From Pseudomonadota bacterium (GTDB taxonomy: Bacteria > Desulfobacterota > Binatia > Binatales > Binataceae), in NCBI GenBank assembly GCA_021323945.1, contig JAJPKA010000020.1, forward strand, positions 806,001-870,000: a stretch of DNA of 64,000 nt, written 5' to 3'. Position numbers and translations under genes: made by a program. The notes under the pieces are model-generated. The model was not told the DNA's origin and ran no database searches. It was given only the letters and a program-made list of their open reading frames with translations. This document shows positions 1 through 64,000 of this stretch, one piece after another (position 1 is the stretch's first letter; every line of letters begins with the position of its first letter).

Positions 1-317
1 CGATATTTATCACAGAGGACGAGGGTGGTGGTTACTATGACTCAGGTTATGTTCAGGTTCTCGACTTTTTCGGCGACGGCACACGAATTCCGCTAATCGT
101 GGTATCGCCATATTCGCAAGGAGGCGCAGTAGTCCATACCTATTATGATCATGTCTCTATATTAAAGTTCATCGAGTACAATTGGGGGTTGCCCACTATT
201 TCCTCCGATAGCCGCGACAATTTACCAAACCCGTTACCCTCGTCAGATCCCTATGTGCCCGCGAATCAACCCGCGATCGGGAATTTGCTCGATATGTTCA
301 ACTTTCCGGGAGATTGA
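1..317 (+). CDS. Phosphoesterase-family protein, C-terminal part (5' end outside window)
   Basis: The reading frame is open from the first bases of the window and stops at 317, so only about the last 105 residues are present. The visible part has the order expected for the C-terminal region of phosphoesterase-family enzymes (phospholipase C or acid phosphatase type): an early ITEDEGGG stretch whose acidic residues would bind metal, then RIPLIVVSPYS, then a conserved tyrosine/histidine patch TYYDHVSILKFIE, and a Pro/Ser-rich tail. Enzymes of this family hydrolyse phosphate esters outside the cytoplasm. The substrate, the signal peptide and the N-terminal metal ligands cannot be judged because they lie upstream. 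No gene follows on this strand until nadB. Confidence 0.72.
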   Translation, partial: IFITEDEGGGYYDSGYVQVLDFFGDGTRIPLIVVSPYSQGGAVVHTYYDHVSILKFIEYNWGLPTISSDSRDNLPNPLPSSDPYVPANQPAIGNLLDMFNFPGD

Positions 318-788
318 TCTGTAATAGACAGGCGACTCACATTTGATTTGACAGAAGCGGGACTGGCGCGATAGCCAGCCCGTTTCTGTCCGGAGACAAT
401 CACTTTCGAATCTATGTGCAGCGCCCGGGGCGACTATAACAGCACGCAACCGCGTTTTGGCCTGCTTGGACCTGATCCTGGGATGGCGCGCCTGAACGGC
501 GGTGCGGCCCGCCATCGCTGGTGCGACTCAACGCATATACTCGCGTCGGAGTTGCCTAAGTGTCGCCCATCGGGGGAGACGCACATGGTCCTACCTGGGC
601 ATGCAGTTGACCTCGGGCGCGCCCTCTGCGCCGTTCCGTCGCCGCGCCCTTGATTCTTTCGACAACTTAGTGATGAAGAAGTAGCCAGATTTTATGCCCG
701 GCTTACCACAAGAGGGTGCAACCCTCACTCCCAGGCCTTGGGCCCCCTCTAATCCGCACAGAGGCTCGTGAGTCAACCGAAGTCCGGG
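318..788. other. Non-coding stretch between phosphoesterase and tRNA-Gly
   Basis: Apart from the hairpin at 350-390 no gene is convincing here. The overlapping small frames on both strands are rich in Arg, Pro and Cys, have no ribosome-binding site and resemble no family I recognise. The stretch could hold the promoter of an unseen RNA, but no such structure was identified. Confidence 0.4.
350..390. terminator. Strong hairpin 33 bases after the phosphoesterase stop
   Basis: A 41-base inverted repeat has an outer 7-bp stem (ACAGAA-type arms at 350-356 and 384-390) and inner CGGG/CCCG and CTGGC/GCCAG stems closing on a 6-base loop. It lies just after the phosphoesterase stop codon, the expected place for transcript-end structure. 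No U-run follows on either strand, so it is not a textbook intrinsic terminator. It may be a 3' stabilising hairpin or a factor-assisted terminator. Confidence 0.5.
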
Positions 789-864
789 TGGAGCGGGTGA
801 ACGGTTTCGAACCGTCGACCTTGTGCTTGGCAAGCACACGCTCTACCAACTGAGCTACACCCGC
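789..864 (-). tRNA. tRNA-Gly (anticodon GCC)
   Basis: Read on the minus strand this is a complete 76-base cloverleaf. The acceptor stem GCGGGTG pairs with CACCCGC, the D-arm contains GCTCAGTTGGTAGAGC, and the anticodon stem TGTGC/GCACA encloses the loop TTGCCAA with anticodon GCC. The T-arm has the TTCGAAA loop, the discriminator base is T, and the 3' CCA is encoded at 789-791. It decodes glycine GGC/GGU codons. It lies alone, 74 bases downstream of pgsA on the same strand. Confidence 0.97.
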
Positions 865-938
865 TCTCCAACGCAATTCTATTTTCGCGGTGGTTGCCAT
901 AATTGTCAACGCGAGTCCGCTGGAGCGCTTTGACCGTG

Positions 939-1526
939 CTACATTGCGGCCCGCTGGACCGGTTGACTACGCTCGCGCACTGTCAAAAGCCGAAAGCCTT
1001 TGATGAAATAATCGATCGCCGACCAGATGCTTACAATCAGCGCGATCCAAAGCAAGAATAGGCCTGCGGCGAAGAAATCGATGTTGAAATAAGTATAATG
1101 GATCAGGAGGCCTTGGACGGCCATTGCTTGCAACACCATCTTGTATTTGCCGAGTTCCTCTGCGCCGATGATCTGGCCTTCGGCTGCTGCAAGTCCGCGC
1201 AGACCAGTGACCAGGATCTCGCGGGAGACCAGTATTACCACCATCCAACCCGGGACCCGGGGCGAACGTGAAATGCCGGTAAGCATTATCAGAGCGGCGG
1301 TAACAACCAGCTTGTCGGCGAGTGGGTCAAGGAATTGCCCAATGGTGCTGCCGCTGTCGTAATTGCGGGCAATATAGCCGTCGAGAAAATCCGTTATGGT
1401 GGCGATGAAAAAGATTGCGGCCGCGCCCGCCGACGCCCCTCGCCCTGGGAACATCAGCGCCACCACCAGCAGCGGTACCGTGGCGATTCGAATCAGGGTC
1501 AGCAAATTGGGAGTTGTCAATGTCAC
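939..1526 (-). CDS. pgsA: CDP-diacylglycerol--glycerol-3-phosphate 3-phosphatidyltransferase
   Basis: A membrane enzyme of 195 residues that makes phosphatidylglycerol phosphate from CDP-diacylglycerol and glycerol-3-phosphate, the committed step to phosphatidylglycerol and cardiolipin. The CDP-alcohol phosphatidyltransferase signature is complete: DFLDGYIAR near residue 46, then G-x3-D-x3-D as GQFLDPLAD about 15 residues later. It opens with NLLTLIRI, as PgsA proteins do, and has several hydrophobic helices. Length is normal for PgsA. The start is GTG at 1526; a TTG two codons later is an alternative. It is divergent from nadB with a 294-base gap that holds both promoters. Confidence 0.93.
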   Translation of the reverse strand: MTLTTPNLLTLIRIATVPLLVVALMFPGRGASAGAAAIFFIATITDFLDGYIARNYDSGSTIGQFLDPLADKLVVTAALIMLTGISRSPRVPGWMVVILVSREILVTGLRGLAAAEGQIIGAEELGKYKMVLQAMAVQGLLIHYTYFNIDFFAAGLFLLWIALIVSIWSAIDYFIKGFRLLTVRERSQPVQRAAM

Positions 1527-1820
1527 CGACCGTGGAGCTTCCGAGATCTTGGGCGAGGCCAGCAGTCTTCGCGATTACATGAGGCGCGGCTCAGCGCTCG
1601 CGGCCAATTTGGCAATTCGCAAAAGTTGGTCACCCATCAGTTCGACAATAAGGCAACTGTAGTCGTGTGGCAATGTGAGCAATCTGGCAGCTGCTACACA
1701 GATTGGCTTAACCTTCCACATGGTCCACCGTCGGCACTGGCAATGCCAACGCGAGTTAGCTTGACTGTTCGGGTAACCCTCGATTAGCGTCGGGCGTTTG
1801 GTTGGGCGCTTTTAGTTTTT

Positions 1821-3446
1821 ATGGATCCAATTAGGACCGATTTCCTGGTAATAGGCGGGGGCATTGCCGGGCTGCTCTTTGCCATCAAAGCTTCGCGTCT
1901 GGGCTCGGTCACGGTTCTGACCAAAGCCGGCAGTAACGAAGCCAATACCGCCTATGCGCAAGGTGGAATCGCGAGCGTCTGGAGCGTGGATGATTCGTTC
2001 GAGTCTCATGTCAACGACACCTTGCGGGCTGGTGATGGTCTTTGCAACCGGCCAGCGGTCGAAGCCATTGTGCGCGAAGGGCCGGACGCCGTGCGCGAAC
2101 TTATTTCGCTCGGCACTCGCTTCACCCGCATCGATGCCGGCGGCGAGGACGAGTACGACCTTGGCCGCGAAGGTGGCCATTCGCATCGACGTGTTCTGCA
2201 CGCCCAGGATTTAACCGGGCGCGAGATTATGCGTGCATTGGGCGAAGCGGCGGCTGCCTGCTCGAATCTGCAAATACTGGAGAACCACGTCGCCGTTGAC
2301 CTGTTAATCGAAAGACCGCCTGTTAGCCAGCCGATTTGCTGGGGCGCATACGCTCTTAGCAAGACAACCAGGAAAGTACATCGGGTGATCGCCAGAGCTA
2401 CCCTGCTAGCCACCGGTGGCGCCGGAAAGGTTTACCTCTATACGACCAACCCGGACATCGCTTCGGGGGATGGAGTCGCGATGGCTTATCGGGCCGGCAT
2501 TCCGATCGCGAACATGGAATTTTATCAGTTTCATCCCACCTGTCTGTTTCATCCGGCAGCCAAATCGTTTCTAATCTCCGAAGCCTTGCGGGGAGAGGGC
2601 GCCATCCTACGCCTGCCGGACGGGACCGCTTTCATGGCACGCTATCATCCTGACGCGGAACTCGCACCGCGGGACGTCGTCGCGCGCGCCATTGATTCTG
2701 AAATGAAGCGGCTGGGCCTCGACTGCGTCTATCTTGATATCAGCCATCGGCCCGCCTCGTACGTGCGTGAGCGTTTCCCTAACATCTATAAGCGATGTCT
2801 GAGCTATGGCTATGATTTGACGGAACGCCCCATTCCGGTCGTGCCAGCGGCCCACTATATGTGCGGCGGCGTAATGACGGACCTCGAGGGGCGAACCACA
2901 ATTGGGCGGCTGTATGCGGCCGGTGAAACTGCGATGACCGGTCTGCACGGGGCGAATCGCCTGGCGTCGAATTCTTTGCTGGAAGCGGCGGTAATGGCGC
3001 GGCGGTCATTTGCCGCTGCTCGAGATGAGCTCAGCAAGGACTCTAAACGCCCCCCCAGCTTTCCCGAGTGGGACCCCGGGAGAGCAGCTCGGACCGAGGA
3101 ACGGGTTCTGATAACGCATAGCTGGGACGAGATCCGTCGCCTGATGTGGAACTACGTTGGAATTGTGCGCAGCGATCGGCGCCTGGAACGCGCCTTGCGC
3201 CGCATCCAACTACTGAAAGAAGAGATCCACAGCTACTACTGGGATCATCTGCTCGATTCGGATCTGATAGAGTTGCGCAACCTGGTGATTGTTGCGGAAC
3301 TGGTGGTGCGCAGTGCGCTGAAGCGCAAAGAATCCCGCGGCCTCCACTATACCATCGATCATCCCAGCCGCGACGACAACCACTGGCGGTACGACACAGT
3401 CATCCGCCGCGAGGATGTGCAACCATTGACCGGCTCTCCGGCTTGA
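1821..3446 (+). CDS. nadB: L-aspartate oxidase
   Basis: A flavoprotein of 541 residues that oxidises L-aspartate to iminoaspartate, the first step of de novo NAD synthesis; with NadA this gives quinolinate. The N-terminus has the FAD dinucleotide-binding motif IGGGIAGL (about residues 11-18). The succinate dehydrogenase/fumarate reductase-like active region includes ASGDGVAMA, EFYQFHPT and SEALRGEG, and the second FAD contact lies in GLHGANRLASNSLLEA. A C-terminal helical domain follows. Length matches the family (about 530-540). The relatives succinate dehydrogenase and fumarate reductase flavoproteins are longer and would normally sit with iron-sulfur and membrane subunits, which are absent. 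nadA and nadC are not in the window. The gene is monocistronic by layout. Confidence 0.95.
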   Translation: MDPIRTDFLVIGGGIAGLLFAIKASRLGSVTVLTKAGSNEANTAYAQGGIASVWSVDDSFESHVNDTLRAGDGLCNRPAVEAIVREGPDAVRELISLGTRFTRIDAGGEDEYDLGREGGHSHRRVLHAQDLTGREIMRALGEAAAACSNLQILENHVAVDLLIERPPVSQPICWGAYALSKTTRKVHRVIARATLLATGGAGKVYLYTTNPDIASGDGVAMAYRAGIPIANMEFYQFHPTCLFHPAAKSFLISEALRGEGAILRLPDGTAFMARYHPDAELAPRDVVARAIDSEMKRLGLDCVYLDISHRPASYVRERFPNIYKRCLSYGYDLTERPIPVVPAAHYMCGGVMTDLEGRTTIGRLYAAGETAMTGLHGANRLASNSLLEAAVMARRSFAAARDELSKDSKRPPSFPEWDPGRAARTEERVLITHSWDEIRRLMWNYVGIVRSDRRLERALRRIQLLKEEIHSYYWDHLLDSDLIELRNLVIVAELVVRSALKRKESRGLHYTIDHPSRDDNHWRYDTVIRREDVQPLTGSPA

Positions 3447-3865
3447 CCGCAAGCGCACCTGCTAGAGCGTCAAAGCAATCCCCCAGCCGTGCGCATTTCG
3501 TAACGAAACGCAGTGGGCCAAGAGAAGTGTCCAATATCTGCGAATCAGTCGGCTCTGCAGATAGTCGCAAATAGCGGTCCGGTTGCTGAGCCATACTATG
3601 TGTCCTACCTATAGCTGCACCGGCCGGGCGCTGGACCACTTTCATCGCCGCCACTTTTGCTAGGATCGCAATGCTGACATGTTGGCTGTGCGAATCAGCA
3701 GCGCAATCCGCGTCAGCCCCACATACTGCATCTGAACATGGGCGTGTTTTTTTTATCCAAGCATGCCTTAAAAGCATGATTTGCCATTGAACCGCGAATA
3801 CTTCAGGAGATGCAGGAGGCCGACGATTTGTCCCTCCCGGTGGCCTGGCTAGTCTTTGCAATTGT
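3447..3865. other. Intergenic stretch between nadB and leuS ends
   Basis: nadB and leuS converge on this 419-base stretch. A 153-codon minus-strand frame runs through it but overlaps the nadB 3' end, has no ribosome-binding site and looks random in composition. A run of eight T at about 3746-3753 has no adjoining stable stem that I could fold. No gene or clear terminator was found. Confidence 0.4.
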
Positions 3866-6301
3866 TCAAACGACGATGCTGACCAGCTTGTCTGGCACGT
3901 AAATCACCTTTCGTGGGGCCTTGCCGGCCAGGTGTCTCTGCACCGGCTCTCGAGTCAGGGCGAGACGTCGCACATCGTCTTCCGGAGTCCCCGCATCTAT
4001 TGTCAGGCGGTCGCGCACTTTTCCGTTGATTTGGACGACCACCGTAACACTATCATCGCGTGTCAGTGCGGGGTCGAAGTGAGGCCAGGACTCCAGGTGC
4101 ACCGATTCCTGATGGCCCAGGGCACGCCAGAATTCCTCGGTGATATGGGGTGCCATCGGCGCCAAGAGCACGACGTAGCTCTCGATGGCAAAGCGCCCTA
4201 ACTGTTCGGGTTGGAGTTTCTGGAAATAATTCAGTAGGTCCATCAAGGCGGCTAAAGCAGTGTTGAAGCGCAATCGTTCGATATGGTCAGTGACCGTTCG
4301 AATGGTCTTGTGCGTCCGCTTGAGTGTCTCCAATGAGGGATTACCCTGCGGGCAACCGGCTTCGACATAGCGCCGCACCAGAGTCCAGACGCGGCTCAGA
4401 TAGCGAGAAGTGCCGACCACGCCTTCCTCATTCCAGTTGGTTGCCTCTTCGAAGGGCCCCATAAACAACTCCCACAGGCGCAGCGCGTCGGCTCCATATT
4501 TTTCGACCATCGCATCGGGAGTCACCACGTTGCCACGGCTTTTGGACATCTTTTGTCCATCTGCAGCCCAGATCATCCCTTGATTCCGCAATACGGGAAA
4601 GGGTTCGGTGAACCTTACCAATCCTGCGTCGTACATCACCTTGGTCCACATGCGTGCGTACAACAGGTGCATCACAGCATGCTCCGCGCCGCCGACGTAG
4701 AGGTCGACCGGTAACCAGTAATCGCCCGCCTTCTTGTCAAACGGTCCAGCGTCGTAGTGGGGTGAGGCAAAGCGCAGAAAGTACCACGACGAGCAGGCGA
4801 ATCCGTCCAGCGTGTCGGTTTCACGGGTGGCTGATCCGCCACACTTGGGGCACGTCGTGTTGACAAACTCAGGAACATTGGCGAGTGGCGATCTTCCTGT
4901 TCCCGAGGGCTGATAATCAGTCATATCCGGAAGGATTACCGGCAATTGGTCCTCGGGGACGGGGACCACTCCGTCTTTGGCGCAATAAACGATCGGAATC
5001 GGGCAACCCCAGTAACGTTGGCGAGAAATCAGCCAATCGCGCATCCGATAGCTCACAGTTGGACGTCCGATTTCATGTTCTTCGGCGTATTTGCAAACGG
5101 CCCGAATAGCCGCTTCGGTCTTCATGCCATTGAGGAAGCCGGAATTTACAGCGATCCCGTATTCGGTAAAAGCGCGATCGGACGGTGCCGGGGTTCCATC
5201 CGCAGGGACGGTGACCACTGGAATTTCTAAGCCGTACTTCTTGGCGAACTCGAAGTCGCGCTGGTCTTCGCCTGGCGCAGCCATAATCGCCCCGGTGCCG
5301 TAGCCCATCAACACGTAATCGGCGATCCAGATGGGAATTGCGCGGTTGGTGAAGAGGTTTTGGGCATAGGCGCCCGTGAACACGCCGGTCTTTTCCTTGA
5401 CGGTCGAAAGCCGTTCAATCTCACTCTGCCGTCGTGCCTGCGCTACGTAGTTTTCGACCTCGTGGCGTTGCGCGGGCGAGGTAATTTCTGGAACCAGGGG
5501 ATGTTCCGGCGCCAGCACCATGAACGAGACGCCAAACACGGTGTCGGGACGCGTGGTGAAGAAGCGCACTTCCCGCCCTGGATGCCCGACGACCGGAAAA
5601 GCCAGCTCGGCACCCTCGGAACGGCCAATCCAATTCCGCTGCATCAGCTTTATGGGCTCAGGCCAGTCGATGCCGTCCAAGTCGGCCAGCAACCGGTCGG
5701 CGTACGCGGTAATCTTGAAAAACCATTGCTCAAGATCCTTTTTTGAAACGGGGGTGTCAGTGTGGCGCCAGCAGCAGCCGTTGACCACTTGTTCATTGGC
5801 CAAGATGGTCCGGCATTTTTCACACCACCATTGCGAACCCAGAGCACGGTAAGCCAGGCCGCGCCGATAGAGCAGCAAGAAGAACCATTGTGTCCACTTA
5901 TAGTAATCTGGCGAGGACGAATTGATTTCGCGACTCCAATCATAAGCGCACCCCACCAGTTTCAGCTGACGTTTGAAGTTGGCCGCGTAGCGGGGGACGG
6001 TCTCCTTTGGGTGCAGGCCCTTTAAGAGCGCGTCGTTTTCGGCCGGCAAACCAAAAGCGTCCCAACCCATCGGATGCAGGACGTTGAAGCCGGCCATCCG
6101 CTTGTAACGGCCAATCACGTCGCAGGGAACGTAGTTATGCAGGTGGCCCACGGAGAGCCCGTCGCCCGACGGATACGGGAACATCTCGAGAACGTAAAAC
6201 TTTGGGCGGCCCGGATCTTCGCGGGTCACGTAAAGATTAGAGCGTTCCCACTCCTGCTGCCATTTGAATTCGATCGCTGCCGGCTCGTATCTTTCTTTCA
6301 T
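3866..6301 (-). CDS. leuS: Leucyl-tRNA synthetase
   Basis: A class I aminoacyl-tRNA synthetase of 811 residues that charges tRNA-Leu. The HIGH-type signature is seen as FPYPSGDGLSVGHLHNY near residue 41, a zinc-binding CEKC appears near 160, the CP1 editing domain follows (TTRPDTVFG near 250), and the KMSKS loop reads QKMSKSRGN near 575. An anticodon-binding helical domain ends the protein. Length is slightly below the usual 820-870. The ATG at 6301 precedes MKERYEP, the typical start. It stands alone on the minus strand and diverges from the acyl-CoA block with 59 bases between the starts. Confidence 0.97.
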   Translation of the reverse strand: MKERYEPAAIEFKWQQEWERSNLYVTREDPGRPKFYVLEMFPYPSGDGLSVGHLHNYVPCDVIGRYKRMAGFNVLHPMGWDAFGLPAENDALLKGLHPKETVPRYAANFKRQLKLVGCAYDWSREINSSSPDYYKWTQWFFLLLYRRGLAYRALGSQWWCEKCRTILANEQVVNGCCWRHTDTPVSKKDLEQWFFKITAYADRLLADLDGIDWPEPIKLMQRNWIGRSEGAELAFPVVGHPGREVRFFTTRPDTVFGVSFMVLAPEHPLVPEITSPAQRHEVENYVAQARRQSEIERLSTVKEKTGVFTGAYAQNLFTNRAIPIWIADYVLMGYGTGAIMAAPGEDQRDFEFAKKYGLEIPVVTVPADGTPAPSDRAFTEYGIAVNSGFLNGMKTEAAIRAVCKYAEEHEIGRPTVSYRMRDWLISRQRYWGCPIPIVYCAKDGVVPVPEDQLPVILPDMTDYQPSGTGRSPLANVPEFVNTTCPKCGGSATRETDTLDGFACSSWYFLRFASPHYDAGPFDKKAGDYWLPVDLYVGGAEHAVMHLLYARMWTKVMYDAGLVRFTEPFPVLRNQGMIWAADGQKMSKSRGNVVTPDAMVEKYGADALRLWELFMGPFEEATNWNEEGVVGTSRYLSRVWTLVRRYVEAGCPQGNPSLETLKRTHKTIRTVTDHIERLRFNTALAALMDLLNYFQKLQPEQLGRFAIESYVVLLAPMAPHITEEFWRALGHQESVHLESWPHFDPALTRDDSVTVVVQINGKVRDRLTIDAGTPEDDVRRLALTREPVQRHLAGKAPRKVIYVPDKLVSIVV

Positions 6302-6360
6302 ACGCTATTGTTATAAAACAATTACTAGTAAAAGAATGCGGAACCAACCATCGGTTTCAG

Positions 6361-7143
6361 GTGACTCATTTGGAAAACTTGATTTTCGAGACCGGGGAAA
6401 TTTCGCTCCTGACCATCAACCGGCCAAAGGCACTCAACGCCTTGAATCGTCAGGTGATCGAGGAGATGACCCGAACCTTACGCGACGTCCGCGATGACCA
6501 GACGATCCGAGTGCTGATCGTGACCGGCGCCGGGGAGCGCGCTTTCGTCGCGGGGGCGGATATCGCCGCGATGTCAGAAATGTCGCCGATCGAGGGGCTG
6601 GAATTCAGTCGATTGGGCCATCGCTTGATGCAGGATATCGAGGACCTGCCGATTCCGGTTATCGCGGCGGTCAACGGCTTCGCACTTGGCGGCGGGCTCG
6701 AGCTCGCTATGGCTTGCGATCTGATTGTGGCGGGCGAAAACGCTCGGTTTGGACAGCCGGAAATCAATCTTGGTTTGATTCCAGGCTTTGGAGGCACCCA
6801 GCGCTTGGCCCATCGTGTCGGCCAGGCACGAGCTCGGCAATTGATCATGCTCGGCGAGATGATAGATGCCAAAACAGCTTGCGAGTGGGGCCTGGTCAAC
6901 AAAGTCGTCAGCTCCAACCAACTGTTGGCCGAAACGCGCGACCTGGCCGCAAAGCTCATAGCCAAGTCAGGGTTCGCGCTGCGCCAGGCGAAGGCTGCGC
7001 TGCGTGCTTCGTTTACGATGGAGGAGGATGCCGGACTGCGGTTCGAGCAGAGTGCTTTCGGGCTGACTTTCTCCGGCGCTGACCGAATTGAGGGGACGAA
7101 GGCATTCGTCGAAAAGCGCGAGCCCAAATGGCAGCACCGCTGA
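6361..7143 (+). CDS. Enoyl-CoA hydratase/isomerase family protein
   Basis: A crotonase-fold protein of 260 residues. The oxyanion-hole regions are AFVAGADI (about 61-68) and GFALGGG (about 106-112). Both glutamates used by classical hydratases are present: E114 in GGLELAMACD and E134 in GQPEINLG. GGTQRL follows at about 144. This supports hydration of trans-2-enoyl-CoA in a beta-oxidation or branched-chain pathway. The start is GTG at 6361, chosen because MTHLENLIFE is the expected N-terminus; the ribosome-binding site is weak. It is the first gene of a block with two acyl-CoA dehydrogenases and methylmalonyl-CoA mutase. Exact acyl chain preference cannot be read from sequence. Confidence 0.9.
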   Translation: MTHLENLIFETGEISLLTINRPKALNALNRQVIEEMTRTLRDVRDDQTIRVLIVTGAGERAFVAGADIAAMSEMSPIEGLEFSRLGHRLMQDIEDLPIPVIAAVNGFALGGGLELAMACDLIVAGENARFGQPEINLGLIPGFGGTQRLAHRVGQARARQLIMLGEMIDAKTACEWGLVNKVVSSNQLLAETRDLAAKLIAKSGFALRQAKAALRASFTMEEDAGLRFEQSAFGLTFSGADRIEGTKAFVEKREPKWQHR

Positions 7144-7336
7144 GGTTCGCCGCTGCCAACCTCGTGCGGGCAGCGTGATCCCGTCGCCGAAATCGAGCTG
7201 CGAGTCCGACGTGGTCGGTAGTTCCGTCTGTACCGAGGACGGTCGGCGCTCATTCTATCGACGCCGCTAACCATCTAATATAAAAAGTAGTCGCGGCGTT
7301 GGGGCCGAAGAAGGCTGACAGCAGCAAATATCTTTG

Positions 7337-8482
7337 ATGGATCTGGAACTTACTGAGGCTCAGCGTGAGGCGCGGGATGTTGCGCGTCGGTTCGCGCGAG
7401 AAAAGCTGGATCGCGTTGGCATCGAAGTCGACCGCACGCATCAATTTCCACGGGCGGCGATTGAGGAACTTGGCAAGCTTGGTATGCTGGGTATCTTTAT
7501 TCCGCAAGAGTACGGCGGATCTGGCCTCGACAACGTAGCGTACGCGCTTGTCATCGAAGAGCTGTCGGTCGAATGCGCATCCACGGGAGTTATTGTCTCA
7601 GCCCATTCGTCCCTTGGCTCCTGGCCGATCCTAGGTGCGGGCAGCGAGGCGCAACGCCTTCGGTACCTCCCTAAGATGGCGAGCGGTGAATGGCTGGGGT
7701 GTTTTGCATTGACCGAACCGCAAGCAGGCTCTGATGCGGCCGGTCAGAAGACCCGAGCGGTTCGCGACGGCGACTTTTACGTGGTCAATGGCACCAAGAA
7801 TTTCATTACCAATGGTCCAGAGGCTGCGATTTGTATTCTGTTCGCCAACACGGCACCCGATCAGGGACACCACGGCATCAGCGCCTTCATCGTTGAGACG
7901 TCCAGCCCAGGCTTTAACGTCGTGCGCACCGAAGACAAGATGGGGATCCACGCCGCTCACAGCGCACAATTGAGCTTTTCGGACCTCCGCGTGCCCGCCG
8001 AGAATTTGCTCGGTAGCGAGGGAGAGGGGTTTAAGATCGCAATGAAGACGCTGGACGGCGGGAGAATTGGGATCGCAGCTCAGGCCGTCGGAATTGCCCG
8101 TGCCGCGCTTGAAGCCTCCCTAAAATATGCGCACGAGCGCAAGACGTTCGGCAATCCCCTGGCCAGCTATCAGGCGATACAATGGAAGCTGGCCGATATG
8201 GCGGTAGAGGTTGATGCTGCCCGCTTACTGACTTTGCAAGCGGCCTCCTTGAAAGATCGCGGCGAGCCATGTACGAAGCAGTCCGCGATGGCAAAATTAT
8301 TCGCCGCTGAAACCGCGATGAAGGCCGCGACCGAAGCGGTTCAGATTCATGGCGGTTATGGTTACACGAAACAATTCAAAGTCGAACGGTTCTTTCGCGA
8401 TGCGAAGATAACCGAAATATACGAAGGGACTTCGGAAATTCAACGCCTGGTGATCTCGGGCCACGTGCTGCGGAACCGGTGA
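7337..8482 (+). CDS. Acyl-CoA dehydrogenase (first copy)
   Basis: An FAD flavoenzyme of 381 residues that desaturates acyl-CoA at alpha-beta and passes electrons to electron-transfer flavoprotein. Typical landmarks are present: [10 protein letters not shown] at the start, [14 protein letters not shown] (about 127-140), the FAD contact FITNGPEA (about 157), [10 protein letters not shown] (about 280), IHGGYGYTK (about 340) and YEGTSEIQR near 365, whose Glu is the catalytic base position in short-chain enzymes. The first ATG at 7337 is preferred over a TTG one codon earlier. A 193-base gap separates it from the hydratase, and the mutase starts 7 bases after its stop. Substrate (butyryl-, isobutyryl-, glutaryl-like) is undetermined. 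Confidence 0.92.
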
Positions 8483-8489
8483 GGGACCT

Positions 8490-10124
8490 GTGACAACAAA
8501 GCGGGAATGGCTGGAACAGACCTATAAACATGCCAAGGAGCGGCCCGTCCGCTTCACGACGCTTTCGGATCTTGAAGTCGAGCCACTTTATACGCCGGAA
8601 GATGTCAAAGGCAGTTACGATGCCTCCTTGGGCTACCCCGGAGCGTTCCCGTACACCCGAGGAGTGTACGAATCGATGTACCGGGGACGCCTGTGGACCA
8701 TGCGCCAGTTCGCGGGCTATGGCCTGGCCGAAGATACCAACAAGCGATTCCGTTTTCTCTTATCGCAGGGCCAGGACGGCCTCTCGACAGCGTTCGATAT
8801 GCCGACGCTCATGGGTTATGACGCCGACAGTGAGCGCGCCATCGGCGAGGTCGGGCGCGAAGGCGTCTCCGTCTCATCGGTCCATGACATGCAGACTCTG
8901 TTCGATCAAATCCCGATTGGGCGGGTATCGACGTCGATGACAGTGAACTGCTCGGCATCGGTACTGCTCGCGGCTTACTTGGTCGTTGCTGAGCGTCAGG
9001 GTGTTCCGTGGGAGCAGGTGAGCGGCACGATCCAGAATGACATGCTCAAAGAGTACATCGCCCAAAAAGAATGGATCTGTCCGCCCGCTCCGGCCTTGCG
9101 CATCGTGACCGACATGATCGAATTTTGCACGAAAAAGGTCCCGCGCTTTCATCCGGTCTCGATCTCCGGCTACCACATTCGCGAGGCGGGCGCGACCGCC
9201 GTGCAGGAATTGGCCTTCACCATTGCAGACGGCCTTTGCTATGTCGAAGATGCCGTCAAACGTGGCCTTAACGTCGATGATTTCGCGCCGCGGTTGTCGT
9301 TCTTTTGGGATATCCACATCGACTTCCTCGAGGAGATCGCCAAGCTTCGCGCGGCGCGGCGAATGTGGGCGCGCCTGATGAAAGAACGATTTGGTGCCAA
9401 AAATCCGCGTTCGATGATGCTGCGCACCCATGCTCAGACGGCCGGTGTTTCTCTCACCGCGCAACAACCACTTAATAACGTGGTGCGAGTTGCTCTGCAG
9501 GCATTGGCAGGAGTTCTCGGCGGCGTCCAGTCAATGCATACCAACTCAATGGACGAGACTCTGGCTCTGCCGACCGAGCAAGCAGTGATGGTTGCGCTGC
9601 GAACCCAACAGATCATCGCCGAGGAAACCGGCGTTGCCAACATTATCGATCCTTTGGGTGGCAGTTACGCAATCGAGGCCCTGACGGATAAAGTCGAGGC
9701 TGAAGCCCTCGAATATATTCGTAAGATCGATGAGATGGGCGGGATGCTAAAGGCTATTGAGCGGGGTTATCCGCAACGAGAAATCGCCGAGGCTGCCTTC
9801 AGATACCAGCGGCAGTTGGAGCAAGGAGTGAAGACTGTCGTCGGAGTGAATAAGTTTGTGGTTCCCGAAGAGCTGCCTATTGAGGTGCTCAGGATTGATC
9901 CTGCAATCGAAGAGCGTCAGGTTCAGCGAGTTCGCAAAATGAAACGCGAACGAAACAACATGGCGGTCAAGGAGGCGCTCAAGCGAGTTGCAGACGCCTG
10001 CCATTCGGGCGAGAACCTCATGGAACCGATTTGCGAAGCGGTGCGGCGTGAGGCCACGGTAGGTGAGATTAGCGACGTCTTTCGCTCCGAATTCGGTGTC
10101 TATACGGATCCGGGCTGGCTATGA
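8490..10124 (+). CDS. Methylmalonyl-CoA mutase family protein, catalytic (alpha) subunit
   Basis: A 544-residue TIM-barrel subunit of a two-part B12-dependent acyl-CoA mutase; the cobalamin domain is encoded separately at 10356-10760. It shows [18 protein letters not shown] (about 55-72), the substrate-binding region [33 protein letters not shown] (about 230) and TAQQPLNN. The tyrosine of SMY and the arginine of PALR match by alignment from memory the Tyr89 and Arg207 that select methylmalonyl-CoA in the Propionibacterium enzyme. This favours methylmalonyl over isobutyryl substrate, as inference. The start is GTG at 8490 with GAGGGA just upstream, 7 bases after the dehydrogenase stop, so the two are probably cotranscribed. 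Confidence 0.9.
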
Positions 10125-10355
10125 GCCGAAGACTCGACTCGCTGGACGTTCCCGAGCGCTGAAAAAGCCGCGGCGACCGGGGTAAGCCCGGGAGCAGGCG
10201 AGAGTTCCGGACACGGCAGCGGGCACATATGCCCAAGCGGTCGCGAAACAGGGTCGAGCAAGCAGGGGTCAACAGGGCGTATGAGCCACCCAGTCGAACC
10301 AGACAATGCCTTTATGAACGCTCTGCGAGGTAGCCTCACGGGATAATCGGTTAAA

Positions 10356-10760
10356 ATGGCGGAGAAAAGACTACGTATTCTGGTGGCCAAACCAGGTCTT
10401 GACGGTCATGATCGCGGCGCGAAGATCATCGCGCGAGCATTGCGCGATGGCGGTTTCGAAGTCATCTATACCGGTCTGCATCAAACGCCGGAGATGATCG
10501 CTGAGGCCGCGATTCAGGAGGACGTCGACGCTGTCGGTCTGAGCATTCTCTCCGGTGCACATATGACCCTTTTCCCGGAGGTGATCCGCCTATTGAAGGA
10601 AAAGGGTGCCGATGACGTGACAATTTTTGGCGGTGGCATCATTCCGGATGAGGATGCTCGCAAGTTGGCCGAGATGGGGGTGAAAGCAATTTTTACCCCT
10701 GGTGCTTCAACCGAGGACATCGTGAAGTGGGTGCGCGAAAACGTCCATCCTCGGCAGTGA
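10356..10760 (+). CDS. Methylmalonyl-CoA mutase, B12-binding (beta) subunit
   Basis: A 134-residue stand-alone cobalamin-binding domain. The diagnostic DxHxxG motif is DGHDRG at about residues 18-23, whose His becomes the lower cobalt ligand. It is followed by LSILSGAH (the SxL region, about 64-71) and [10 protein letters not shown] (the GG region, about 93-102), completing the Rossmann-like B12 fold. It completes the catalytic subunit encoded just upstream. Split mutases of this design occur in archaea and various bacteria. The 231-base gap after the alpha subunit is longer than expected for a pure operon and holds no recognised cobalamin riboswitch. It is followed 13 bases later by an acyl-CoA dehydrogenase. 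Confidence 0.93.
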
Positions 10761-10773
10761 CCGGGTTTCCACG

Positions 10774-11931
10774 ATGGACTTCGAGCTGACTGAAGAGCAA
10801 CGGCAAATCCGGACCACGGTCGCCGACTTCGCCGAACGTGAGATCAAGCCAAATGCCGGGCGGTGGAATCGTGAGGCGATCTTTCCCCGCGAAATAGTCG
10901 AGAAAATCGGTCAACTGGGTTTCCTCGGTGTTGCCTTTCCCGAGCAGTATGGCGGCGGCGGTGCTGACACCTTGTCGCAGGTAATCGTGGTCGAGGGCTT
11001 GGCGCGCTATGATGCCGGAATCGCCCTCTCGTGCGCAGCTCACATGTCGCTGTGCGCAGGACACATTGTCATGTTTGCCAGCGAACAACAGCGAGTCAGC
11101 TTGCTCCCGGACCTGCTCGCTGGGCGGAAGCTCGGCGCCTGGTGTCTGACTGAACCTGATTCCGGTTCCGACGCGGCCGCCATGCGCACGCGTGCTATAC
11201 GTGACGGAGATAGCTTTACGATCGACGGCTCCAAAATGTTTATCACCAACGGCAGCGTTGCCGATGTCTACGTGGTTATGGCCGTGACCGAGCCGGCTGC
11301 CGGTCGCTCCGGTATCTCAGCTTTTCTTGTCGAACGTGGAACCAAGGGTCTGAGCAACGGGCCAAAGATCGAGAAGTTGGGACTTCATTCATCGGACACC
11401 GCTGAGGTCATTTTTGACCATCTAAAGGTCCCCGCCACGAATCTGATTGGCGAAGCGGGCGCCGGTTACCGTCAGACCTTGCAAGTGCTCGAAGGTGGCC
11501 GTATCGGAATCGCCGGCTGGGCCATCGGAATGGCGCGCGGCGCGATGGAAGATGCGGCCGACTACGCCAGACAGCGCCATCAGTTCGGCCGTCCGATCGC
11601 GGATTTTCAGGCGATTCAGTGGATGCTCGCCGACATGGCGACGCGAATTGAAGCCTCGTGGATGTTGACATGCCGGGCCGCCGCGTTGAAGGATCGGGGT
11701 CTCCGATACGGGCGGGCTGCGGCGATGGCAAAATTATACGCCTCCGAAACGGCGATGTGGGCAACGACCAAAGCTGTGCAGATTCACGGCGGCTATGGGT
11801 ATGTCACCGAATTCCCGGTGGAGCGCTATATGCGTGATGCCAAGCTGTCGGAAATAGGTGAAGGCACAAGCGAAGTACAGCGAATGATTATCGCCAAGTC
11901 GCTGTTGCGCGATGGCTATCTGACCGAATAG
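10774..11931 (+). CDS. Acyl-CoA dehydrogenase (second copy)
   Basis: A 385-residue acyl-CoA dehydrogenase related to but distinct from the copy at 7337. Landmarks are LTEEQRQIRT at the start, CLTEPDSGSDAAAMR (about 126-140), FITNGSVADVYV, FQAIQWMLADMA (about 282), IHGGYGYV and IGEGTSEVQRM near 365, the latter holding the catalytic glutamate position. It uses FAD and would deliver electrons to electron-transfer flavoprotein. It starts 13 bases after the B12 subunit and ends 2 bases before a methyltransferase, so it is part of the same operon. Together with the hydratase and mutase it suggests breakdown of a branched or odd-chain acid through propionyl/methylmalonyl-CoA; this is inference. Confidence 0.92.
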   Translation: MDFELTEEQRQIRTTVADFAEREIKPNAGRWNREAIFPREIVEKIGQLGFLGVAFPEQYGGGGADTLSQVIVVEGLARYDAGIALSCAAHMSLCAGHIVMFASEQQRVSLLPDLLAGRKLGAWCLTEPDSGSDAAAMRTRAIRDGDSFTIDGSKMFITNGSVADVYVVMAVTEPAAGRSGISAFLVERGTKGLSNGPKIEKLGLHSSDTAEVIFDHLKVPATNLIGEAGAGYRQTLQVLEGGRIGIAGWAIGMARGAMEDAADYARQRHQFGRPIADFQAIQWMLADMATRIEASWMLTCRAAALKDRGLRYGRAAAMAKLYASETAMWATTKAVQIHGGYGYVTEFPVERYMRDAKLSEIGEGTSEVQRMIIAKSLLRDGYLTE

Positions 11932-11933
11932 CC

Positions 11934-12689
11934 ATGGTCGAAGGGCCTCGCAGCGCAGCGGGCGTCTCCAACGAAGCCGCGGCCGATGATTTTTTGGCCA
12001 GTGCGGAGCTCTATGATGCGATCTATCATTTCAAGAACTACCAGCGCGAAACCGAGCAGCTGCGCCAGCTGATCGAACGCATGGTACCTGGTGCGCGGAC
12101 CTTGCTTGACGTAGCCTGCGGCACCGGCGAACACGCCAGGTTCCTGCGACACTACTTCGCAGTTGATGGCGTCGACCTTAACAACCGATACCTGGAAGCG
12201 GCTCGCAAAAAGAATCCGGCGGGAAGATATTTCTGTGCCGACATGCGGGATTTCGACTTAGGGACACGCTACGACGTCGTCACTTGTTTGTTCAGTGCCA
12301 TCGGATATGTAAAAACCATCGAATCTGCCGAACAGGCGATCGCCTGCATGGCGCGCCATGTGCGGCCGGGTGGAATTCTCATCGTCGAACCCTGGATATC
12401 ACCGACGCAGTGGAAACCGGGAACCCTTTCAATCAACATCGGCGAGCCTAAGGGCGGTCTGGTCTGCCGAATGGCCTTCAGCCAGCGAGGCGACGATCGA
12501 TCAATTATTGCGCTGCACTATCTCTATGGCACGCCACAAGGGATTCGTCACTACACTGAGCAGCTGGAACTGGGATTGTTCAGCGAGGAGCAGATGATCG
12601 GTGCTTTCCGAAACGCAGGGATGAAAGTGATGTTTGAGTCCCCTGGGTTGATCGGGCGGGGACTGTATATCGGCCAGTTTGCCTCATAG
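11934..12689 (+). CDS. SAM-dependent class I methyltransferase (DesVI/TylM1-like)
   Basis: A cytoplasmic methyltransferase of 251 residues. Motif I is LLDVACGTGEHARF (about 56-69), followed by the acidic GVDLNNRYL at the end of strand 2, ADMRDFDLG (motif II region) and DVVTCLFSAIGYV. The N-terminal YDAIYHFKNY and overall pattern recall the N,N-dimethyltransferases acting on dTDP-amino sugars (DesVI, TylM1), but no sugar genes are nearby, so the substrate is open. It begins 2 bases after the acyl-CoA dehydrogenase stop, which indicates cotranscription with the mutase block. Its role there is unknown. It converges on the M16 peptidase pair with a 22-base gap. Confidence 0.85.
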   Translation: MVEGPRSAAGVSNEAAADDFLASAELYDAIYHFKNYQRETEQLRQLIERMVPGARTLLDVACGTGEHARFLRHYFAVDGVDLNNRYLEAARKKNPAGRYFCADMRDFDLGTRYDVVTCLFSAIGYVKTIESAEQAIACMARHVRPGGILIVEPWISPTQWKPGTLSINIGEPKGGLVCRMAFSQRGDDRSIIALHYLYGTPQGIRHYTEQLELGLFSEEQMIGAFRNAGMKVMFESPGLIGRGLYIGQFAS

Positions 12690-12711
12690 ACTGGAACAGT
12701 CAGTTCTGCAC

Positions 12712-14082
12712 CTATCGTCGTGTAGCCGAGGCGACCAATTCGGCCGGGTTAATTCTAGCCGCCGACTGGTTTGCCACGGCAACGAGGTCGAGCGCGTCAG
12801 GGTGTAAATACTTTTGAGCAACGTGTTTGACATCTTCCTTGGTTACGGTGCCGATCAGCTTGGGGTACCGTTCCGCGTAATCCAACCCAAGATTGTACAG
12901 CTCAATTTGCAGCATAAAACTCACGATCTGGCTCTGGCGATCGAGTCGTAGCGGGAAGCTACCAATCAGAAATTTTTTGGCGGAGTCGAGTTCCGCGTCG
13001 GAGACCGGCTGCTCTCGTATTTGGCGAAGTTGCTCAATAATCAACTTGAGTGCCTGCTGTGCACTCTGATTTTTGGTCTGAAGGACGATAGCAAATGCGC
13101 CCGGGAATTTTCCGGCAGAAAAGGTACTATCGATTGAGTAAGCCAACCCGCCTTTGCTTCTAACCACTTTCATCAGTCGCGACGAAAAACCGCCGCCGCC
13201 CAGAATGTAGTTCATGACCTGGACTCGGTAGAAGTTGGGATCCGAGCGAGCAATTCCTGCTGAGCCTAGGATTAGATTGGCCTGGGCGACATTGCGATCA
13301 ATCAATTTGGCATGGATACCCGTGCCAATATGTGGCGAGACTGGTTCAGGTTGTGCCGGTACCGCGCCGGGCAGATCGGCCAGCTCCTGTTCGATCTCCG
13401 CCTTAATCGACTTGAAATCAACGTCGCCTGCCACTGCAATGACCGCGCTTCCCATCCGATAATAGCGGCGGTAGAAATCGCGCACGTCGTCAGGCGTCAG
13501 CTTGCTGACACTTGCGGCGAAGCCTTCGGTCGGGTGACCGTATGGCCCATGGTCAAACAGCTGCTCTTCGAAAGCTACCGTAGCAGCGTATCCCGGCTCT
13601 TGTTCACTGGTCTCAATCGCAGCCACCTGCTCGCCGCGCTTGCGAAGAATATCGCTGTCGCGCAACCCAGGATTTTCCAGTGCTTGTGACAGGAGGTGAA
13701 AGGTTTCGGCTTCATACTTTTTGAGCGACGTCATGCTCGCGTATGCGTAATCGCGGTCAGCGCCGATACTTATCGAACTGCCCATGAAGTCAATCTTCCG
13801 ATTGAAATCGGCGGCGCTGAGTTGCTTCGTACCCTGCTCGAGCGATGCTGCAGTGAGCTGGGCTAGTCCTTCTTTGCCGACGGGATCGCGACGCGAGCCG
13901 CTGTCGAAGGCGATTGCGATCGAAACCATCGGCAATTGATGTTGCTCTGAAACCAGTAACACCGCCCCATTTCCAAGCCGAACCCGCTTGATTTCAATCG
14001 CCTGCGCCACCCTGCCGCTCAACGTCAGCAAAGCGACTGCCGCGAGCACGCTGGCCAGCAGCTGAAGTCTTCGTGAGCTCAT
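12712..14082 (-). CDS. M16 family peptidase, non-catalytic partner subunit
   Basis: A 456-residue secreted protein with a Sec signal peptide of about 28 residues (LLASVLAAVALLTLS, cleavage after AQA). It has the M16 fold but no HxxEH zinc motif: the corresponding region reads GKEGLAQLTAASLEQG. It keeps the C-terminal-domain substrate-binding pair in SRLMKVVRSKGGLAYS. It is therefore the inactive partner of the adjacent zinc subunit, as in mitochondrial processing peptidase-like heterodimers. The start is ATG at 14082, because it overlaps the upstream stop as ATGA and is followed directly by a good signal peptide; a longer TTG start at 14109 would lengthen the overlap. Confidence 0.9.
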   Translation of the reverse strand: MSSRRLQLLASVLAAVALLTLSGRVAQAIEIKRVRLGNGAVLLVSEQHQLPMVSIAIAFDSGSRRDPVGKEGLAQLTAASLEQGTKQLSAADFNRKIDFMGSSISIGADRDYAYASMTSLKKYEAETFHLLSQALENPGLRDSDILRKRGEQVAAIETSEQEPGYAATVAFEEQLFDHGPYGHPTEGFAASVSKLTPDDVRDFYRRYYRMGSAVIAVAGDVDFKSIKAEIEQELADLPGAVPAQPEPVSPHIGTGIHAKLIDRNVAQANLILGSAGIARSDPNFYRVQVMNYILGGGGFSSRLMKVVRSKGGLAYSIDSTFSAGKFPGAFAIVLQTKNQSAQQALKLIIEQLRQIREQPVSDAELDSAKKFLIGSFPLRLDRQSQIVSFMLQIELYNLGLDYAERYPKLIGTVTKEDVKHVAQKYLHPDALDLVAVANQSAARINPAELVASATRR

Positions 14083-15557
14083 CTGGACGCTTGAGCCAGA
14101 TGAGACCAAAGCGGTTCCCCGTGAGGCCTCAGATAGGACTCTTCCTCAGTCCCAAAAGGGCTGGGAATTGCGTGATGAACGCTGCCGATCGCACCACCAG
14201 CGGCTTCGTGCGGCAGTAGACCGGTTGGAACTAAAACGCCTAGCGTACGATTGGGTTTGACCAGGTATTGCTTAACCACCCGTCGAACATCGGAAGCGGT
14301 GACCATATCAATCCTGTTTAAATACTGGTCAACCAGGTGATAATCACCGAGCATCTGATAGACGCCCAGTAACTGTGCTTCGCGGAAGATCGAGTCCTGG
14401 CCGAATACATACCCAGCTTCCTCCTGATTCTTGGCCTTTTGCAGTTCTGCAGGGGGTATCGATTGATTGGCGATAATCCTGAGCTGGCGATCGACCTCTG
14501 CGATTACATCGTCGGCTTTGACTCCCGGCCGTAGCTGCGCCGCGATCCACAACAAGCTGGGGTCGAACGAAGTCATGTCGTATTCGACGTCAACGTCCAC
14601 GACCATCTGCTTGTCCACCACCAGATCCTTATACAAACGGGAGCTTTTTCCATCACCCAGAATCTCGCCGGCGATTTCTAAGGCGTAAGCGTCACTGCCA
14701 CCGCGCAAATTAGGTACATGAAATGCCTCGGCAAAGGCTGGCAAATTGGCAGCGTGGTGCAGCATGACCGTGCGTTCTCCCAGCTGCTGTGGTTCGACCT
14801 CGGTTACCGGAGGCGGCTTGGGTCCGTTGGCGATAGCACCAAACAATTCCTCGATCTGTTTCATAACCTTTGCGCCATCGAAATCACCAACCGCGACCAC
14901 CAGCGCGTTTTGCGGCGAGTAGTAGATCGCGTGATAATTGAGGGCATCCTCCAGTGTCAGGCTCTGGATATCGTGCATCCATCCAATCACCGGCCAATGA
15001 TATGGATGGGCGACGAAGGCAGCGGCCTGCACCTGCTCGGCGAGCGCTTCCTGTGGACTGTCTTCGGTGCGCAAGCGGCGTTCTTCCATTACCACGGCTT
15101 TTTCGGAATTGAAGCCCTTGGGCGCAAAGTTGGCCATGCGATCCGCTTCCAACGAGAGCGGAACGTCGAAATGACTGCGGTTTATAATTTCGAAATAATC
15201 GGTGTAATCCGCTGAGGTAAAAGCGTTATCCTCCCCGCCGTTCTCGGCAATGATGTTGGAAAATTCTTCAGGGCCGTACTTTTTTGTGCCTCTGAACATC
15301 AGATGTTCGCAAAGGTGGGAGATGCCGGTTTGCCCGAAGCGTTCGTTGCGCGATCCGACACGGTAAAAGACGTTCAAGGTTGCGACCGGTGCCTTGTGGT
15401 TTTCCAGGACTAATGCCTGGAGGCCGTTGGCTAATCTTTTATATCTAACCCCGTCGGAAATCCTGGCCGCACAAGGTTGACTCCAGGAGACCACGCACGC
15501 CAGAGCGACTAGAGCCCTGAATAATTGGCGGGCAGAGAGCACGGTTCTACGCTTCAT
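14079..15557 (-). CDS. M16 family zinc metallopeptidase, catalytic subunit
   Basis: A 492-residue pitrilysin/insulinase-family peptidase exported by a signal peptide (LVALACVVSW, cleavage near AAR). The inverted zinc motif HxxEH appears as HLCEHLMF near residue 80, with the third ligand glutamate expected about 70-80 residues later in the EERRLRTEDSPQEAL region. The downstream half carries the second M16 repeat, with RLYKDLVVDKQ where the substrate-binding arginine is expected. It overlaps its inactive partner by four bases, so the two subunits are likely made in equal amounts and form a periplasmic heterodimer degrading peptides. No substrate can be named. The start is ATG at 15557. Confidence 0.93.
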   Translation of the reverse strand: MKRRTVLSARQLFRALVALACVVSWSQPCAARISDGVRYKRLANGLQALVLENHKAPVATLNVFYRVGSRNERFGQTGISHLCEHLMFRGTKKYGPEEFSNIIAENGGEDNAFTSADYTDYFEIINRSHFDVPLSLEADRMANFAPKGFNSEKAVVMEERRLRTEDSPQEALAEQVQAAAFVAHPYHWPVIGWMHDIQSLTLEDALNYHAIYYSPQNALVVAVGDFDGAKVMKQIEELFGAIANGPKPPPVTEVEPQQLGERTVMLHHAANLPAFAEAFHVPNLRGGSDAYALEIAGEILGDGKSSRLYKDLVVDKQMVVDVDVEYDMTSFDPSLLWIAAQLRPGVKADDVIAEVDRQLRIIANQSIPPAELQKAKNQEEAGYVFGQDSIFREAQLLGVYQMLGDYHLVDQYLNRIDMVTASDVRRVVKQYLVKPNRTLGVLVPTGLLPHEAAGGAIGSVHHAIPSPFGTEEESYLRPHGEPLWSHLAQASR

Positions 15558-15746
15558 GAGCCTCAGCCCATAAAAGACTTCAACGTTCAGAGCCAGTCAA
15601 GTTGCCTGACGTTGCTCGCTCCGCGATCCTGTCCGTTGTCCACGGTCTGAGAACGTAAGCCTGCCACGGCGCTCGAAGAGCATGGGCAACCCCGCTTTAT
15701 ACGGCAGAAATTGCAGACAGGCAGCTTCATTTGTAAAGATGGTGGC

Positions 15747-17828
15747 ATGACAGTTACATCAGCCAACGGGCAGGCTCTGTTCAACTTTAAGGGGATGCTG
15801 ACTAAGTTCATGCGGATGCTGTTTCCGCTTGAATTTCGCCTCGATTCGCTGCCCAATACCGGCCCAATTTTGCCTTTTCATTATCCGCTTGTTGCCGGCG
15901 AAATGATTTATCTGCCGGAGAGTGTGAGCCAGCTTGGTAGTGAGGCATTGGCGCACGACTACTACGTGCTAACCGCCGCACACCTGGCCGCGCGTCACGA
16001 ATTCGGCACTTTCGGCTTTCGCCTTGCCGATATCCCAGGATTCGAAAATCGGGGTGAAACCGGGGTCGAGGCTTTTGATGCCTACGTTGAGGCCTTTGAG
16101 GATCCGGCGCTGGCCGGAGCGCTCTTGCGCTTATGCGAAGCGGCAAGAATCGATGCCGAACTGGGACGCCGTTACCGTGGTTTGCAGAAGAGTCTAGCGC
16201 GGATGAACGCGATCCTCGTTCAAGACCTGAGGCGGGAAGCCCTCAGTACCGTTTTGGTCAAGGCGGCGTTAGCCACCGATAATGGTGAATCCGGGCCGGC
16301 GGACGGGTTCGGCCGGCGCGCCAAGGAGTTTTTCGAGCCCCTTCGGCAGCCTGGCGCCAATGTTACCCAAAGTGCGCGCACAGCCCGGATGATGTACGAA
16401 TGGATCCAGGCGTTAATCGCTGCCGCTCGTGCAGCTGGTTCTGACGCGCTGGGAGAACGCGCTGACCAAATGCGGAACGACCTGATCGCCAACGTTAATC
16501 GCCCTTCGAGCGATTCGGCCGAAGCGCTGGGCGACAGCGCCGACCAGGATGGCGTCGGTGAGACCGATCAGCTTGTTCAGATGGAAGTCTCTGGACGTCA
16601 TTCGAAGGGTAAAGGTGGTCGGCCACTTACCGCCGAAGAATTGCGCAAGCTGCTTGAGCAGGGAGCGCAAATCAAGCCGTCAGAATCGAGTGGTAACGCC
16701 GAAGGCGAAGGAATGTATCTCACCCAGCTCAGCAACAAGGAAGTGCAGGAGCTCGAGCAGTTGCGGGAACAACTCAGCGAAGTCAGCACGATTCCGAGTG
16801 CAGGAAGACTCGTGATTGGCCGCAGCCGATCGCAGGATTCCTACTACGCTTATGATGAATGGGACTACATCGCCGCGGATTATCGCCGCAACTGGTGCCG
16901 GCTGCGCGAAATCCAGCTCGAGGGCGACGGCGGAGACTTTTTCGAAAATACCCTTATACGGTATGCCGAGTTATTGCCCCAGGTTCGTCGCAATTTCCAG
17001 CGAATCAGGCCAGCGTCGTACCGTATGGTGCGAGGACTCGAAGACGGTGATGAGATTGATTTCGAACGAACAATTGAGTCCCGCGTGATGCGCCATATGG
17101 GCGAGGTGCCCGACGGCAGGCTCTATAAGGCGCGCAAAAAAGAAGCCCGCGACGTCGCTACTTTATTCCTGCTCGATATGTCGGCGTCAACCGACGAACC
17201 GATTCATCGCGAGCCGCCCCGTTTCGGCCATCAGGACGAGGATCAGGATGATTGGACGAAGACCTGGCAGCGTCGCCCACAGCAACCGCAGCGCCCACGG
17301 CGAATCATCGACGTCAATAAAGAAGCCCTGGTCATAATGGCACAGGCTCTGGAAGAAATTGGCGATGCTTACGCGATTATGGGCTTTTCGGGCCATGGTC
17401 GCGATAACGTTGAATTCTACATCATCAAAGAATTCGACAACGAATTGACCGATGAGGTTAAAGCGCGTGTCGGTGCGGTCGAACCCAAACGGTCAACTAG
17501 GATGGGTGCTGCGATTCGCCACGTACGCGAGAAATTCAAGGATGTGACCTCCCGCGCCAAACATGTGATGTTGCTCAGTGACGGATTTCCCCAGGACTTC
17601 GACTATGGCCATGATCGGCGCTCCAACGCCTACGGAATCCAGGACACTATGGTTGCGCTGAAAGAGCTGGAAATGGCTGGGGTGCTGCCTTTCTGCATCA
17701 CGGTTGACCGGACGGGCCATGACTATCTGCGCCAAATGTGCTCGGCATCGCGGTACCTGGTGATCGAAGACATTACCTCGTTGCCGCGCCAGCTGCCGAA
17801 GATATACGAGCAGGTTGTCCGCTGGTAG
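15747..17828 (+). CDS. VWA-domain protein of the NorD/CbbO type
   Basis: A 693-residue cytoplasmic protein with a C-terminal von Willebrand factor A domain. The metal-ion-dependent adhesion site is complete: DMSAST (about residue 480), the threonine of RSTRMGAAIRH (about 580) and LSDGFPQD (about 610). A long acidic N-terminal helical region precedes it. This layout matches NorD, which activates nitric oxide reductase, and CbbO, which activates RuBisCO, each with an AAA+ partner (NorQ/CbbQ). No such ATPase and no reductase or RuBisCO gene is in the window. The start is ATG at 15747 with GGTGG upstream; a TTG at 15711 would add 12 residues. Target protein unknown. Confidence 0.8.
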   Translation: MTVTSANGQALFNFKGMLTKFMRMLFPLEFRLDSLPNTGPILPFHYPLVAGEMIYLPESVSQLGSEALAHDYYVLTAAHLAARHEFGTFGFRLADIPGFENRGETGVEAFDAYVEAFEDPALAGALLRLCEAARIDAELGRRYRGLQKSLARMNAILVQDLRREALSTVLVKAALATDNGESGPADGFGRRAKEFFEPLRQPGANVTQSARTARMMYEWIQALIAAARAAGSDALGERADQMRNDLIANVNRPSSDSAEALGDSADQDGVGETDQLVQMEVSGRHSKGKGGRPLTAEELRKLLEQGAQIKPSESSGNAEGEGMYLTQLSNKEVQELEQLREQLSEVSTIPSAGRLVIGRSRSQDSYYAYDEWDYIAADYRRNWCRLREIQLEGDGGDFFENTLIRYAELLPQVRRNFQRIRPASYRMVRGLEDGDEIDFERTIESRVMRHMGEVPDGRLYKARKKEARDVATLFLLDMSASTDEPIHREPPRFGHQDEDQDDWTKTWQRRPQQPQRPRRIIDVNKEALVIMAQALEEIGDAYAIMGFSGHGRDNVEFYIIKEFDNELTDEVKARVGAVEPKRSTRMGAAIRHVREKFKDVTSRAKHVMLLSDGFPQDFDYGHDRRSNAYGIQDTMVALKELEMAGVLPFCITVDRTGHDYLRQMCSASRYLVIEDITSLPRQLPKIYEQVVRW

Positions 17829-17928
17829 GCGTCGCGCGGCATAACCGCTTGCGGACCTTACGAGGCGGATGAGTCGAGCACGATGTTTTTCTTCCGAACT
17901 TGGGAGCGGCAACGCTCCAGAGGTCTCT

Positions 17929-19290
17929 TCACTCGGCTCCGTTGGCCTGCTGTTTCAGTAGTTGATTGGCGTATGGCATGAGGGTCGCGAAGAGGTTTAC
18001 CCGTGAGTCAAGAGACTTGCCAATTCCACTGATAAGTCCCATCACCCGATTGACCAGGAGCACATCGGCAGGGACGTGGACTACAGGGTTCGCACGCAGT
18101 GCGCGCGGCAGCGCTTGTGCGAATTCGTTGATGAGTTCACGGTCAGCATAGGCGCGATTGCGTCTGACTGAATTTCCCAGGAATAGATCAGCCAGCAGAA
18201 GCATGGTTTCCGGCGATTTATCGCGGGTTCGGAAACCGAGGTCATGAAATGCAGCCACAATCGCCTCTTTGTTGTTGGTCAAAATCGCAAACGTCAGACG
18301 CACCATCGCATCGCGAAAGGCAGGCGGAAAATCCTTGGCCAATCCGCAGTCCAACAGCACCAGCCTCGGTCCGGGTTGCACCAGAATATTCCCCGGATGG
18401 GGGTCTGCATGGAAGAAGCCGTCGCGAAGGATCATCTCCGTATAGACTTCGATCAGCTTTTGGGCAACCGCGTGCTTGTCGATCCCTGCCCGACTCAGAG
18501 CCTCGACATCAGTAATTTTTACGCCTTCGACCAACTCCATCGTCAGCACACGACGCGTCGTGTAGCGATGATCCACCTGGGGAACGACTACATCATTACG
18601 CGCAGCGAAGTTGCGTCTGAGCGTTTCGCAATTGCGCGCTTCATTGAGGAAATCAAGCTCCATCGGGATATATTTGAGCAGTTCTCGTGCGATCAAGCGG
18701 AAATCCAGCTCGGGTTCAAGGCGCGCCAGCAGGCGCAGAGTGAACATCAGGTTGCGGAGATCGGCATGGATGATTCCATCGATGCCCGGATACTGAACTT
18801 TAACCGCGCATCTGCGCCCATCATGGGTGCGAGCTTGATGCACTTGGGCAAGCGAAGCGGACGCTAAAGGCCGTGGGTCGAACTCCGCAAAGATCTGCTC
18901 GAGCGGGCCCCCGAGCTCACGCTCAACCTGCTGCCGGATCACTGCAAAGGGCCGCGGTGGCACGCTGTCGTGCAGCGCCGATAGCGTTATGACCCATTCA
19001 TCCGGCAAAATGTCAGCGCGGGTGGCGATGAACTGACAAGCTTTTATCAACAGTCCCTCGAGTCGAGTCGAGGCGGCATACAGCGCTCGCGCCGAGCGTA
19101 GGTCCTGCCGCCGGTAGCGCTCTTCTTTGCGCGCCTGACCAAAGTAACGCGACCATAGCTGGATCGCTTTGTAGCGGCTGTAGATCCGACCGGCGAGCAC
19201 AAGGACACTGATGAAGCGATAAACTCGCGTGGTAAAACCCAGCGCGGTAGGTTGTTCAGCCAACGCCTCTGGAAAGTTAGAAGCAGACAA
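17929..19290 (-). CDS. ABC1/UbiB-family atypical kinase
   Basis: A 453-residue protein of the ADCK/UbiB family, ATPases linked to quinone biosynthesis and lipid handling. Seen are an N-terminal KxGQ-like element as LIKACQFIATR (about residue 80), the alanine-rich loop as LASASLAQVH (about 140), the lysine in CAVKVQYPG, the catalytic FHADPHPGN (about 295) and LLDCGLAKDF, where the usual DFG is DCG. The central glycine of KxGQ is Cys. The C-terminal hydrophobic stretch expected in true UbiB is weak. The only start is TTG at 19290, without a clear ribosome-binding site. It converges with the VWA gene and diverges from an MFS transporter. Confidence 0.85.
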   Translation of the reverse strand: MSASNFPEALAEQPTALGFTTRVYRFISVLVLAGRIYSRYKAIQLWSRYFGQARKEERYRRQDLRSARALYAASTRLEGLLIKACQFIATRADILPDEWVITLSALHDSVPPRPFAVIRQQVERELGGPLEQIFAEFDPRPLASASLAQVHQARTHDGRRCAVKVQYPGIDGIIHADLRNLMFTLRLLARLEPELDFRLIARELLKYIPMELDFLNEARNCETLRRNFAARNDVVVPQVDHRYTTRRVLTMELVEGVKITDVEALSRAGIDKHAVAQKLIEVYTEMILRDGFFHADPHPGNILVQPGPRLVLLDCGLAKDFPPAFRDAMVRLTFAILTNNKEAIVAAFHDLGFRTRDKSPETMLLLADLFLGNSVRRNRAYADRELINEFAQALPRALRANPVVHVPADVLLVNRVMGLISGIGKSLDSRVNLFATLMPYANQLLKQQANGAE

Positions 19291-19375
19291 GATTGAACTA
19301 AGCCAAGTCTAGAGCAGATCAGATTGGGGGAGAAGAGTTTCAGCCGCCGCGGATGCTCAGCGGACCGAGGATCCA

Positions 19376-20620
19376 GTGAGTGCTTCAACCCACAGGCTTA
19401 AAAACATCATGCGCCGTTATTTCGCCGTGTGGTGGGTTTATTCATTTGGCGGCGGATTCCTCTTTGGGGTCTATCCACTGTTCCTGCGCGCCCGCGGCCT
19501 CAACCAACTGCAGATGAATAGCGTGCTCGCGACCTACTTTATGGTTACCTTTCTCACCGACGTACCGACCGGCGCGTTCGCGGATTCGCTTGGGCGTCGT
19601 CGCTCATTCGTGCTTGGCTGCGGCCTCCGCACAATAGCTTTCCTCGTGTACTTTGCAGCTTACCGCTATCCGATGTTCCTGTTGGGTGAGACCATAGACG
19701 GCATTGGGACCACATTTTGTAATGGTGCCATAGACGCCTGGGGAGTTGATGCTTTGGACCAGGCGGGATTTAAGGGTGTGAAGGATAGGCTGTTCTCGCG
19801 GATCTTGCAACTAACCAATTTTGGCTTCATGTCATCGGCAGTAATAGGTGCTTATGTGGCCGATTACAATATCGCCTGGCCTTGGATCCTCGGAGCGATC
19901 GGGTACTCAGTCGCTGGCTTGATAGGCAGCCTGCTGATGAGCGACGGTGAGCCGAAGCGAGCCCGGCCCGATTTAGCCCATCTGGTTATACAGTTGCGAC
20001 GACGCATTGCGGATGGCCTGCGGGATGGATTCGGGCGGCGTCCGGTACTGCTGTTGAGCTTCGCGAACGGAGTATTGTTCGCTGCTTGGTCGCCCTATTG
20101 GCTCGAATGGCCGCAATTTTTCAACGATACCTTCGCTGAAGGAATCTGGGTCGTGGGATGGCTCTATTCGCTGTTCACCATCGCGCGCATGGCCGGTGCC
20201 GAAGCTATGATTCGAATGGGCGGTGACCAAGCCTCACGGCCACAGCGACTTTCAATCATTGCCACTGTAGCGGCGGTACTCATGTTCTCGGCCGGTACGG
20301 TCGGCCGTCGGCCATCGGTCGTGCTTCTGATGTTGACTGGCTTGAACGTCTGCTGGGGATCGTTGATGCCGGCCGCACAGAGTTGGTTCAATGAGCAGCT
20401 TGGCGCAGCGGAACGAGCCACGCTATTGTCCTTCAACAGTACGTTTGCAACTTTGGGCGGCTCCATGGGACTCATCGCGGGCGGACTCATCGCTGACCAG
20501 TCGGGGATTCAGGCGACTTGGCGATTCAGTGCACTTCTGTCGCTGGCGGTTGTGCCCTGCTATCTAATGTTGCGCAGTGGGCGCGCGGTTGCTTCGCCAA
20601 TGGCCGGAACCCCGACTTGA
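19376..20620 (+). CDS. MFS transporter
   Basis: A 414-residue inner-membrane protein with about 12 predicted transmembrane helices. The loop between helices 2 and 3 carries the major-facilitator motif DSLGRRRSF (about 67-75), preceded by FLTDVPTGAFA. It opens with MRRYFAVWWVYSF after a short cytoplasmic segment, and the middle loop is charged (EPKRARPDL), as in the family. Transport direction and substrate cannot be inferred. The start is GTG at 19376, chosen because GAGG lies 5 bases upstream; an ATG at 19409 is the alternative. It is divergent from the UbiB-like gene (85-base gap), so the two may share regulation. Confidence 0.88.
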   Translation: MSASTHRLKNIMRRYFAVWWVYSFGGGFLFGVYPLFLRARGLNQLQMNSVLATYFMVTFLTDVPTGAFADSLGRRRSFVLGCGLRTIAFLVYFAAYRYPMFLLGETIDGIGTTFCNGAIDAWGVDALDQAGFKGVKDRLFSRILQLTNFGFMSSAVIGAYVADYNIAWPWILGAIGYSVAGLIGSLLMSDGEPKRARPDLAHLVIQLRRRIADGLRDGFGRRPVLLLSFANGVLFAAWSPYWLEWPQFFNDTFAEGIWVVGWLYSLFTIARMAGAEAMIRMGGDQASRPQRLSIIATVAAVLMFSAGTVGRRPSVVLLMLTGLNVCWGSLMPAAQSWFNEQLGAAERATLLSFNSTFATLGGSMGLIAGGLIADQSGIQATWRFSALLSLAVVPCYLMLRSGRAVASPMAGTPT

Positions 20621-20794
20621 ACCCAAACGGAAAACTGCTGAAGATAGGCTCCGAGCGAGTTTTGGCGCAAAGGGTCACTCGTTGAATCTTGGTACGAACG
20701 GGCAGCAGGGAACCGCGCCATCGCTCTCGAAACTGACGGGGGCAAGGATTAACATGTAGGTTCCGCTAACGGGAGGTGTGGGCAACAGGGTGAA

Positions 20795-21997
20795 ATGAAT
20801 TTTCCCAGGATCGAACGGCTACCACCTTACGTCTTCAACGCCATTGGTGATTTATGTCTGAAGGCGCGTCGCGCAGGTCAGGATATCATCGATTTTGGCA
20901 TGGGAAATCCTGACGAACCAACCCCGCCGCACATTGTTAGCAAACTGATTGAAGCGACGGGCAAGGCATCGAACCACCGATACTCGGTTTCGCGCGGTGT
21001 GTACAAACTGCGCCTGGCGATCTGTGATTGGTACAAGCGCCGCTACCAGGTTGATCTGGACCCGGATACTGAGGCGATCGCCACGATTGGCTCAAAAGAG
21101 GGAATTGGCCACCTCGCGCTGGCCATCCTCGAGCGCGGCGACCTGGTCCTGGTGCCGACACCAACTTATCCAATTCACCAATACGGATGCATAATTGCTG
21201 GCGCAGACGTAATTGGCGTTCCGCTTCAGAACAGCGAGGAATTTTTTGGTGAAATGCGCGACGCCGTGCGCTCCGCCCGTTCACATCCCAAGCTGCTGGT
21301 CATCAATTTCCCCCACAATCCCACCACAGTTACGGTCGACCGCCACTTCATGCAGCAGATAGTTGACTTCGCCCGCGAGAACGAGATTCTGATAATTCAC
21401 GATCTGGCCTACGCCGATCTCTGCTTTGACGGTTACCGCGCCCCATCAATCATGGAAATAGAGGGGGCTCGTGACATTGCGGTTGAGTTCTTTACTCTGT
21501 CTAAGAGCTACAACATGCCGGGATGGCGGGTTGGTTTTGCAGTGGGCAACCACAAAATGATTGCTGCCCTTGCAAGGCTTAAGTCCTACTTTGATTACGG
21601 GATTTTTACGCCAGTCCAGGTGGCCGCAATCGCTGCTCTCAACGGACCGCAACAATGCGTAACCGATATCGTTGAAACGTACCGTCGCCGTCGCGATGTC
21701 CTGGTGAGCGGACTGAATCGCGCCGGATGGTCTGTTGTGCCTCCGCGTGCGACGATGTTCGTTTGGGCGCCAATTCCGGAACCCTTTCGCGCAATGGGTT
21801 CTTTGGAGTTCGCCAAATTTTTGTTGCAAGAGGCAAAAATTGCGGTGTCACCCGGGGTAGGTTTTGGGCCAGCCGGCGATGGCTACGTGCGGTTCGCGCT
21901 GATTGAAAACGAACATCGCACGCGCCAGGCGATCAGGGGTATTCGCCAGGCTTTGGGTCATGCATCTGACCATGGGCTACGCTTGGCTGCAACGTAG
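20795..21997 (+). CDS. PLP-dependent aminotransferase, AlaC-like
   Basis: A 400-residue class I/II aminotransferase. The opening [13 protein letters not shown] and [17 protein letters not shown] are typical of AlaC (glutamate-pyruvate aminotransferase) and its relatives. The PLP-binding lysine lies in [15 protein letters not shown] (about residue 235), with NFPHNPTT (about 173) and HDLAYADL around the cofactor. It probably interconverts alanine/pyruvate with glutamate/2-oxoglutarate. A role on related aspartate-family keto acids is possible given that hom and thrC follow on the same strand 122 bases later. The ATG at 20795 has AGGGTGAA directly upstream. The order aminotransferase-hom-thrC recurs in deltaproteobacterial genomes, from general knowledge. 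Confidence 0.88.
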
Positions 21998-22119
21998 TAA
22001 GCCTCACTAGAGTGCGATTTTAATTGTAACCTCGGTATGACGCCAGTGCTGAGGATCATCGTGCATCGGCCTGCGGTCAGGCCCATCTATGACTCGCCGC
22101 TACACCATCGCCCCTCACC

Positions 22120-23460
22120 ATGGTCGAACGGCGTCTGACAAGTCACACCGCGCCGCCACTTGTTCGGCTTGCCCTGCTAGGCTGCGGAACGGTTGGAGAA
22201 GGGGTGGTACGTCTGCTCCGGCGCAACGCGGAAATGTTCCAGCGTAAGCTGGGAGCATCGATCGAACTGGCTGGAGTCGCCGATCGAAGTCTCAAGCCGG
22301 ACCCGTCTCTGGGACTTGAATCGCGGCTAATCACCCGTGATGCCGCATCGCTGGTTGCTCGGCCCGATATTGACATCGTAGTCGAGCTATTTGGCGGCCT
22401 GGAACCCGCCCGCAGCTTGATGCTTAAAGCGCTGGAATCGGGTAAAGACGTGGTGACAGCCAACAAAGCGCTGTTGGCCCAAAAGGGTGACGAAATCTTT
22501 CGCACGGCCGCTAGGTACGGACGTTCGGTCGGTTTCGAAGCAAGTGTCGGCGGTGGCGTGCCGATTATGCGGACGTTGCGTGAGGCCCTCGCCGGCGATC
22601 GTCAGCGGGCCGTGTACGGGATTATCAATGGGACCTGCAATACGATCCTCAGCCTGATGACCGATGCGGGCGCCGAGTTTGCCGAGGCACTGCATCAGGC
22701 GCAGCAGAGCGGTTTAGCCGAAGCCGATCCGACCCTGGATATTGAAGGTCATGATGCCGCCCACAAGCTATGCTTGCTGGTAGCTCTGGCCTTTGGCGTT
22801 TTGCTTAAGCCAACCAAAGTCTATACCGAGGGGATCAGCCGCGTCACCCTCGCTGACATCAACTTTGCCCGTCAGCTTGGATACAGCATTAAGCTGCTTG
22901 CGATTGCTAAGGATGACGGTTCGGCCATCGAGGCCCGTGTGCATCCGACAATGATCCCCCAACGTCATCCGCTTGCGGGAGTTGCGGGTGCATTTAATGC
23001 GATCTACGTACAGAGCGAAGCCTTGGGTCCCACAATGTATTACGGTCAAGGGGCTGGCCAGCTACCGACGGCGACTGCGGTGCTCGCTGACGTCCTCGAG
23101 ATTGCGCGCCATCGCTGCGCAGGCTCGAATACCAGTGCTCCCGCGCTAGGTTATCCCGCCACCGTGGTGAAGCCGGGCCGCGTAAAGCCCATGGATGACG
23201 TGCTAAGCGAATATTATTTGCGGTTCATGGCTCGGGATCAGCCAGGAGTATTGGGCGCCATCGCCTCAGTGCTGGGGCGCAATCGGATTTCGATCGCGTC
23301 GGTAATTCAACAGGGTAGGGGTCTTACGGGTACGGTCCCAGTTATAATGCGCACTCATGAGGCGGCCGAGCGCGACCTCAAGCGCGCTTTATCATCTATC
23401 GGAAAGCTAAAAATGGTTGAACCTTCACCAACCTTAATAAGGATTGAGGAGCAACTTTGA
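22120..23460 (+). CDS. hom: Homoserine dehydrogenase
   Basis: A 446-residue NAD(P)-dependent enzyme reducing aspartate semialdehyde to homoserine, the branch to threonine and methionine. The Rossmann motif is LLGCGTVGEGV (about 18-28). The homoserine dehydrogenase signature is GLAEADPTLDIEGHDAAHK (about 203-221), with the catalytic acidic and lysine residues around it. A C-terminal ACT domain begins at FMARDQPGVLGAIASVLG (about 370), which gives allosteric control by an amino acid, usually threonine. No aspartokinase domain is fused. There is no clear ribosome-binding site before the ATG at 22120. thrC follows after 129 bases. Confidence 0.96.
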   Translation: MVERRLTSHTAPPLVRLALLGCGTVGEGVVRLLRRNAEMFQRKLGASIELAGVADRSLKPDPSLGLESRLITRDAASLVARPDIDIVVELFGGLEPARSLMLKALESGKDVVTANKALLAQKGDEIFRTAARYGRSVGFEASVGGGVPIMRTLREALAGDRQRAVYGIINGTCNTILSLMTDAGAEFAEALHQAQQSGLAEADPTLDIEGHDAAHKLCLLVALAFGVLLKPTKVYTEGISRVTLADINFARQLGYSIKLLAIAKDDGSAIEARVHPTMIPQRHPLAGVAGAFNAIYVQSEALGPTMYYGQGAGQLPTATAVLADVLEIARHRCAGSNTSAPALGYPATVVKPGRVKPMDDVLSEYYLRFMARDQPGVLGAIASVLGRNRISIASVIQQGRGLTGTVPVIMRTHEAAERDLKRALSSIGKLKMVEPSPTLIRIEEQL

Positions 23461-23589
23461 CCTAACATTGTATAGATTGGCGAAGGCGGGCAGCGTCGTT
23501 GCTCAGTAAGAACTATTCCGCGGAAATTGCGCAATAATTTGTGAAGCCACAGTCAAAACGTTCAAAGTGATAATTAAGGATTGAGAATT

Positions 23590-24687
23590 GTGACTACGGC
23601 GAACGGCGAGGGAACATCGGCACGGTTGCAGCGCTGGCCTGGTTTGATTGAACATTACCGCCGCTTCCTTCCAGTCAGCAGCTCAACTCCGGTTGTCACG
23701 CTGAACGAGGGCAACACCCCGCTAATCGAGAGTCCTCGCCTGGCAGAACGCGTTGGCCGCAATGTTCGTGTCTACCTCAAGCTCGAAGGCGCAAATCCGA
23801 CCGGCTCTTTTAAAGACCGCGGAATGACGGTTGCGATGAGCAAGGCGGTCGGCGAAGGAGTGCGCAAGGTCATATGCGCGTCGACCGGCAATACAGCTGC
23901 CTCGGCGGCCGCCTACGCGGCGCGGGCCGGCCTTCAAGCCTACGTTTTGATCCCTAAGGGCGCGGTCGCGCTTGGCAAGCTCTCACAGAGCGTAATGCAT
24001 GGCGCACGTGTGGTGGAGATTGTCGGCAATTTCGACATCTGTCTCAAAATCGTTCGAGACCTGGCGGAGCATGAGCCCGTTCTAATCCGCCTAGTCAATA
24101 GCATTAACCCTGATCGAATCGCAGGGCAGAAGACCGCCGCCTTTGAGGTCTGCGACCAACTGGGTGACGCCCCTACTCACCATTTCCTGCCGGTCGGGAA
24201 TGCTGGCAACATCACCGCTCACTGGGCCGGTTATCGCCAGTATGTTGAGGCGGGACTATCCAGCCGCCTGCCGAAAATGATGGGATATCAGGCGGCCGAT
24301 GCCGCACCGCTGGTGCTGGGCCATCCAATCGATGACCCGCGTACGGTTGCTACCGCAATCAAAATTGGTAACCCGGCTAGTTGGACCGGAGCAATTGCCG
24401 CACGCGATGAATCAGGCGGGACGATTGATACGGTAACTGATGCGGAGATCCTTGCAGCGTACAGATTGATTGCGGCTCAGGGAGTTTTTGCCGAGCCGGC
24501 CTCAGCCGCATCGGTTGCTGGGCTGCTCAAGTACGGGAACAGCGGCGGTCTGAAGCCGGGCTCAATCGCAGTCTGCACGTTGACCGGGCATGGATTGAAG
24601 GATCCCGACACCGCGTTGAAAAATCTGAGCAGTACGATAGTCAGCGAACCCGATCTGAAAAAGTTGTTAAAATTGCTCGAGAGCTGA
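23590..24687 (+). CDS. thrC: Threonine synthase
   Basis: A 365-residue PLP enzyme converting O-phosphohomoserine to threonine. The PLP lysine is in [11 protein letters not shown] (about residue 73), and the phosphate-binding loop is [12 protein letters not shown] (about 205-216). Length and pattern match the shorter bacterial type of threonine synthase found after hom. The start GTG at 23590 is preferred because AAGGA at 23576-23580 is then 9 bases upstream; the TTG at 23581 would directly abut that site. ThrB (homoserine kinase) is not in the window. Expression is probably coupled with hom. Confidence 0.95.
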
Positions 24688-25286
24688 CCACCAACACCGC
24701 TTGTAAGCAGTCAAGAGTCAGGCGGAGCGCAAACCCGCAGCTACCCGAGCAGGATTCTAGCGTCGGGGCGAGAATCCTTCGCTACCGGCGCTTGGCCGCC
24801 TAGCCGGCAGAAGGAAAAATGTTCTGGGAGCCACACGGTTTTCTCGATAGGCACGACAGCTCCAAAGCTAGCTACGGGCTCGTTCCCTGAAGCAATGACT
24901 TTCTTTTGGTCCATATCGCAGCACCCGCCGAAGCAGCTCACGTGGGCCGCCCGGGCCACAGAGTGTAAACAATTGAGCTGGCTCACGAATTTATCGTAGG
25001 GGCGCTGTCGCACGAACTGTCTGCCTTTGGTGGTTTTAGCTACTGCCGAGCTCTGATCCTGCTTTCACTCTTAACTTAAAGCCACTCGAATGATCCCGTG
25101 CCCTTCGCTATGGTGCTAAACAGAGGAACTTTCCATACCAATGAGAGCCGAGCCAAAGAAGTCGAACGACCCTAGACCGAACAAGCTGCAGCGCGAACCC
25201 ATGTGCGGGTTGATCTCGGTTATCGTTTGATCGAGTCCCTGTTCGGCGCAGAGCTGCCGGTCAATTGAGCTCAAGAGGACGCCGCT
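24688..25286. other. Long gap between thrC and glpX
   Basis: A stretch of 599 bases without a firm gene. A 7-bp perfect inverted repeat (GGATTCT/AGAATCC, 24752-24777, 12-base loop) lies 64 bases after thrC and may end its transcript. A minus-strand frame at 24741-25013 is listed separately as possible. The last 270 bases before glpX presumably hold its promoter, but no good -35/-10 pair stood out. Confidence 0.4.
24741..25013 (-). CDS. Possible small Cys-containing protein, 90 residues
   Basis: A minus-strand frame with GTG start and codon usage like the neighbouring genes (third positions mostly G or C). It encodes a protein with a cysteine cluster CFGGCCD near residue 28, then a hydrophilic middle and IEKTVWLPEHF near residue 58. 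No family is recognised. There is no good ribosome-binding site and no start other than GTG, so it may equally be a chance frame. The inverted repeat at 24752-24777 lies inside its last codons. Confidence 0.28.
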   Translation of the reverse strand: MRQRPYDKFVSQLNCLHSVARAAHVSCFGGCCDMDQKKVIASGNEPVASFGAVVPIEKTVWLPEHFSFCRLGGQAPVAKDSRPDARILLG

Positions 25287-26240
25287 ATGGAGCGTAACCT
25301 CGCACTCGAAGTTGTGCGGGCAACCGAAGCCGCAGCTTTGGCCGCCGCCCGCTTCATTGGTAAGGGCGATGAGCAAATGGCGGATAGAGTTGCCATCGAG
25401 GCAATGCGGAAGACGCTTAATTCAATTGCTTTCGATGGCAAGATTGTGGTGGGGGAGGGACCACCTGGAACCACCGACATGCTTTATTCAGGCGAAATCG
25501 TCGGAACCGGTGCGGGACCGGAAGTCGACGTCGCGCTCGACGCATTGGAGGGTTCTTTAATCTGTGCGACAGGCGGCCCCAACGCGCTGTCCTGCGTTGC
25601 GCTCGCAGAACGCGGCAAAATTCTGCGCTGCCCCGATACCTACATGGACAAGTTAGCTTGTGGGCCTATTGGTCGCGGCGTGATCGATCTCGACCGTTCG
25701 CCAACCGACAATCTCAAGGCGCTCGCCGAGGCCAAGCATGTCTACGTCGAGGATTTGCGTGTCGCAATTCTTGATCGCCCCCGCCACGAGAAGCTCATAG
25801 CGGAGGTTCGCCGCGCCGGCGCCGGCATCAAATTATTGACGGCGGGCGATCTTTCAGCCGGCATCGCTACCACTCGGGTTGAAAGCGAGATTGATCTGCT
25901 GATTGGGATCGGCGGCGCCCATCAAGGCGTTCTGGCTGCTGCCGCTATACGTTCAGCCGGTGGTGAGATGCAATGCCGTTTTGCCCCACGCAACGAGCAA
26001 GAGGCCGAAGCCTGTCTCGCTGCGGGCATTCTCGACCTGCGCCATAAATTCACGCTCGAAGAGATGGCTGGCGATAACGTGATGTTCGCGGCGACCGGAG
26101 TTACTACAGGCGACTACTTGCGGGGTGTGCGTTTTCTGTCAGGCGGTGCGATGACAAACAGTGTTGTGATGCGCTCCAAAACCCGCACTATTCGCTTCAT
26201 TGAAGCTATCCATCATTTTGACTTCAAGCCCGAATATTGA
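25287..26240 (+). CDS. glpX: Class II fructose-1,6-bisphosphatase
   Basis: A 317-residue enzyme removing the 1-phosphate of fructose-1,6-bisphosphate in gluconeogenesis. The metal and substrate residues fall at the same numbers as in E. coli GlpX: D33 (FIGKGDEQMAD), E57 (VVGEG), D85 and E88 in DALEGS, followed by YMDKLACG (about 114). In E. coli the loop is DPIEGT; here Pro86 is Ala and the catalytic Thr90 is Ser. The usual GERDEAP segment is also changed, to GPPGTTD. The fold is clear but catalytic detail may differ. Inositol phosphatase-like activity is an alternative. The ATG at 25287 has AGAGGA about 10 bases upstream. Confidence 0.88.
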   Translation: MERNLALEVVRATEAAALAAARFIGKGDEQMADRVAIEAMRKTLNSIAFDGKIVVGEGPPGTTDMLYSGEIVGTGAGPEVDVALDALEGSLICATGGPNALSCVALAERGKILRCPDTYMDKLACGPIGRGVIDLDRSPTDNLKALAEAKHVYVEDLRVAILDRPRHEKLIAEVRRAGAGIKLLTAGDLSAGIATTRVESEIDLLIGIGGAHQGVLAAAAIRSAGGEMQCRFAPRNEQEAEACLAAGILDLRHKFTLEEMAGDNVMFAATGVTTGDYLRGVRFLSGGAMTNSVVMRSKTRTIRFIEAIHHFDFKPEY

Positions 26241-26317
26241 GCCGACCGAGCGCTAAGCAAAAGAAACACTCGAGCGCTAACAAAAAGATCGGTTTGTGGC
26301 TGAACTTGGCGTTGCAA

Positions 26318-26347
26318 TTTAGATCGGTGCTTCCGCACCAATCTAAA
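26318..26347. terminator. Hairpin downstream of glpX
   Basis: A 30-base hairpin has outer arms TTTAGAT and ATCTAAA (7 bp), one mismatch, inner GGTGC/GCACC (5 bp) and a TTCC loop. It starts 77 bases after the glpX stop codon and is the strongest fold in this gap. No U-run follows on the plus strand, so it may act as a processed 3' end rather than a classic terminator. Confidence 0.55.
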
Positions 26348-26457
26348 AGCCGTGAAATCCGTATCCTGGACAGCTGCGCGAGCCACTCAAGGCTCGCTTC
26401 GGCGTTGGCGTGTAGATTGCTGCGGGCTGTTTCTCAACAGCCGCGGGGCGGTCTGCG

Positions 26458-26697
26458 ATGGAATTTCACAACTTGGCTGCCGCGATCCGGCGTTGGTGCG
26501 AGTTGCAACACCGGGCCGAACCAGAAACACAGTTCACGCACCTCACAAACGAGGAAGCCATAAATCTTGCCGAATGGTTGAGCCGCGAATCGCCGATAAG
26601 TGTATGGCGCAGTATCCCGTTGGCGGCGCCACAGAATGATGATCCCTCCTCGGCCCGCGCTAGCGAAGGTCAGGCTCCGAACCCCAAGCTGAAGTGA
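26458..26697 (+). CDS. Possible small hypothetical protein, 79 residues
   Basis: An ATG-started frame of 79 codons with protein-like composition: an amphipathic N-terminal helix (NLAAAIRRWCELQHR), a second helical stretch (NEEAINLAEWLSRE) and a polar disordered tail. Codon third positions are biased like neighbouring genes. A GGGGCGG run lies 6 bases before the ATG but is a poor ribosome-binding site. No family is recognised and no function can be given. It could be an independent gene between the glpX hairpin and the TetR gene. Confidence 0.42.
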   Translation: MEFHNLAAAIRRWCELQHRAEPETQFTHLTNEEAINLAEWLSRESPISVWRSIPLAAPQNDDPSSARASEGQAPNPKLK

Positions 26698-26794
26698 ACG
26701 ATCCTGACTCACACTTCCCCGCGCTTCAGACCTATATCGTATAGCTGGCGCCTCAAGTCGTCGTCGGAGGTCGGTGTCCAGATGTGCGACTCGC

Positions 26795-27397
26795 CTAACC
26801 GCGCTCTGCGGCTTGGCGCCGCAGTGCTCGGATAAAGGCTCTTGCGACTACTTCGGGCCGGTCCCCGTCGGGCCGATACCAGACATGCGACCAGTTCAAA
26901 GCTCCAATCAGCAGGAGGCGCAAGTAATGCTTGTCAACGTCCGGGGGAAGGGGTAGGGCTTCGATAAGTCGACGAAACTTCGCTTCGTAATGCCGTCGTA
27001 TCTCACGCAATTGTGCGCTTATACCATCGGCATCCTGTGGCAGAGTTCGAATCATTACTTGGGCGTAATCGCGATGGCTTACGTTCAAGGCGTGGAGATG
27101 AGCGGCACTCGCGGCTTCCAACCGCTTCCACGGGTCAGTTTCGCGTTCCACCGCGACATCAACCAATTGGCCAATACGTCGCGCCCCTTCAGCATACACC
27201 GCCAAGAGCATCGCCTGCTTGGAATCAAAGTGGTAATAAATCGAGCCCGAGAGCATGTCGACCGCCTTGGCAATGTCACGCATCGAGGTTGCGTGATAAC
27301 CGCGCTCGCAAAATAGCCGCGCGGCCGCGTCCAACAACTGAACGCGACGGTTATCCGACCGGGGAGCTCGAGGGGTGGTTTGAGTATCCCCCGTCAT
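26795..27397 (-). CDS. TetR/AcrR-family transcriptional regulator
   Basis: A 200-residue regulator. The N-terminal helix-turn-helix spans about residues 17-62: LLDAAARLFCERGYHATSM, RDIAKAVDMLSGSIYYHF and DSKQAMLLAV, the standard TetR pattern. The C-terminal ligand domain is helical and not informative. ATG at 27397 is the chosen start, because the longer frame would run into the upstream di-iron gene and adds sequence without TetR similarity. It lies 73 bases downstream of that gene on the same strand, so it probably belongs to the same transcript and may control it through the candidate operator at 28522-28539. The inducer is unknown; acyl-CoA or lipid-like ligands are common in this family. 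Confidence 0.9.
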   Translation of the reverse strand: MTGDTQTTPRAPRSDNRRVQLLDAAARLFCERGYHATSMRDIAKAVDMLSGSIYYHFDSKQAMLLAVYAEGARRIGQLVDVAVERETDPWKRLEAASAAHLHALNVSHRDYAQVMIRTLPQDADGISAQLREIRRHYEAKFRRLIEALPLPPDVDKHYLRLLLIGALNWSHVWYRPDGDRPEVVARAFIRALRRQAAERG

Positions 27398-27470
27398 AAT
27401 CGTGGGGGTGGAAGAAGCGCGCCGGAATGCTGTGGCCGTTTGATACGGGATTGACTTGGAGCGCCTGGTT

Positions 27471-28490
27471 TCAGACAGTGACTTCGGATTCGAGTGAGTA
27501 GGCACGTCCATCGACGTTAGGGTCAATCCCGATTTTCCTCAGGTTATCAGCCATATGCGGCGTCATTAGCCCGACTTTTTTCAAATTGGCGACCACCTGC
27601 GTATACATTTCTCGCCGGAACACCTGCCGGAATAGAGCGTAATCGTTGGATTTCGCTTGCTCTACCCGAGTCTGTTCGACTTGCTTGATTTCGCCAGCAC
27701 TAAACCCAACTTTTTCGAATGCCTCACGCGCGAACTGCCCCCTTAAGACCAATCGGCACGCCTCCGCAGTGAAATCCTCCAACTCGGCCATGTCGGAGGG
27801 GCTTAGGCTGGCTATCATATCGGGTAGCCCAAGAATCGAAAAGCCCATGTGACGAGATTCATCAGCGAGGATGCGCTTGCAGATGGTCCGCAGCAATGGG
27901 TCGATTGAGGTTTCGGCAAGCATCCTGAACAGGCCAACGGCGAAGGTTTCGGCGATCAGTTGGAGGCCCGCAGTTTTGATGAACCATTTCCCCTGACCGA
28001 GTAGGAAGTCGAACAAAAGCTTAATGTTACGCGACATCGGGTAGATACGCCCACCACATTTTTCCAGCAGGTAGCGGCTGAGGACTTCCGTATGCCTTGC
28101 CTCGTCGACTACCTGCGTCGACTGGAAAAACTTGGCGTCGTTGCTCGGTACCATATCGACCAGCTGGCTGCAGGCGAGCATCGCGCCTTCCTCGCCATGC
28201 AAAAGCTGCGACAGACGCCAGCAGGAAAATTCCACGTTCAGCTCGCGCTGCTGCGCTGGGTCGAGCTTGTTCCAGACTTCACTGCCATACCCGTCTATCA
28301 GGCCATCGGCGAAAATTCCCTTTTCAAGATCAACAGGTTGTGACCAGTCGATGTCTTTCGAGACATTCCATTGATCTCGTTTGGCGTTTTCGTACAGTCG
28401 GCGCATGTCAGGTGCATGTACCGAGTAGTCCCGCTGAAACAGTGTTTCAAATCGCGTCTCTATCAGATGTTGAGCGGAGTCGTTCATCAT
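27471..28490 (-). CDS. Ferritin-like di-iron oxygenase-type protein
   Basis: A 339-residue helical protein with a full set of di-iron ligands in four-helix-bundle order: a Glu in LLHGEEG (E100 or E101), E130 and H133 in DEARHTEV, E181 in LIAETFAV, and E211 and H214 in DESRHMGF. The double ExxH pattern is that of the ferritin-like superfamily and resembles AurF-type N-oxygenases and ribonucleotide reductase R2-like oxidases. The third histidine used by AurF, four residues before the last ExxH, is not present. The reaction is therefore probably oxygenation or desaturation of an unknown substrate. It has a strong promoter and an adjacent TetR gene. Confidence 0.78.
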   Translation of the reverse strand: MMNDSAQHLIETRFETLFQRDYSVHAPDMRRLYENAKRDQWNVSKDIDWSQPVDLEKGIFADGLIDGYGSEVWNKLDPAQQRELNVEFSCWRLSQLLHGEEGAMLACSQLVDMVPSNDAKFFQSTQVVDEARHTEVLSRYLLEKCGGRIYPMSRNIKLLFDFLLGQGKWFIKTAGLQLIAETFAVGLFRMLAETSIDPLLRTICKRILADESRHMGFSILGLPDMIASLSPSDMAELEDFTAEACRLVLRGQFAREAFEKVGFSAGEIKQVEQTRVEQAKSNDYALFRQVFRREMYTQVVANLKKVGLMTPHMADNLRKIGIDPNVDGRAYSLESEVTV

Positions 28491-28521
28491 AAGTCTCGTT
28501 TTTCGCGCATCAATACGGTTA

Positions 28522-28539
28522 CTAGCAAACGCTTGCTTG
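28522..28539. promoter_or_regulatory. Candidate TetR operator overlapping the transcription start
   Basis: An 18-bp imperfect palindrome with arms AGCAA and TTGCT around ACGC; 7 of 9 symmetric positions pair. It lies immediately downstream of the -10 box, over the predicted +1, an ideal place for repression. Its size fits TetR-family sites. The link to the regulator at 26795-27397 is inference from proximity. Confidence 0.5.
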
Positions 28540-28540
28540 G

Positions 28541-28569
28541 TTAATAAGCTTAATCTGACCGTTTGTCAA
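28541..28569 (-). promoter_or_regulatory. Sigma-70 promoter of the di-iron gene
   Basis: On the minus strand a perfect -35 box TTGACA (28564-28569) is followed after exactly 17 bases by TATTAA (28541-28546) as the -10 box. The di-iron gene starts about 50 bases downstream. This is the best housekeeping-type promoter noticed in the window. Confidence 0.7.
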
Positions 28570-28924
28570 GCGCTCGTTGGGATTCCCGAACGACAGGCTC
28601 GCATAATACGACCATCTTGCCCTAACACCGGTTTAGAGCCTCGAAGCCACGTTCTCCTCCAAGCGCAGCCCTGCCGGGGAGAGCCACAGTAGTGGACGTT
28701 AGGTCGAGCCGCTTGCTGATGCGCCTCCATCGGGACGTTGCGCCGAACTGGTCTGGCTGAAACTGCCGCGAGTTGGATCCGACTGAACAGTTGCTTCCCG
28801 CGGTCTTAGACCCGCTTCACTCTTAGCCACGTATAACCGGGATCGTGAAGCAACGAATTTAAGCACCCCGTAGCTCTCCCCTGTTATCTAGGAGCGAATC
28901 CGCTATCAGGATCGGGCTCGTCCG
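28570..28924. other. Non-coding stretch upstream of the di-iron promoter
   Basis: These 355 bases lie between the promoter of the di-iron gene and the 3' end of the lipoprotein gene at 28925. No frame with a ribosome-binding site or recognisable product was found on either strand, and no stable terminator hairpin was seen for the lipoprotein transcript. Confidence 0.4.
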
Positions 28925-29281
28925 TCAGTCAAGATTCTGTTTCGCAACAAAGCCGGATTGTCCCTTCATTGGCCCCTCAGTAATTTGCACCATCGCGCCA
29001 TTATCGTCGCTCGAAATTACGTTAACCGGGGTTTGATCATCGATTTGGCGGGCACTGAATTTGTTGCGCACCTCACCGGCCATGCCTTCTACGCCCCCCT
29101 CCTGTTTCTGGTGAGAGATGGCCAAATATGTCTGTTCGTCGGGATACAGGGGTATGGAATGTTCGTTGCCTGTAACTACCAGTTTGTGCGTGATCACGGG
29201 TTTTTGACAGGCAGCAATTAGCCCCAGACTTAGAGCAAAAATCGCAATTGCCCGCCTAGTCATCATGTTTCGAACCCTCAT
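28925..29281 (-). CDS. Putative lipoprotein with SH3-like C-terminus
   Basis: A 118-residue protein. The N-terminus is positively charged and hydrophobic (AIAIFALSLGLIAAC), ending in a lipobox whose Cys would be lipidated, so it is likely anchored in the envelope. The C-terminal part (GAMVQITEGPMKGQSGFV) resembles a bacterial SH3-like strand pair. No family is named with confidence. The start is ATG at 29281, because GGAGG lies 4 bases upstream; the longer frame to 29323 lacks such a site. It is the last gene of a minus-strand group with a tiny membrane peptide, a membrane protein and CsbD. Confidence 0.7.
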   Translation of the reverse strand: MRVRNMMTRRAIAIFALSLGLIAACQKPVITHKLVVTGNEHSIPLYPDEQTYLAISHQKQEGGVEGMAGEVRNKFSARQIDDQTPVNVISSDDNGAMVQITEGPMKGQSGFVAKQNLD

Positions 29282-29397
29282 TATGCCTCCGAATTCGATG
29301 CGAGAAACATTGGAGCCTCGCATCGGTCAGTCGTTATGCTCAGACCTGCGGGAGCAGTGTCCCTGGTTAAGCTCTCGATGTTGAGCAATCGAGTCTT

Positions 29398-29478
29398 TCA
29401 GCAATGATGAGTGAAAAGCGCAATCAGGATGATGATAGGAATTGGTACACCAAGGAGGTAAAGTAAAATTGAACGCAT
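29398..29478 (-). CDS. 26-residue single-pass membrane peptide
   Basis: An ATG-TGA frame encoding 26 residues: a short charged start (MRS), one hydrophobic helix of about 20 residues with a GVPIP kink, and an FTHHC end. AGGTGG lies 6 bases before the ATG, a good ribosome-binding site. Small proteins with an ILLYLLGVPIPIIIL-like core occur in many proteobacterial genomes as unannotated or hypothetical genes, from memory. It sits between two envelope genes on the same strand. Its size makes it easy to miss. A role in membrane stress is only a guess from the neighbours. Confidence 0.6.
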   Translation of the reverse strand: MRSILLYLLGVPIPIIILIALFTHHC

Positions 29479-29542
29479 TCTTATCCACCTATTCAAAAGT
29501 TACAGTGCGGCATTTGAGTAACCGTGCTTTGGGAGGATCCCC

Positions 29543-30403
29543 TCAAGCCGGTTGAACTCGATCCCTTTCTCGCCCTCCCAGTGTTGCAGCGAAGCTCGCA
29601 CAGAACGCACCGATTAGAAGAGCGATAAATAGCCACAGGGAGGATCGCGCGATAGTGCTTCGCGCGGTCTCTGTCACTTGCTGGAGCCGCAAGAAGACAA
29701 TCGAGACCTGATTCTCGGCATCCGACTCCCTGAGGCCCGTCTGCGAAGCGACTAATCTCGCCAAATAAATTCTGTCTTCTGGCAGCAGATTCTTTTGACG
29801 AACGGCGTTGGCCAAAATAAGCTCCGCTTCGGCGCGAGCCAGTGCGTTATTGCGGTTTGGATTGGGAGGATCGGTACGGAACAAGCGGTCCAGAAGATAT
29901 CCGGTTGTCTCAGGTGTCGTCGGCAGGCCCGCTATTCCGCGTGATTGGGCCATTGAATTGGGGGGTGACTGTGCAGAGCGACCCATGATCGAGGTGGCCG
30001 CGGAAGTCACAAACACCGCCGTGATCACTAATCCCACCGCCCATACGAGAAATCCGTGCGCCGTGTCGCGAAAGTAGACCTCGTCGGTGTGGATCGTGGC
30101 CCACCTCGTGCGCAAGCGCCCCGCCAGGTATCCGCCCATGGACGAGGCAATGAATTGCACCACGATCATCCAGACGATGGCCGCCACTCCGATCCCGGCG
30201 GCGGAGACTCCAACCTGCGACCACGGCGAAACGACGGACAATCCGATGCCGACTCCAAGGGTGAGGAGGATCAGCCATAACGCTGCAGTCACAAACGCAC
30301 CGGCGATGACGGCGGCCCAGGAAACGCCCGACGCATATGCCTCGGTAATGGTGAAATCGCGACGTACATTGGACAGGTCATCCGACGATATCGATTGCGC
30401 CAT
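29543..30403 (-). CDS. Hypothetical multi-pass membrane protein
   Basis: A 286-residue protein with about five hydrophobic segments: VSWAAVIAGAFVTAALW (near 30), GVGVAAIVWMIVVQF-like (near 75), a GGYLAGRLR loop, FLVWAVGLVITAVF (near 120) and a C-terminal LWLFIALLIGAF helix (near 260) separated by a long soluble segment. It lacks a signal peptide and known catalytic motifs. The GxxxG-rich first helices suggest packing or oligomerisation. ATG at 30403 is preferred because GAGAGG lies upstream. The next gene upstream encodes CsbD, so an envelope or osmotic stress context is plausible, but the function is unknown. Confidence 0.72.
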   Translation of the reverse strand: MAQSISSDDLSNVRRDFTITEAYASGVSWAAVIAGAFVTAALWLILLTLGVGIGLSVVSPWSQVGVSAAGIGVAAIVWMIVVQFIASSMGGYLAGRLRTRWATIHTDEVYFRDTAHGFLVWAVGLVITAVFVTSAATSIMGRSAQSPPNSMAQSRGIAGLPTTPETTGYLLDRLFRTDPPNPNRNNALARAEAELILANAVRQKNLLPEDRIYLARLVASQTGLRESDAENQVSIVFLRLQQVTETARSTIARSSLWLFIALLIGAFCASFAATLGGRERDRVQPA

Positions 30404-30566
30404 TGGTGAGAAACCTCTCAAAGGAATCGGTATTTTTAGGTTTGGGATCAGACTGATGGAAGCGTCGTTACGCCGTGGTCTGCACAGCCAATTGCTCAGG
30501 TCTCTGCGTATGCGTCACTGTTTGATCGCAGAGTCATCTGAGGTGGCGATTGGCTCGAGCGCGATT

Positions 30567-30758
30567 TCACTGCGATTGTGAATCAAGCCACTTCTCAATC
30601 GCTTCGCGTCTTTCACCACTGCGTTCTTGAATCTTGCCAATCAATTTTTCCATATTACCTTCAGCTTCTTTCAGATCATCGTCTGTGACCTGTCCCCATT
30701 TGCGCTTAATTTCACCCTTGATCTGGTGCCATTTACCCTTAATTCTGTCGGCGTTCAT
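30567..30758 (-). CDS. CsbD-family stress protein
   Basis: A 63-residue hydrophilic protein of the CsbD-like family. The typical pattern is seen: [21 protein letters not shown] at the N-terminus (given in overlapping pieces DRIKGKW and IKRKWGQ), [11 protein letters not shown], then a helical KLIGKIQER tail. Members are induced by general stress in Bacillus and many proteobacteria; their biochemical role is not known. ATG at 30758 has AGGAGG 5 bases upstream, which rules out the GTG one codon earlier. It is the first gene of the minus-strand envelope/stress group. Confidence 0.9.
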
Positions 30759-31018
30759 CACAGCCTCCTGTTGAGTTGAGCGTTATTACAGCAAGGGCAG
30801 TGCCATCGCGGCGGAAAGCTGGAGTGTGAGCTGGGCTCAACACCAAGTTAGTCACGGAGCGCTTTGCCTATGGCGAGCGCCGCTTTTAGGGGGCCGGCGC
30901 TTTCGGCATCCGATGGCGCGCATAGCTCGCGAATAGTTGAATCGAAACATTGGACAGTTGGCAGCCTGCCTTCTATAATCGCCCGCCAGTTAACTGTCGG
31001 CCATCGAGGCTGGGTTCC

Positions 31019-32449
31019 ATGGGGTTGAGAAGCGCAGATCAATACAAAGAGTCGCTTAGAGACGGCAGGACCGTCTACTTTCGGGGGCAGCGAGTTCACG
31101 ATGTCACTACCCACCCGGTAATCGGACTCGCAGTCGAACACGCTTGCATCGATTATCGGATGGCAGAGGACCCGCAATATCGCCCGCTCGCTGTGGTGAA
31201 AAATGGCGACACCGAATATAGCCGCTACTACCATTTACCCCGGAACAGTGATGACTTGCGCAAGCGGAGTGAATTAATCGCGGCTTCCACTCGAGAGGGC
31301 GCCACTTTGGTGGTATTGATTAAAGAAATCGGGACCGATGCCCTCCTGGCACTCCATATTGTCGGTGAAAGACTGGCGGCCGCCGGCAAGCCCGAGTATC
31401 GCGAGCGCATCCACAACTACTATCGTTATTGCCGCGATAACGATTTAGCGATCGCGGTCGCGCAAACCGACGTCAAGGGCGACCGCTCACTGGGGCCCAC
31501 TGCGCAAGCCCATCCCGACTATTATGTTCATGTCGTCGATCAGCGACCGGACGGGATTGTCGTGCGTGGGGCCAAGGTTCACACTTCGGTATCGACCAAC
31601 ACCAACGAAGTAATCGTGTTGCCGACGCGGGCGATGCGCCCCGAAGACAGAGCGTACGCTGTCGGATTCGCCCTGCCGATCAACACACCGGGACTGAAGC
31701 TGATTGCGAGCCCGCATGGTGGCACTCCCAAAGATCCCTTTGAACATCCAATCAGCGCACGCCATAAGATGATGGAGACTTTGACCGTCTTCGATGACGT
31801 CTTTGTGCCAACTGAGCGGATCTTCCTTAATGGCGAAATTGAGTTCGCCGGACTGCTGGCACTGACCTTTGTGCGCTATCATCGCTTCACCGCGGTTTCC
31901 TACAAGTTGCCCCTGCTAGAGTTGCTGGTTGGAGCCGGCGCCGCAATCGCTGAAGCGAATGGCATTTCCCGGGCCGCCCATGTGCGTGACAAATTGACTC
32001 AGTTAGCAGCGTATCACACGACGGTACGGGGCCTGATCGAACAGGCAGCGTCGAGTTGCACTATCGAAGATGGCCTGGCGGTGCCCAACACCCTGCTGAC
32101 GAATGTTGCCAAGTTTCACTTTGCCCACAACTATCATGAGGCGGTTCAGATTGTGCAGGACCTTGCAGGCGGTATCCTGGTTACGGGTCCTGCGGTAGAA
32201 GATCTAACCAGCGAACTGACGCGCGATTATGTCCTCAAATATCTCGGTGGCGCCAACGGCTTCGATGCTGAGAAACGGCTTCGACTGCTAAACCTTATTT
32301 CGGACCTTACAGCTTCGGATTTTGGCGGTTACCAGGAAGTGCTTGCGGTTCATGCCGAAGGGGGGTTCGAAGCCGAGAAGCTTCAAGCATATCGCGAATA
32401 TGATTTCAAGTCCGTAGCTGCTTACGCGCGCAAGCTCGCTGGAATATGA
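31019..32449 (+). CDS. 4-hydroxyphenylacetate 3-hydroxylase / 4-hydroxybutyryl-CoA dehydratase family flavoprotein
   Basis: A 476-residue protein of the HpaB/AbfD family with an acyl-CoA dehydrogenase-like fold binding FAD. Family marks include GIVVRGAKVHTSVSTNTNE (about 180), VFDDVFVPTERIFL (about 260), and NTLLTNVAKFHF with IVQDLAGGILVTGP (about 355-390). AbfD keeps a [4Fe-4S] cluster with a His and a Cys seven residues apart. Here that region reads YHRFTAVSYK, with Tyr in place of the Cys, so the cluster and the dehydratase reaction are doubtful. A flavin-dependent hydroxylase or isomerase is likelier. ATG at 31019 is preferred over a TTG at 30950. It converges on an SDR gene. Confidence 0.82.
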   Translation: MGLRSADQYKESLRDGRTVYFRGQRVHDVTTHPVIGLAVEHACIDYRMAEDPQYRPLAVVKNGDTEYSRYYHLPRNSDDLRKRSELIAASTREGATLVVLIKEIGTDALLALHIVGERLAAAGKPEYRERIHNYYRYCRDNDLAIAVAQTDVKGDRSLGPTAQAHPDYYVHVVDQRPDGIVVRGAKVHTSVSTNTNEVIVLPTRAMRPEDRAYAVGFALPINTPGLKLIASPHGGTPKDPFEHPISARHKMMETLTVFDDVFVPTERIFLNGEIEFAGLLALTFVRYHRFTAVSYKLPLLELLVGAGAAIAEANGISRAAHVRDKLTQLAAYHTTVRGLIEQAASSCTIEDGLAVPNTLLTNVAKFHFAHNYHEAVQIVQDLAGGILVTGPAVEDLTSELTRDYVLKYLGGANGFDAEKRLRLLNLISDLTASDFGGYQEVLAVHAEGGFEAEKLQAYREYDFKSVAAYARKLAGI

Positions 32450-32504
32450 GAGCGCTCGTGCCTCTGGAACGAGCACCTCGTGGAATCTACTGATCGAGGT
32501 TCTT

Positions 32505-33275
32505 TCAGATATTCGACCTGCCCTGTGCGCCATCCACTGGCAGGCAGACACCCGTGATCCAGCTCGCGCGCGGTGACGCCAGCATGACCACTGCGTACGC
32601 TACTTCATCCGGTCGGCCGAGGCGCCCGGCGGGAAAGTCATGGGAGATGAAGTCCTTTTCAAAATCTGGGTTTGCTTGAAAAGCTCTTTCCCAACTGCCG
32701 CCAGGGTAGAGGATCGAGCCAGGTGCGACCGAATTGACACGAATATGCCGCGGTGCCAGTTCACGCGCCAGCATCTTGGTGAACGCGATCATGGCCGACT
32801 TTGAAGAGTTGTAGGTAAGGGGTCCACCAGCTTCGCGGCCGTAAATGGAACTGATATTGATGATCGCGCCACCACCTCGCTTTTCCATTTCAGGGGCACA
32901 TAGGCGAGACAAGCGAACCGCCGAAAACAGGTTCAGGTCGAAGGCTTGTTGCCAGGCCTCATCGGAAAGTTGCGTCAAAGTTCCAACCCTGGCCCCGCCT
33001 GCATTGTTGACCAAAATATCGACTCCGCCGAAACGCTCGACGGTAGCCCGGGTCCATTCTTGCATGGCTGAGGGCTGGCAGACGTCGGCGGTGTAAGCGA
33101 GCACTTCGGCCCCTGCGTTCTTTAGTTGTTCGGCTGCCTGTTGCAGTGCTCCCGCTCCGCGCGCGCAGATGCTGAGGCGCACACCTTCCGCGGCGAGTGC
33201 TTGAGCCATGGCGCGACCCAATCCACGGCTCGCACCTGTCAACATCGCAACTTTGCCATTCAGTAGCAGATCCAT
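32505..33275 (-). CDS. SDR-family oxidoreductase (classical type)
   Basis: A 256-residue short-chain dehydrogenase/reductase. The cofactor motif TGASRGLG is near residue 13, NNAG at about 88, the catalytic Ser in INISSIYG (about 137) and Tyr/Lys in YNSSK (about 153), so all catalytic residues are present. The final segment ITGVCLPVDGAQG is the usual substrate/cofactor end. It probably acts on a hydroxyacyl or alcohol substrate in the cytoplasm. ATG at 33275 has GAGGAG upstream; the frame also offers a TTG two codons earlier. It converges with the HpaB-like gene (55-base gap) and precedes nothing on its strand. Confidence 0.92.
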   Translation of the reverse strand: MDLLLNGKVAMLTGASRGLGRAMAQALAAEGVRLSICARGAGALQQAAEQLKNAGAEVLAYTADVCQPSAMQEWTRATVERFGGVDILVNNAGGARVGTLTQLSDEAWQQAFDLNLFSAVRLSRLCAPEMEKRGGGAIINISSIYGREAGGPLTYNSSKSAMIAFTKMLARELAPRHIRVNSVAPGSILYPGGSWERAFQANPDFEKDFISHDFPAGRLGRPDEVAYAVVMLASPRASWITGVCLPVDGAQGRSNI

Positions 33276-33316
33276 TAGCAACTCCTCATGATACTCGACT
33301 ATCGAAGCACAAAATT

Positions 33317-33847
33317 CTAATGCGACGGAGAATTGCTGTGTGACGAATCCGCCGCGTGCGTAGGGCTGGGCATTGCCGAATCCGGCGGTTCCGCTTGTTT
33401 GTGCGGCAGGCCCGTGGTGACGCTCACCTGATTAGAAGGTGCGCTCGTGTAACCGTCAAGTGTTCTCGAAACAACTTCGTAACGGTAACTGCTGCCCGCT
33501 CGAGTTTCGCCATCCAGGTAACTGAATGTGCGCTGCACGGCGAAACGCTCCTGGTCTGTGACGGGGATCTCGACCAAGGGCTGGAAAGGCTGACTACCCT
33601 CGCTACGCAGGACAACGAAGCTGCCCAAATCGCGTAGCGTATGCCCACTGACATAATGCATTGGACGGCTCCAGGTGAGATTGATTCCGGCAGGGTTGGG
33701 CGACGCGTGTAGATCACGAATTGCCGCTGGATAAACGATTTGTGGTGGAACCGGCACGCTCTTGACACCGCAACCGAATATCAAAGTTCCCGCAAACAAC
33801 GCAGGCAGTAGGAGGTGAAAATGCCACGCTGGAGGTCCGCTCGTCAT
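33317..33847 (-). CDS. Lipoprotein with fibronectin type III-like domain (LptM-like N-terminus)
   Basis: A 176-residue putative lipoprotein. The signal segment LLLPALFAGTLIFGC ends in a lipobox, and the mature start CGVKSVPVPP resembles the short LptM-type lipoproteins often found beside argH and lysA/dapF. A single beta-rich domain follows, with NPAGINLTWSRP, FVVLRS and SSYRYEVVSRT typical of fibronectin type III repeats, and then a Ser/Pro-rich tail. It lies 122 bases after argH on the same strand. ATG at 33847 was chosen because the longer frame would reach into the argH end and adds a region without a signal peptide. Function unknown, possibly outer-membrane assembly. Confidence 0.72.
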   Translation of the reverse strand: MTSGPPAWHFHLLLPALFAGTLIFGCGVKSVPVPPQIVYPAAIRDLHASPNPAGINLTWSRPMHYVSGHTLRDLGSFVVLRSEGSQPFQPLVEIPVTDQERFAVQRTFSYLDGETRAGSSYRYEVVSRTLDGYTSAPSNQVSVTTGLPHKQAEPPDSAMPSPTHAADSSHSNSPSH

Positions 33848-33969
33848 GATTTGAGCATTGTCGCCCTTGCGAAGAATCTGAGCGCCGTGATTGCCCGAAG
33901 GCAGGTATCGCAATCTGAATCCCATTCGACAAACGAAAATTGACCGACCAATGGCCGCTCTGCACTGTC

Positions 33970-35451
33970 CTAGGACTTCTCTAGCCACGGATCCGATTTG
34001 CGGCACAGCTGAGCCAGCTGACGGCGGACGGTTTCCGGCGCCGGTCCGCCCACGACCCGCCGTCTCCTAAGCGACTGCTCGGGTGTGAGCATCTTGAGTA
34101 CCTCCGGCCCGAAGGCCGGAGAAACCTTTTGCAATTCCCCAAGCGTTACCTCCGATAGTGAACGCTTGGCGGCGCTCAGCTCTTTTACGAGACGGCCGAT
34201 TGCTTCGTGCGCATCGCGAAACGGTACACCTCGAGTGACCAGGTATTCGGCCAGGTCCGTCGCCAAACAGAAGCCGCCCGCAGCCGCAGCCATTGCCTCA
34301 GTCCTGAAGGTGATTCTTGGCCAGAGTTGAGCCATCAGACTCAGTATGGGCTTGAGGGTGTCGAGTGTATCGAACACCCGCTCCTTGTCTTCCTGCAGAT
34401 CAGAGTTGTATCCCAGTGGCAGCCCCTTCATCACCACTAGCATCGCGGCCAGATTGCCGCAGATGCGCCCGCTCTTTGCGCGAATCAGCTCAAGCAAATC
34501 CGGGTTTTTCTTCTGCGGCATCATCGAGCTTCCCGTCGAGAATTCGTCAGGCAGCTCAACAAAACCGAACTCCTCAGTGGACCACAAGATGATTTCTTCG
34601 GCCATCCGCGAAAGATGAACCGCGAGGATTGCGGCTGCCGAGAGAAAATCCAGGACGAAATCGCGATCGCCGACCGCGTCGATGCTGTTTGCGCTCATTT
34701 GCCTGAAACCGAGCTCGCGCGCCACTGCCTTGCGATCGATCGGCAAAGTAGTGGCTGCAATTGCCCCCGCGCCAAGCGGCATAACATCGGTCCGTGCCCG
34801 TGTCTGCTCGAGGCGTTCGCGATCGCGCTTGAACATCTCGATATAGGCCAGCAGATGATGAGCCAGCGAGATCGGCTGCGCTCGCTGCAAATGCGTATAG
34901 CCAGGCATCACGGTTTCAGTATGGTCGCGCGCCAGCTTGGCGAGCGCCTGTACAAGGGCGGCGAGCAGGCTCAGCAACTCTTTGATTTCATCGCGAAGAT
35001 AAAGCCGCAAATCGAGTGCAACCTGGTCGTTGCGTGAGCGCGCCGTATGCAGTTTGGCTCCGGCTGCACCAATTTTTTCCGTCAAGCGCCGCTCAATCGC
35101 CAAATGGATATCTTCATCGGCAATGTCGAAACGAAATTGTCCAGCTTCGATCTCGCGCTCGATCTCCCGTAAACCGGCTTGAATCGCCTTGGCTTCGCGT
35201 GAGTTTAGCAAGCCCACGCTTTGCAACATCCGAGCATGAGCCGCCGACCCTCGAATATCCTGACGATAGAGGCGACGATCAAAAGGAAGTGACGCGCTGA
35301 ATGCCTCGACTTCCGCAAACCTGGGTCGTTTGAAGCGGCTGCGCAGCAGGTTTTTCTGGTCTGCCGCTTTTCCGGGAAAAGCTGGCGAGCCTGTACTGGC
35401 CTTGTCAGAACTTTGGGATTCGGTTGCCGGGCGGCAGTTGGACGATTTCAT
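33970..35451 (-). CDS. argH: Argininosuccinate lyase
   Basis: A 493-residue enzyme of the fumarase/aspartase superfamily cleaving argininosuccinate to arginine and fumarate, the last step of arginine synthesis. The family signature is GSSMMPQKKNPD (about 315-326), preceded by HTARSRNDQVALD (about 135) and TVMPGYTHLQRAQP (about 180). The usual WGGRF opening is replaced by LLRSRFKRPRF, preceded by about 25 extra polar residues. ATG at 35451 gives this length; a longer frame reaches 35583 but would overlap the small zinc-ribbon ORF. It is the last enzyme gene of the arg cluster. Confidence 0.94.
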   Translation of the reverse strand: MKSSNCRPATESQSSDKASTGSPAFPGKAADQKNLLRSRFKRPRFAEVEAFSASLPFDRRLYRQDIRGSAAHARMLQSVGLLNSREAKAIQAGLREIEREIEAGQFRFDIADEDIHLAIERRLTEKIGAAGAKLHTARSRNDQVALDLRLYLRDEIKELLSLLAALVQALAKLARDHTETVMPGYTHLQRAQPISLAHHLLAYIEMFKRDRERLEQTRARTDVMPLGAGAIAATTLPIDRKAVARELGFRQMSANSIDAVGDRDFVLDFLSAAAILAVHLSRMAEEIILWSTEEFGFVELPDEFSTGSSMMPQKKNPDLLELIRAKSGRICGNLAAMLVVMKGLPLGYNSDLQEDKERVFDTLDTLKPILSLMAQLWPRITFRTEAMAAAAGGFCLATDLAEYLVTRGVPFRDAHEAIGRLVKELSAAKRSLSEVTLGELQKVSPAFGPEVLKMLTPEQSLRRRRVVGGPAPETVRRQLAQLCRKSDPWLEKS

Positions 35452-35539
35452 TTCTCGGCGCGACGAGTCCTCCCTTATCCCTTTCTTCTGGTGCTTTTGG
35501 CGCAAAGATGCTGGACGGAGGGCGAGGTGTTCTTGAATC

Positions 35540-35668
35540 CTAACGGATGGGAGCGGTGCGGCACAGGCAGCCACGGGCTGCACAAGTTAGCACCCCATTA
35601 GGATGCATGACATGGACGTCTTTTTTGTGGCCGCACTTGGGGCATTCACCGGTTCGGGAACGCGGCAC
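35540..35668 (-). CDS. 42-residue zinc-ribbon protein between argG and argH
   Basis: A minus-strand frame of 42 codons, GTG to TAG, preceded by an in-frame stop 14 codons earlier. It contains the knuckle GECPKCGHKKD, then HVMHPNGVLTCAARGC and LC, so five cysteines are arranged as CxxC-x(~16)-C-x4-C plus one, with two histidines between. This is the pattern of a small zinc ribbon. Codon use resembles the neighbours. There is no obvious ribosome-binding site, so GTG is only a probable start. It lies in the 298-base space between argG and argH on their strand. It might bind zinc and act as a regulatory or RNA-binding peptide; that is inference. Confidence 0.48.
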   Translation of the reverse strand: MPRSRTGECPKCGHKKDVHVMHPNGVLTCAARGCLCRTAPIR

Positions 35669-35749
35669 TAATTTTGGGGTTGGGCGCGGCGGCCGAAACT
35701 GGATTACTTTGCCCAAGGTCTCAACCCACCCGAGTTTAAGTCTTCATCG

Positions 35750-36964
35750 TCAGCCACGAGATTCGGCCGGCGCGATCGCACGCAGTCGCAGGCCATTTAG
35801 TCGGATGAAACCCTCGGCGTCGGCCTGGCGGTAGCCGCCCGCGCGCTCAAAGCTCGCCAGCGCCGAGTCGTACAACGAATAAGGCGACTTCCGCCCGACG
35901 ATAGAAACCGTACCCTTATAGAGCTTGAGCCGTGCCGTGCCAGTTACCCGCTGCTGCGCGTGGTCAATCAAAGCCTGCAAAGCCTCGCGCTCGGGCGCGA
36001 ACCAGTAACCATTGTAAACCATTTCAGCGTAGCGGGGCACCAGTCCGTCGCGCAGATGGCTCACCTCGCGGTCAAGCGTGAGCTGTTCAATGGCGCGATG
36101 CGCATGGAGAAGCAGGGTCACGCCGGGGGCTTCATAAACCCCCCGCGATTTGATACCCACGTACCGGTTTTCCACGAGATCGACGCGGCCAACCCCATGA
36201 TGCCCGGCAAGTTGATTGGCCCGCTCTATCAGCTTTGCTGGCGAGAGAGCCTCGCCATTTATCGCGACGGGGTCCCCGTGAACGTAGTCGACTTCAACGT
36301 ATTCCGGCCGGTCCGGTGCATTTTCAGGCGCGATTGTCAGTCGGAACATGTCGCCATAAGGCTCTTGCCACGGGTCTTCCAGTACACCACCCTCATAGCT
36401 GACATGCAGTAGATTGCGATCCATTGAATACGGCTTTTCGGCCGTTACCGGCACGGGAATTCTTTTCTCCGTAGCATAAGTGATCATATCGGCACGCCCC
36501 CTGAAAGGCCACTCGGGATGGCGCCAGGGGGCGAGGACCTTCAACTGCGGCGCCAGCCGCGCAAATGTCAGTTCGAATCGCACCTGATCGTTGCCCTTGC
36601 CAGTGGCACCATGAGCGACCGCGTCGGCGCCTTCACTTAGCGCAATCTCGACTTGCCGACGTGCAATCGCGGGCCGCGCGATTGACGTTCCCAGTAGGTA
36701 GTATCCTTCGTAAATCGCATTCGCCCTCATCATCGGGAAGGCGAAATCACGTGCGAACTCCTCGCGCAGGTCCTCCAGATAGAGCTTGCTGGCGCCGGTT
36801 GCCAGCGCCTTGGCTTCAAGACCTTCGGTCTCATCGCCTTGGCCCACGTCGGCACAATAAGCTACTACCTCACAACCGAAATGCTGCCTAATCCAATGCA
36901 GAATCACAGATGTATCGAGGCCGCCTGAATATGCAAGCACCAATTTCTGAATCACGTCGCCCAC
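35750..36964 (-). CDS. argG: Argininosuccinate synthase
   Basis: A 404-residue ATP-dependent ligase joining citrulline and aspartate to argininosuccinate. The ATP-pyrophosphatase P-loop is [11 protein letters not shown] (about 10-20), followed by ADVGQGDE and [14 protein letters not shown] (about 115-128), and [18 protein letters not shown] at about 175 (written here in two parts, [10 protein letters not shown] and LHVSYEGG). Length is normal. The GTG start at 36964 is the only one near the conserved [12 protein letters not shown] opening. It follows argF with a 9-base gap, so it is in the same transcript as argF and argD. Confidence 0.97.
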
Positions 36965-36973
36965 CTGGTGTGA

Positions 36974-37918
36974 TCATCCCGCAGTCGGTGTGATATCGGC
37001 GTCGAGAACCGATGGCCGCAGGAGCCATAGCATTATGGCTTTCTGCGCGTGCAGGCGATTCTCCGCTTGTTCAAGGACCACCGACTGAGGCCCGTCGAGA
37101 ACCTCGTCAGTTATCTCTTCGCCGCGGTGCGCCGGGAGACAGTGCATCACGATCGCGTTGGAATCTGCTTTCGATAATAGGGAGGCGTTTACTTGAAAAT
37201 TCGTGAAGTCGCGTCTGCGCTTGACGGCTTCACGCTCCTGTCCCATCGACGTCCACGTATCCGTATAAACCACATTGGCACCCCGCACGGCCTCGACGGG
37301 ATCATGGGTGAGAATGGAGTTGGGCAATTGTCGCAGGCATCTGACGAACTCCGCTTTTGGTTCGTATCCTTTGGGGCAAGCGAGCCGCAGTTCGAAGCCG
37401 AGCAGTGCTGCGGCTTCGATCCAGCTTTGCGCCAGATTGAAACCATCGCCGACAAAGGCGATTCGTAGCTCCTTTAGAGAATGGCAGCGCTCGCGCAGTG
37501 TTTGCAAATCGCCCATCAGCTGGCACGGGTGCAACAAATCGGTAAGGCCGTTGATCACCGGCACACTTGCCTCGCGCGCCAGTTCCAGGCAGGTGGCATG
37601 GGAAAACGTGCGGATCATGATGAGATCCACCCAGCGCGAAAGATTGCGGGCAACGTCTTTGACAGATTCCCGTTCTCCAATGCCAATGTCGTCGGGCGCT
37701 AAATAGATAGCGTGGCCGCCGAGTTGCGCCATTCCGGTTTCAAAAGTCAGTCGCGTCCGCAACGACGGCTTCTGAAAGATCATGGCCAGCGTGCGTCCGC
37801 GCAAATATGGATGTTCCATTCCGCTTTTAAGTTCGCTTTTCAAGCGGGCCGCAAGCCGCAGCAGCCCATGGACTTCGCCCACCGACAAGGAACTGAGATC
37901 GAGAAAATCGCGCTTCAT
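36974..37918 (-). CDS. argF: Ornithine carbamoyltransferase
   Basis: A 314-residue enzyme making citrulline from ornithine and carbamoyl phosphate. The carbamoyl phosphate loop is KPSLRTRLTFE (about 50-60), the HPCQ motif is in DLLHPCQLMGD (about 128), and the ornithine-binding HCLPAHRG is near 265. DTWTSMGQE (about 225) replaces the usual DVW-S-MG pattern with Thr. ATG at 37918 begins the standard MKRDFLDLS; a TTG four codons earlier is possible. It follows argD with a 20-base gap. Aspartate carbamoyltransferase is excluded by HCLPAHRG. Confidence 0.96.
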   Translation of the reverse strand: MKRDFLDLSSLSVGEVHGLLRLAARLKSELKSGMEHPYLRGRTLAMIFQKPSLRTRLTFETGMAQLGGHAIYLAPDDIGIGERESVKDVARNLSRWVDLIMIRTFSHATCLELAREASVPVINGLTDLLHPCQLMGDLQTLRERCHSLKELRIAFVGDGFNLAQSWIEAAALLGFELRLACPKGYEPKAEFVRCLRQLPNSILTHDPVEAVRGANVVYTDTWTSMGQEREAVKRRRDFTNFQVNASLLSKADSNAIVMHCLPAHRGEEITDEVLDGPQSVVLEQAENRLHAQKAIMLWLLRPSVLDADITPTAG

Positions 37919-37938
37919 GGTCAAGATCAACTTGCGGC

Positions 37939-39141
37939 CTAAGCACCCGCGGCGCCCGCTTCTGCTCGCAGTGCCCGCTCGATCACCGCCAGTCCCGCAT
38001 CCGCTTCTTCCTTGGTCAGCGTCAACGGTGGAAGCAGCCGCAGAATTGTATCAGCCGTGCCATTTACTATGAGGCGTTCACGGAAACAGGCATCGACCAC
38101 CGGCTTCGCCGCGTGTTTGAGGGCAACTCCGATAATCATGCCCTGGCCGCGCACTTCTCGCACGTCAGGACACTCCTTGGCGATCTCACGCAGGCGAGCC
38201 AGGAGGTAAGAACCGACCTCCGCGGCATTTGCTATTACACCGTCATGCTCGAGTGCGTCGAAGACCCCGAGCGCCGCGGCGCAGGCTACCGGGTTACCAC
38301 CGAAAGTCGAACCGTGAGTTCCGGGCGTCATCACCGTCGCTATCTCCCGGCGCGCCACCATTGCGCCGATCGGTATCCCTCCTCCTAATGCTTTGGCCAG
38401 CGTGATGATGTCGGGCTTGATGCCTGAGTGTTGGTAGCCAAACAGTCTACCCGTGCGGCCCATACCGGTCTGAACTTCATCAACAATGAGCAGAAGCCTC
38501 GCGCGGTCGCAAATTTCACGCAGCCGGGTCAGGTAATCGGGATGTGGGACAACCACGCCACCTTCGCCCTGGATCGGCTCAACGATAATCCCCACTGTTT
38601 TGGAATTGATGGCCCGTTCAATCGCGCCGACGTCGTTATATGGCACCAGCTTGAAGCCCGGCACCAACGGCTCAAATCCCTCGTGGTACTTTTCCTGGCC
38701 GGTCGCACTCAAGGTCCCGAGGGTGCGTCCGTGAAAAGAGCCAAGAGTTGAAATAATCTCGAAACGCCCACCGTGGGCGTGGCCCCATCGGCGCGCGAGC
38801 TTGAGAGCGGCTTCATTGGCTTCCGCGCCGGAATTAGCAAAAAACACGCGTCCGTCACCGAATGCGGCGCTTAGACGAGCGGCCAAGCGTGCCATCGGCT
38901 CGGTGTGAAATACATTGGAAGCGTGGGTTAACTTGTCCGCTTGTTGCTTGATGGCGCCGACCACGCGCGGATGGCCATGGCCTAGACTGGTGACGGCTAG
39001 CCCGCAGAAGAAGTCCAGGTACCGGTTGCCGTCAGCATCGTACAGATAGGCTCCATGGCCGCGCACGAATGCCAGTGGCATACAGCCGTAATTATTAAGG
39101 AGGTTGGCATGAGCAAGTTCGACGATCTCGGCGTTATTCAT
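37939..39141 (-). CDS. argD: Acetylornithine aminotransferase
   Basis: A 400-residue class III PLP aminotransferase converting N-acetylglutamate semialdehyde to N-acetylornithine. It shows DADGNRYLDFFCGLAV (about 34), NSGAEANEAALK (about 104-115), the GEGG motif in EPIQGEGGVVV (about 190), VDEVQTGMGRTG (about 222) and the PLP lysine in TLAKALGGG (about 249). Length and N-terminus are typical for ArgD. The ornithine aminotransferase or GABA aminotransferase alternatives are less likely given argB, argF and argG alongside. It lies 331 bases after argB on the same strand. Confidence 0.95.
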   Translation of the reverse strand: MNNAEIVELAHANLLNNYGCMPLAFVRGHGAYLYDADGNRYLDFFCGLAVTSLGHGHPRVVGAIKQQADKLTHASNVFHTEPMARLAARLSAAFGDGRVFFANSGAEANEAALKLARRWGHAHGGRFEIISTLGSFHGRTLGTLSATGQEKYHEGFEPLVPGFKLVPYNDVGAIERAINSKTVGIIVEPIQGEGGVVVPHPDYLTRLREICDRARLLLIVDEVQTGMGRTGRLFGYQHSGIKPDIITLAKALGGGIPIGAMVARREIATVMTPGTHGSTFGGNPVACAAALGVFDALEHDGVIANAAEVGSYLLARLREIAKECPDVREVRGQGMIIGVALKHAAKPVVDACFRERLIVNGTADTILRLLPPLTLTKEEADAGLAVIERALRAEAGAAGA

Positions 39142-39472
39142 GAAGTCAATCCCTTTGGTCAGGCGTGTCCGACACTTTCGATCAATAAACAGCTCAATTG
39201 CAACCGATACCGACTCGCTCGTATCTTCGGTTCCCCAACTTCTGCTTCAACGGACGTGAGGTTTAGCGGAAGATATCGGTCACCGCCAAACGAGCTGGTC
39301 ATGGGTGCTCACCGACACGTTGATCTCGAGGCTGTGTCGCACGCCGCCGTGTGCCACTGCTCTCGGTTGCCTACCTGTAAAATATTTAGAGGAGGAAAAA
39401 CATTGACAATAGCTTACGCCGCAGACAATAGCTTACGCCGCAGGCGGAGTGGCAGCGACCCGACGGGTCCGG
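39142..39472. other. Gap between argB and argD with a tandem repeat
   Basis: This 331-base gap interrupts the otherwise tight arginine cluster. It contains the two-copy 19-bp repeat at 39405-39442, and on the plus strand a GGAGG at 39391-39395 ahead of a TTG, but the frame that follows has only about 30 codons and looks unlike a protein. A promoter for argD-argF-argG may lie here; no clear boxes were seen. Confidence 0.45.
39405..39442. repeat. Two perfect tandem copies of a 19-bp unit
   Basis: GACAATAGCTTACGCCGCA occurs twice without spacing (39405-39423 and 39424-39442), followed by GGCGG. Because 19 is not a multiple of three it is unlikely to be coding. It is probably a local slippage duplication 30 bases beyond the argB stop codon. 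Confidence 0.85.
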
Positions 39473-40363
39473 CTATTGGGCAGCGAGTTCCCTGACCACT
39501 TCGGTGCCAACCCCGCGGTCAGTGAAAACCTCGAGCAATAGCGAATGAGGCACACGTCCGTCAATTATATGGGTGCTGTGCACGCCCGAATTGAGAGCAT
39601 CGATGCAACATTCGACCTTGGGAATCATACCTTCGCCAATTGCACCAGACGCAATCAAATCGCGTGCTCGGGCGCAATCCAATAGGGAAATCACGGCTGA
39701 ATTTTGATCGAGCACTCCTTCAACGTCAGTAAGAAGAATCAGTTTTTCGGCCTGCAGTGCGGCGGCAATTTTCCCGGCCGCGAGATCGGCGTTGATATTC
39801 AAGGTTTGACCTTCTGGGGCTATGCCGATTGGTGCAATGACCGGAATGAACCCGGAATCCCTGAGAGTATTCAAAACACTTGGGTTGACATTTTCGATCT
39901 CCCCTACCAGCCCAATGTCGAGCTGCTCCAGCTGGCCACCATCACCCCTCAGTGCGATTTGCATCCGACGCGCGACCATCAGCTCGCTGTCTTTGCCAGA
40001 GAGCCCAACGGCTTGGCCGCCATAACGCGATATCAGCGCGGCAATGTCCTTATTAAGCCGATGCAAGACCATCTCGACAGCTTCCATCGTGGCTTCGTCG
40101 GTTACCCGCATGCCGCGCACGAACCGCGACTGCAGTCCCAATTTGCCAATCAACTCGGTGATTTGCGGCCCGCCGCCGTGAACCACGATTGGCTTGATTC
40201 CGACAGAATCGAGCAGCACGATGTCCTGGCAGAAAGCTGAGCGCAACTCTGCTGTGAGCATCGCATGTCCGCCGTACTTGACCACGAAGGTTTTGCCGCG
40301 AAACCGCTTGATGTACGGCAATGCCTCGACCAGCACCTGGGTGCGAGCGAACAGATCGTCCAA
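39473..40363 (-). CDS. argB: Acetylglutamate kinase
   Basis: A 296-residue amino acid kinase phosphorylating N-acetylglutamate, the second step of arginine synthesis and the usual point of arginine feedback. It has the phosphate-binding FVVKYGGHAM (about 27), the GGGP motif in IVVHGGGPQI (about 60), NINADLAAGKIA (about 195) and LLTDVEGVLD (about 215). The segment YIKRFRGKTF matches the N-terminal region of the hexameric, arginine-sensitive type, but sensitivity cannot be proved here. ATG at 40363. It is the first gene of the arg cluster on the minus strand; argC, argJ and argA are not in the window. Confidence 0.96.
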   Translation of the reverse strand: MDDLFARTQVLVEALPYIKRFRGKTFVVKYGGHAMLTAELRSAFCQDIVLLDSVGIKPIVVHGGGPQITELIGKLGLQSRFVRGMRVTDEATMEAVEMVLHRLNKDIAALISRYGGQAVGLSGKDSELMVARRMQIALRGDGGQLEQLDIGLVGEIENVNPSVLNTLRDSGFIPVIAPIGIAPEGQTLNINADLAAGKIAAALQAEKLILLTDVEGVLDQNSAVISLLDCARARDLIASGAIGEGMIPKVECCIDALNSGVHSTHIIDGRVPHSLLLEVFTDRGVGTEVVRELAAQ

Positions 40364-40630
40364 AGCTCTATTTCAACCCCTAATTCTACTGCCCAAAGGA
40401 TGCTCGCCTGCCCGTGCTCGTGCAAGAAAACGCCGATTGGGCCAAGAGCTTTCCCCACAGCCCGGTCCGCGATAAGACGCTAGCGACGGCGCGGGACGCG
40501 TCAAACCGGGATAATTCCAGACCAATGGCCTATGCGAAGAGACTCAAGATATACCGCGGCGGCGAACAATGCAGATGGTGCCCAAGTGCTTCGCTTGATT
40601 CGTATCACTCGAGCCCGGTCACAGGCTAAC

Positions 40631-42007
40631 TTAAAGGATATAGCGCGATAGGTCCTCGTTTTTCACAATCGGATCCAACTTTTGGTGGACATATTCGGCA
40701 TCGATTCGGTGTTCCTGACCAGCCAGTTCAGGCGCAGCGAACGAGAGCTCCTCGAGTAGCCGCTCGAGCACAGTGTGCAGGCGACGTGCGCCGATGTTTT
40801 CGGAACGCGCGTTGACCTGCGCAGCAATTTCGGCCAAGGCGGCAATTGCATCATCGGTAAACTCCAGCCGAACGTTTTCGGTCGCCATCAAGGCTATATA
40901 CTGCTTGGTAAGAGCATTCTCGGGCTCGGTCAGGATTCGGATAAAATCATTTTTGTCGAGCGCCTTCAGTTCGACCCGAATCGGGAAACGACCCTGAAAC
41001 TCCGGAATCAGGTCTGACGGTTTCGAGGTATGGAATGCACCCGACGCCACGAACAGGATATGGTCCGTGCGGACTGCGCCATATTTGGTGTTGACGGTCG
41101 AACCCTCGACGATCGGCAGCAGGTCGCGTTGGACACCTTCTCGCGAGACGTCTGGTCCGTGCGCTGATTCGCGGCCGGCGATCTTATCGATTTCGTCAAT
41201 GAAGACGATCCCTGACTGCTCGGCGCGATGAACTGCCTCGCGCGCTACGTTTTCCATGTCCACCAGGCGAGCGGTCTCCTCCTGGGTTAGGATTTCAATC
41301 GCTTCCGGCACCTTGACCTTGCGATGTCGGGTCTTTTTCGGCATGAGCTGTCCGATCAGTTCCTTCATATTCATTCCGAGGTCTTCCATTCCTTGCGGGG
41401 TGAAAACCTCGACCATCGGCATCGCCTGGGCGGTAATCTCGATGTCGACCTCACGGTCATCGAGGTAGCCGCGGCGTAACAAATCGCGCAATTTCTCGCG
41501 GGTGTCGTTGTGGGAATCTGATTCGCTTACCCTTACAGCGCCGCTGGCGTCAACAGTGGCAGCGCGACGGGTCTTGCCAGGCGGGTTGGGGTACAGGATA
41601 TCGAGTAGGCGCTCCTCGGCATTTTGACGTGCCTTGACTGCGACGCGCTCTCGTTCCTCTTCCCTCACGATTTTAACGGCAATTTCCACGAGATCTCGAA
41701 TCATGGATTCGACGTCGCGGCCAACGTAGCCGACTTCGGTGTAGCGTGAAGCCTCGACCTTGATAAACGGCGCCTGAGCCAGTTTGGCCAGGCGGCGCGC
41801 GATCTCCGTCTTGCCGATGCCGGTGGGCCCGATCATCAGGATATTTTTAGGGGCGATTTCGTCACGCAGCTCGGGTGCGACGTTTTGCCTGCGCCATCGA
41901 TTACGCAGAGCAATGGCAACGGCGCGTTTAGCTTCGTCCTGTCCGACGATATAGCGGTCGAGTTCCGAAACAATTTCGCGCGGCGTCATCACCTGCGGGG
42001 TTGCCAT
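40631..42007 (-). CDS. hslU: ATP-dependent protease ATPase subunit HslU
   Basis: A 458-residue AAA+ unfoldase that feeds substrates to the HslV peptidase ring. It has the opening [17 protein letters not shown], Walker [10 protein letters not shown] (about 58-66), the pore loop GYVG (about 92), the inserted I-domain (about 110-240), Walker [13 protein letters not shown] (about 268), and sensor and arginine finger regions near 340. The C-terminal LSRYIL is the conserved tail that docks into HslV. It follows hslV after 73 bases in the standard xerC-hslV-hslU order. Length matches the family (440-470). Confidence 0.97.
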
Positions 42008-42080
42008 GACCTGATTTGTTGTCTCCTGGTCTATTCGAGGTCAGTTTTCCTAATCCAATTGTGGTCCAGCGGACCCGCTC

Positions 42081-42647
42081 CTACAACTCCTCGATCACGA
42101 ACTGATCATTGGTGTAAATGCAGATTTCCGCCGCAATCCGCATCGCATGCTCCGCGATTGTACGGGCATCCAGACCTTGACTGTGACGGACCAGCGCGCG
42201 GGCGGCCGAGAGGGCGAAATTGCCACCCGCGCCGATTGCGATGATCCCATCGTCCGGTTCCAGCACGTCACCGGCGCCGGAGATGAGCAGCGAGTTCTCA
42301 ACGTCGACCACCACCAGCATCGCTTCCAAGCGCCGCAAGACTCGGTCAGTACGCCAATCGCGAGCCATCTCCACTGCCGCGCGCCGCAGGTTCCCGTTAA
42401 ATTCCTGCAGCTTGCTTTCGCATCGATCAAACAGCGTCAGGGCATCGGCGGTCGAACCGGCAAAACCTGCCAGAACCGAGTTATTGTGCAAGCGGCGGAC
42501 CTTACGTGCCCCGCGCTTCATAACAGTTTGTCCGAGCGTAACCTGACCGTCCCCTGCCATTACCACCTTGCCGCCATGACGGACCGAAAGGATAGTGGTT
42601 GAGCGAATACGGTTCGATCGGGTGAGCTCAGGCTCTTGGATGGGCAC
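42081..42647 (-). CDS. hslV: ATP-dependent protease proteolytic subunit HslV
   Basis: A 188-residue proteasome-like peptidase that forms the dodecameric core of the HslUV protease. The catalytic Thr is in [19 protein letters not shown]; here it is T17 of the ORF, so about 16 residues must be removed. The residue before it is Ser where Gly is common. The [12 protein letters not shown]-type [13 protein letters not shown] and GSGGNFA-like [14 protein letters not shown] motifs follow. The ATG at 42647 overlaps the xerC end by 20 bases, which suggests translational coupling. A shorter start nearer the Thr is not obvious. Confidence 0.95.
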
Positions 42648-43533
42648 GACGATAGACCTCTTTCAAATGACTTATGCTCACATGAGTATAGCGCTGAGTG
42701 GTGGCCAGACTGGAGTGCCCGAGCATCTCCTGGATTGAGCGCAAGTCTGCTCCCGCGTTGAGCATATGAGTGGCAAAGCTGTGCCGAAGCCCATGTGGTG
42801 TCGTCGGTATATTGATACCCGCGATGGCCGAGCGTCGGGCAATCATAGTCTGGACAGCGCGAGGCGTCAGCCGCGTACCGCGAAGATTGGTAATAACTGG
42901 ACAGTTGATTGACGCTGCCCCGGGGCTGGCTGCTCGCCAGGCTCGCAGGGCTTCAAGCGCCGGCTCGCCAATCGGTACCAGCCGATCCTTGCGACCCTTG
43001 CCCGAACGGACCATCACCAGACCTAGCTCCTCGTCGATATCTCGCCAGTCGAGTCCGGTTAGTTCACTGACGCGCAGTCCGGTGGAATAAAGCAGTTCCA
43101 AGATAGCGCGATCGCGCAACCGGACACGCAAATTCTTGCTGTGGTCCGCTTCAATCAGAGCTGCTGCCTCGCCTTCATTCAGGACCTGCGGTAAGTGTCT
43201 TTCCCCCTTTGGCGAACGCATGGTGGCAACGGGATTTGGTTTGCCCAGATTAGCTTCGCGCCAACGGAAGTAGGCCTTAATTGCAAACAGTCGACGCTGA
43301 ACAGTCGCCCGACTGGCACGGCGGCGCAGCAGCTCGGCCAAATAATTCCGCACGTGGGCAGTTTGGATGAGATCCGGCTCGACCATTTCCGTGGCGCCGT
43401 TGACCGCCGAGTCTCGCGCGCGCAGGTAGCGGTAAAAGTCCACAAGGTCGCGTTTGTAGCTGGCGACCGTGTGCCCTGACGCCCTCGTCGCATTTTGCAG
43501 GGCGGCAGCAAATTGCTCAATTTCGCCAACCAT
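42628..43533 (-). CDS. xerC: Tyrosine recombinase XerC
   Basis: A 301-residue site-specific recombinase that resolves chromosome dimers with XerD at dif. The N-terminal SAM-like core-binding domain spans about residues 5-95. In the catalytic domain are the Arg in [10 protein letters not shown] (about 155), the Lys in [11 protein letters not shown] (about 179), [11 protein letters not shown] (about 248-258), the second His in [10 protein letters not shown] (about 271) and the nucleophile Tyr in QRYTHV (about 280). All catalytic residues are present. The gene heads the xerC-hslV-hslU operon. XerD or a phage integrase is less likely from this context. Confidence 0.94.
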
Positions 43534-43673
43534 CCGAGAGCAGCTCGTCAGAGCTCATAGCGCTCCAGTCATGATACATTACCGACTCAACTGTGCGTCT
43601 TGATAGCGAGAGATCGTCTGCTTTCGGAATTTTGCCCCCGGCGATGTGGTAAAGATACTTTAGGGGTAGCTCG

Positions 43674-43958
43674 ATGAAGTGTTTTCACTGTGGCAAGCGG
43701 GTTGAGTTTAAGCAACGCATCGGTTTCCGCGAGGTGTGCCCCGAATGCGACAGCGCGCTCCATGTTTGCTTGAATTGCGATTTCTACGATCCTGCTTTTA
43801 ATAATCAATGTCGGGAGCCTCAAGCAGAACGCGTCGTTGATAAGGATCGCGCCAACTTCTGTGAATTTTTCGTCGCCCGAAGCAAGACTGAGCCACGCTC
43901 CCCGGCGCTTCCAGGAGATGTTCGAGCAAAACTCGAGGCTTTGTTCAAAAAGAGGTGA
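43674..43958 (+). CDS. Hypothetical Cys-rich zinc-binding protein
   Basis: A 94-residue protein with eight cysteines in its first two thirds: MKCFHCGK (C3, C6), VCPECD (C22, C25), VCLNCDFYDP (C32, C35) and two more in QCRE and FCEFF. This suggests two or three zinc ribbons. The C-terminal part is basic and helical (VRAKLEALFKKR). I recognise it as a type of small conserved zinc-ribbon protein of unknown function but cannot give a family name. ATG at 43674 has GGGG about 8 bases upstream. It is divergent from xerC, with 140 bases between the starts. Confidence 0.8.
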   Translation: MKCFHCGKRVEFKQRIGFREVCPECDSALHVCLNCDFYDPAFNNQCREPQAERVVDKDRANFCEFFVARSKTEPRSPALPGDVRAKLEALFKKR

Positions 43959-44541
43959 TAGCCATCGCTGTGGTAAGGTGGGTTGAAAGCGTTCCAGCAA
44001 GAATAATCATTCCCGACCTGTCTAAAGCTGGAACGTTTCTAATTGAGCAATTTAGAGTAGTTTGGCGCGACTTCGCCGGTTTTCGGTGACTGCTCATTCC
44101 ATCCAGCGTGACGTCGATTCTTCACCGCACTGATAGAGCGGTATGCTATCGTTTCAAAAATCTATTCGACCGTTGTAGGCAAACTCGGCTGAGGCAATTC
44201 GACGGCCCAATCTGTACCGTCCGAACCCTGACGGTTTGAGGCTAGGAGTCCGTACCAAGCGTTACGTGCAACAGGGTCTGAGCGATCGCGGTTAGTCATC
44301 GTCGTTGGGGTTTCATGTATCAGGTTGATGACGCCATGGAGCAGGCCGTTCACCGCGGTCGCAAATCTGAGTCCCTGCTGGTTCATTGGTTCTTGACGCG
44401 AAGCTCAACAAACGCCTTCAACAGTAACAGGCCTTCGAGAGGGAGCCGCTGACTCAAGCCGTTCGGCATCAGGCCCAAGCCCAACCAGGCATCTCGGGAC
44501 CAGATAGGCGCGCTAATCTTTTTGATGCTACCAAGCGATGA
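43959..44541. other. Gap between two small-protein genes
   Basis: This 583-base region holds one possible minus-strand frame (44162-44386, listed separately). The rest contains nothing recognised. The sequence around 44010-44160 is slightly AT-richer, which would suit a transcript end of the Cys-rich gene and a promoter for the small frame, but no boxes are clear. Confidence 0.4.
44162..44386 (-). CDS. Possible small hypothetical protein, 74 residues
   Basis: An ATG-started frame with third-position bias toward G/C in its first half and a protein-like start (LRFATAVNGLLHGVINLIHE), followed by a polar part ending in proline-rich LPQPSLP. No signal peptide, motif or family is recognised, and no ribosome-binding site stands out. 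It lies 155 bases beyond the coiled-coil gene on the same strand. It may be a short gene or a remnant. Confidence 0.33.
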   Translation of the reverse strand: MNQQGLRFATAVNGLLHGVINLIHETPTTMTNRDRSDPVARNAWYGLLASNRQGSDGTDWAVELPQPSLPTTVE

Positions 44542-44934
44542 TCACCTCAGACGCTCGTATAGACCCCGATCTCGTCGCTTGACGGCGCCCGCCTCGATCC
44601 ATCTGGTGATAGCAGCAAAAATTTCGGATGAACGCTTCTCTCGCAGACCGCGAACCGCACGAATATCGCTTGCCTTGAACTGCTTTGGAAGCTTGTTCAG
44701 CACGTCACCCCAGTTGATTCTAGCTCGGGCGCCGCGGCGTGGCCCGATGCCGCCGTTGCTGGCCGCCATACCCGGCTGACCGGTTAAAGCTGCCAGCTTG
44801 GATTCTTCCTGGCGGAGCCGCCGCAGTTCAGCGTCCTTGGTGCGAATTTCACTTCTGAGTTTGGCCAGGAGTTCGCGGGCTTGGGCTTGGACTTGGCTGA
44901 ACGCCGAACTCCCGGCGGTCGTCGTGCGTGGCAT
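44542..44934 (-). CDS. Hypothetical coiled-coil protein with winged-helix-like C-terminus
   Basis: A 130-residue protein. Residues about 15-50 form a charged heptad-like helix (AQARELLAKLRSEIRTK), followed by a glycine-rich basic linker (NGGIGPRRGARARI). The C-terminal 50 residues (KQFKASDIRAVRGLREK, then IFAAITRWIEAGAVKRRD) look like a small winged helix that may bind DNA. AGGAGG lies 7 bases before the ATG at 44934, an excellent ribosome-binding site, so expression is likely. It has no recognised family and no operon partner, except possibly the small frame downstream. Confidence 0.72.
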   Translation of the reverse strand: MPRTTTAGSSAFSQVQAQARELLAKLRSEIRTKDAELRRLRQEESKLAALTGQPGMAASNGGIGPRRGARARINWGDVLNKLPKQFKASDIRAVRGLREKRSSEIFAAITRWIEAGAVKRRDRGLYERLR

Positions 44935-45452
44935 CCAGAATCCTCCTTCTGTATATCCGCAGCCCCACCTACTAACTTAAACATTACAGGTTTCGTTCCA
45001 AATAGCTAGCGGATACAGACAGGTATTTGGCACTAAGTACTTACTTTGCAACCGTGAAATAATCAAGTCATCACACACAAAATGTGAAGTTGCGATGCAG
45101 CAATAAGCGGCCCGCGCAGATACACTTGGGTCCTGAGCTTTATCTCCAGCGAGAATCTAATCATTTCAGTGATATTCAATTAGAGACGATTCGCTTCAAT
45201 AGAATAGATTGATAGAACTAGGCAGGTTCGAATTACTTCATCACTTCCAGGACGTTCTCGCGGACTTCGCACTGTAGTGCACGGCTGCTTTACCATACGC
45301 TTTCATTGACAGTAGAAGGCTGATTATTGAAGACTGCCGACTATAAGCAGGCGAGTGCCAGTTTGAGTTCGCGAGCGCAGTGACAAGCCGTTTCCAACTG
45401 AGTGCTCGCCTGCCGGGATGCACTTTACGAATGTCGATTAGAGGCGAAAAGC
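44935..45452. other. AT-richer gap before the first SDR
   Basis: A stretch of 518 bases, visibly lower in G+C than its surroundings, between two divergent genes. No frame has a good start and protein-like sequence. The last 18 codons of one minus-strand frame (45240-45300) read like a protein tail but have a stop just before, so a gene remnant is possible. Promoters for both flanking genes must lie here. Confidence 0.4.
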
Positions 45453-46238
45453 ATGGATCTCGGTTTGCAAGGCAAGACAGCATTGGTACTCGGTGGCAGT
45501 AAGGGGCTGGGTCGTGGTGTGGCTGATGCGCTCGCTGCTGAGGGTGTGGCAGTAGCTTTACTTGCGCGCGGCAAGGAAGCCCTTGATGAGGCCGTGGCGC
45601 AAATCAACTCCCGAGGCGGACGGGCGATCGCGGTGCCGGCGGACTTGGGTGAGTGGTCAACGGTCGAACGGGCGGCCAATACCGCCCGCCAACAACTTGG
45701 ACCAATTGATATTCTTTTGAATAATTCCGGTGGCCCGCCGCCCAGCCGCGCTATCGGAATTGCACCCGAAGTCTGGGAGGCGCAATTTCGGGCCATGGTT
45801 CTAGTATTTTTTCGCCTCACCGACCTGTTACTGCCCGATATGCGGCGGCGCAAATGGGGCCGGATCATTAACGTTGCGTCAGAGTCGGTGGTTCAACCTA
45901 TTCCGCAGATCGCGATCTCCAATACTTTACGTGCCTCGGTAGTAGGCTGGGCAAAAACCTTGGCGGGCGAGGTGGCGCGCGACGGTATCACGGTAAATAC
46001 GCTGTTGCCTGGTGCTTTCGACACCGACCGCGTCCGCCAGATTCAACAGGCAACATCAGCGCGCGAAGGAGTTAGCCTCGAAGAGCTTGTTCAGCGCGCG
46101 GTACGCAACATCCCCGTGGGTCGCATGGGGACACCCGCAGAGTTCGGCGCAATGGCGGCGTTTTTGGCAAGTCCCCTGGCAGGCTATATCACGGGCAGTA
46201 CCATCCGACTCGACGGTGGTTCCATTCGCAGCGTTTGA
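45453..46238 (+). CDS. SDR-family protein lacking the YxxxK motif
   Basis: A 261-residue short-chain dehydrogenase/reductase-fold protein. The nucleotide-binding motif is GGSKGLGRG (about 13-21) and NNSGG replaces NNAG (about 90). The catalytic region reads NVASESVVQPIP and ISNTLRASVVGWAK: the Ser position is kept but the Tyr/Lys pair is absent. This SN-x-x-RA variation defines a known FabG-like subgroup in which the reaction is not established. The end ITGSTIRLDGG is typical. ATG at 45453 has GAGGCG upstream; an earlier start adds 17 unrelated residues. It converges on a second atypical SDR 32 bases away. Confidence 0.88.
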   Translation: MDLGLQGKTALVLGGSKGLGRGVADALAAEGVAVALLARGKEALDEAVAQINSRGGRAIAVPADLGEWSTVERAANTARQQLGPIDILLNNSGGPPPSRAIGIAPEVWEAQFRAMVLVFFRLTDLLLPDMRRRKWGRIINVASESVVQPIPQIAISNTLRASVVGWAKTLAGEVARDGITVNTLLPGAFDTDRVRQIQQATSAREGVSLEELVQRAVRNIPVGRMGTPAEFGAMAAFLASPLAGYITGSTIRLDGGSIRSV

Positions 46239-46270
46239 GCCTCGTAGGCTGCAAACCAACTTGGCCGAGT

Positions 46271-47059
46271 TCAGCCCATTAGGCCTCGGGTAGTGCCACC
46301 GTCAATCGATATATTGGTGCCGTGAATAAATGACGCCCGCTCAGAGGCCAGGAATAAGACTAGATCCGCCACTTCTTCTGGCTGGCCCACCCGGCCGAGG
46401 GGCGTTATTCGGCGCCAGGTCTCATCATCGGCTCGAATTGCGCTGCCCGGCTGCAGGGCACCGCGCATCTTGAGAAGACGCTCGGTCAAGATGGGGCCAG
46501 GGTTGACGCCAACTACTCTCACTGCGTACCTTGCGGCCGCATCGGCCAAGGCTTTCGTGAAATGATTTAAGGCAGCGTTGACAGCTCCGCCGGTCATGTA
46601 GTTGGCGGCAGGATTAAGCCCACCAACACCGATGATGTTAATGATCACACCACTCTGCTGACGCTGCATATGGCGCAGGACCTCGCGCGCCATTCTTACA
46701 TAGCCGAAGAACTTTAGCGTCCAATCTTCAATCCAGATGTCGTCGCCGAGCTCAAGGAAATCACCCGGTCGGGCGCTGCCGGCGTTGTTGACGAGGATGT
46801 CGATGCGTCCGAACCGTTCAAGGCACTTGCTCACGACCTGGGTAATCGCGGCGGCTTGCGTGAGATCGGCCGCAATCGCCTCGAGGCGCTGGCGTGCCGA
46901 AAGGTCTGCGGCAGCAACGGTTTCCGCTAGAGCGGTGTGCCCACGAGCGCATATCAGGACCGATGCGCCCTCTTTGAGCAAGGCAAGCGCCGTGGCGCGC
47001 CCGATTCCTTTGCTACCGCCTGTAACGATCGCAATTTTGCCGTCCAGCTTTAGTTCCAT
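46271..47059 (-). CDS. SDR-family protein with altered catalytic Lys
   Basis: A 262-residue SDR-fold protein with TGGSKGIGRA (about 12-21), NNAGSA (about 90) and the cofactor end IHGTNISIDGG. Around the active site it reads NIIGVGGLNPAANYMTGGAVNAALN (in pieces IIGVGG, NYMTGG, AVNAAL): the Tyr is present but the Lys of YxxxK is Gly and the catalytic Ser is not obvious. VVGVNPGPILTERL is characteristic of a subgroup of SDRs seen in acyl-CoA and aromatic degradation contexts. Activity is uncertain. ATG at 47059 was chosen over 47131. It diverges from argS with 185 bases between the starts. Confidence 0.88.
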   Translation of the reverse strand: MELKLDGKIAIVTGGSKGIGRATALALLKEGASVLICARGHTALAETVAAADLSARQRLEAIAADLTQAAAITQVVSKCLERFGRIDILVNNAGSARPGDFLELGDDIWIEDWTLKFFGYVRMAREVLRHMQRQQSGVIINIIGVGGLNPAANYMTGGAVNAALNHFTKALADAAARYAVRVVGVNPGPILTERLLKMRGALQPGSAIRADDETWRRITPLGRVGQPEEVADLVLFLASERASFIHGTNISIDGGTTRGLMG

Positions 47060-47244
47060 TGAGACATGGCCTCGCGACAGACCGGTAGTACATAGGCCGA
47101 CGAAATGCAAATCGGGTTTGACTGCTATCACCGGCAGCCTGAATCTGGCACGATCGGGTTAATTCTGTAGGCTTGTTCGGAGCTGGTCCGGGAGGGCAAC
47201 GAATCAACCCGGGGGTTGCCGATCCGCTGTTGCCTGAATTTTCG

Positions 47245-48906
47245 ATGAAAGAACTGCTGGAATCTCTTTTACGCCGAGGAATCGAAGGCGCCTATCAGTC
47301 GGGCAAACTCAAAACCAAAGACGTTGCGATTGTGCTTGAGGCGCCGCGTGACCCTAGACATGGCGATCTTGCGAACAACGCTCCGCTAGTCCTTGCCAAG
47401 GCCGAAGGCAAGGCCCCGATAACTATTGCGGAAGCCATTCGCGAGCACATGGATCCACCCCCTGAAGTTGAAATCACAATCGCGCGCCCGGGTTTTATCA
47501 ATTTCAGGATGGCGCCGGAGTACTGGCATGCGGAATTGAGGCGCGCTGCTGCCTGTGGTCCCGCTTTTGTCTATCCGCAGATTGGCGCTGGCCGCACTGT
47601 TCAGGTCGAGTTTTTATCGGCTAATCCGACCGGACCGTTGACCGTGGGCCACGGCCGCAACGCAGTGTTGGGCGACACCATCGCCCGCCTGCACTCATCG
47701 ACCGGGTTCCGCGTGACCCGCGAATACTACTTCAACGATGGCGGCCGGCAGATGAAACTGCTGGGACAGTCCGTACACGCACGATACCTCGAAGAACTGG
47801 GGCGCCCGGCTGAGCTGCCCGAGGATGGCTACCAGGGTGAGTACATTCGTGAGGTCGCGCGTTCACTGCGTGCTAGGTACGGCGAAACGCTTGTCAATGA
47901 AGCCCCGGATGCTGAAGTTTTCCGGGTCGCCGCCGTGGAGGAGATCTTCGCAGATATTCGCCATACCTGCGAGCGGCTTGGAATCAGCTTTGACATTTAT
48001 ACCAATGAGCTCGACTTGATCCGTGATGGACGAGTGCAGGCCGCGCTGGACGCGTTACGAGCCCGGGGATTGGTGATCGAGCGCGACGGAGCCCTCTGGC
48101 TCAACGGTGAAGCGCTAAATCTGGTCAACAAAAAGGATCAGGTTCTGGTCCGCTCGACCGGAGAGCCGACTTATCGGACGCCTGACATCGCGTATCATAT
48201 CGATAAGCTGAGGCGCGGCTTTGACGAAATCGTCGATGTATTCGGTGCCGACCATATCGCCGAACATGAAGGGGTGATCGCTGCGCTGAGGGCGCTCGGC
48301 TACGATACCAGGCCGATCCGGGCGGTAATTTACCAGTTCGTGACCCTGACTCGGGGAGGCGCGAAGGTCAAGATGTCGACGCGGAGAGCCACTTACGTGA
48401 CGCTCGACGAGTTGATAGACGAAGTGGGCTCCGATGTCGTGCGATTCTTTTTTCTGTTCCGAAAGCATGATAGCCACTTAGACTTTGATCTTGATCTGGC
48501 CAAACGCCAAGCACCGGAGAATCCCGTCTTTTATGTGCAGTACGCCCATGCCCGTCTCGCCAGCGTCTTTCGCGAGGCCGACAAAGCCGGACTTGGCGTT
48601 GCCGACGCGGGGACGGTCAAGCTCGAGCTCCTCTCGAAAGAGGAGCTTGCGCTGGCCAAGAAAGCACTCGGTATCACCGAGGTGGTGGAGGAAGCGGTGG
48701 TGGCCCTTGAACCTCACCGGATCCCGTTTTACCTGCTGGAATTGGCTGGTGATTTCCATCGCTACTATAACAAGCCGGCAAACCGTATAATCGACCCGCA
48801 GCAGCGTGACTTGAGCCTGGCGCGGCTGTTCTTGGCGCGCGTGCTGCAATATTCGATTGCGGGTGGCTTACAGTTGTTAGGCGTGACCGCGCCTGAGCGA
48901 ATGTAA
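47245..48906 (+). CDS. argS: Arginyl-tRNA synthetase
   Basis: A class I synthetase of 553 residues charging tRNA-Arg. An N-terminal additional domain (about 1-110) carries GDLANNAPLVLAK. The HIGH-type motif is SANPTGPLTVGHGRNAV (about 130), and the catalytic domain has EYYFNDGGRQM (about 160). The KMSKS equivalent is KMSTRRATYV (about 378), a degenerate form usual in ArgRS, and the anticodon-binding domain ends in LLGVTAPERM. ATG at 47245 begins MKELLESLLRRG; an upstream frame start adds 24 unrelated residues. It is followed after 29 bases by a SPOR protein on the same strand. Confidence 0.97.
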   Translation: MKELLESLLRRGIEGAYQSGKLKTKDVAIVLEAPRDPRHGDLANNAPLVLAKAEGKAPITIAEAIREHMDPPPEVEITIARPGFINFRMAPEYWHAELRRAAACGPAFVYPQIGAGRTVQVEFLSANPTGPLTVGHGRNAVLGDTIARLHSSTGFRVTREYYFNDGGRQMKLLGQSVHARYLEELGRPAELPEDGYQGEYIREVARSLRARYGETLVNEAPDAEVFRVAAVEEIFADIRHTCERLGISFDIYTNELDLIRDGRVQAALDALRARGLVIERDGALWLNGEALNLVNKKDQVLVRSTGEPTYRTPDIAYHIDKLRRGFDEIVDVFGADHIAEHEGVIAALRALGYDTRPIRAVIYQFVTLTRGGAKVKMSTRRATYVTLDELIDEVGSDVVRFFFLFRKHDSHLDFDLDLAKRQAPENPVFYVQYAHARLASVFREADKAGLGVADAGTVKLELLSKEELALAKKALGITEVVEEAVVALEPHRIPFYLLELAGDFHRYYNKPANRIIDPQQRDLSLARLFLARVLQYSIAGGLQLLGVTAPERM

Positions 48907-48935
48907 CGCAATTTATAGTTGTTAAAGAGGCTCGC

Positions 48936-49739
48936 ATGCGGTTTGAAGTCAAAGCTGGCGGTATTGCCGCAATCGTTGTCGCCATGACCTTGCTGTCAGG
49001 TGCGGTGTTCGTCCTTGGGCTGCTGGCTGGTTATGACGTTGGGCGCCAGGCACAGATTGATACCGCCCAACTTGCTACGAGCTATCCGTTGCCGCCGGCG
49101 GCTACCTCTTCGCAGGCGTCAAATCAGTCCCTGGAGGGCGGCGCCAGCTCTATGCCGCAACCATCGTCCGTAGCCAACTCGTCTGGTGCAGGGACCACCA
49201 GTGTGACCGCGCTGGCCGACGACAACTCAGTTGCTAAACGGCCAAATCCCGCGCCAATATCCAACTCGAGCAGCGTTTCGGGGCCGAATCGTCTTGTTAC
49301 TGCTTCAACTTCGGGACGGTCCACGACTTCTCGCTCATCGGCAACCGATGCCGGTTCAACTTCAGGCCCAAATTCCGAGGCTGGCGATGAGTCCGGCGAC
49401 TCGTCGGAAGCCGCTGGTGCGTCTGGCCGCAAAGTTGCCGCGACCGAATCGCACCGCCGCAAGCCGTACAATATTGAGATCGAAGCCGCGATGGACATCG
49501 CGGGCGCGGATCAGATGATGGAGCGCTTACAGAAACTTGGATACAGCTCGCATCTGGTACCCACCGAAATCGACGGTCAGCGCTGGTACAAGGTTGAGGT
49601 CGGACCCTACGCTACCGCCGAAGAGGCGTCCGCCGCGGAGGCTGAGCTGCGCCAGCGCTATGACGCGACTTACGGTGGAGTTGGCCGCCGAAGCGTCGCC
49701 GGCTCGCAAAACAGTGCCTCTGAAGATTCGGAAGAATGA
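48936..49739 (+). CDS. SPOR-domain envelope protein
   Basis: A 267-residue bitopic inner-membrane protein. One transmembrane helix is at about residues 9-30 (GIAAIVVAMTLLSGAVFVLG), followed by a long Ser/Thr/Pro/Gly-rich linker of about 140 residues and a C-terminal SPOR domain (RRKPYNIEIEAAMDI, LQKLGYSSHLVPTEIDG, QRWYKVEVGPYATAEEA). SPOR domains bind denuded glycan strands at the division septum, so the protein probably localises to septal peptidoglycan. It follows argS by 29 bases, and AGAGG lies before the ATG. Pairing with argS is common in deltaproteobacteria, from memory. Confidence 0.88.
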   Translation: MRFEVKAGGIAAIVVAMTLLSGAVFVLGLLAGYDVGRQAQIDTAQLATSYPLPPAATSSQASNQSLEGGASSMPQPSSVANSSGAGTTSVTALADDNSVAKRPNPAPISNSSSVSGPNRLVTASTSGRSTTSRSSATDAGSTSGPNSEAGDESGDSSEAAGASGRKVAATESHRRKPYNIEIEAAMDIAGADQMMERLQKLGYSSHLVPTEIDGQRWYKVEVGPYATAEEASAAEAELRQRYDATYGGVGRRSVAGSQNSASEDSEE

Positions 49740-50245
49740 ACAATGGCGTTCTTATGCTCTCTGACAGTCTGTCCCGATCGTGGATGATGATCTCAGTGGC
49801 AGACCTCCAGTCGCCGCTAGTCGCCTAATAGTGCGCCGATCGCCGAGGCGATTGAGTAATCCCCCGGGGTCAACGTCCCTGTCCGAACCGTGGCGTTCGA
49901 TCTATCGTGCGCTAACGGGTGTTGAGTTCGCCGTCTGGAACTTGCGAGATCGTGCAAATCTCCCCAGGAGTTCGACGATCAACTCGTCAAGCAGGCATTC
50001 CTCCCCCGTCGCGCTAACCATCTGGCGAGTGCTGTCCTCGCGGGTCCGAAATTGCCGGAATTTGCCCATCTCCGCTGAAGTCCGGCTTGGTCGTAGCAGG
50101 CACCGGCCATCAACGCGGCGAATGTTCGAGCCGTATTCCAGGCGGTGCTCGTACTGAACAAGAGCCGGCGTCCCGCGAGCGCGTTATTCTTGACTTGCTC
50201 TTAGCCTTCGAAGAGCCAACGCATCGCGAAGCCGAGTCGGGAAAA
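49740..50245. other. Gap between the SPOR gene and the EthD gene
   Basis: The SPOR gene and the EthD gene converge on these 506 bases. One minus-strand frame (49902-50069, listed separately) has protein-like sequence. The plus-strand frame 49780-50157 is arginine- and serine-rich and looks like a shadow. No terminator hairpin was identified. Confidence 0.4.
49902..50069 (-). CDS. Possible short protein or gene remnant downstream of the EthD gene
   Basis: A 55-codon frame from ATG (50069) to TAG. It is protein-like: MGKFRQFRTREDSTRQ, then an acidic hydrophobic helix (CLLDELIVELLGRFARS) and a short tail. The frame stays open for 38 more codons upstream (to about 50183) with equally plausible sequence (YEHRLEYGSNIRRVDG) but offers no ATG, GTG or TTG, which would fit a truncated gene. 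No family is recognised. It lies on the same strand as, and downstream of, the EthD gene. Confidence 0.33.
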   Translation of the reverse strand: MGKFRQFRTREDSTRQMVSATGEECLLDELIVELLGRFARSRKFQTANSTPVSAR

Positions 50246-51028
50246 TCAGCGCCGATCTACGAAGACGCGTTCTTTTGCCAGCCAGATTGCGGAATTCGCG
50301 AAGTCGATGAACCGAGCCTCGTCCTCGATCGCGATTTCGATCGCACGCTTGCCTTCAGGTGTACTACCGGCCAGCGCGAGATCGGAGCGATCGAACCAGG
50401 CCTCAGCATGTCCAATGTACGGTGCGACCTTGGTTCCGCGGCTATCGCGCAACTGTTGCTCGAGTTCATCCTCGAATCTGTGGACCTGTACATAGCGCCG
50501 AATGCGCATGGCAGATGCTATACCCCGAATGGTTGGACCGTGGCTGGTTCGCCAATAGAGCTGCGCCTGGTCCATTGTCATGTTTGATGGAGAGCGGAGA
50601 CAGAAAAAAAGCTTGACCAGCGAGCTGTGTTCACGTGCTACCAACTCCTCAGGCACCGGGTTTACCTGAGGATACTCATATGCCAACCACAGAGGCGAAT
50701 TAGGCAGATCTATAAATTTAGTCTCGTCCTCGAGCAACTCGCGTCCCGCAGCTTGACCGGCATCGCTGTTTAAACCGGCCACGAGTGCTTCGCGGCTAGT
50801 CCACCACAATTCAGCGACTCCGTCGTAAGCCGACTCCATGCGGCCACGTGAATTCGCTAGTTGCTGGTTCGCGGGATCATCAAGCGTATGAACTTGAATA
50901 TATCGCAGGATACTGAGTGTTGTAGCATGCTTGGCGACGAGTGGCCCATGCACCGTGCGCCAATAGTCTTGAAATTCAGCCCGCGACATGCCCGGTTTGC
51001 GCCGTAGCAGATAGGTTAGACGAATCAT
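50246..51028 (-). CDS. Tandem EthD-domain protein
   Basis: A 260-residue protein built of two copies of the EthD (dimeric alpha-beta barrel) domain. Repeat one starts at MIRLTYLLRRKPGMS with DYWRTVHGP (about 21-29) and RYIQVH; repeat two starts near residue 138 with LVKLFFCLRSPSNMT, LYWRTSHGP and RYVQVH. Each ends in an acidic DE-x-x-FIDL/F-NSP/A-x-WLA element, so an internal duplication is certain. EthD proteins accompany cytochrome P450 ether degradation and other oxidations, and related folds bind heme or aromatic substrates. Here the partner upstream is a Rieske protein, 89 bases away on the same strand. ATG at 51028 was chosen because GAGGCA precedes it. Confidence 0.87.
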   Translation of the reverse strand: MIRLTYLLRRKPGMSRAEFQDYWRTVHGPLVAKHATTLSILRYIQVHTLDDPANQQLANSRGRMESAYDGVAELWWTSREALVAGLNSDAGQAAGRELLEDETKFIDLPNSPLWLAYEYPQVNPVPEELVAREHSSLVKLFFCLRSPSNMTMDQAQLYWRTSHGPTIRGIASAMRIRRYVQVHRFEDELEQQLRDSRGTKVAPYIGHAEAWFDRSDLALAGSTPEGKRAIEIAIEDEARFIDFANSAIWLAKERVFVDRR

Positions 51029-51117
51029 GCTGTTGCCTCGCTTCCAAGTTGATCTTTGCTTTGTAATCTGCCGCGCTGAGCGCAGCTCCGGAGAAAGCAA
51101 AGTTTGACCACTGCGGC

Positions 51118-51942
51118 CTAGGGTTCTGGAATGAACTCGACTAACGCATTTGCAGCCTCGTCGATTCTGACTTGCGGCGCAGCCGGCAACCTCAGCTTTG
51201 CGCCGCTCACACAGCGTCCCGTGAGAATGTCATACCGATAGCCGTGCCACGGACACTCGACAATACCATCGCAAACCTCAGACTCAGCGAGTGACCCCAG
51301 CATGTGGGGGCACAGTGTTGCATAGGCAACTAGTTTCCCATGGTGTTCGACGATCCGATAGGTCCGGCCGTTGCAATCCAGAGTAAAAGGGACTCGTGCT
51401 CGAACCTCCGCCAAGGGCCCCAGCACGATGGAAGCTCTTTTTTTGTGCATCTGCTTGTCAAGAAGGTCCAGCTGTAATTGCCGCTCGGACATCATCCTGA
51501 CGTCTTCATCGTAGAGTCTTGAATAGAGCTTGGTATAGAAGCGTGCCAGCTCACCTCGTCGGCCCTGCTCTACTCCCGGGACAAAGAAATCTACGACCAC
51601 CAACGTGGCGTTCTCGCTGATGGAAAACGCGTGGGTCCACACCTCGGTTCCCTTTCCAGGACCATCGAGCGTGGTGGTGATCCATCGCCGCAATTCGGGC
51701 TCGAGGCGGAGCTCGATAACTATACCGCGATTCTCCTTATACGGATGCGGCCAAACACGGGCTCGAAAACCCCACGCTCCCGCGTCATGGCATTCGATTC
51801 GAGCGAAGCTACTTCGATGAAGGAAAGGAAGATGTTCCCAGTCGATAGCGTTTTCGTACAGTCGCTGGATGCTGACGGGTAGTTCGCGCCGATAGGTACC
51901 GACATGTGGCACCTTCCGGTCTGCATATGAATCGCTGCTCAT
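51118..51942 (-). CDS. Rieske protein with oxygenase-like N-terminus and C-terminal Rieske domain
   Basis: A 274-residue protein. The C-terminal Rieske [2Fe-2S] site is complete: C211 and H213 in TLCPHMLG, and C230 and H233 in VECPWHGYRYD. The N-terminal part begins with YENAIDWEHLPFLHRSSF (about 29-46), matching the mononuclear-iron motif of Rieske oxygenases (D34, H37, H42). DEDVRMMSERQ at about 145 resembles the segment with the third carboxylate ligand. In canonical Rieske oxygenases the Rieske domain comes first, so the order is reversed here. The protein is shorter than usual oxygenase alpha subunits (about 420). ATG at 51942. Likely an oxidation of an unknown hydrophobic substrate with the EthD partner. 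Confidence 0.83.
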   Translation of the reverse strand: MSSDSYADRKVPHVGTYRRELPVSIQRLYENAIDWEHLPFLHRSSFARIECHDAGAWGFRARVWPHPYKENRGIVIELRLEPELRRWITTTLDGPGKGTEVWTHAFSISENATLVVVDFFVPGVEQGRRGELARFYTKLYSRLYDEDVRMMSERQLQLDLLDKQMHKKRASIVLGPLAEVRARVPFTLDCNGRTYRIVEHHGKLVAYATLCPHMLGSLAESEVCDGIVECPWHGYRYDILTGRCVSGAKLRLPAAPQVRIDEAANALVEFIPEP

Positions 51943-52554
51943 ACAACCCTACCAGTGTGAACAGGACCTAAATTTCGAACTTATCGAGAGGCACGCTCGC
52001 TTTTGGCAGCAAGTATCGCAAAAACCGTACAGTCATTTGTGGGTAAAAGATTTTACACGGTTCAAAATCGCCGATGTGTGGGTCGGTGTCAAATTAAGCG
52101 TTCGTTTGACCTAGGACAAAAAGTTACAGAGTGTCGGATAGTTGCACATCTCTTTTCATCTTTGAGCGCAGTCAGGCTCGTGATAGCCCTGCGCACATCT
52201 AAAGTCAAAGATAGAGCAGCAAGATAAAGCTGGGCAGAACAGTTCGAGGCCCGCGACCACCTCGATGGTATCGAACTTGCGACCTGACTAGCGCTCATAT
52301 AGGGCCTGGAAAAGCGGATTTTCCGATTGTGCTCGCCCCAGTCTTGTCGATCGTCTCCGGGTCTAGCCTTGAGTCCCTCGGAGATTTTGAACGTGCATGA
52401 AACAGATTTGCGCAAAAGGAATGAATCGATTGAGTTCCTGGGATATCTCAGGCTAACGTTCGGAACGCTTAGTATCCAAGCACGGCCATTCAATCGCCCT
52501 GCTATAAACCATCGCGCATCAGATTAGCCGGTATCGGCTGTGAGACAAACTTCA
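51943..52554. other. Long non-coding gap upstream of the Rieske gene
   Basis: A stretch of 612 bases separating divergent genes, somewhat richer in A+T than the flanks. Short frames on both strands have no ribosome-binding sites and no recognisable products. A small perfect inverted repeat GGAAAA/TTTTCC occurs at 52308-52324. The promoters of the Rieske gene and of the DUF3309-like gene must be here but are not obvious. Confidence 0.4.
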
Positions 52555-52707
52555 ATGAACCTGCTTCTTCTGATCATCGTCCTTATGCTTCTTGTAGCCG
52601 CTCTGCCAACATGGCCGTACAGTTCAGGTTGGGGATACTATCCGAGTGGCGGTGTAGGGCTCGTGCTGATCGTTTTGATTATTCTTCTGCTGCTCGGCCG
52701 AATTTAA
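52555..52707 (+). CDS. DUF3309-like 50-residue membrane protein
   Basis: A 50-residue protein with two hydrophobic helices: MNLLLLIIVLMLLVAALPTW at the start, a central YSSGWGYYPSGG hairpin with glycines and tyrosines, and GLVLIVLIILLLLGRI at the end. This is the pattern of the DUF3309 family of small membrane proteins found in many proteobacteria. The ATG at 52555 follows GAGACAAACTTCA, a weak ribosome-binding site. It lies 86 bases before an RlpA-like gene on the same strand. The function is unknown; an envelope role is inferred. Confidence 0.8.
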   Translation: MNLLLLIIVLMLLVAALPTWPYSSGWGYYPSGGVGLVLIVLIILLLLGRI

Positions 52708-52793
52708 ATTTTCTTGCGCGACTTTTGCCGCCTGCTTCGAGTTTTTCAACGCGATGCCTTCTTGCGGCTACCACTCCAACAAAGGTGAACAGC

Positions 52794-53270
52794 ATGAGAT
52801 ACCTTCACGCGAGAGCTCGGATATACCTGGTGGTTGCATGCATGCTGCTCGGTGGTGTTCTGAGCGGGGCACCCGCATTGCTTGCCGAATCGAATTCTAC
52901 AACGACTCCTCGGGTTCGGGTTGGTAAGACGTTGACAGGTGCGGCGACCGTGTATCCCGATCTGTTGAATGGCCACAAGACAACGAGCGGCGAGACATTT
53001 CACCAGACCGGCCATACGGCCGCGTCCAATTCCATTCCGCTCCAGAGTCGGGTGAAGGTAACCAATCTTGAAAACGGAAAAAGCACCGACGTCAAAGTCA
53101 ACGACCGCGGCCCTAAGCTAGGCAAGCATAAAATTGATTTGTCTAAAAAGGCCGCTCATGAAATCGGCCTGACCGCCAAGCAGGGTAAGGTGCCGGTGGC
53201 TGTCCAGGTCACTGGCGCAGAGTCCCACACCACTAAGGCATCGACCGCGCCCGAAAGGATGGTTCCATAA
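52794..53270 (+). CDS. RlpA-like double-psi beta-barrel protein
   Basis: A 158-residue secreted protein. The signal peptide is YLVVACMLLGGVLSGAPALLA (in part), with cleavage near LLA-ES. The mature part is a single RlpA-type double-psi beta-barrel: GAATVYPDLLNG, HKTTSGETF, RVKVTNLENGKSTDV, VNDRGPKLG and KIDLSKKAAHEIG. The conserved Asp of NDRGP is present, but the TAAH of active lytic transglycosylase RlpA is TAAS, so cleavage of glycan strands is uncertain. No lipobox and no SPOR domain are present, unlike full RlpA. ATG at 52794 was chosen because an earlier start has no signal peptide. Confidence 0.85.
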   Translation: MRYLHARARIYLVVACMLLGGVLSGAPALLAESNSTTTPRVRVGKTLTGAATVYPDLLNGHKTTSGETFHQTGHTAASNSIPLQSRVKVTNLENGKSTDVKVNDRGPKLGKHKIDLSKKAAHEIGLTAKQGKVPVAVQVTGAESHTTKASTAPERMVP

Positions 53271-53649
53271 AAGCTTAAACAACTGCGACCTTAACCGCGC
53301 GAGACACTGATCGAGCCTCCCGGTATGCCAACTGTCAGCAGTTCACAACAGCCATAACGGATGCCGCGCCCGCGGTTTCCGGTCCAAAGATTAACTGGAG
53401 AGCTCAGCGCGGCGGCAGATCGATCCGAGCAATCGAACCAAGCGCGCAGCATGACAGACTATGCCAGCGTGTTAACCCATGCGGCGTCGCCCGTTTTTAG
53501 CAGCAGAGCCTGGCGCTGACGCTGGCCACAAAATCCGAACTGTTTCAACATTCCGCGCTAGGTCTCGCGCAACTACTCGGGATTCTCCCCGGTCTTTTGC
53601 TTTCCTTCGGATGACGTAAGGAGGCGGCTATCAGGGGACGGCGAAGCAG
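53271..53649. other. Gap between the RlpA-like gene and tRNA-Cys
   Basis: These 379 bases show no frame worth reporting and no hairpin that I could support as a terminator. Small inverted stretches occur, but none has a long stem. It separates the plus-strand RlpA-like gene from the minus-strand tRNA. Confidence 0.4.
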
Positions 53650-53725
53650 TGGAGGCGGCGAGCGGATTCGAACCGCTGCATCGAGGTTTTGCAGACCTCT
53701 CCCTTAGCCACTTGGGTACGCCGCC
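53650..53725 (-). tRNA. tRNA-Cys (anticodon GCA)
   Basis: On the minus strand this is a 76-base cloverleaf. The acceptor GGCGGCG pairs with CGCCGCC, the D-arm is CCCA-AGTGGCTA-AGGG with one mismatch, and the anticodon arm GAGGT/ACCTC encloses CTGCAAA with anticodon GCA. The T-arm is AGCGG-TTCGAAT-CCGCT, the discriminator is T, and CCA is encoded at 53650-53652. It stands alone between genes. Confidence 0.96.
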
Positions 53726-53962
53726 CCTGTCAAAATCACCTTAGCATGGCGCACTTTAATGCGACAGTCAGAAGCCTGGATACTTTCGGCTTCAACCGCC
53801 CGCCCGATGATGCAGCCTTAACCCAATGAAGATTATTGGCAAACTTTAACGGACGATCAGCTGCGGCGCTTGGTTGGGATTGATTTGAGCCCCCGTGCCG
53901 GGGCAGACATAATCGGGATGCCATGTTTGCCTGCAACGTTACGAGCATTTTAGGAGCTGCCT

Positions 53963-55330
53963 ATGGTTGCGACGGAACCCAGCCTGATGCCCCTACACGA
54001 GGCTGCCCGACGGATTCGAACTGGCGAGCTTTCTCCGCTCGAGCTAACGGAATCCTGCCTCAGGCAAATCGACCGTCTTGAGCCGGAGATTAAGGCGTGG
54101 GTAACCCTCGATCGCGAAGGTGCTTTGCGCCAGGCCGAAGTACTGGCCGAAGACGCGCGCTCCTATCGGTTTCGCGGAGTGCTTCACGGAATTCCAATCG
54201 GCATCAAAGATATCTATTTTACCGCCGGCATGCGCACTACCGCGGGTCACCAGTCGATGTTGCAGTTCGTTCCCTCCTACGACGCTGCCGTCGTTGAGCG
54301 TCTTAAGCAGGCGGGCGCCATCATTTTGGGCAAAACCACAACCACGGAGTTCGCGCTAATGGCTCCGACAGCGACTCGCAATCCATGGAATCTAGACCAT
54401 ACGCCGGGCGGCTCCAGCAGCGGTTCAGGTGCGGCGGTCGCGGCCAGGATGTGTCCGGCGGCAATTGGTTCTCAGACCGGCGGTTCAACCATTAGACCGG
54501 CGGCTTATTGCGGCATAGTCGGATTCAAGCCCACCTATGGCCGGATTAGCACATTCGGCATGATCCCGCTGGCGCCGAGCACGGATCACGCTGGGATACT
54601 GGCGCGCTCAGTTAGTGATCTGCCGTTGATCCTTCAGGCGCTGGCCGGGCACGACACACGTGACCCCGCCTCAGCGACGGCCCCGGTCGGTGATTACAGC
54701 CGGGAGGCTGATCTGGAGCCCAGCGAGCCGATTATTGCGTTGATGACGGGCGGTTTTCTCGAGAAGGCATCTGATGAAATTCGCCTGAATCTAAGTGAGG
54801 TCGCTGAGTGCCTTGCAAACGCCGGAGCGCGGATTGAGCGAATTCCACCGCCATTTAGTTTGGACAAGTTGAGCCGAGCATTCTTTACGATCTTGACGGC
54901 TGAAGCCGCAGCCTACCATCGGGAAGAGCTGATCAATCGACCGGAGAATTTCGATGGGCAAACCCTGGGGTTTCTCAAGCAGGGGATGGAACATTCGGCG
55001 GTCGAATATCTGCAGTCGCTCGAAGTACAACGCAGCTTCCGCCGCGAAGCCGCGACCATCCTGCGCCGATACGATGCTATCCTGGTTCCGTCAACCAACT
55101 TCACTGCACCTGCGGGACTGGGTTCGACCGGCGATCCAATCTTCAACAGTCCCTGGAGCATGACTGGAAATCCAGTGGTGGGGCTTCCTTCAGGGATCAC
55201 TCGCGGCGGCCTTCCGATGGGGATTCAATTGGTCGGGGCCGCTTTCGCCGAAGGGCGCCTGCTCGGACTCGCCAAATGGTGCGAGCGCCAACTCGGATTC
55301 GACCTCCTACCGCCGATTTTAAGCGCGTAG
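53963..55330 (+). CDS. Amidase-signature family enzyme
   Basis: A 455-residue hydrolase of the amidase signature family. The Ser-cisSer-Lys triad is visible: K82 in GIPIGIKDIY, the cis-Ser in GGSSSGSGAA (about 151-153) and the nucleophile S175 in GSQTGGSTIRPAAYCG. It hydrolyses carboxamides in the cytoplasm. GatA is a close relative, but gatB and gatC are absent and the C-terminus lacks typical GatA sequence, so an independent amidase is preferred. ATG at 53963 follows AGGAGCTGCCT, a fair ribosome-binding site. The substrate (aliphatic or aryl amide, or indoleacetamide-like) is unknown. Confidence 0.93.
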   Translation: MVATEPSLMPLHEAARRIRTGELSPLELTESCLRQIDRLEPEIKAWVTLDREGALRQAEVLAEDARSYRFRGVLHGIPIGIKDIYFTAGMRTTAGHQSMLQFVPSYDAAVVERLKQAGAIILGKTTTTEFALMAPTATRNPWNLDHTPGGSSSGSGAAVAARMCPAAIGSQTGGSTIRPAAYCGIVGFKPTYGRISTFGMIPLAPSTDHAGILARSVSDLPLILQALAGHDTRDPASATAPVGDYSREADLEPSEPIIALMTGGFLEKASDEIRLNLSEVAECLANAGARIERIPPPFSLDKLSRAFFTILTAEAAAYHREELINRPENFDGQTLGFLKQGMEHSAVEYLQSLEVQRSFRREAATILRRYDAILVPSTNFTAPAGLGSTGDPIFNSPWSMTGNPVVGLPSGITRGGLPMGIQLVGAAFAEGRLLGLAKWCERQLGFDLLPPILSA

Positions 55331-55461
55331 GCTGAAGACGGGTTGGCACGCGAACGCGAGGGTCAGTATCTAACGGTTAATGGTACGATGACTGATCGTG
55401 TCTAAATGGGCGGCACGGGCCTTGTTCCTGGTGACGAACCGTGCCGCTCCAAAGCCTTGCC

Positions 55462-55974
55462 TCATTCGGTCGGACCGGCAGCGCCCTGAGCTTCGCCCTC
55501 GCCTGCCGATGACCCGAGCACGCTTTGCAAAATTTGACGTTTCTGGGATCGGAGTTGTTGCAACTGTGAGTAAACTGTTGACGCCTGTGAAAGATTGGGG
55601 GCGGTCCTGAAGAGGTTTTGCCAGACGGTCATGCGCTCTTGGGTCATCGCCTGCAGAGCGTTGGAAAAGGCGGAAATTTGACTGCTGCAACCCGAGCTCG
55701 TGACAGTATTCGATACCAGGCAGGACATCATCGCGTCATGTGCGCTCTTGAGATTTGCGCGATCGGTGGCGAGATTGGCGTCATTGGCGAAGGCGCTTGC
55801 AATCTGACTGTGATTCAAGCCTGCTGCACGCGCCAGTAGCCACATGCCGTGTCCGCCTCCCCCTGGGTGGCCAAAACCCTGTGCGAGAACCAGTCCTGAA
55901 GCAGCCGCGAGGATGGCGACTGACCCCGCGATTGCCGCCAAGGCATGCTTGCCGTTCATGCGAACTTTAGCCAT
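55462..55974 (-). CDS. Secreted protein of unknown function (Spy-like helical)
   Basis: A 170-residue exported protein. The signal peptide ALAAIAGSVAILAAASGLVLA is followed by a glycine/histidine-rich mature start (GFGHPGGGGHGMW) and then a mostly helical region with a disulfide-capable pair C84/C94 (MMSCLV, SSGCSS). The pattern of long helices with Gln and Met (FSNALQAMTQERM, YSQLQQLRSQKRQI) is reminiscent of Spy/CpxP-type periplasmic chaperones, but the diagnostic LTxxQ motif is not clear. ATG at 55974 has GGAGG 10 bases upstream. Located downstream of selB on the same strand. Function unknown. Confidence 0.7.
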   Translation of the reverse strand: MAKVRMNGKHALAAIAGSVAILAAASGLVLAQGFGHPGGGGHGMWLLARAAGLNHSQIASAFANDANLATDRANLKSAHDAMMSCLVSNTVTSSGCSSQISAFSNALQAMTQERMTVWQNLFRTAPNLSQASTVYSQLQQLRSQKRQILQSVLGSSAGEGEAQGAAGPTE

Positions 55975-56107
55975 CAATATTTGACCTCCGTCGAGCCCTT
56001 GCGGCTCTCGCTGGTGAATACGTAATCTGGCAACAGTGGTTTCGCCGCCTTGCCGTTCGGCGGGTCTTAACCAGCGAGGTCGTGCAAGGATTGGGGCGCA
56101 GCAGGTC

Positions 56108-58030
56108 TCAGCGCGTCCGCAGTTTGCGCACGTCACCGACCCTTGTGGTTACGCCGCTACGATCGAAATGATCCAGCAAGGCGATCGCGTACTTGCGTGA
56201 TGCACTGAGCAAATCGCGATAAGTGCCTGCCGTGATTTCGCCGTCGGCGGTCAGCCGCGTGATGAGCTGCTCCTTGGCCGATTCGAATGACCCTTTGCTG
56301 AAATAGAGATCGGTCGCCACCTTGACCACGTGGCCTTCTCGCTCCAAGGCGGCCAAGACTGCCCGGAGATTGGACAAATTCGAGCTCGGCAGATTCAAGG
56401 CCTCGGCCAGCTGTTTGACCTCGGGCGGATGATAGCCGGCTGCCGCAAGTAGCTTGTTGACTCGTGATGCCAGCGCGCCCATTTCGCCGCCGAGTTGAAC
56501 CTTATGAGTCTTTAACCGGAGCGTGTTATCTTCACGAACTATCTCAGTTTCGCGTGTTAGACGATCGAGCACACCGCGAAATGCTCGCGCGCTCACTTCG
56601 TAAGGCAGCTTCAGACGCAGCGACTCCATGTCCATGCCTGGCGAAAGCGGATCAGTTCGATGATGGGCGGCGATAGCCTCGACGGCCATCTGCTTGAGTT
56701 CGTCCCACCTGTCAGTGGTAACAAAGCTTTCCTCGTCACCGAGTTGTAGTTTGAGAAAGCGCCCATCGCGCAACGCTGCCTCAACCTCCGTGAGAGGAGT
56801 GTTAAGCAGTTGTGCGATCTGCTGAGCTGTTAGTGACAGACTGTCCTGCAAACTCAGCATGGCTTCGATCACCGCGGCACCGAACGGGGCAGTAAGCGCA
56901 TTTACGTGTTTTAGATATTGGTCAATCGGTCTGCGTATGCGACGGCCGAGCGGGTTCAAGACAATCCCGCCACCCAAGGTACGCAAATTGGTCTCATCGC
57001 GGATGACGAAGCGGTCGCCGGCGAGCACCGTCATCGGCTCTCTGAGCACGAGCTGCACGAGTCCCGACGCTTTTGGAGCGATCTCGGCGGAGTCCAGTGT
57101 AATTGCCCGAGCGAGGGTTTCCGCCGTGCCGGCAAACAAGCGCACGCGTTGATTGTTCTTGAGAGGACGCTTGGCTGCGGGTCGGATTTCAAGACTAGTG
57201 TCGATCCGGGTGGTTACCAGTTGGAGAGCGTCATCCGCCAGCACATCGCCCCGTTTGAGCTCGAGCTTTTCGGAGCCGACGACGTTGAGTGCCACTCGTT
57301 GGCAGAGTCCCGCGCTCTCGACCGCTTCACCATGCATCTGGATCGAGCGCACTCGTACTTCGGTGCCGCTCGGTAACACTCGAAGCTTTTGCCCAACTCC
57401 GACCGAGCCACCCATCGCTGTACCGGTTACCACTGTCCCGTGTCCTTTGATGACGAAAACACGATCGAGTGGTAGGCGAAACAGGCCGGTCACTCGCCGC
57501 GCCTGGAAACCCTCAAGTTGCCGGACCATTTCGGCGCGTAGCTGGTCCAGGCCTGAACCGCGCAGGGATGAAACCGGGATGATAGGCGAGCCGGCGAGTG
57601 TTGTTCCATCGGCCAGCAGTTCGATTTCCTCGCGCACCTCCTCCAGTCGCCGGTCGTTCACCAGGTCGGACTTGGTAATGACAAAAATACCGTGGGTCAC
57701 ACCCAGGAGGTGGAGGATGTCCAAATGTTCTTCACTCTGGGGCATCACGCCGTCGTCGGCAGCGACCGCAAACAACACCAGATCAATTCCATGTGCGCCG
57801 GCCAGCATGTTGCGGATGAAACGCTCGTGGCCTGGTACGTCGACAATCCCTGCACGCGTTCCATTGGGCAGCGTGAAATAGGCGAAGCCCAGTTCGATCG
57901 AAATTCCGCGCTCCTGTTCTTCCCTGAGTCGGTCAGTTTCTTGACCGGTAAGCGCGCGGATTAGGGCCGTCTTGCCGTGATCGATATGGCCGGCAGTGCC
58001 GACAATCGCGTGAATAACTTGCGGGCCCAT
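56108..58030 (-). CDS. selB: Selenocysteine-specific elongation factor
   Basis: A 640-residue translational GTPase that brings selenocysteyl-tRNA to UGA codons carrying a SECIS element. The G1 motif is GTAGHIDHGKTAL (about 10-22), G3 DVPGHERFIRNML (about 64-76) and G4 ITKSDLV (about 120), followed by SelB-type domains II-IV and C-terminal winged helices that bind SECIS RNA (RLPYEVSARAF... and LPSSNLSNL... regions). Length 640 fits SelB (about 610-650) rather than EF-Tu (about 400). selA, selD and the Sec tRNA are not in the window. It implies that the genome encodes selenoproteins; none was recognised here. Confidence 0.94.
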   Translation of the reverse strand: MGPQVIHAIVGTAGHIDHGKTALIRALTGQETDRLREEQERGISIELGFAYFTLPNGTRAGIVDVPGHERFIRNMLAGAHGIDLVLFAVAADDGVMPQSEEHLDILHLLGVTHGIFVITKSDLVNDRRLEEVREEIELLADGTTLAGSPIIPVSSLRGSGLDQLRAEMVRQLEGFQARRVTGLFRLPLDRVFVIKGHGTVVTGTAMGGSVGVGQKLRVLPSGTEVRVRSIQMHGEAVESAGLCQRVALNVVGSEKLELKRGDVLADDALQLVTTRIDTSLEIRPAAKRPLKNNQRVRLFAGTAETLARAITLDSAEIAPKASGLVQLVLREPMTVLAGDRFVIRDETNLRTLGGGIVLNPLGRRIRRPIDQYLKHVNALTAPFGAAVIEAMLSLQDSLSLTAQQIAQLLNTPLTEVEAALRDGRFLKLQLGDEESFVTTDRWDELKQMAVEAIAAHHRTDPLSPGMDMESLRLKLPYEVSARAFRGVLDRLTRETEIVREDNTLRLKTHKVQLGGEMGALASRVNKLLAAAGYHPPEVKQLAEALNLPSSNLSNLRAVLAALEREGHVVKVATDLYFSKGSFESAKEQLITRLTADGEITAGTYRDLLSASRKYAIALLDHFDRSGVTTRVGDVRKLRTR

Positions 58031-58138
58031 TGGCGACGGTCGGGGAGCTGCGGGGCGCCCATGGGACGCCGCGCAGCGGCAAAGGTGGAATCTGGGTCCT
58101 GTTCCCCGTGGCGGATGCGGACAGGCGACAATGCCCCG

Positions 58139-58516
58139 TCAGCTTTTCATTTGGTCAGTAAACATCTTCATGTCGAAGTAATCGCGCCAAGCCTTGATCT
58201 TGCCGTTGGGGGCGGTCTCGAAGACTCCCGCCACCGGTAGCGACATGCGCTTACCGTTAACTTCAAATGAATCAATCCGCTCGTTGAAAACCAGATGACC
58301 GGAAGAAGCCGAGTTGAGAATCTTAAATTCGAGCCAGGTCGTGCCCTTGAGCAGACCTTCGATGGTCTTGCGGATCGCTTCCTTGCCGGTGGCCGGCTTC
58401 AATGGGATGTTGTGATAAACGGCATCCTCGGTGAAGAATTCCATTATTTGATCGAGATTCAAACGCGACCAAGTTTTACAGAATTCACTAACAATGCTTT
58501 CAGCCTCACTCGACAT
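58139..58516 (-). CDS. Limonene-1,2-epoxide hydrolase family protein
   Basis: A 125-residue cone-shaped alpha+beta barrel enzyme. The five residues used by limonene epoxide hydrolase are all present at the right spacing: Y34 and N36 in VYHNIPL, R80 and D82 in ERIDSF, and D112 in WRDYFD. PVAGVFE lies between them, as in the family. It probably opens an epoxide to a diol in the cytoplasm; other family members act as SnoaL-like isomerases. ATG at 58516 has GGAGGA about 7 bases upstream; the longer frame to 58681 has no support. It is the last gene of the ABC transport group, 106 bases after the AAA-associated domain gene. Confidence 0.88.
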   Translation of the reverse strand: MSSEAESIVSEFCKTWSRLNLDQIMEFFTEDAVYHNIPLKPATGKEAIRKTIEGLLKGTTWLEFKILNSASSGHLVFNERIDSFEVNGKRMSLPVAGVFETAPNGKIKAWRDYFDMKMFTDQMKS

Positions 58517-58622
58517 TGTTTTTTCCTCCGACTTGATTGACGCTGAAAGAGTCTTAACCTCTTGGAAACGAAGCGCGGCGTTGACAGTCTTTATTTTATC
58601 GACCAGACAGATTTTGCGTTGC

Positions 58623-59111
58623 CTATTCCTGGTCGAGATAAAAACGATCCTCGTCTTTGTTGTAGCCGAATAATTCGGCAAAACGTCCCCAGTTTACAAT
58701 GGTAGAGAATAGCTTTTCCGGAGGTTCATTCGGCAGCAACATAGCCAGATGCTCGAGCACGAGCTCTTTCTGCAGTGAACGGTTTTCCTGCCCGTGGAGC
58801 AAACGCATGAAATAGGCAAACAGACCAAGTTGCTTCAGCCTTTCGCGCACGATCAGCTTGCGCTGATTGACGTCACTCTCGACGCATTTCTGCCCCAATG
58901 GTTCGATCACCACGTCACCATCCGGGGTGGAAACGAACCCGAGAATCTCAGCGGTTTTCATGACTTTGAGGAGATCACTGAAGTTGAACTGCAAGTCGCG
59001 GGCAATCTTGTAGCCATCTTCACGCCCGCCGCGGTCCTTAAGTAGTTCAAGGAGTCCGAAAACCGAGGTCAATTGGCAATCTGGAATTGGATTAATCCCA
59101 GTGGCCGGCAT
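58623..59111 (-). CDS. AAA-associated domain protein (partner of the ABC ATPase)
   Basis: A 162-residue all-helical/winged-helix protein matching the AAA-associated C-terminal domain usually fused to nitrate/sulfonate-type ABC ATPases. Marks seen are VFGLLELLKDRGGREDGYKIA (in part), EILGFVSTPDGDV, IEPLGQKCVES and TIVNWGRFAELFGYNKD near the end. Here it is a separate gene: its ATG (59109-59111) overlaps the TGA of the ATPase by one base (TGATG), which gives tight translational coupling. The domain probably senses substrate or regulates the transporter. Length and motifs are typical for the domain alone. Confidence 0.82.
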   Translation of the reverse strand: MPATGINPIPDCQLTSVFGLLELLKDRGGREDGYKIARDLQFNFSDLLKVMKTAEILGFVSTPDGDVVIEPLGQKCVESDVNQRKLIVRERLKQLGLFAYFMRLLHGQENRSLQKELVLEHLAMLLPNEPPEKLFSTIVNWGRFAELFGYNKDEDRFYLDQE

Positions 59112-59869
59112 CAAGCTCGCTCCTCAATCAACGAGAAGACCTTATCGGTAAGTGCGTTAAAGACTTCCTGACGACGGTCACGCGGCCGCTCCAGATCGAC
59201 CTTCAGCTCGGCGCCGATCCTCCCGGGCGAGGCGGACATGACGACGATTCGCCCGGCGAGTTCCACCGCTTCTTCAATTACGTGGGTAACTATTACAATT
59301 GTATGCACGGGCATATCCGGCGACTGCCAGAGGTCGAGTAGCTCTTCTCGCAAAGTGATCGCAGTCAGTGCATCCAATGCCGAGAAAGGCTCATCCATCA
59401 GCAGCACTTTGGGCTCGACAGCGAGAGCGCGAGCGAGCCCAACTCTTTGCTTCATGCCACCTGAAAGTTCGCGCGGGTAAGCCTCTTCAAAGCCGTCGAG
59501 ACCCACCTTGTCGATGTAGATGCTGGCGCGCCGCTCGCGTTCGGCGGCAGGAACGCCCCGCGCTTCCAGACCCAACTCGACGTTAGCCTTAACCGTTAGC
59601 CAAGGGAGTAGAGCGAAGGATTGGAAGACTAGGGCACATTCCGGGTTGATTCCGTCGACTTGCTTGCCCTTGTACAGCACCTGCCCCGCACTCGGCGGTA
59701 TCAGGCCGTTCATAATCCGCAAGAGGGTCGATTTGCCGGAACCTGAAGGGCCGACGATCGCGACAAATTCGCCTTCTTCAACATTAAAGTTTATGTCTTC
59801 GAGCACGCGCAAATTCCCCTTGGCATGCTTGAAGTTCTTCGAAACATGACGCAGCTCAAGCAGGGGCAT
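59111..59869 (-). CDS. ABC transporter ATP-binding protein (NitT/TauT type)
   Basis: A 252-residue ATPase subunit. Walker A is VGPSGSGKST (about 39-48), the Q-loop lies in CALVFQSFALLPW (about 78-90), the signature is LSGGMKQRVGLARAL (about 137-151), and Walker B VLLMDEPFSALDAL (about 158) is followed by a switch His in VIVTHVIEE. It energises the fused permease encoded just upstream (83-base gap). Membership in the nitrate/sulfonate/taurine import group is inferred from LTVKANVELGLEARG and the AAA-associated gene downstream. The ligand is unknown. Confidence 0.94.
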   Translation of the reverse strand: MPLLELRHVSKNFKHAKGNLRVLEDINFNVEEGEFVAIVGPSGSGKSTLLRIMNGLIPPSAGQVLYKGKQVDGINPECALVFQSFALLPWLTVKANVELGLEARGVPAAERERRASIYIDKVGLDGFEEAYPRELSGGMKQRVGLARALAVEPKVLLMDEPFSALDALTAITLREELLDLWQSPDMPVHTIVIVTHVIEEAVELAGRIVVMSASPGRIGAELKVDLERPRDRRQEVFNALTDKVFSLIEERA

Positions 59870-59952
59870 GGGTCAGAGGGGTCAGGCTCATTCATTGGAA
59901 TTTACCGCGGACGGAAGGGTTATATCGTTTACAATCGCCACGGCGCGTTGCG

Positions 59953-61674
59953 CTAATACTCAATCCTATAGCGCTCTGTCGCAAGATCGTACAGGCGGCG
60001 CCAGACCAGTCGATTCAACAGGATCACGACTAAAACCATCGAGAGCAAGCTCAGCAGAATCATCACGCCGCTCCCTCCCTGGTAAGTGGCGCCGTCGAGC
60101 AGAGCGCCCAGCCCGAAAACCTTGTACGTATGGCCTCGATAGACGAAGTACTCCGACAAAATGAGCGCATTCCATCCTCCGCCCCATGCCGTGATGCTGC
60201 CCGTTAGGAGAGAGGGGATCATCGCGGGGATCGTCAGCTTGCGCCAAGTCGCCAGGCGACCGAGGCCGAAGGAGCGGACCGCTTCTTTGAGGTCTGCAGG
60301 AATCTGGCTCACGCCGCCGAGCAAGTTGAACAACAGGTACCATTGCATCCCAGTAAGAATCAAAAGTATTGAAGCGAGATTCATACCACCGGTGACGTGG
60401 ATTACGAATACCACAATCAAGGGAAAAAGCGCGGTTGCTGGAATCGAGCCTACGATTTGCGCGATGGGTGTCAGTCGCCGCGCGAATCGTTGGTTCTCGC
60501 TCGCCGCAATGGCACAAGGCACGGTCCACGCCAGCGAGATCAGATAGGCTGCCAGTAGACGCAGGATCGAGCAGACGGTCGCAGCCGGTATCGAACGGGC
60601 AAGTGCGGGCCACGGCTGCAGGAGCTCGCTCACCAGAGCAATCGTGCCGTCAATGACAGCATAGGTCAAAAGCAACGCCAGGCTGACGACCAGTGTGATA
60701 CGTGCATACTGCGTCGCCCGCATGACTCCGGGATGAGCAGCTGGATTAAACGGCGGGGTCGATCGGAGGGCACGACGGATGGCGCGGAACAGCGGGTGCA
60801 ACAAGGCCCGGAGCAGCCTTGTAATCAGCGGACCTACCGCACTGAGCGCATCGAGCATGCCCAGGGAGCGGCTCGGCTCGGTGGAGGCGGCGAATTCATA
60901 CCGGAATTTCTCAGCCCAAATCGACAACGGCTGCCATACCACCGCATCCATCAACACTATAATGGCCAAAAGGATACTCAGGCCCGCCAGCATCTCTCCA
61001 GACCGGCCCTTGTCCGCCGCCGACATCAGGAAACTGCCCAGACCAGGCAGCTGATAATGAGCCGGCCCTGCCGTAATTATTTCGCAGGCGATTAGAAAGT
61101 ACCATCCTGCCATCCAGGAAAGAATCGAGTTGTAGACCAGCTTGGGGACACATGCCGGGAGGATCAAACGGCGCAGCTTGAGCCAGCGGCTAGCGCCAAA
61201 TGCGTCGAGCGCTTCGAGCGAGTCAGCCGGAATCGTGCGCACCGACTCGTAAACGCCCAAAGCCATATTCCACGCCATACTGGTAAAGATCAGAAAGATG
61301 GCGGCGAGCTCTATCCCCAAGCGCCCGCCATGAGTAAGGGCGACGAAGAAGTAGATTGCGGCAGGAAAAAAGCCTACCACCGGCACTGATTGCGCGACAT
61401 CGATCACTGGCAGGAGGATACGCTCCGCCATTCGGCTCGAGGCCGCCGCGGTGCCGTAGAACAGCGAAAACAGCAGCGCCACGACGTATGCTGTCAGCAT
61501 CCGGTAATATGAGCAGAAGGCGTAATATGGCAGCGCCGCGAGGGCGACGCTCAAGCGGGGTCTGGGCAGTAAAATCACGTATCGACGGTAGGCCACGAAC
61601 AGGGCGACGATCGCGGCCAACGCCAGGAACGAGAGGAAGCCGTTGATCAGGTGGCGCGCGCGTAATTCAGGCAT
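59953..61674 (-). CDS. ABC transporter permease, two fused BPD-type domains
   Basis: A 573-residue inner-membrane protein with two complete permease domains of the binding-protein-dependent type. Each has its EAA loop: EALDAFGASRWLKLRRLILP (about 185) and EAVRSFGLGRLATWRKLTIP (about 465). About 12 transmembrane helices are predicted. It would form the whole channel with the single ATPase dimer. ATG at 61674 was chosen; GTG at 61710 would add 12 residues. No periplasmic binding protein lies next to it, which is unusual for an importer. It diverges from a GT-C-like gene 104 bases away. Confidence 0.88.
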   Translation of the reverse strand: MPELRARHLINGFLSFLALAAIVALFVAYRRYVILLPRPRLSVALAALPYYAFCSYYRMLTAYVVALLFSLFYGTAAASSRMAERILLPVIDVAQSVPVVGFFPAAIYFFVALTHGGRLGIELAAIFLIFTSMAWNMALGVYESVRTIPADSLEALDAFGASRWLKLRRLILPACVPKLVYNSILSWMAGWYFLIACEIITAGPAHYQLPGLGSFLMSAADKGRSGEMLAGLSILLAIIVLMDAVVWQPLSIWAEKFRYEFAASTEPSRSLGMLDALSAVGPLITRLLRALLHPLFRAIRRALRSTPPFNPAAHPGVMRATQYARITLVVSLALLLTYAVIDGTIALVSELLQPWPALARSIPAATVCSILRLLAAYLISLAWTVPCAIAASENQRFARRLTPIAQIVGSIPATALFPLIVVFVIHVTGGMNLASILLILTGMQWYLLFNLLGGVSQIPADLKEAVRSFGLGRLATWRKLTIPAMIPSLLTGSITAWGGGWNALILSEYFVYRGHTYKVFGLGALLDGATYQGGSGVMILLSLLSMVLVVILLNRLVWRRLYDLATERYRIEY

Positions 61675-61778
61675 GGAACGTTTCTCAGGATAGCTGCTTC
61701 CTGCGGTCACTCAAACAGCACGATCGCCCGACCGCCAGCGAGGTCCACGCCACCTTGACCCGCTTTACGTCAAAACCG

Positions 61779-63473
61779 ATGAAACACCAGCAGACGACTT
61801 CTCAATGGCGGCTTGTTGCAGGTGACGACTGGCAGCTTGGTTCTGAACCAAGGGTCAACGATGCAGATCTCTCAATTGAGGCGGAGTCGAAAATCCTGCT
61901 TGAAGCCCAATCCCTGGACCGAGTAGTCCATGTCGTAACCGTCGAAAGTCTCGCCTGGAGCGGCATAGCGCTGTGGACCATAGCCACCCGCCTGGTCGGC
62001 CTCGGTGTCGTGCCGTTGTCCGCTCATGAAGCCCGACACGCACTTTTTCAGTACGATCTTGTCAACCGAACAAATTGGGCGGCTGCCGCGGGCTTTCATC
62101 CAACCAGCGGTGCCTGGATGCATCTGCTCGAGGCGGCGCTTTTCGCGACAGTCGGGACCAACGATTCGGCGGCGCGCTTAGGATTTGCTTTAGCTGGCAT
62201 ACTACTGGTTGCGATGATAGCCCTGATGCGTCGGTTCATCGGACGCGCTGGAAGCATCGGTGCAGCCACCTTGGTTGCCATCTCGCCCACATTCACTTTT
62301 TTCTCGCGGAGCAGTTCGACGGCCATCGTGGTTGCGACGCTCACCCTAGCGTCGTTCGTTGCATTTATAACGCTAGTGCACAAGCCGAGGCTTCTGCCAT
62401 CGACTTGCCTGGGTGTGGCGGCGGGGCTTCTCTGTGAAACCTCGGCCGCTGGGATAGCCACTGGCGGAATTCTGATTGCTGGCCTGATGCTCCTGGGGGT
62501 GTTTCTGATGATGGTCTTGGAGCGGCCCTTGCTCGAGCTTCGCGTATGGCTTGGGCGCTACGCGTCGTTCATCCTGACGGCGGGCGTCACGGCCGCAGTC
62601 TCGTGGTTTCTCCCACACGCACTTTTGTTCAAAATTGCAGATATTTACCAAAGCCTCAGGGAGCTCAGTGCGGGGTTCAGCGCTCATTCTTATTTCAAAG
62701 GTGTGGAATTCTATGCTCCTGGGTTGTTGCTTTATGAGTTTTCGCTTATCGCAGCCGCTATTGTCGGTTTGGTAGTTACCATTTTCAGCGTACCCCGCTC
62801 TCGCTTGGCCTTTTATCTACCGTGCTGGACGCTGCTCACGCTCGCATTCTTCGTCGGCAGTCACACTCGCGAACCGGACCGGCTTGTGATTTTACTCGTG
62901 CCGATGGTAATGCTTGGCGGCAGCGGCATTGAATACCTTTACCGCAGCAGAGCGTGGCGTTTTGCCAGATATTTTGTCTTGATCCTGGGTGGGATTACGG
63001 TTTACTGCCAGATAGCGGCCAGCTTCATTTACCCAGCCCCGGCAGCCAACCGGCTTGGTCACGCAAACCTGTATTGGACGGATGGTGCAACTCTTCTGGC
63101 CGCACGAACGCAACTCAGAGCGATACGGACGCGCTTCCCCTCGCAAGGTGGCACCGTATTCATGCAAGGCAGCTGGCCACCGTGCCTGCGGTGGTACCTG
63201 CGCGATTTCCGCCCCGCCACGTCCAGCAAAAGCGCCGATTTAGTAGTTTATTCCAATCCTCCTGCGAGCTTGAGCGAGCCTGATTTCAACGACGTCTCGA
63301 GCCTCGATTTGCAAACCGCCTGGCAACCCACACTACATACTCTGAATCCGGCACGGGCCTTTCGATTTGTGTTCTTTGCGGAACCATGGCTCGAACTGCA
63401 AACGACTACGGTATGGGTGGTGGTGCATGCACCGGCTGATGTCACCCCCACCCTGGTGATCCCACCCAATTAA
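61779..63473 (+). CDS. Multi-pass membrane protein, GT-C/Agl23-like
   Basis: A 564-residue polytopic membrane protein. After a hydrophilic N-terminus of about 60 residues, the first helix is followed by LSAHEARHALFQYDLV (about 90), with the acidic/His motif where GT-C glycosyltransferases of the Agl23/PMT-like group bind a dolichol- or undecaprenol-linked sugar donor. About ten further helices follow, then a soluble C-terminal domain of about 140 residues ending in a substrate-binding-like part. It is likely a transfer step in glycan or glycolipid assembly at the membrane. ATG at 61779 was chosen over a TTG at 61755. It shares the TTAA stop with the HAD gene. Confidence 0.7.
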   Translation: MKHQQTTSQWRLVAGDDWQLGSEPRVNDADLSIEAESKILLEAQSLDRVVHVVTVESLAWSGIALWTIATRLVGLGVVPLSAHEARHALFQYDLVNRTNWAAAAGFHPTSGAWMHLLEAALFATVGTNDSAARLGFALAGILLVAMIALMRRFIGRAGSIGAATLVAISPTFTFFSRSSSTAIVVATLTLASFVAFITLVHKPRLLPSTCLGVAAGLLCETSAAGIATGGILIAGLMLLGVFLMMVLERPLLELRVWLGRYASFILTAGVTAAVSWFLPHALLFKIADIYQSLRELSAGFSAHSYFKGVEFYAPGLLLYEFSLIAAAIVGLVVTIFSVPRSRLAFYLPCWTLLTLAFFVGSHTREPDRLVILLVPMVMLGGSGIEYLYRSRAWRFARYFVLILGGITVYCQIAASFIYPAPAANRLGHANLYWTDGATLLAARTQLRAIRTRFPSQGGTVFMQGSWPPCLRWYLRDFRPATSSKSADLVVYSNPPASLSEPDFNDVSSLDLQTAWQPTLHTLNPARAFRFVFFAEPWLELQTTTVWVVVHAPADVTPTLVIPPN

Positions 63474-64000
63474 AAACAGGTTCTTTGCGGCGAGGTCTCT
63501 GAGCCGAATAGGCGATAGGCCAGATCACCGGGAGACGAGAAAACCGCACTTGCCCCTAGCTCCTGCAATCGGGCCTGCATTGCAGGGTCGCTCGCTATTC
63601 CAAGAAAATCCACTCCAGCATCGCGAGCAGCCTGGGCGTCGGCTTCGCTGTCACCGACCATAATGGTTTCGTTCGCCACCCGACAACTCATCTGGATTGC
63701 ACGAGCCAACATCATGGGCGAAGGTTTGAGGGGCAACAGGCTATCACGGCCGACGATCGTCCTGACCGTATGAGTGAGCCGATGCAGCTGCAACCAGCGT
63801 TCGACGGTCCGAGATGAGTTGGACGTGACAATTGCGATCTGCCTCCGACGAGCATTCAACAATAACATCAGCTCAGGCGCACCATGGAGCGGGACGGCTT
63901 TCTCGACTCCTCTAAGTTCGTACGATTCGATAATCGCAGAGGCCTGTCGGGAGATTTCAGTGCCTCGGTGGGGCTCAGCCATCTGGCGAGCGAGCAGAGC
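63470..64000 (-). CDS. HAD-family hydrolase (N-terminus outside window)
   Basis: The frame runs to the window edge without a stop, so its N-terminal part, including the nucleophile DxD motif, is not visible. The remaining about 175 residues show motif II AIVTSNSSRTVERWL, motif III lysine in LKPSPMMLARA and motif IV VGDSEADAQAARDAG, followed by GVDFLGIA. This is a class IA haloacid dehalogenase-like phosphatase, possibly phosphoglycolate phosphatase-like. Its TAA shares the bases TTAA with the stop of the convergent GT-C-like gene. Confidence 0.87.
   Translation of the reverse strand, partial: ALLARQMAEPHRGTEISRQASAIIESYELRGVEKAVPLHGAPELMLLLNARRRQIAIVTSNSSRTVERWLQLHRLTHTVRTIVGRDSLLPLKPSPMMLARAIQMSCRVANETIMVGDSEADAQAARDAGVDFLGIASDPAMQARLQELGASAVFSSPGDLAYRLFGSETSPQRTCF

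Follow-up and report, generated by a model that had tools for sequence, protein, structure and literature searches.

Rieske oxygenase (RO) alpha subunits such as SxtT/GxtA, VanA, DdmC, KshA and CntA carry a Rieske domain first and a catalytic domain behind it, the latter belonging to the SRPBCC/Bet v 1 fold class. Stand-alone Rieske ferredoxins (AndAb, HcaC, CarAc, the NDO ferredoxin and structure entry 3d89, which we take to be mouse RFESD) are separate proteins, and the caffeine N7-demethylase NdmC/NdmD is a split RO in which the Rieske domain resides on the reductase. In excerpts of a 2025 review, the structurally characterised ROs are described as C3-symmetric oligomers in which electrons pass from the Rieske cluster of one subunit to the iron of its neighbour, the distance between the two centres being about 12 Å between subunits versus about 45 Å within a subunit (PMC12445004); transfer of electrons between oligomer subunits is described for conventional ROs in parts of this and a second paper (PMC12445004, PMC7948474). 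The review excerpts also discuss fusion of redox partners to ROs and state that no self-sufficient RO has yet been identified (PMC12445004). Among the matches listed from the open-licence literature, no characterised RO with reversed domain order appears in the titles and abstract openings.

The window, the whole 64,000-nucleotide stretch of a Binataceae draft genome that we analysed, encodes on its reverse strand (51118–51942, ATG start) a 274-residue protein in which this order is inverted: the catalytic domain comes first and a Rieske domain of ferredoxin type second. Like the RO alpha subunits, it has the Rieske [2Fe-2S] ligand set and, as judged from sequence, an N-x2-D-x2-H-x4-H motif, a putative third Asp ligand and a candidate bridging acid; unlike the stand-alone ferredoxins, its Rieske domain is fused behind a catalytic domain. 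The protein is shorter than 27 motif-bearing conventional ROs, whose stop-to-stop frames span 292–476 amino acids. A preliminary description of this DNA had placed an iron-like motif in the N-terminal half of the protein and the Rieske ligands in the C-terminal half, and all of the residues it named carry the numbers it gave them. The two reading frames that it reported, 51118–51942 (274 amino acids) and 50246–51100 (284 amino acids from a TTG), are both present on the reverse strand, and its statement that canonical ROs have the opposite order agrees with the Rieske motif coming first in 27/27 conventional frames in which both motifs were found. We consider it likely that the protein is a non-heme iron oxygenase of the Rieske type whose architecture is inverted, probably a catalytic domain fused to a Rieske ferredoxin.

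The RO-type catalytic domain, of the SRPBCC helix-grip fold, occupies approximately residues 13–163 (51454–51906, reverse strand, as are all features of this gene), as delimited by the structural model, fold matches and profile match. It contains the motif N31-x2-D34-x2-H37-x4-H42 (51817–51852), with the predicted bridging Asp and two putative iron ligands, and D145-E-D147 (51502–51510), of which D147 is the likely third ligand. A short linker (approximately residues 164–170; 51433–51453), variable in length across the family described below, leads into the Rieske domain (approximately residues 171–263; 51154–51432), where the cluster ligands C211-x-H213 and C230-x2-H233 lie (51244–51312). Pfam recognises the two halves separately and not as one family, assigning Rieske to residues 173–247 (E 1e-13) and matching VanA_C, an RO catalytic family, weakly at residues 25–54 (E 0.013; 16.0 bits, below the cut-off of 23.5). 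No reductase domain was found in the Pfam scan of the 274 residues, so the protein is not self-sufficient, and the window protein matched none of the NCBIfam models at their own cut-offs. Within the window, no Rieske remnant upstream of the gene was found by motif, the gene itself apart, and a scan for promoters and terminators gave nothing over chance.

The structure prediction and structure-database search that the preliminary description had proposed were both carried out. The AlphaFold2 model of the monomer (mean pLDDT 91.3, pTM 0.82) shows an SRPBCC domain with a Rieske domain behind it, and its pTM suggests a defined packing of the two predicted domains, no more. Residues 7–160 match Bet v 1/SRPBCC folds (Z up to 16.3, for a cytokinin-binding protein, at 2.4 Å over 135 residues), to which the protein adds the putative iron triad of ROs. 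In the model H37 lies in helix 35–41, H42 just after this helix and D147 in the long helix 126–163. RO catalytic domains hold their iron in such a helix arrangement, and the predicted secondary structure and fold put the three residues where an RO catalytic domain would have them. All of the whole-model matches listed (50 of 1515 Foldseek matches and 50 VIA-align entries) were SRPBCC proteins, with no RO among them; this absence is not evidence against the RO reading.

Sequence profiles connect the N-terminal half with RO catalytic domains. VanA_C was the most frequent Pfam match of the 24 aligned N-terminal domains (21/24 at E≤0.1), and its curated cut-off was passed by three of ten relatives scanned singly (L006, L011 and L058). 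A single comparison of the N-terminal profile with 35 frames of conventional ROs encoded in related genomes gave E 1.8e-7 and a probability of 93.8, and its 145 aligned columns bring both the D-x2-H-x4-H motif and the third Asp into register; the catalytic motif was detected in 27 of these frames, and the motif search found none in the other 8. When the profile was trimmed, the probability was 96.0, as against 0.41 with the profile reversed and 0.22 with the Rieske profile of the family. This trimmed comparison aligned only 27 columns around the motif, with the third Asp outside that stretch, so the 145-column comparison is the only one that sets the register of D147. Searched against solved structures, the N-terminal profile gave no significant match (best SxtDIOX, E 0.37). 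The window protein as a single sequence matched SxtT and SxtDIOX (GxtA) through their Rieske parts, residues 195–254 aligning to SxtT chain positions 39–92 (20.7 bits), and the catalytic-half pieces of both scored just 4–5 bits. The second SxtT piece, which is not significant (4.1 bits), pairs residues 22–43 with chain positions 149–170, that is, in swapped order, and puts D34 on Asp161, one of two residues (with Tyr76) to which a paper assigns a bridging role between the Rieske cluster and the iron (PMC7293229). A mononuclear iron triad of the His-His-Asp type and a bridging acid are present at the level of sequence, and D147 is probably the third iron ligand.

The window protein belongs to a family of 30 distinct members (28 distinct frames after duplicate removal, its own included, plus L102 and L103), which we refer to as the inverted-RO family. 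The 27 full-length members all have the reversed order; as for the remaining three, L010 is cut, L049 loses frame and L012/L058 has a catalytic domain but no Rieske domain. In an alignment of 24 of the 28 frames, from which three partial frames and L041 (a near-copy with undetermined letters) were left out, N31, D34, H37, H42, D145, D147, C211, H213, C230 and H233 are invariant in the window protein and its 23 relatives (24/24), at identities to the window protein of 33–64%. Since all 24 keep every ligand, the reversed order is not a product of chance. No frame of the 13.5-kb locus of L012/L058 contains a Rieske motif, so the pairing of the two domains is not absolute. NdmC/NdmD provides a precedent for such an RO catalytic unit lacking its own N-terminal Rieske domain, although there the Rieske domain is on the reductase, whereas in the window protein it is joined behind the catalytic domain in a single chain.

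Members were found in Candidatus Binataceae/Binatia, Polaribacter, Saprospiraceae, Pseudomonadales, Thalassolituus, other Gammaproteobacteria and one Deltaproteobacterium, so that the family spans Binatota, Bacteroidota and Gammaproteobacteria among others. Matches covered the catalytic-domain residues in 12 of 57 genomes (the window's own included) and were full-length in 10 of those 12, and a scan of genome contigs yielded 20 loci, of which 19 are family members and one, L050, is not. The N-terminal-domain profile matched 5 of 395 genomes of the window's phylum, 1 of 296 in the phylum of genome G437, and 2 of 398 in the phylum and 2 of 44 in the family of genome G440, the centre genome being counted each time. 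The matches reported, from searches the larger of which scored part of the first-look candidates, all belong to the inverted-RO family, with no conventional RO among them at E 1e-4. No family member was found among phage (searched with the N-terminal domain alone), plasmid or viral sequences; three plasmid matches are confined to the Rieske part. The family is rare and patchily distributed across several phyla.

We compared the C-terminal domain, which reached a pLDDT of 92.8 when modelled alone, with both ferredoxins and ROs. In VIA-align no RO appeared before Z 10.9, behind 26 entries that are all ferredoxins or proteins of NirD type (Z 13.1 to 11.0); many of the 26 represent one ferredoxin, CarAc, and because entries less than Z 1 apart count as tied, a clear lead over the ROs belongs only to the uppermost ferredoxin entries. 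Foldseek returned ferredoxins and ROs mixed, with an RO, KshA5, as first match. Comparison of the family's Rieske profile gave E 2.4e-29 with ferredoxins, which had been found by similarity to the query, versus 2.9e-18 with the Rieske domains of ROs, and median scores were 45.7 bits for 17 short Rieske frames versus 25.8 for 55 ROs, in sets drawn mostly by Pfam family. At E 0.001 the 24 members matched eight NCBIfam families, all of them other Rieske families and four of them dioxygenase-type ferredoxins; that of the ferredoxin AndAb matched 16/24. In a 104-row tree of Rieske domains, the 24 family domains form one clade (100/100), which lies outside a clade of all 55 RO rows and 4 others (90/92, not starred, on few columns). 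This tree leaves many forks unresolved and connects the inverted-RO family by a long branch. L008 and L009, whose ligand spacing is longer, were dropped from it, and its comparison set came from Pfam searches, with ten short-frame places picked and one added from the 57-genome search. Two of the 17 rows labelled 'fd', an identical pair on a long branch, are apparently spurious frames, and L166, L169 and L187, which carry the label 'oth', are ferredoxins whose upstream reading is spurious. In sequence and in VIA-align fold comparison the C-terminal domain resembles stand-alone Rieske ferredoxins more than it does the Rieske domains of ROs; Foldseek ranks an RO first, so that the fold comparisons agree only in part, and the tree position leans towards the ferredoxins within the limits just given.

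An architecture of this kind could have arisen by true circular permutation, both domains descending from one conventional RO whose Rieske domain had moved to the C-terminus. The presence of both RO domain types with all their ligands and the KshA5 match would fit such an origin, which is opposed by the placement of the family outside the RO clade, the stronger profile comparison and higher median with ferredoxin-type frames, and the precedence of 26 ferredoxin or NirD entries in VIA-align, each read within the limits given above. We regard permutation as unlikely: the RO affinity of the N-terminal half, taken together with a Rieske domain of ferredoxin type, speaks more for the joining of an RO catalytic domain to a Rieske domain of this type than for a single RO that was simply permuted. 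It is more improbable still that the protein is no oxygenase at all and that an SRPBCC ligand-binding or cyclase-like domain carries a fused Rieske domain as redox sensor or electron carrier. The best fold matches of residues 7–160 are indeed hormone-binding, PR-10 and polyketide-cyclase proteins, and Polyketide_cyc2 is matched by 5/24 members; such binders are not expected to possess the RO iron triad and bridging Asp, residues that are invariant throughout the alignment, and VanA_C is the most frequent match. The window derives from a draft genome of 22 contigs, and two unrelated pieces might have been joined by assembly or gene calling, a reading with a negligible chance of being correct that is refuted by the same domain order in 27 full-length members from many separate assemblies.

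The preliminary description had further proposed that the oxygenase forms a pair with the next gene on the strand, said to encode two fused EthD domains that could handle the substrate. Pfam does find two EthD stretches in the neighbouring protein. Its homologues align from 'MIRL', so the start is probably the ATG at 51028, which gives a 260-residue protein (50246–51028, reverse strand) and a gap of 89 nt to the oxygenase gene. Adjacency on the same strand is what a dedicated two-gene system would display, and elsewhere the tandem-EthD protein does occur near conventional ROs: full-length orthologues (48–80% identity) are present in 13 of 56 other genomes searched, and the Rieske profile detects a conventional RO in the retrieved flanking sequence (at most about 6 kb, and less where a contig ends) of 3/13 of these loci, a count to be read against RO density, given that 21 Rieske matches occur in the 4.7 Mb of G022, which is among the three. 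Direct adjacency was seen once, in G022 (L144), where RO alpha and beta genes directly follow the EthD gene on the same strand. None of the 13 flanks contains an inverted RO. Conversely, among 34 loci around inverted-RO genes, several of which cover the same contig and whose flank lengths vary, EthD was detected at E≤0.01 only in the window. In G001, a genome of the same genus, the block SDR-SDR-argS-SPOR-EthD-amidase is kept (56–89% identity) without the inverted RO, which that genome has on contig C298; the interval between EthD and amidase instead holds a 2-thiouracil desulfurase/DUF1722 gene and an SDR-like gene. Given this synteny and the 34-locus survey, the pair is a local juxtaposition, and EthD as a conserved partner is rejected; we hold a dedicated two-gene system to be very improbable. 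Thus, of the compact oxygenase with an EthD partner that had been envisaged, the RO-like protein with reversed order and full ligand set is supported and the two-gene system is not. The EthD protein, which falls outside the conserved context of the inverted-RO family, may be a general accessory of catabolic clusters.

Clustering of long frames around the family loci revealed no conserved neighbour of the inverted RO among the matches listed; the frames were crudely chosen, and in some GC-rich loci the RO frame itself was displaced. At least 11 non-RO neighbour clusters are common to three to five loci, most of them resting on the near-identical L040/L041/L044 or L035/L036/L049. SnoaL-like proteins are encoded nearby in two lineages (L055/L056 and L058), a number too small for any conclusion. 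In the former, two genomes of one genus, a SnoaL_2/limonene-epoxide-hydrolase-like frame (L055:7308–7835, L056:1519–2073) overlaps the end of the inverted-RO gene. In the latter, the lone catalytic domain related to the inverted RO (L058:6145–6762, genome G038) adjoins a SnoaL_4 protein. One of two conventional RO beta subunits scanned scores weakly with a SnoaL model, and a frame at 58142–58498 of the window (reverse strand) is weakly similar to the SnoaL-like neighbour of L055 (E 5.9e-6). Some hand-picked neighbours of inverted ROs suggest a lipid/CoA theme (thiolase-like, patatin, enoyl-CoA hydratase, MeaB).

Other Rieske proteins were encountered in the course of these searches. The window's own genome encodes a 557-residue frame (L070; G000:C8, around 456194–456415) in which Pfam finds Rieske at 26–99 and p450 at 230–523, that is, a cytochrome P450 with its own Rieske-type redox domain fused at the N-terminus. 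L171 (G053:C24, around 95171–95389), read by eye, places a Rieske domain before a thiamine-pyrophosphate-enzyme-like part in one frame, and two plasmid matches are annotated as thiamine-pyrophosphate enzymes, like this reading. On a Longimicrobiales contig, L050:4846–6225 joins a NifU-like domain, recognised by eye, to a following Rieske domain in one frame. Two genomes of the window's family, G002 and G003, show a very large expansion of Rieske proteins, with 60 Rieske-domain matches in 3.7 Mb and 77 in 3.9 Mb, versus 11 in the window's genome.

Returning to the inverted Rieske oxygenase, we infer a mode of action by analogy with conventional ROs. The N-terminal SRPBCC domain would hold the catalytic iron through H37, H42 and D147, with D34 as bridging acid, and the C-terminal ferredoxin-type domain would supply electrons from a [2Fe-2S] cluster bound by C211, H213, C230 and H233. 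A reductase, with or without a ferredoxin, would reduce the Rieske cluster, from which the electron would pass via D34 to the iron; O2 would then be activated and a substrate, probably hydrophobic, mono- or dioxygenated. Such a protein probably originated when an RO catalytic domain without an N-terminal Rieske domain of its own became fused to a Rieske ferredoxin.

The swapped order and the ferredoxin-type Rieske domain raise the question of whether the C3 inter-subunit geometry is obligatory, and the inverted RO offers a natural test of how Rieske oxygenases pass electrons. For engineering, it is relevant that the window protein joins a catalytic domain and a ferredoxin-type domain in a naturally occurring fusion. 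Tentatively, and with more doubt than confidence, we entertain the possibility that electrons travel within one subunit, from its own C-terminal Rieske cluster to its own iron, so that no conventional head-to-tail trimer would be needed. If this is true, the inverted-RO family would be a class of Rieske oxygenase that was assembled independently and in which electrons take another path.
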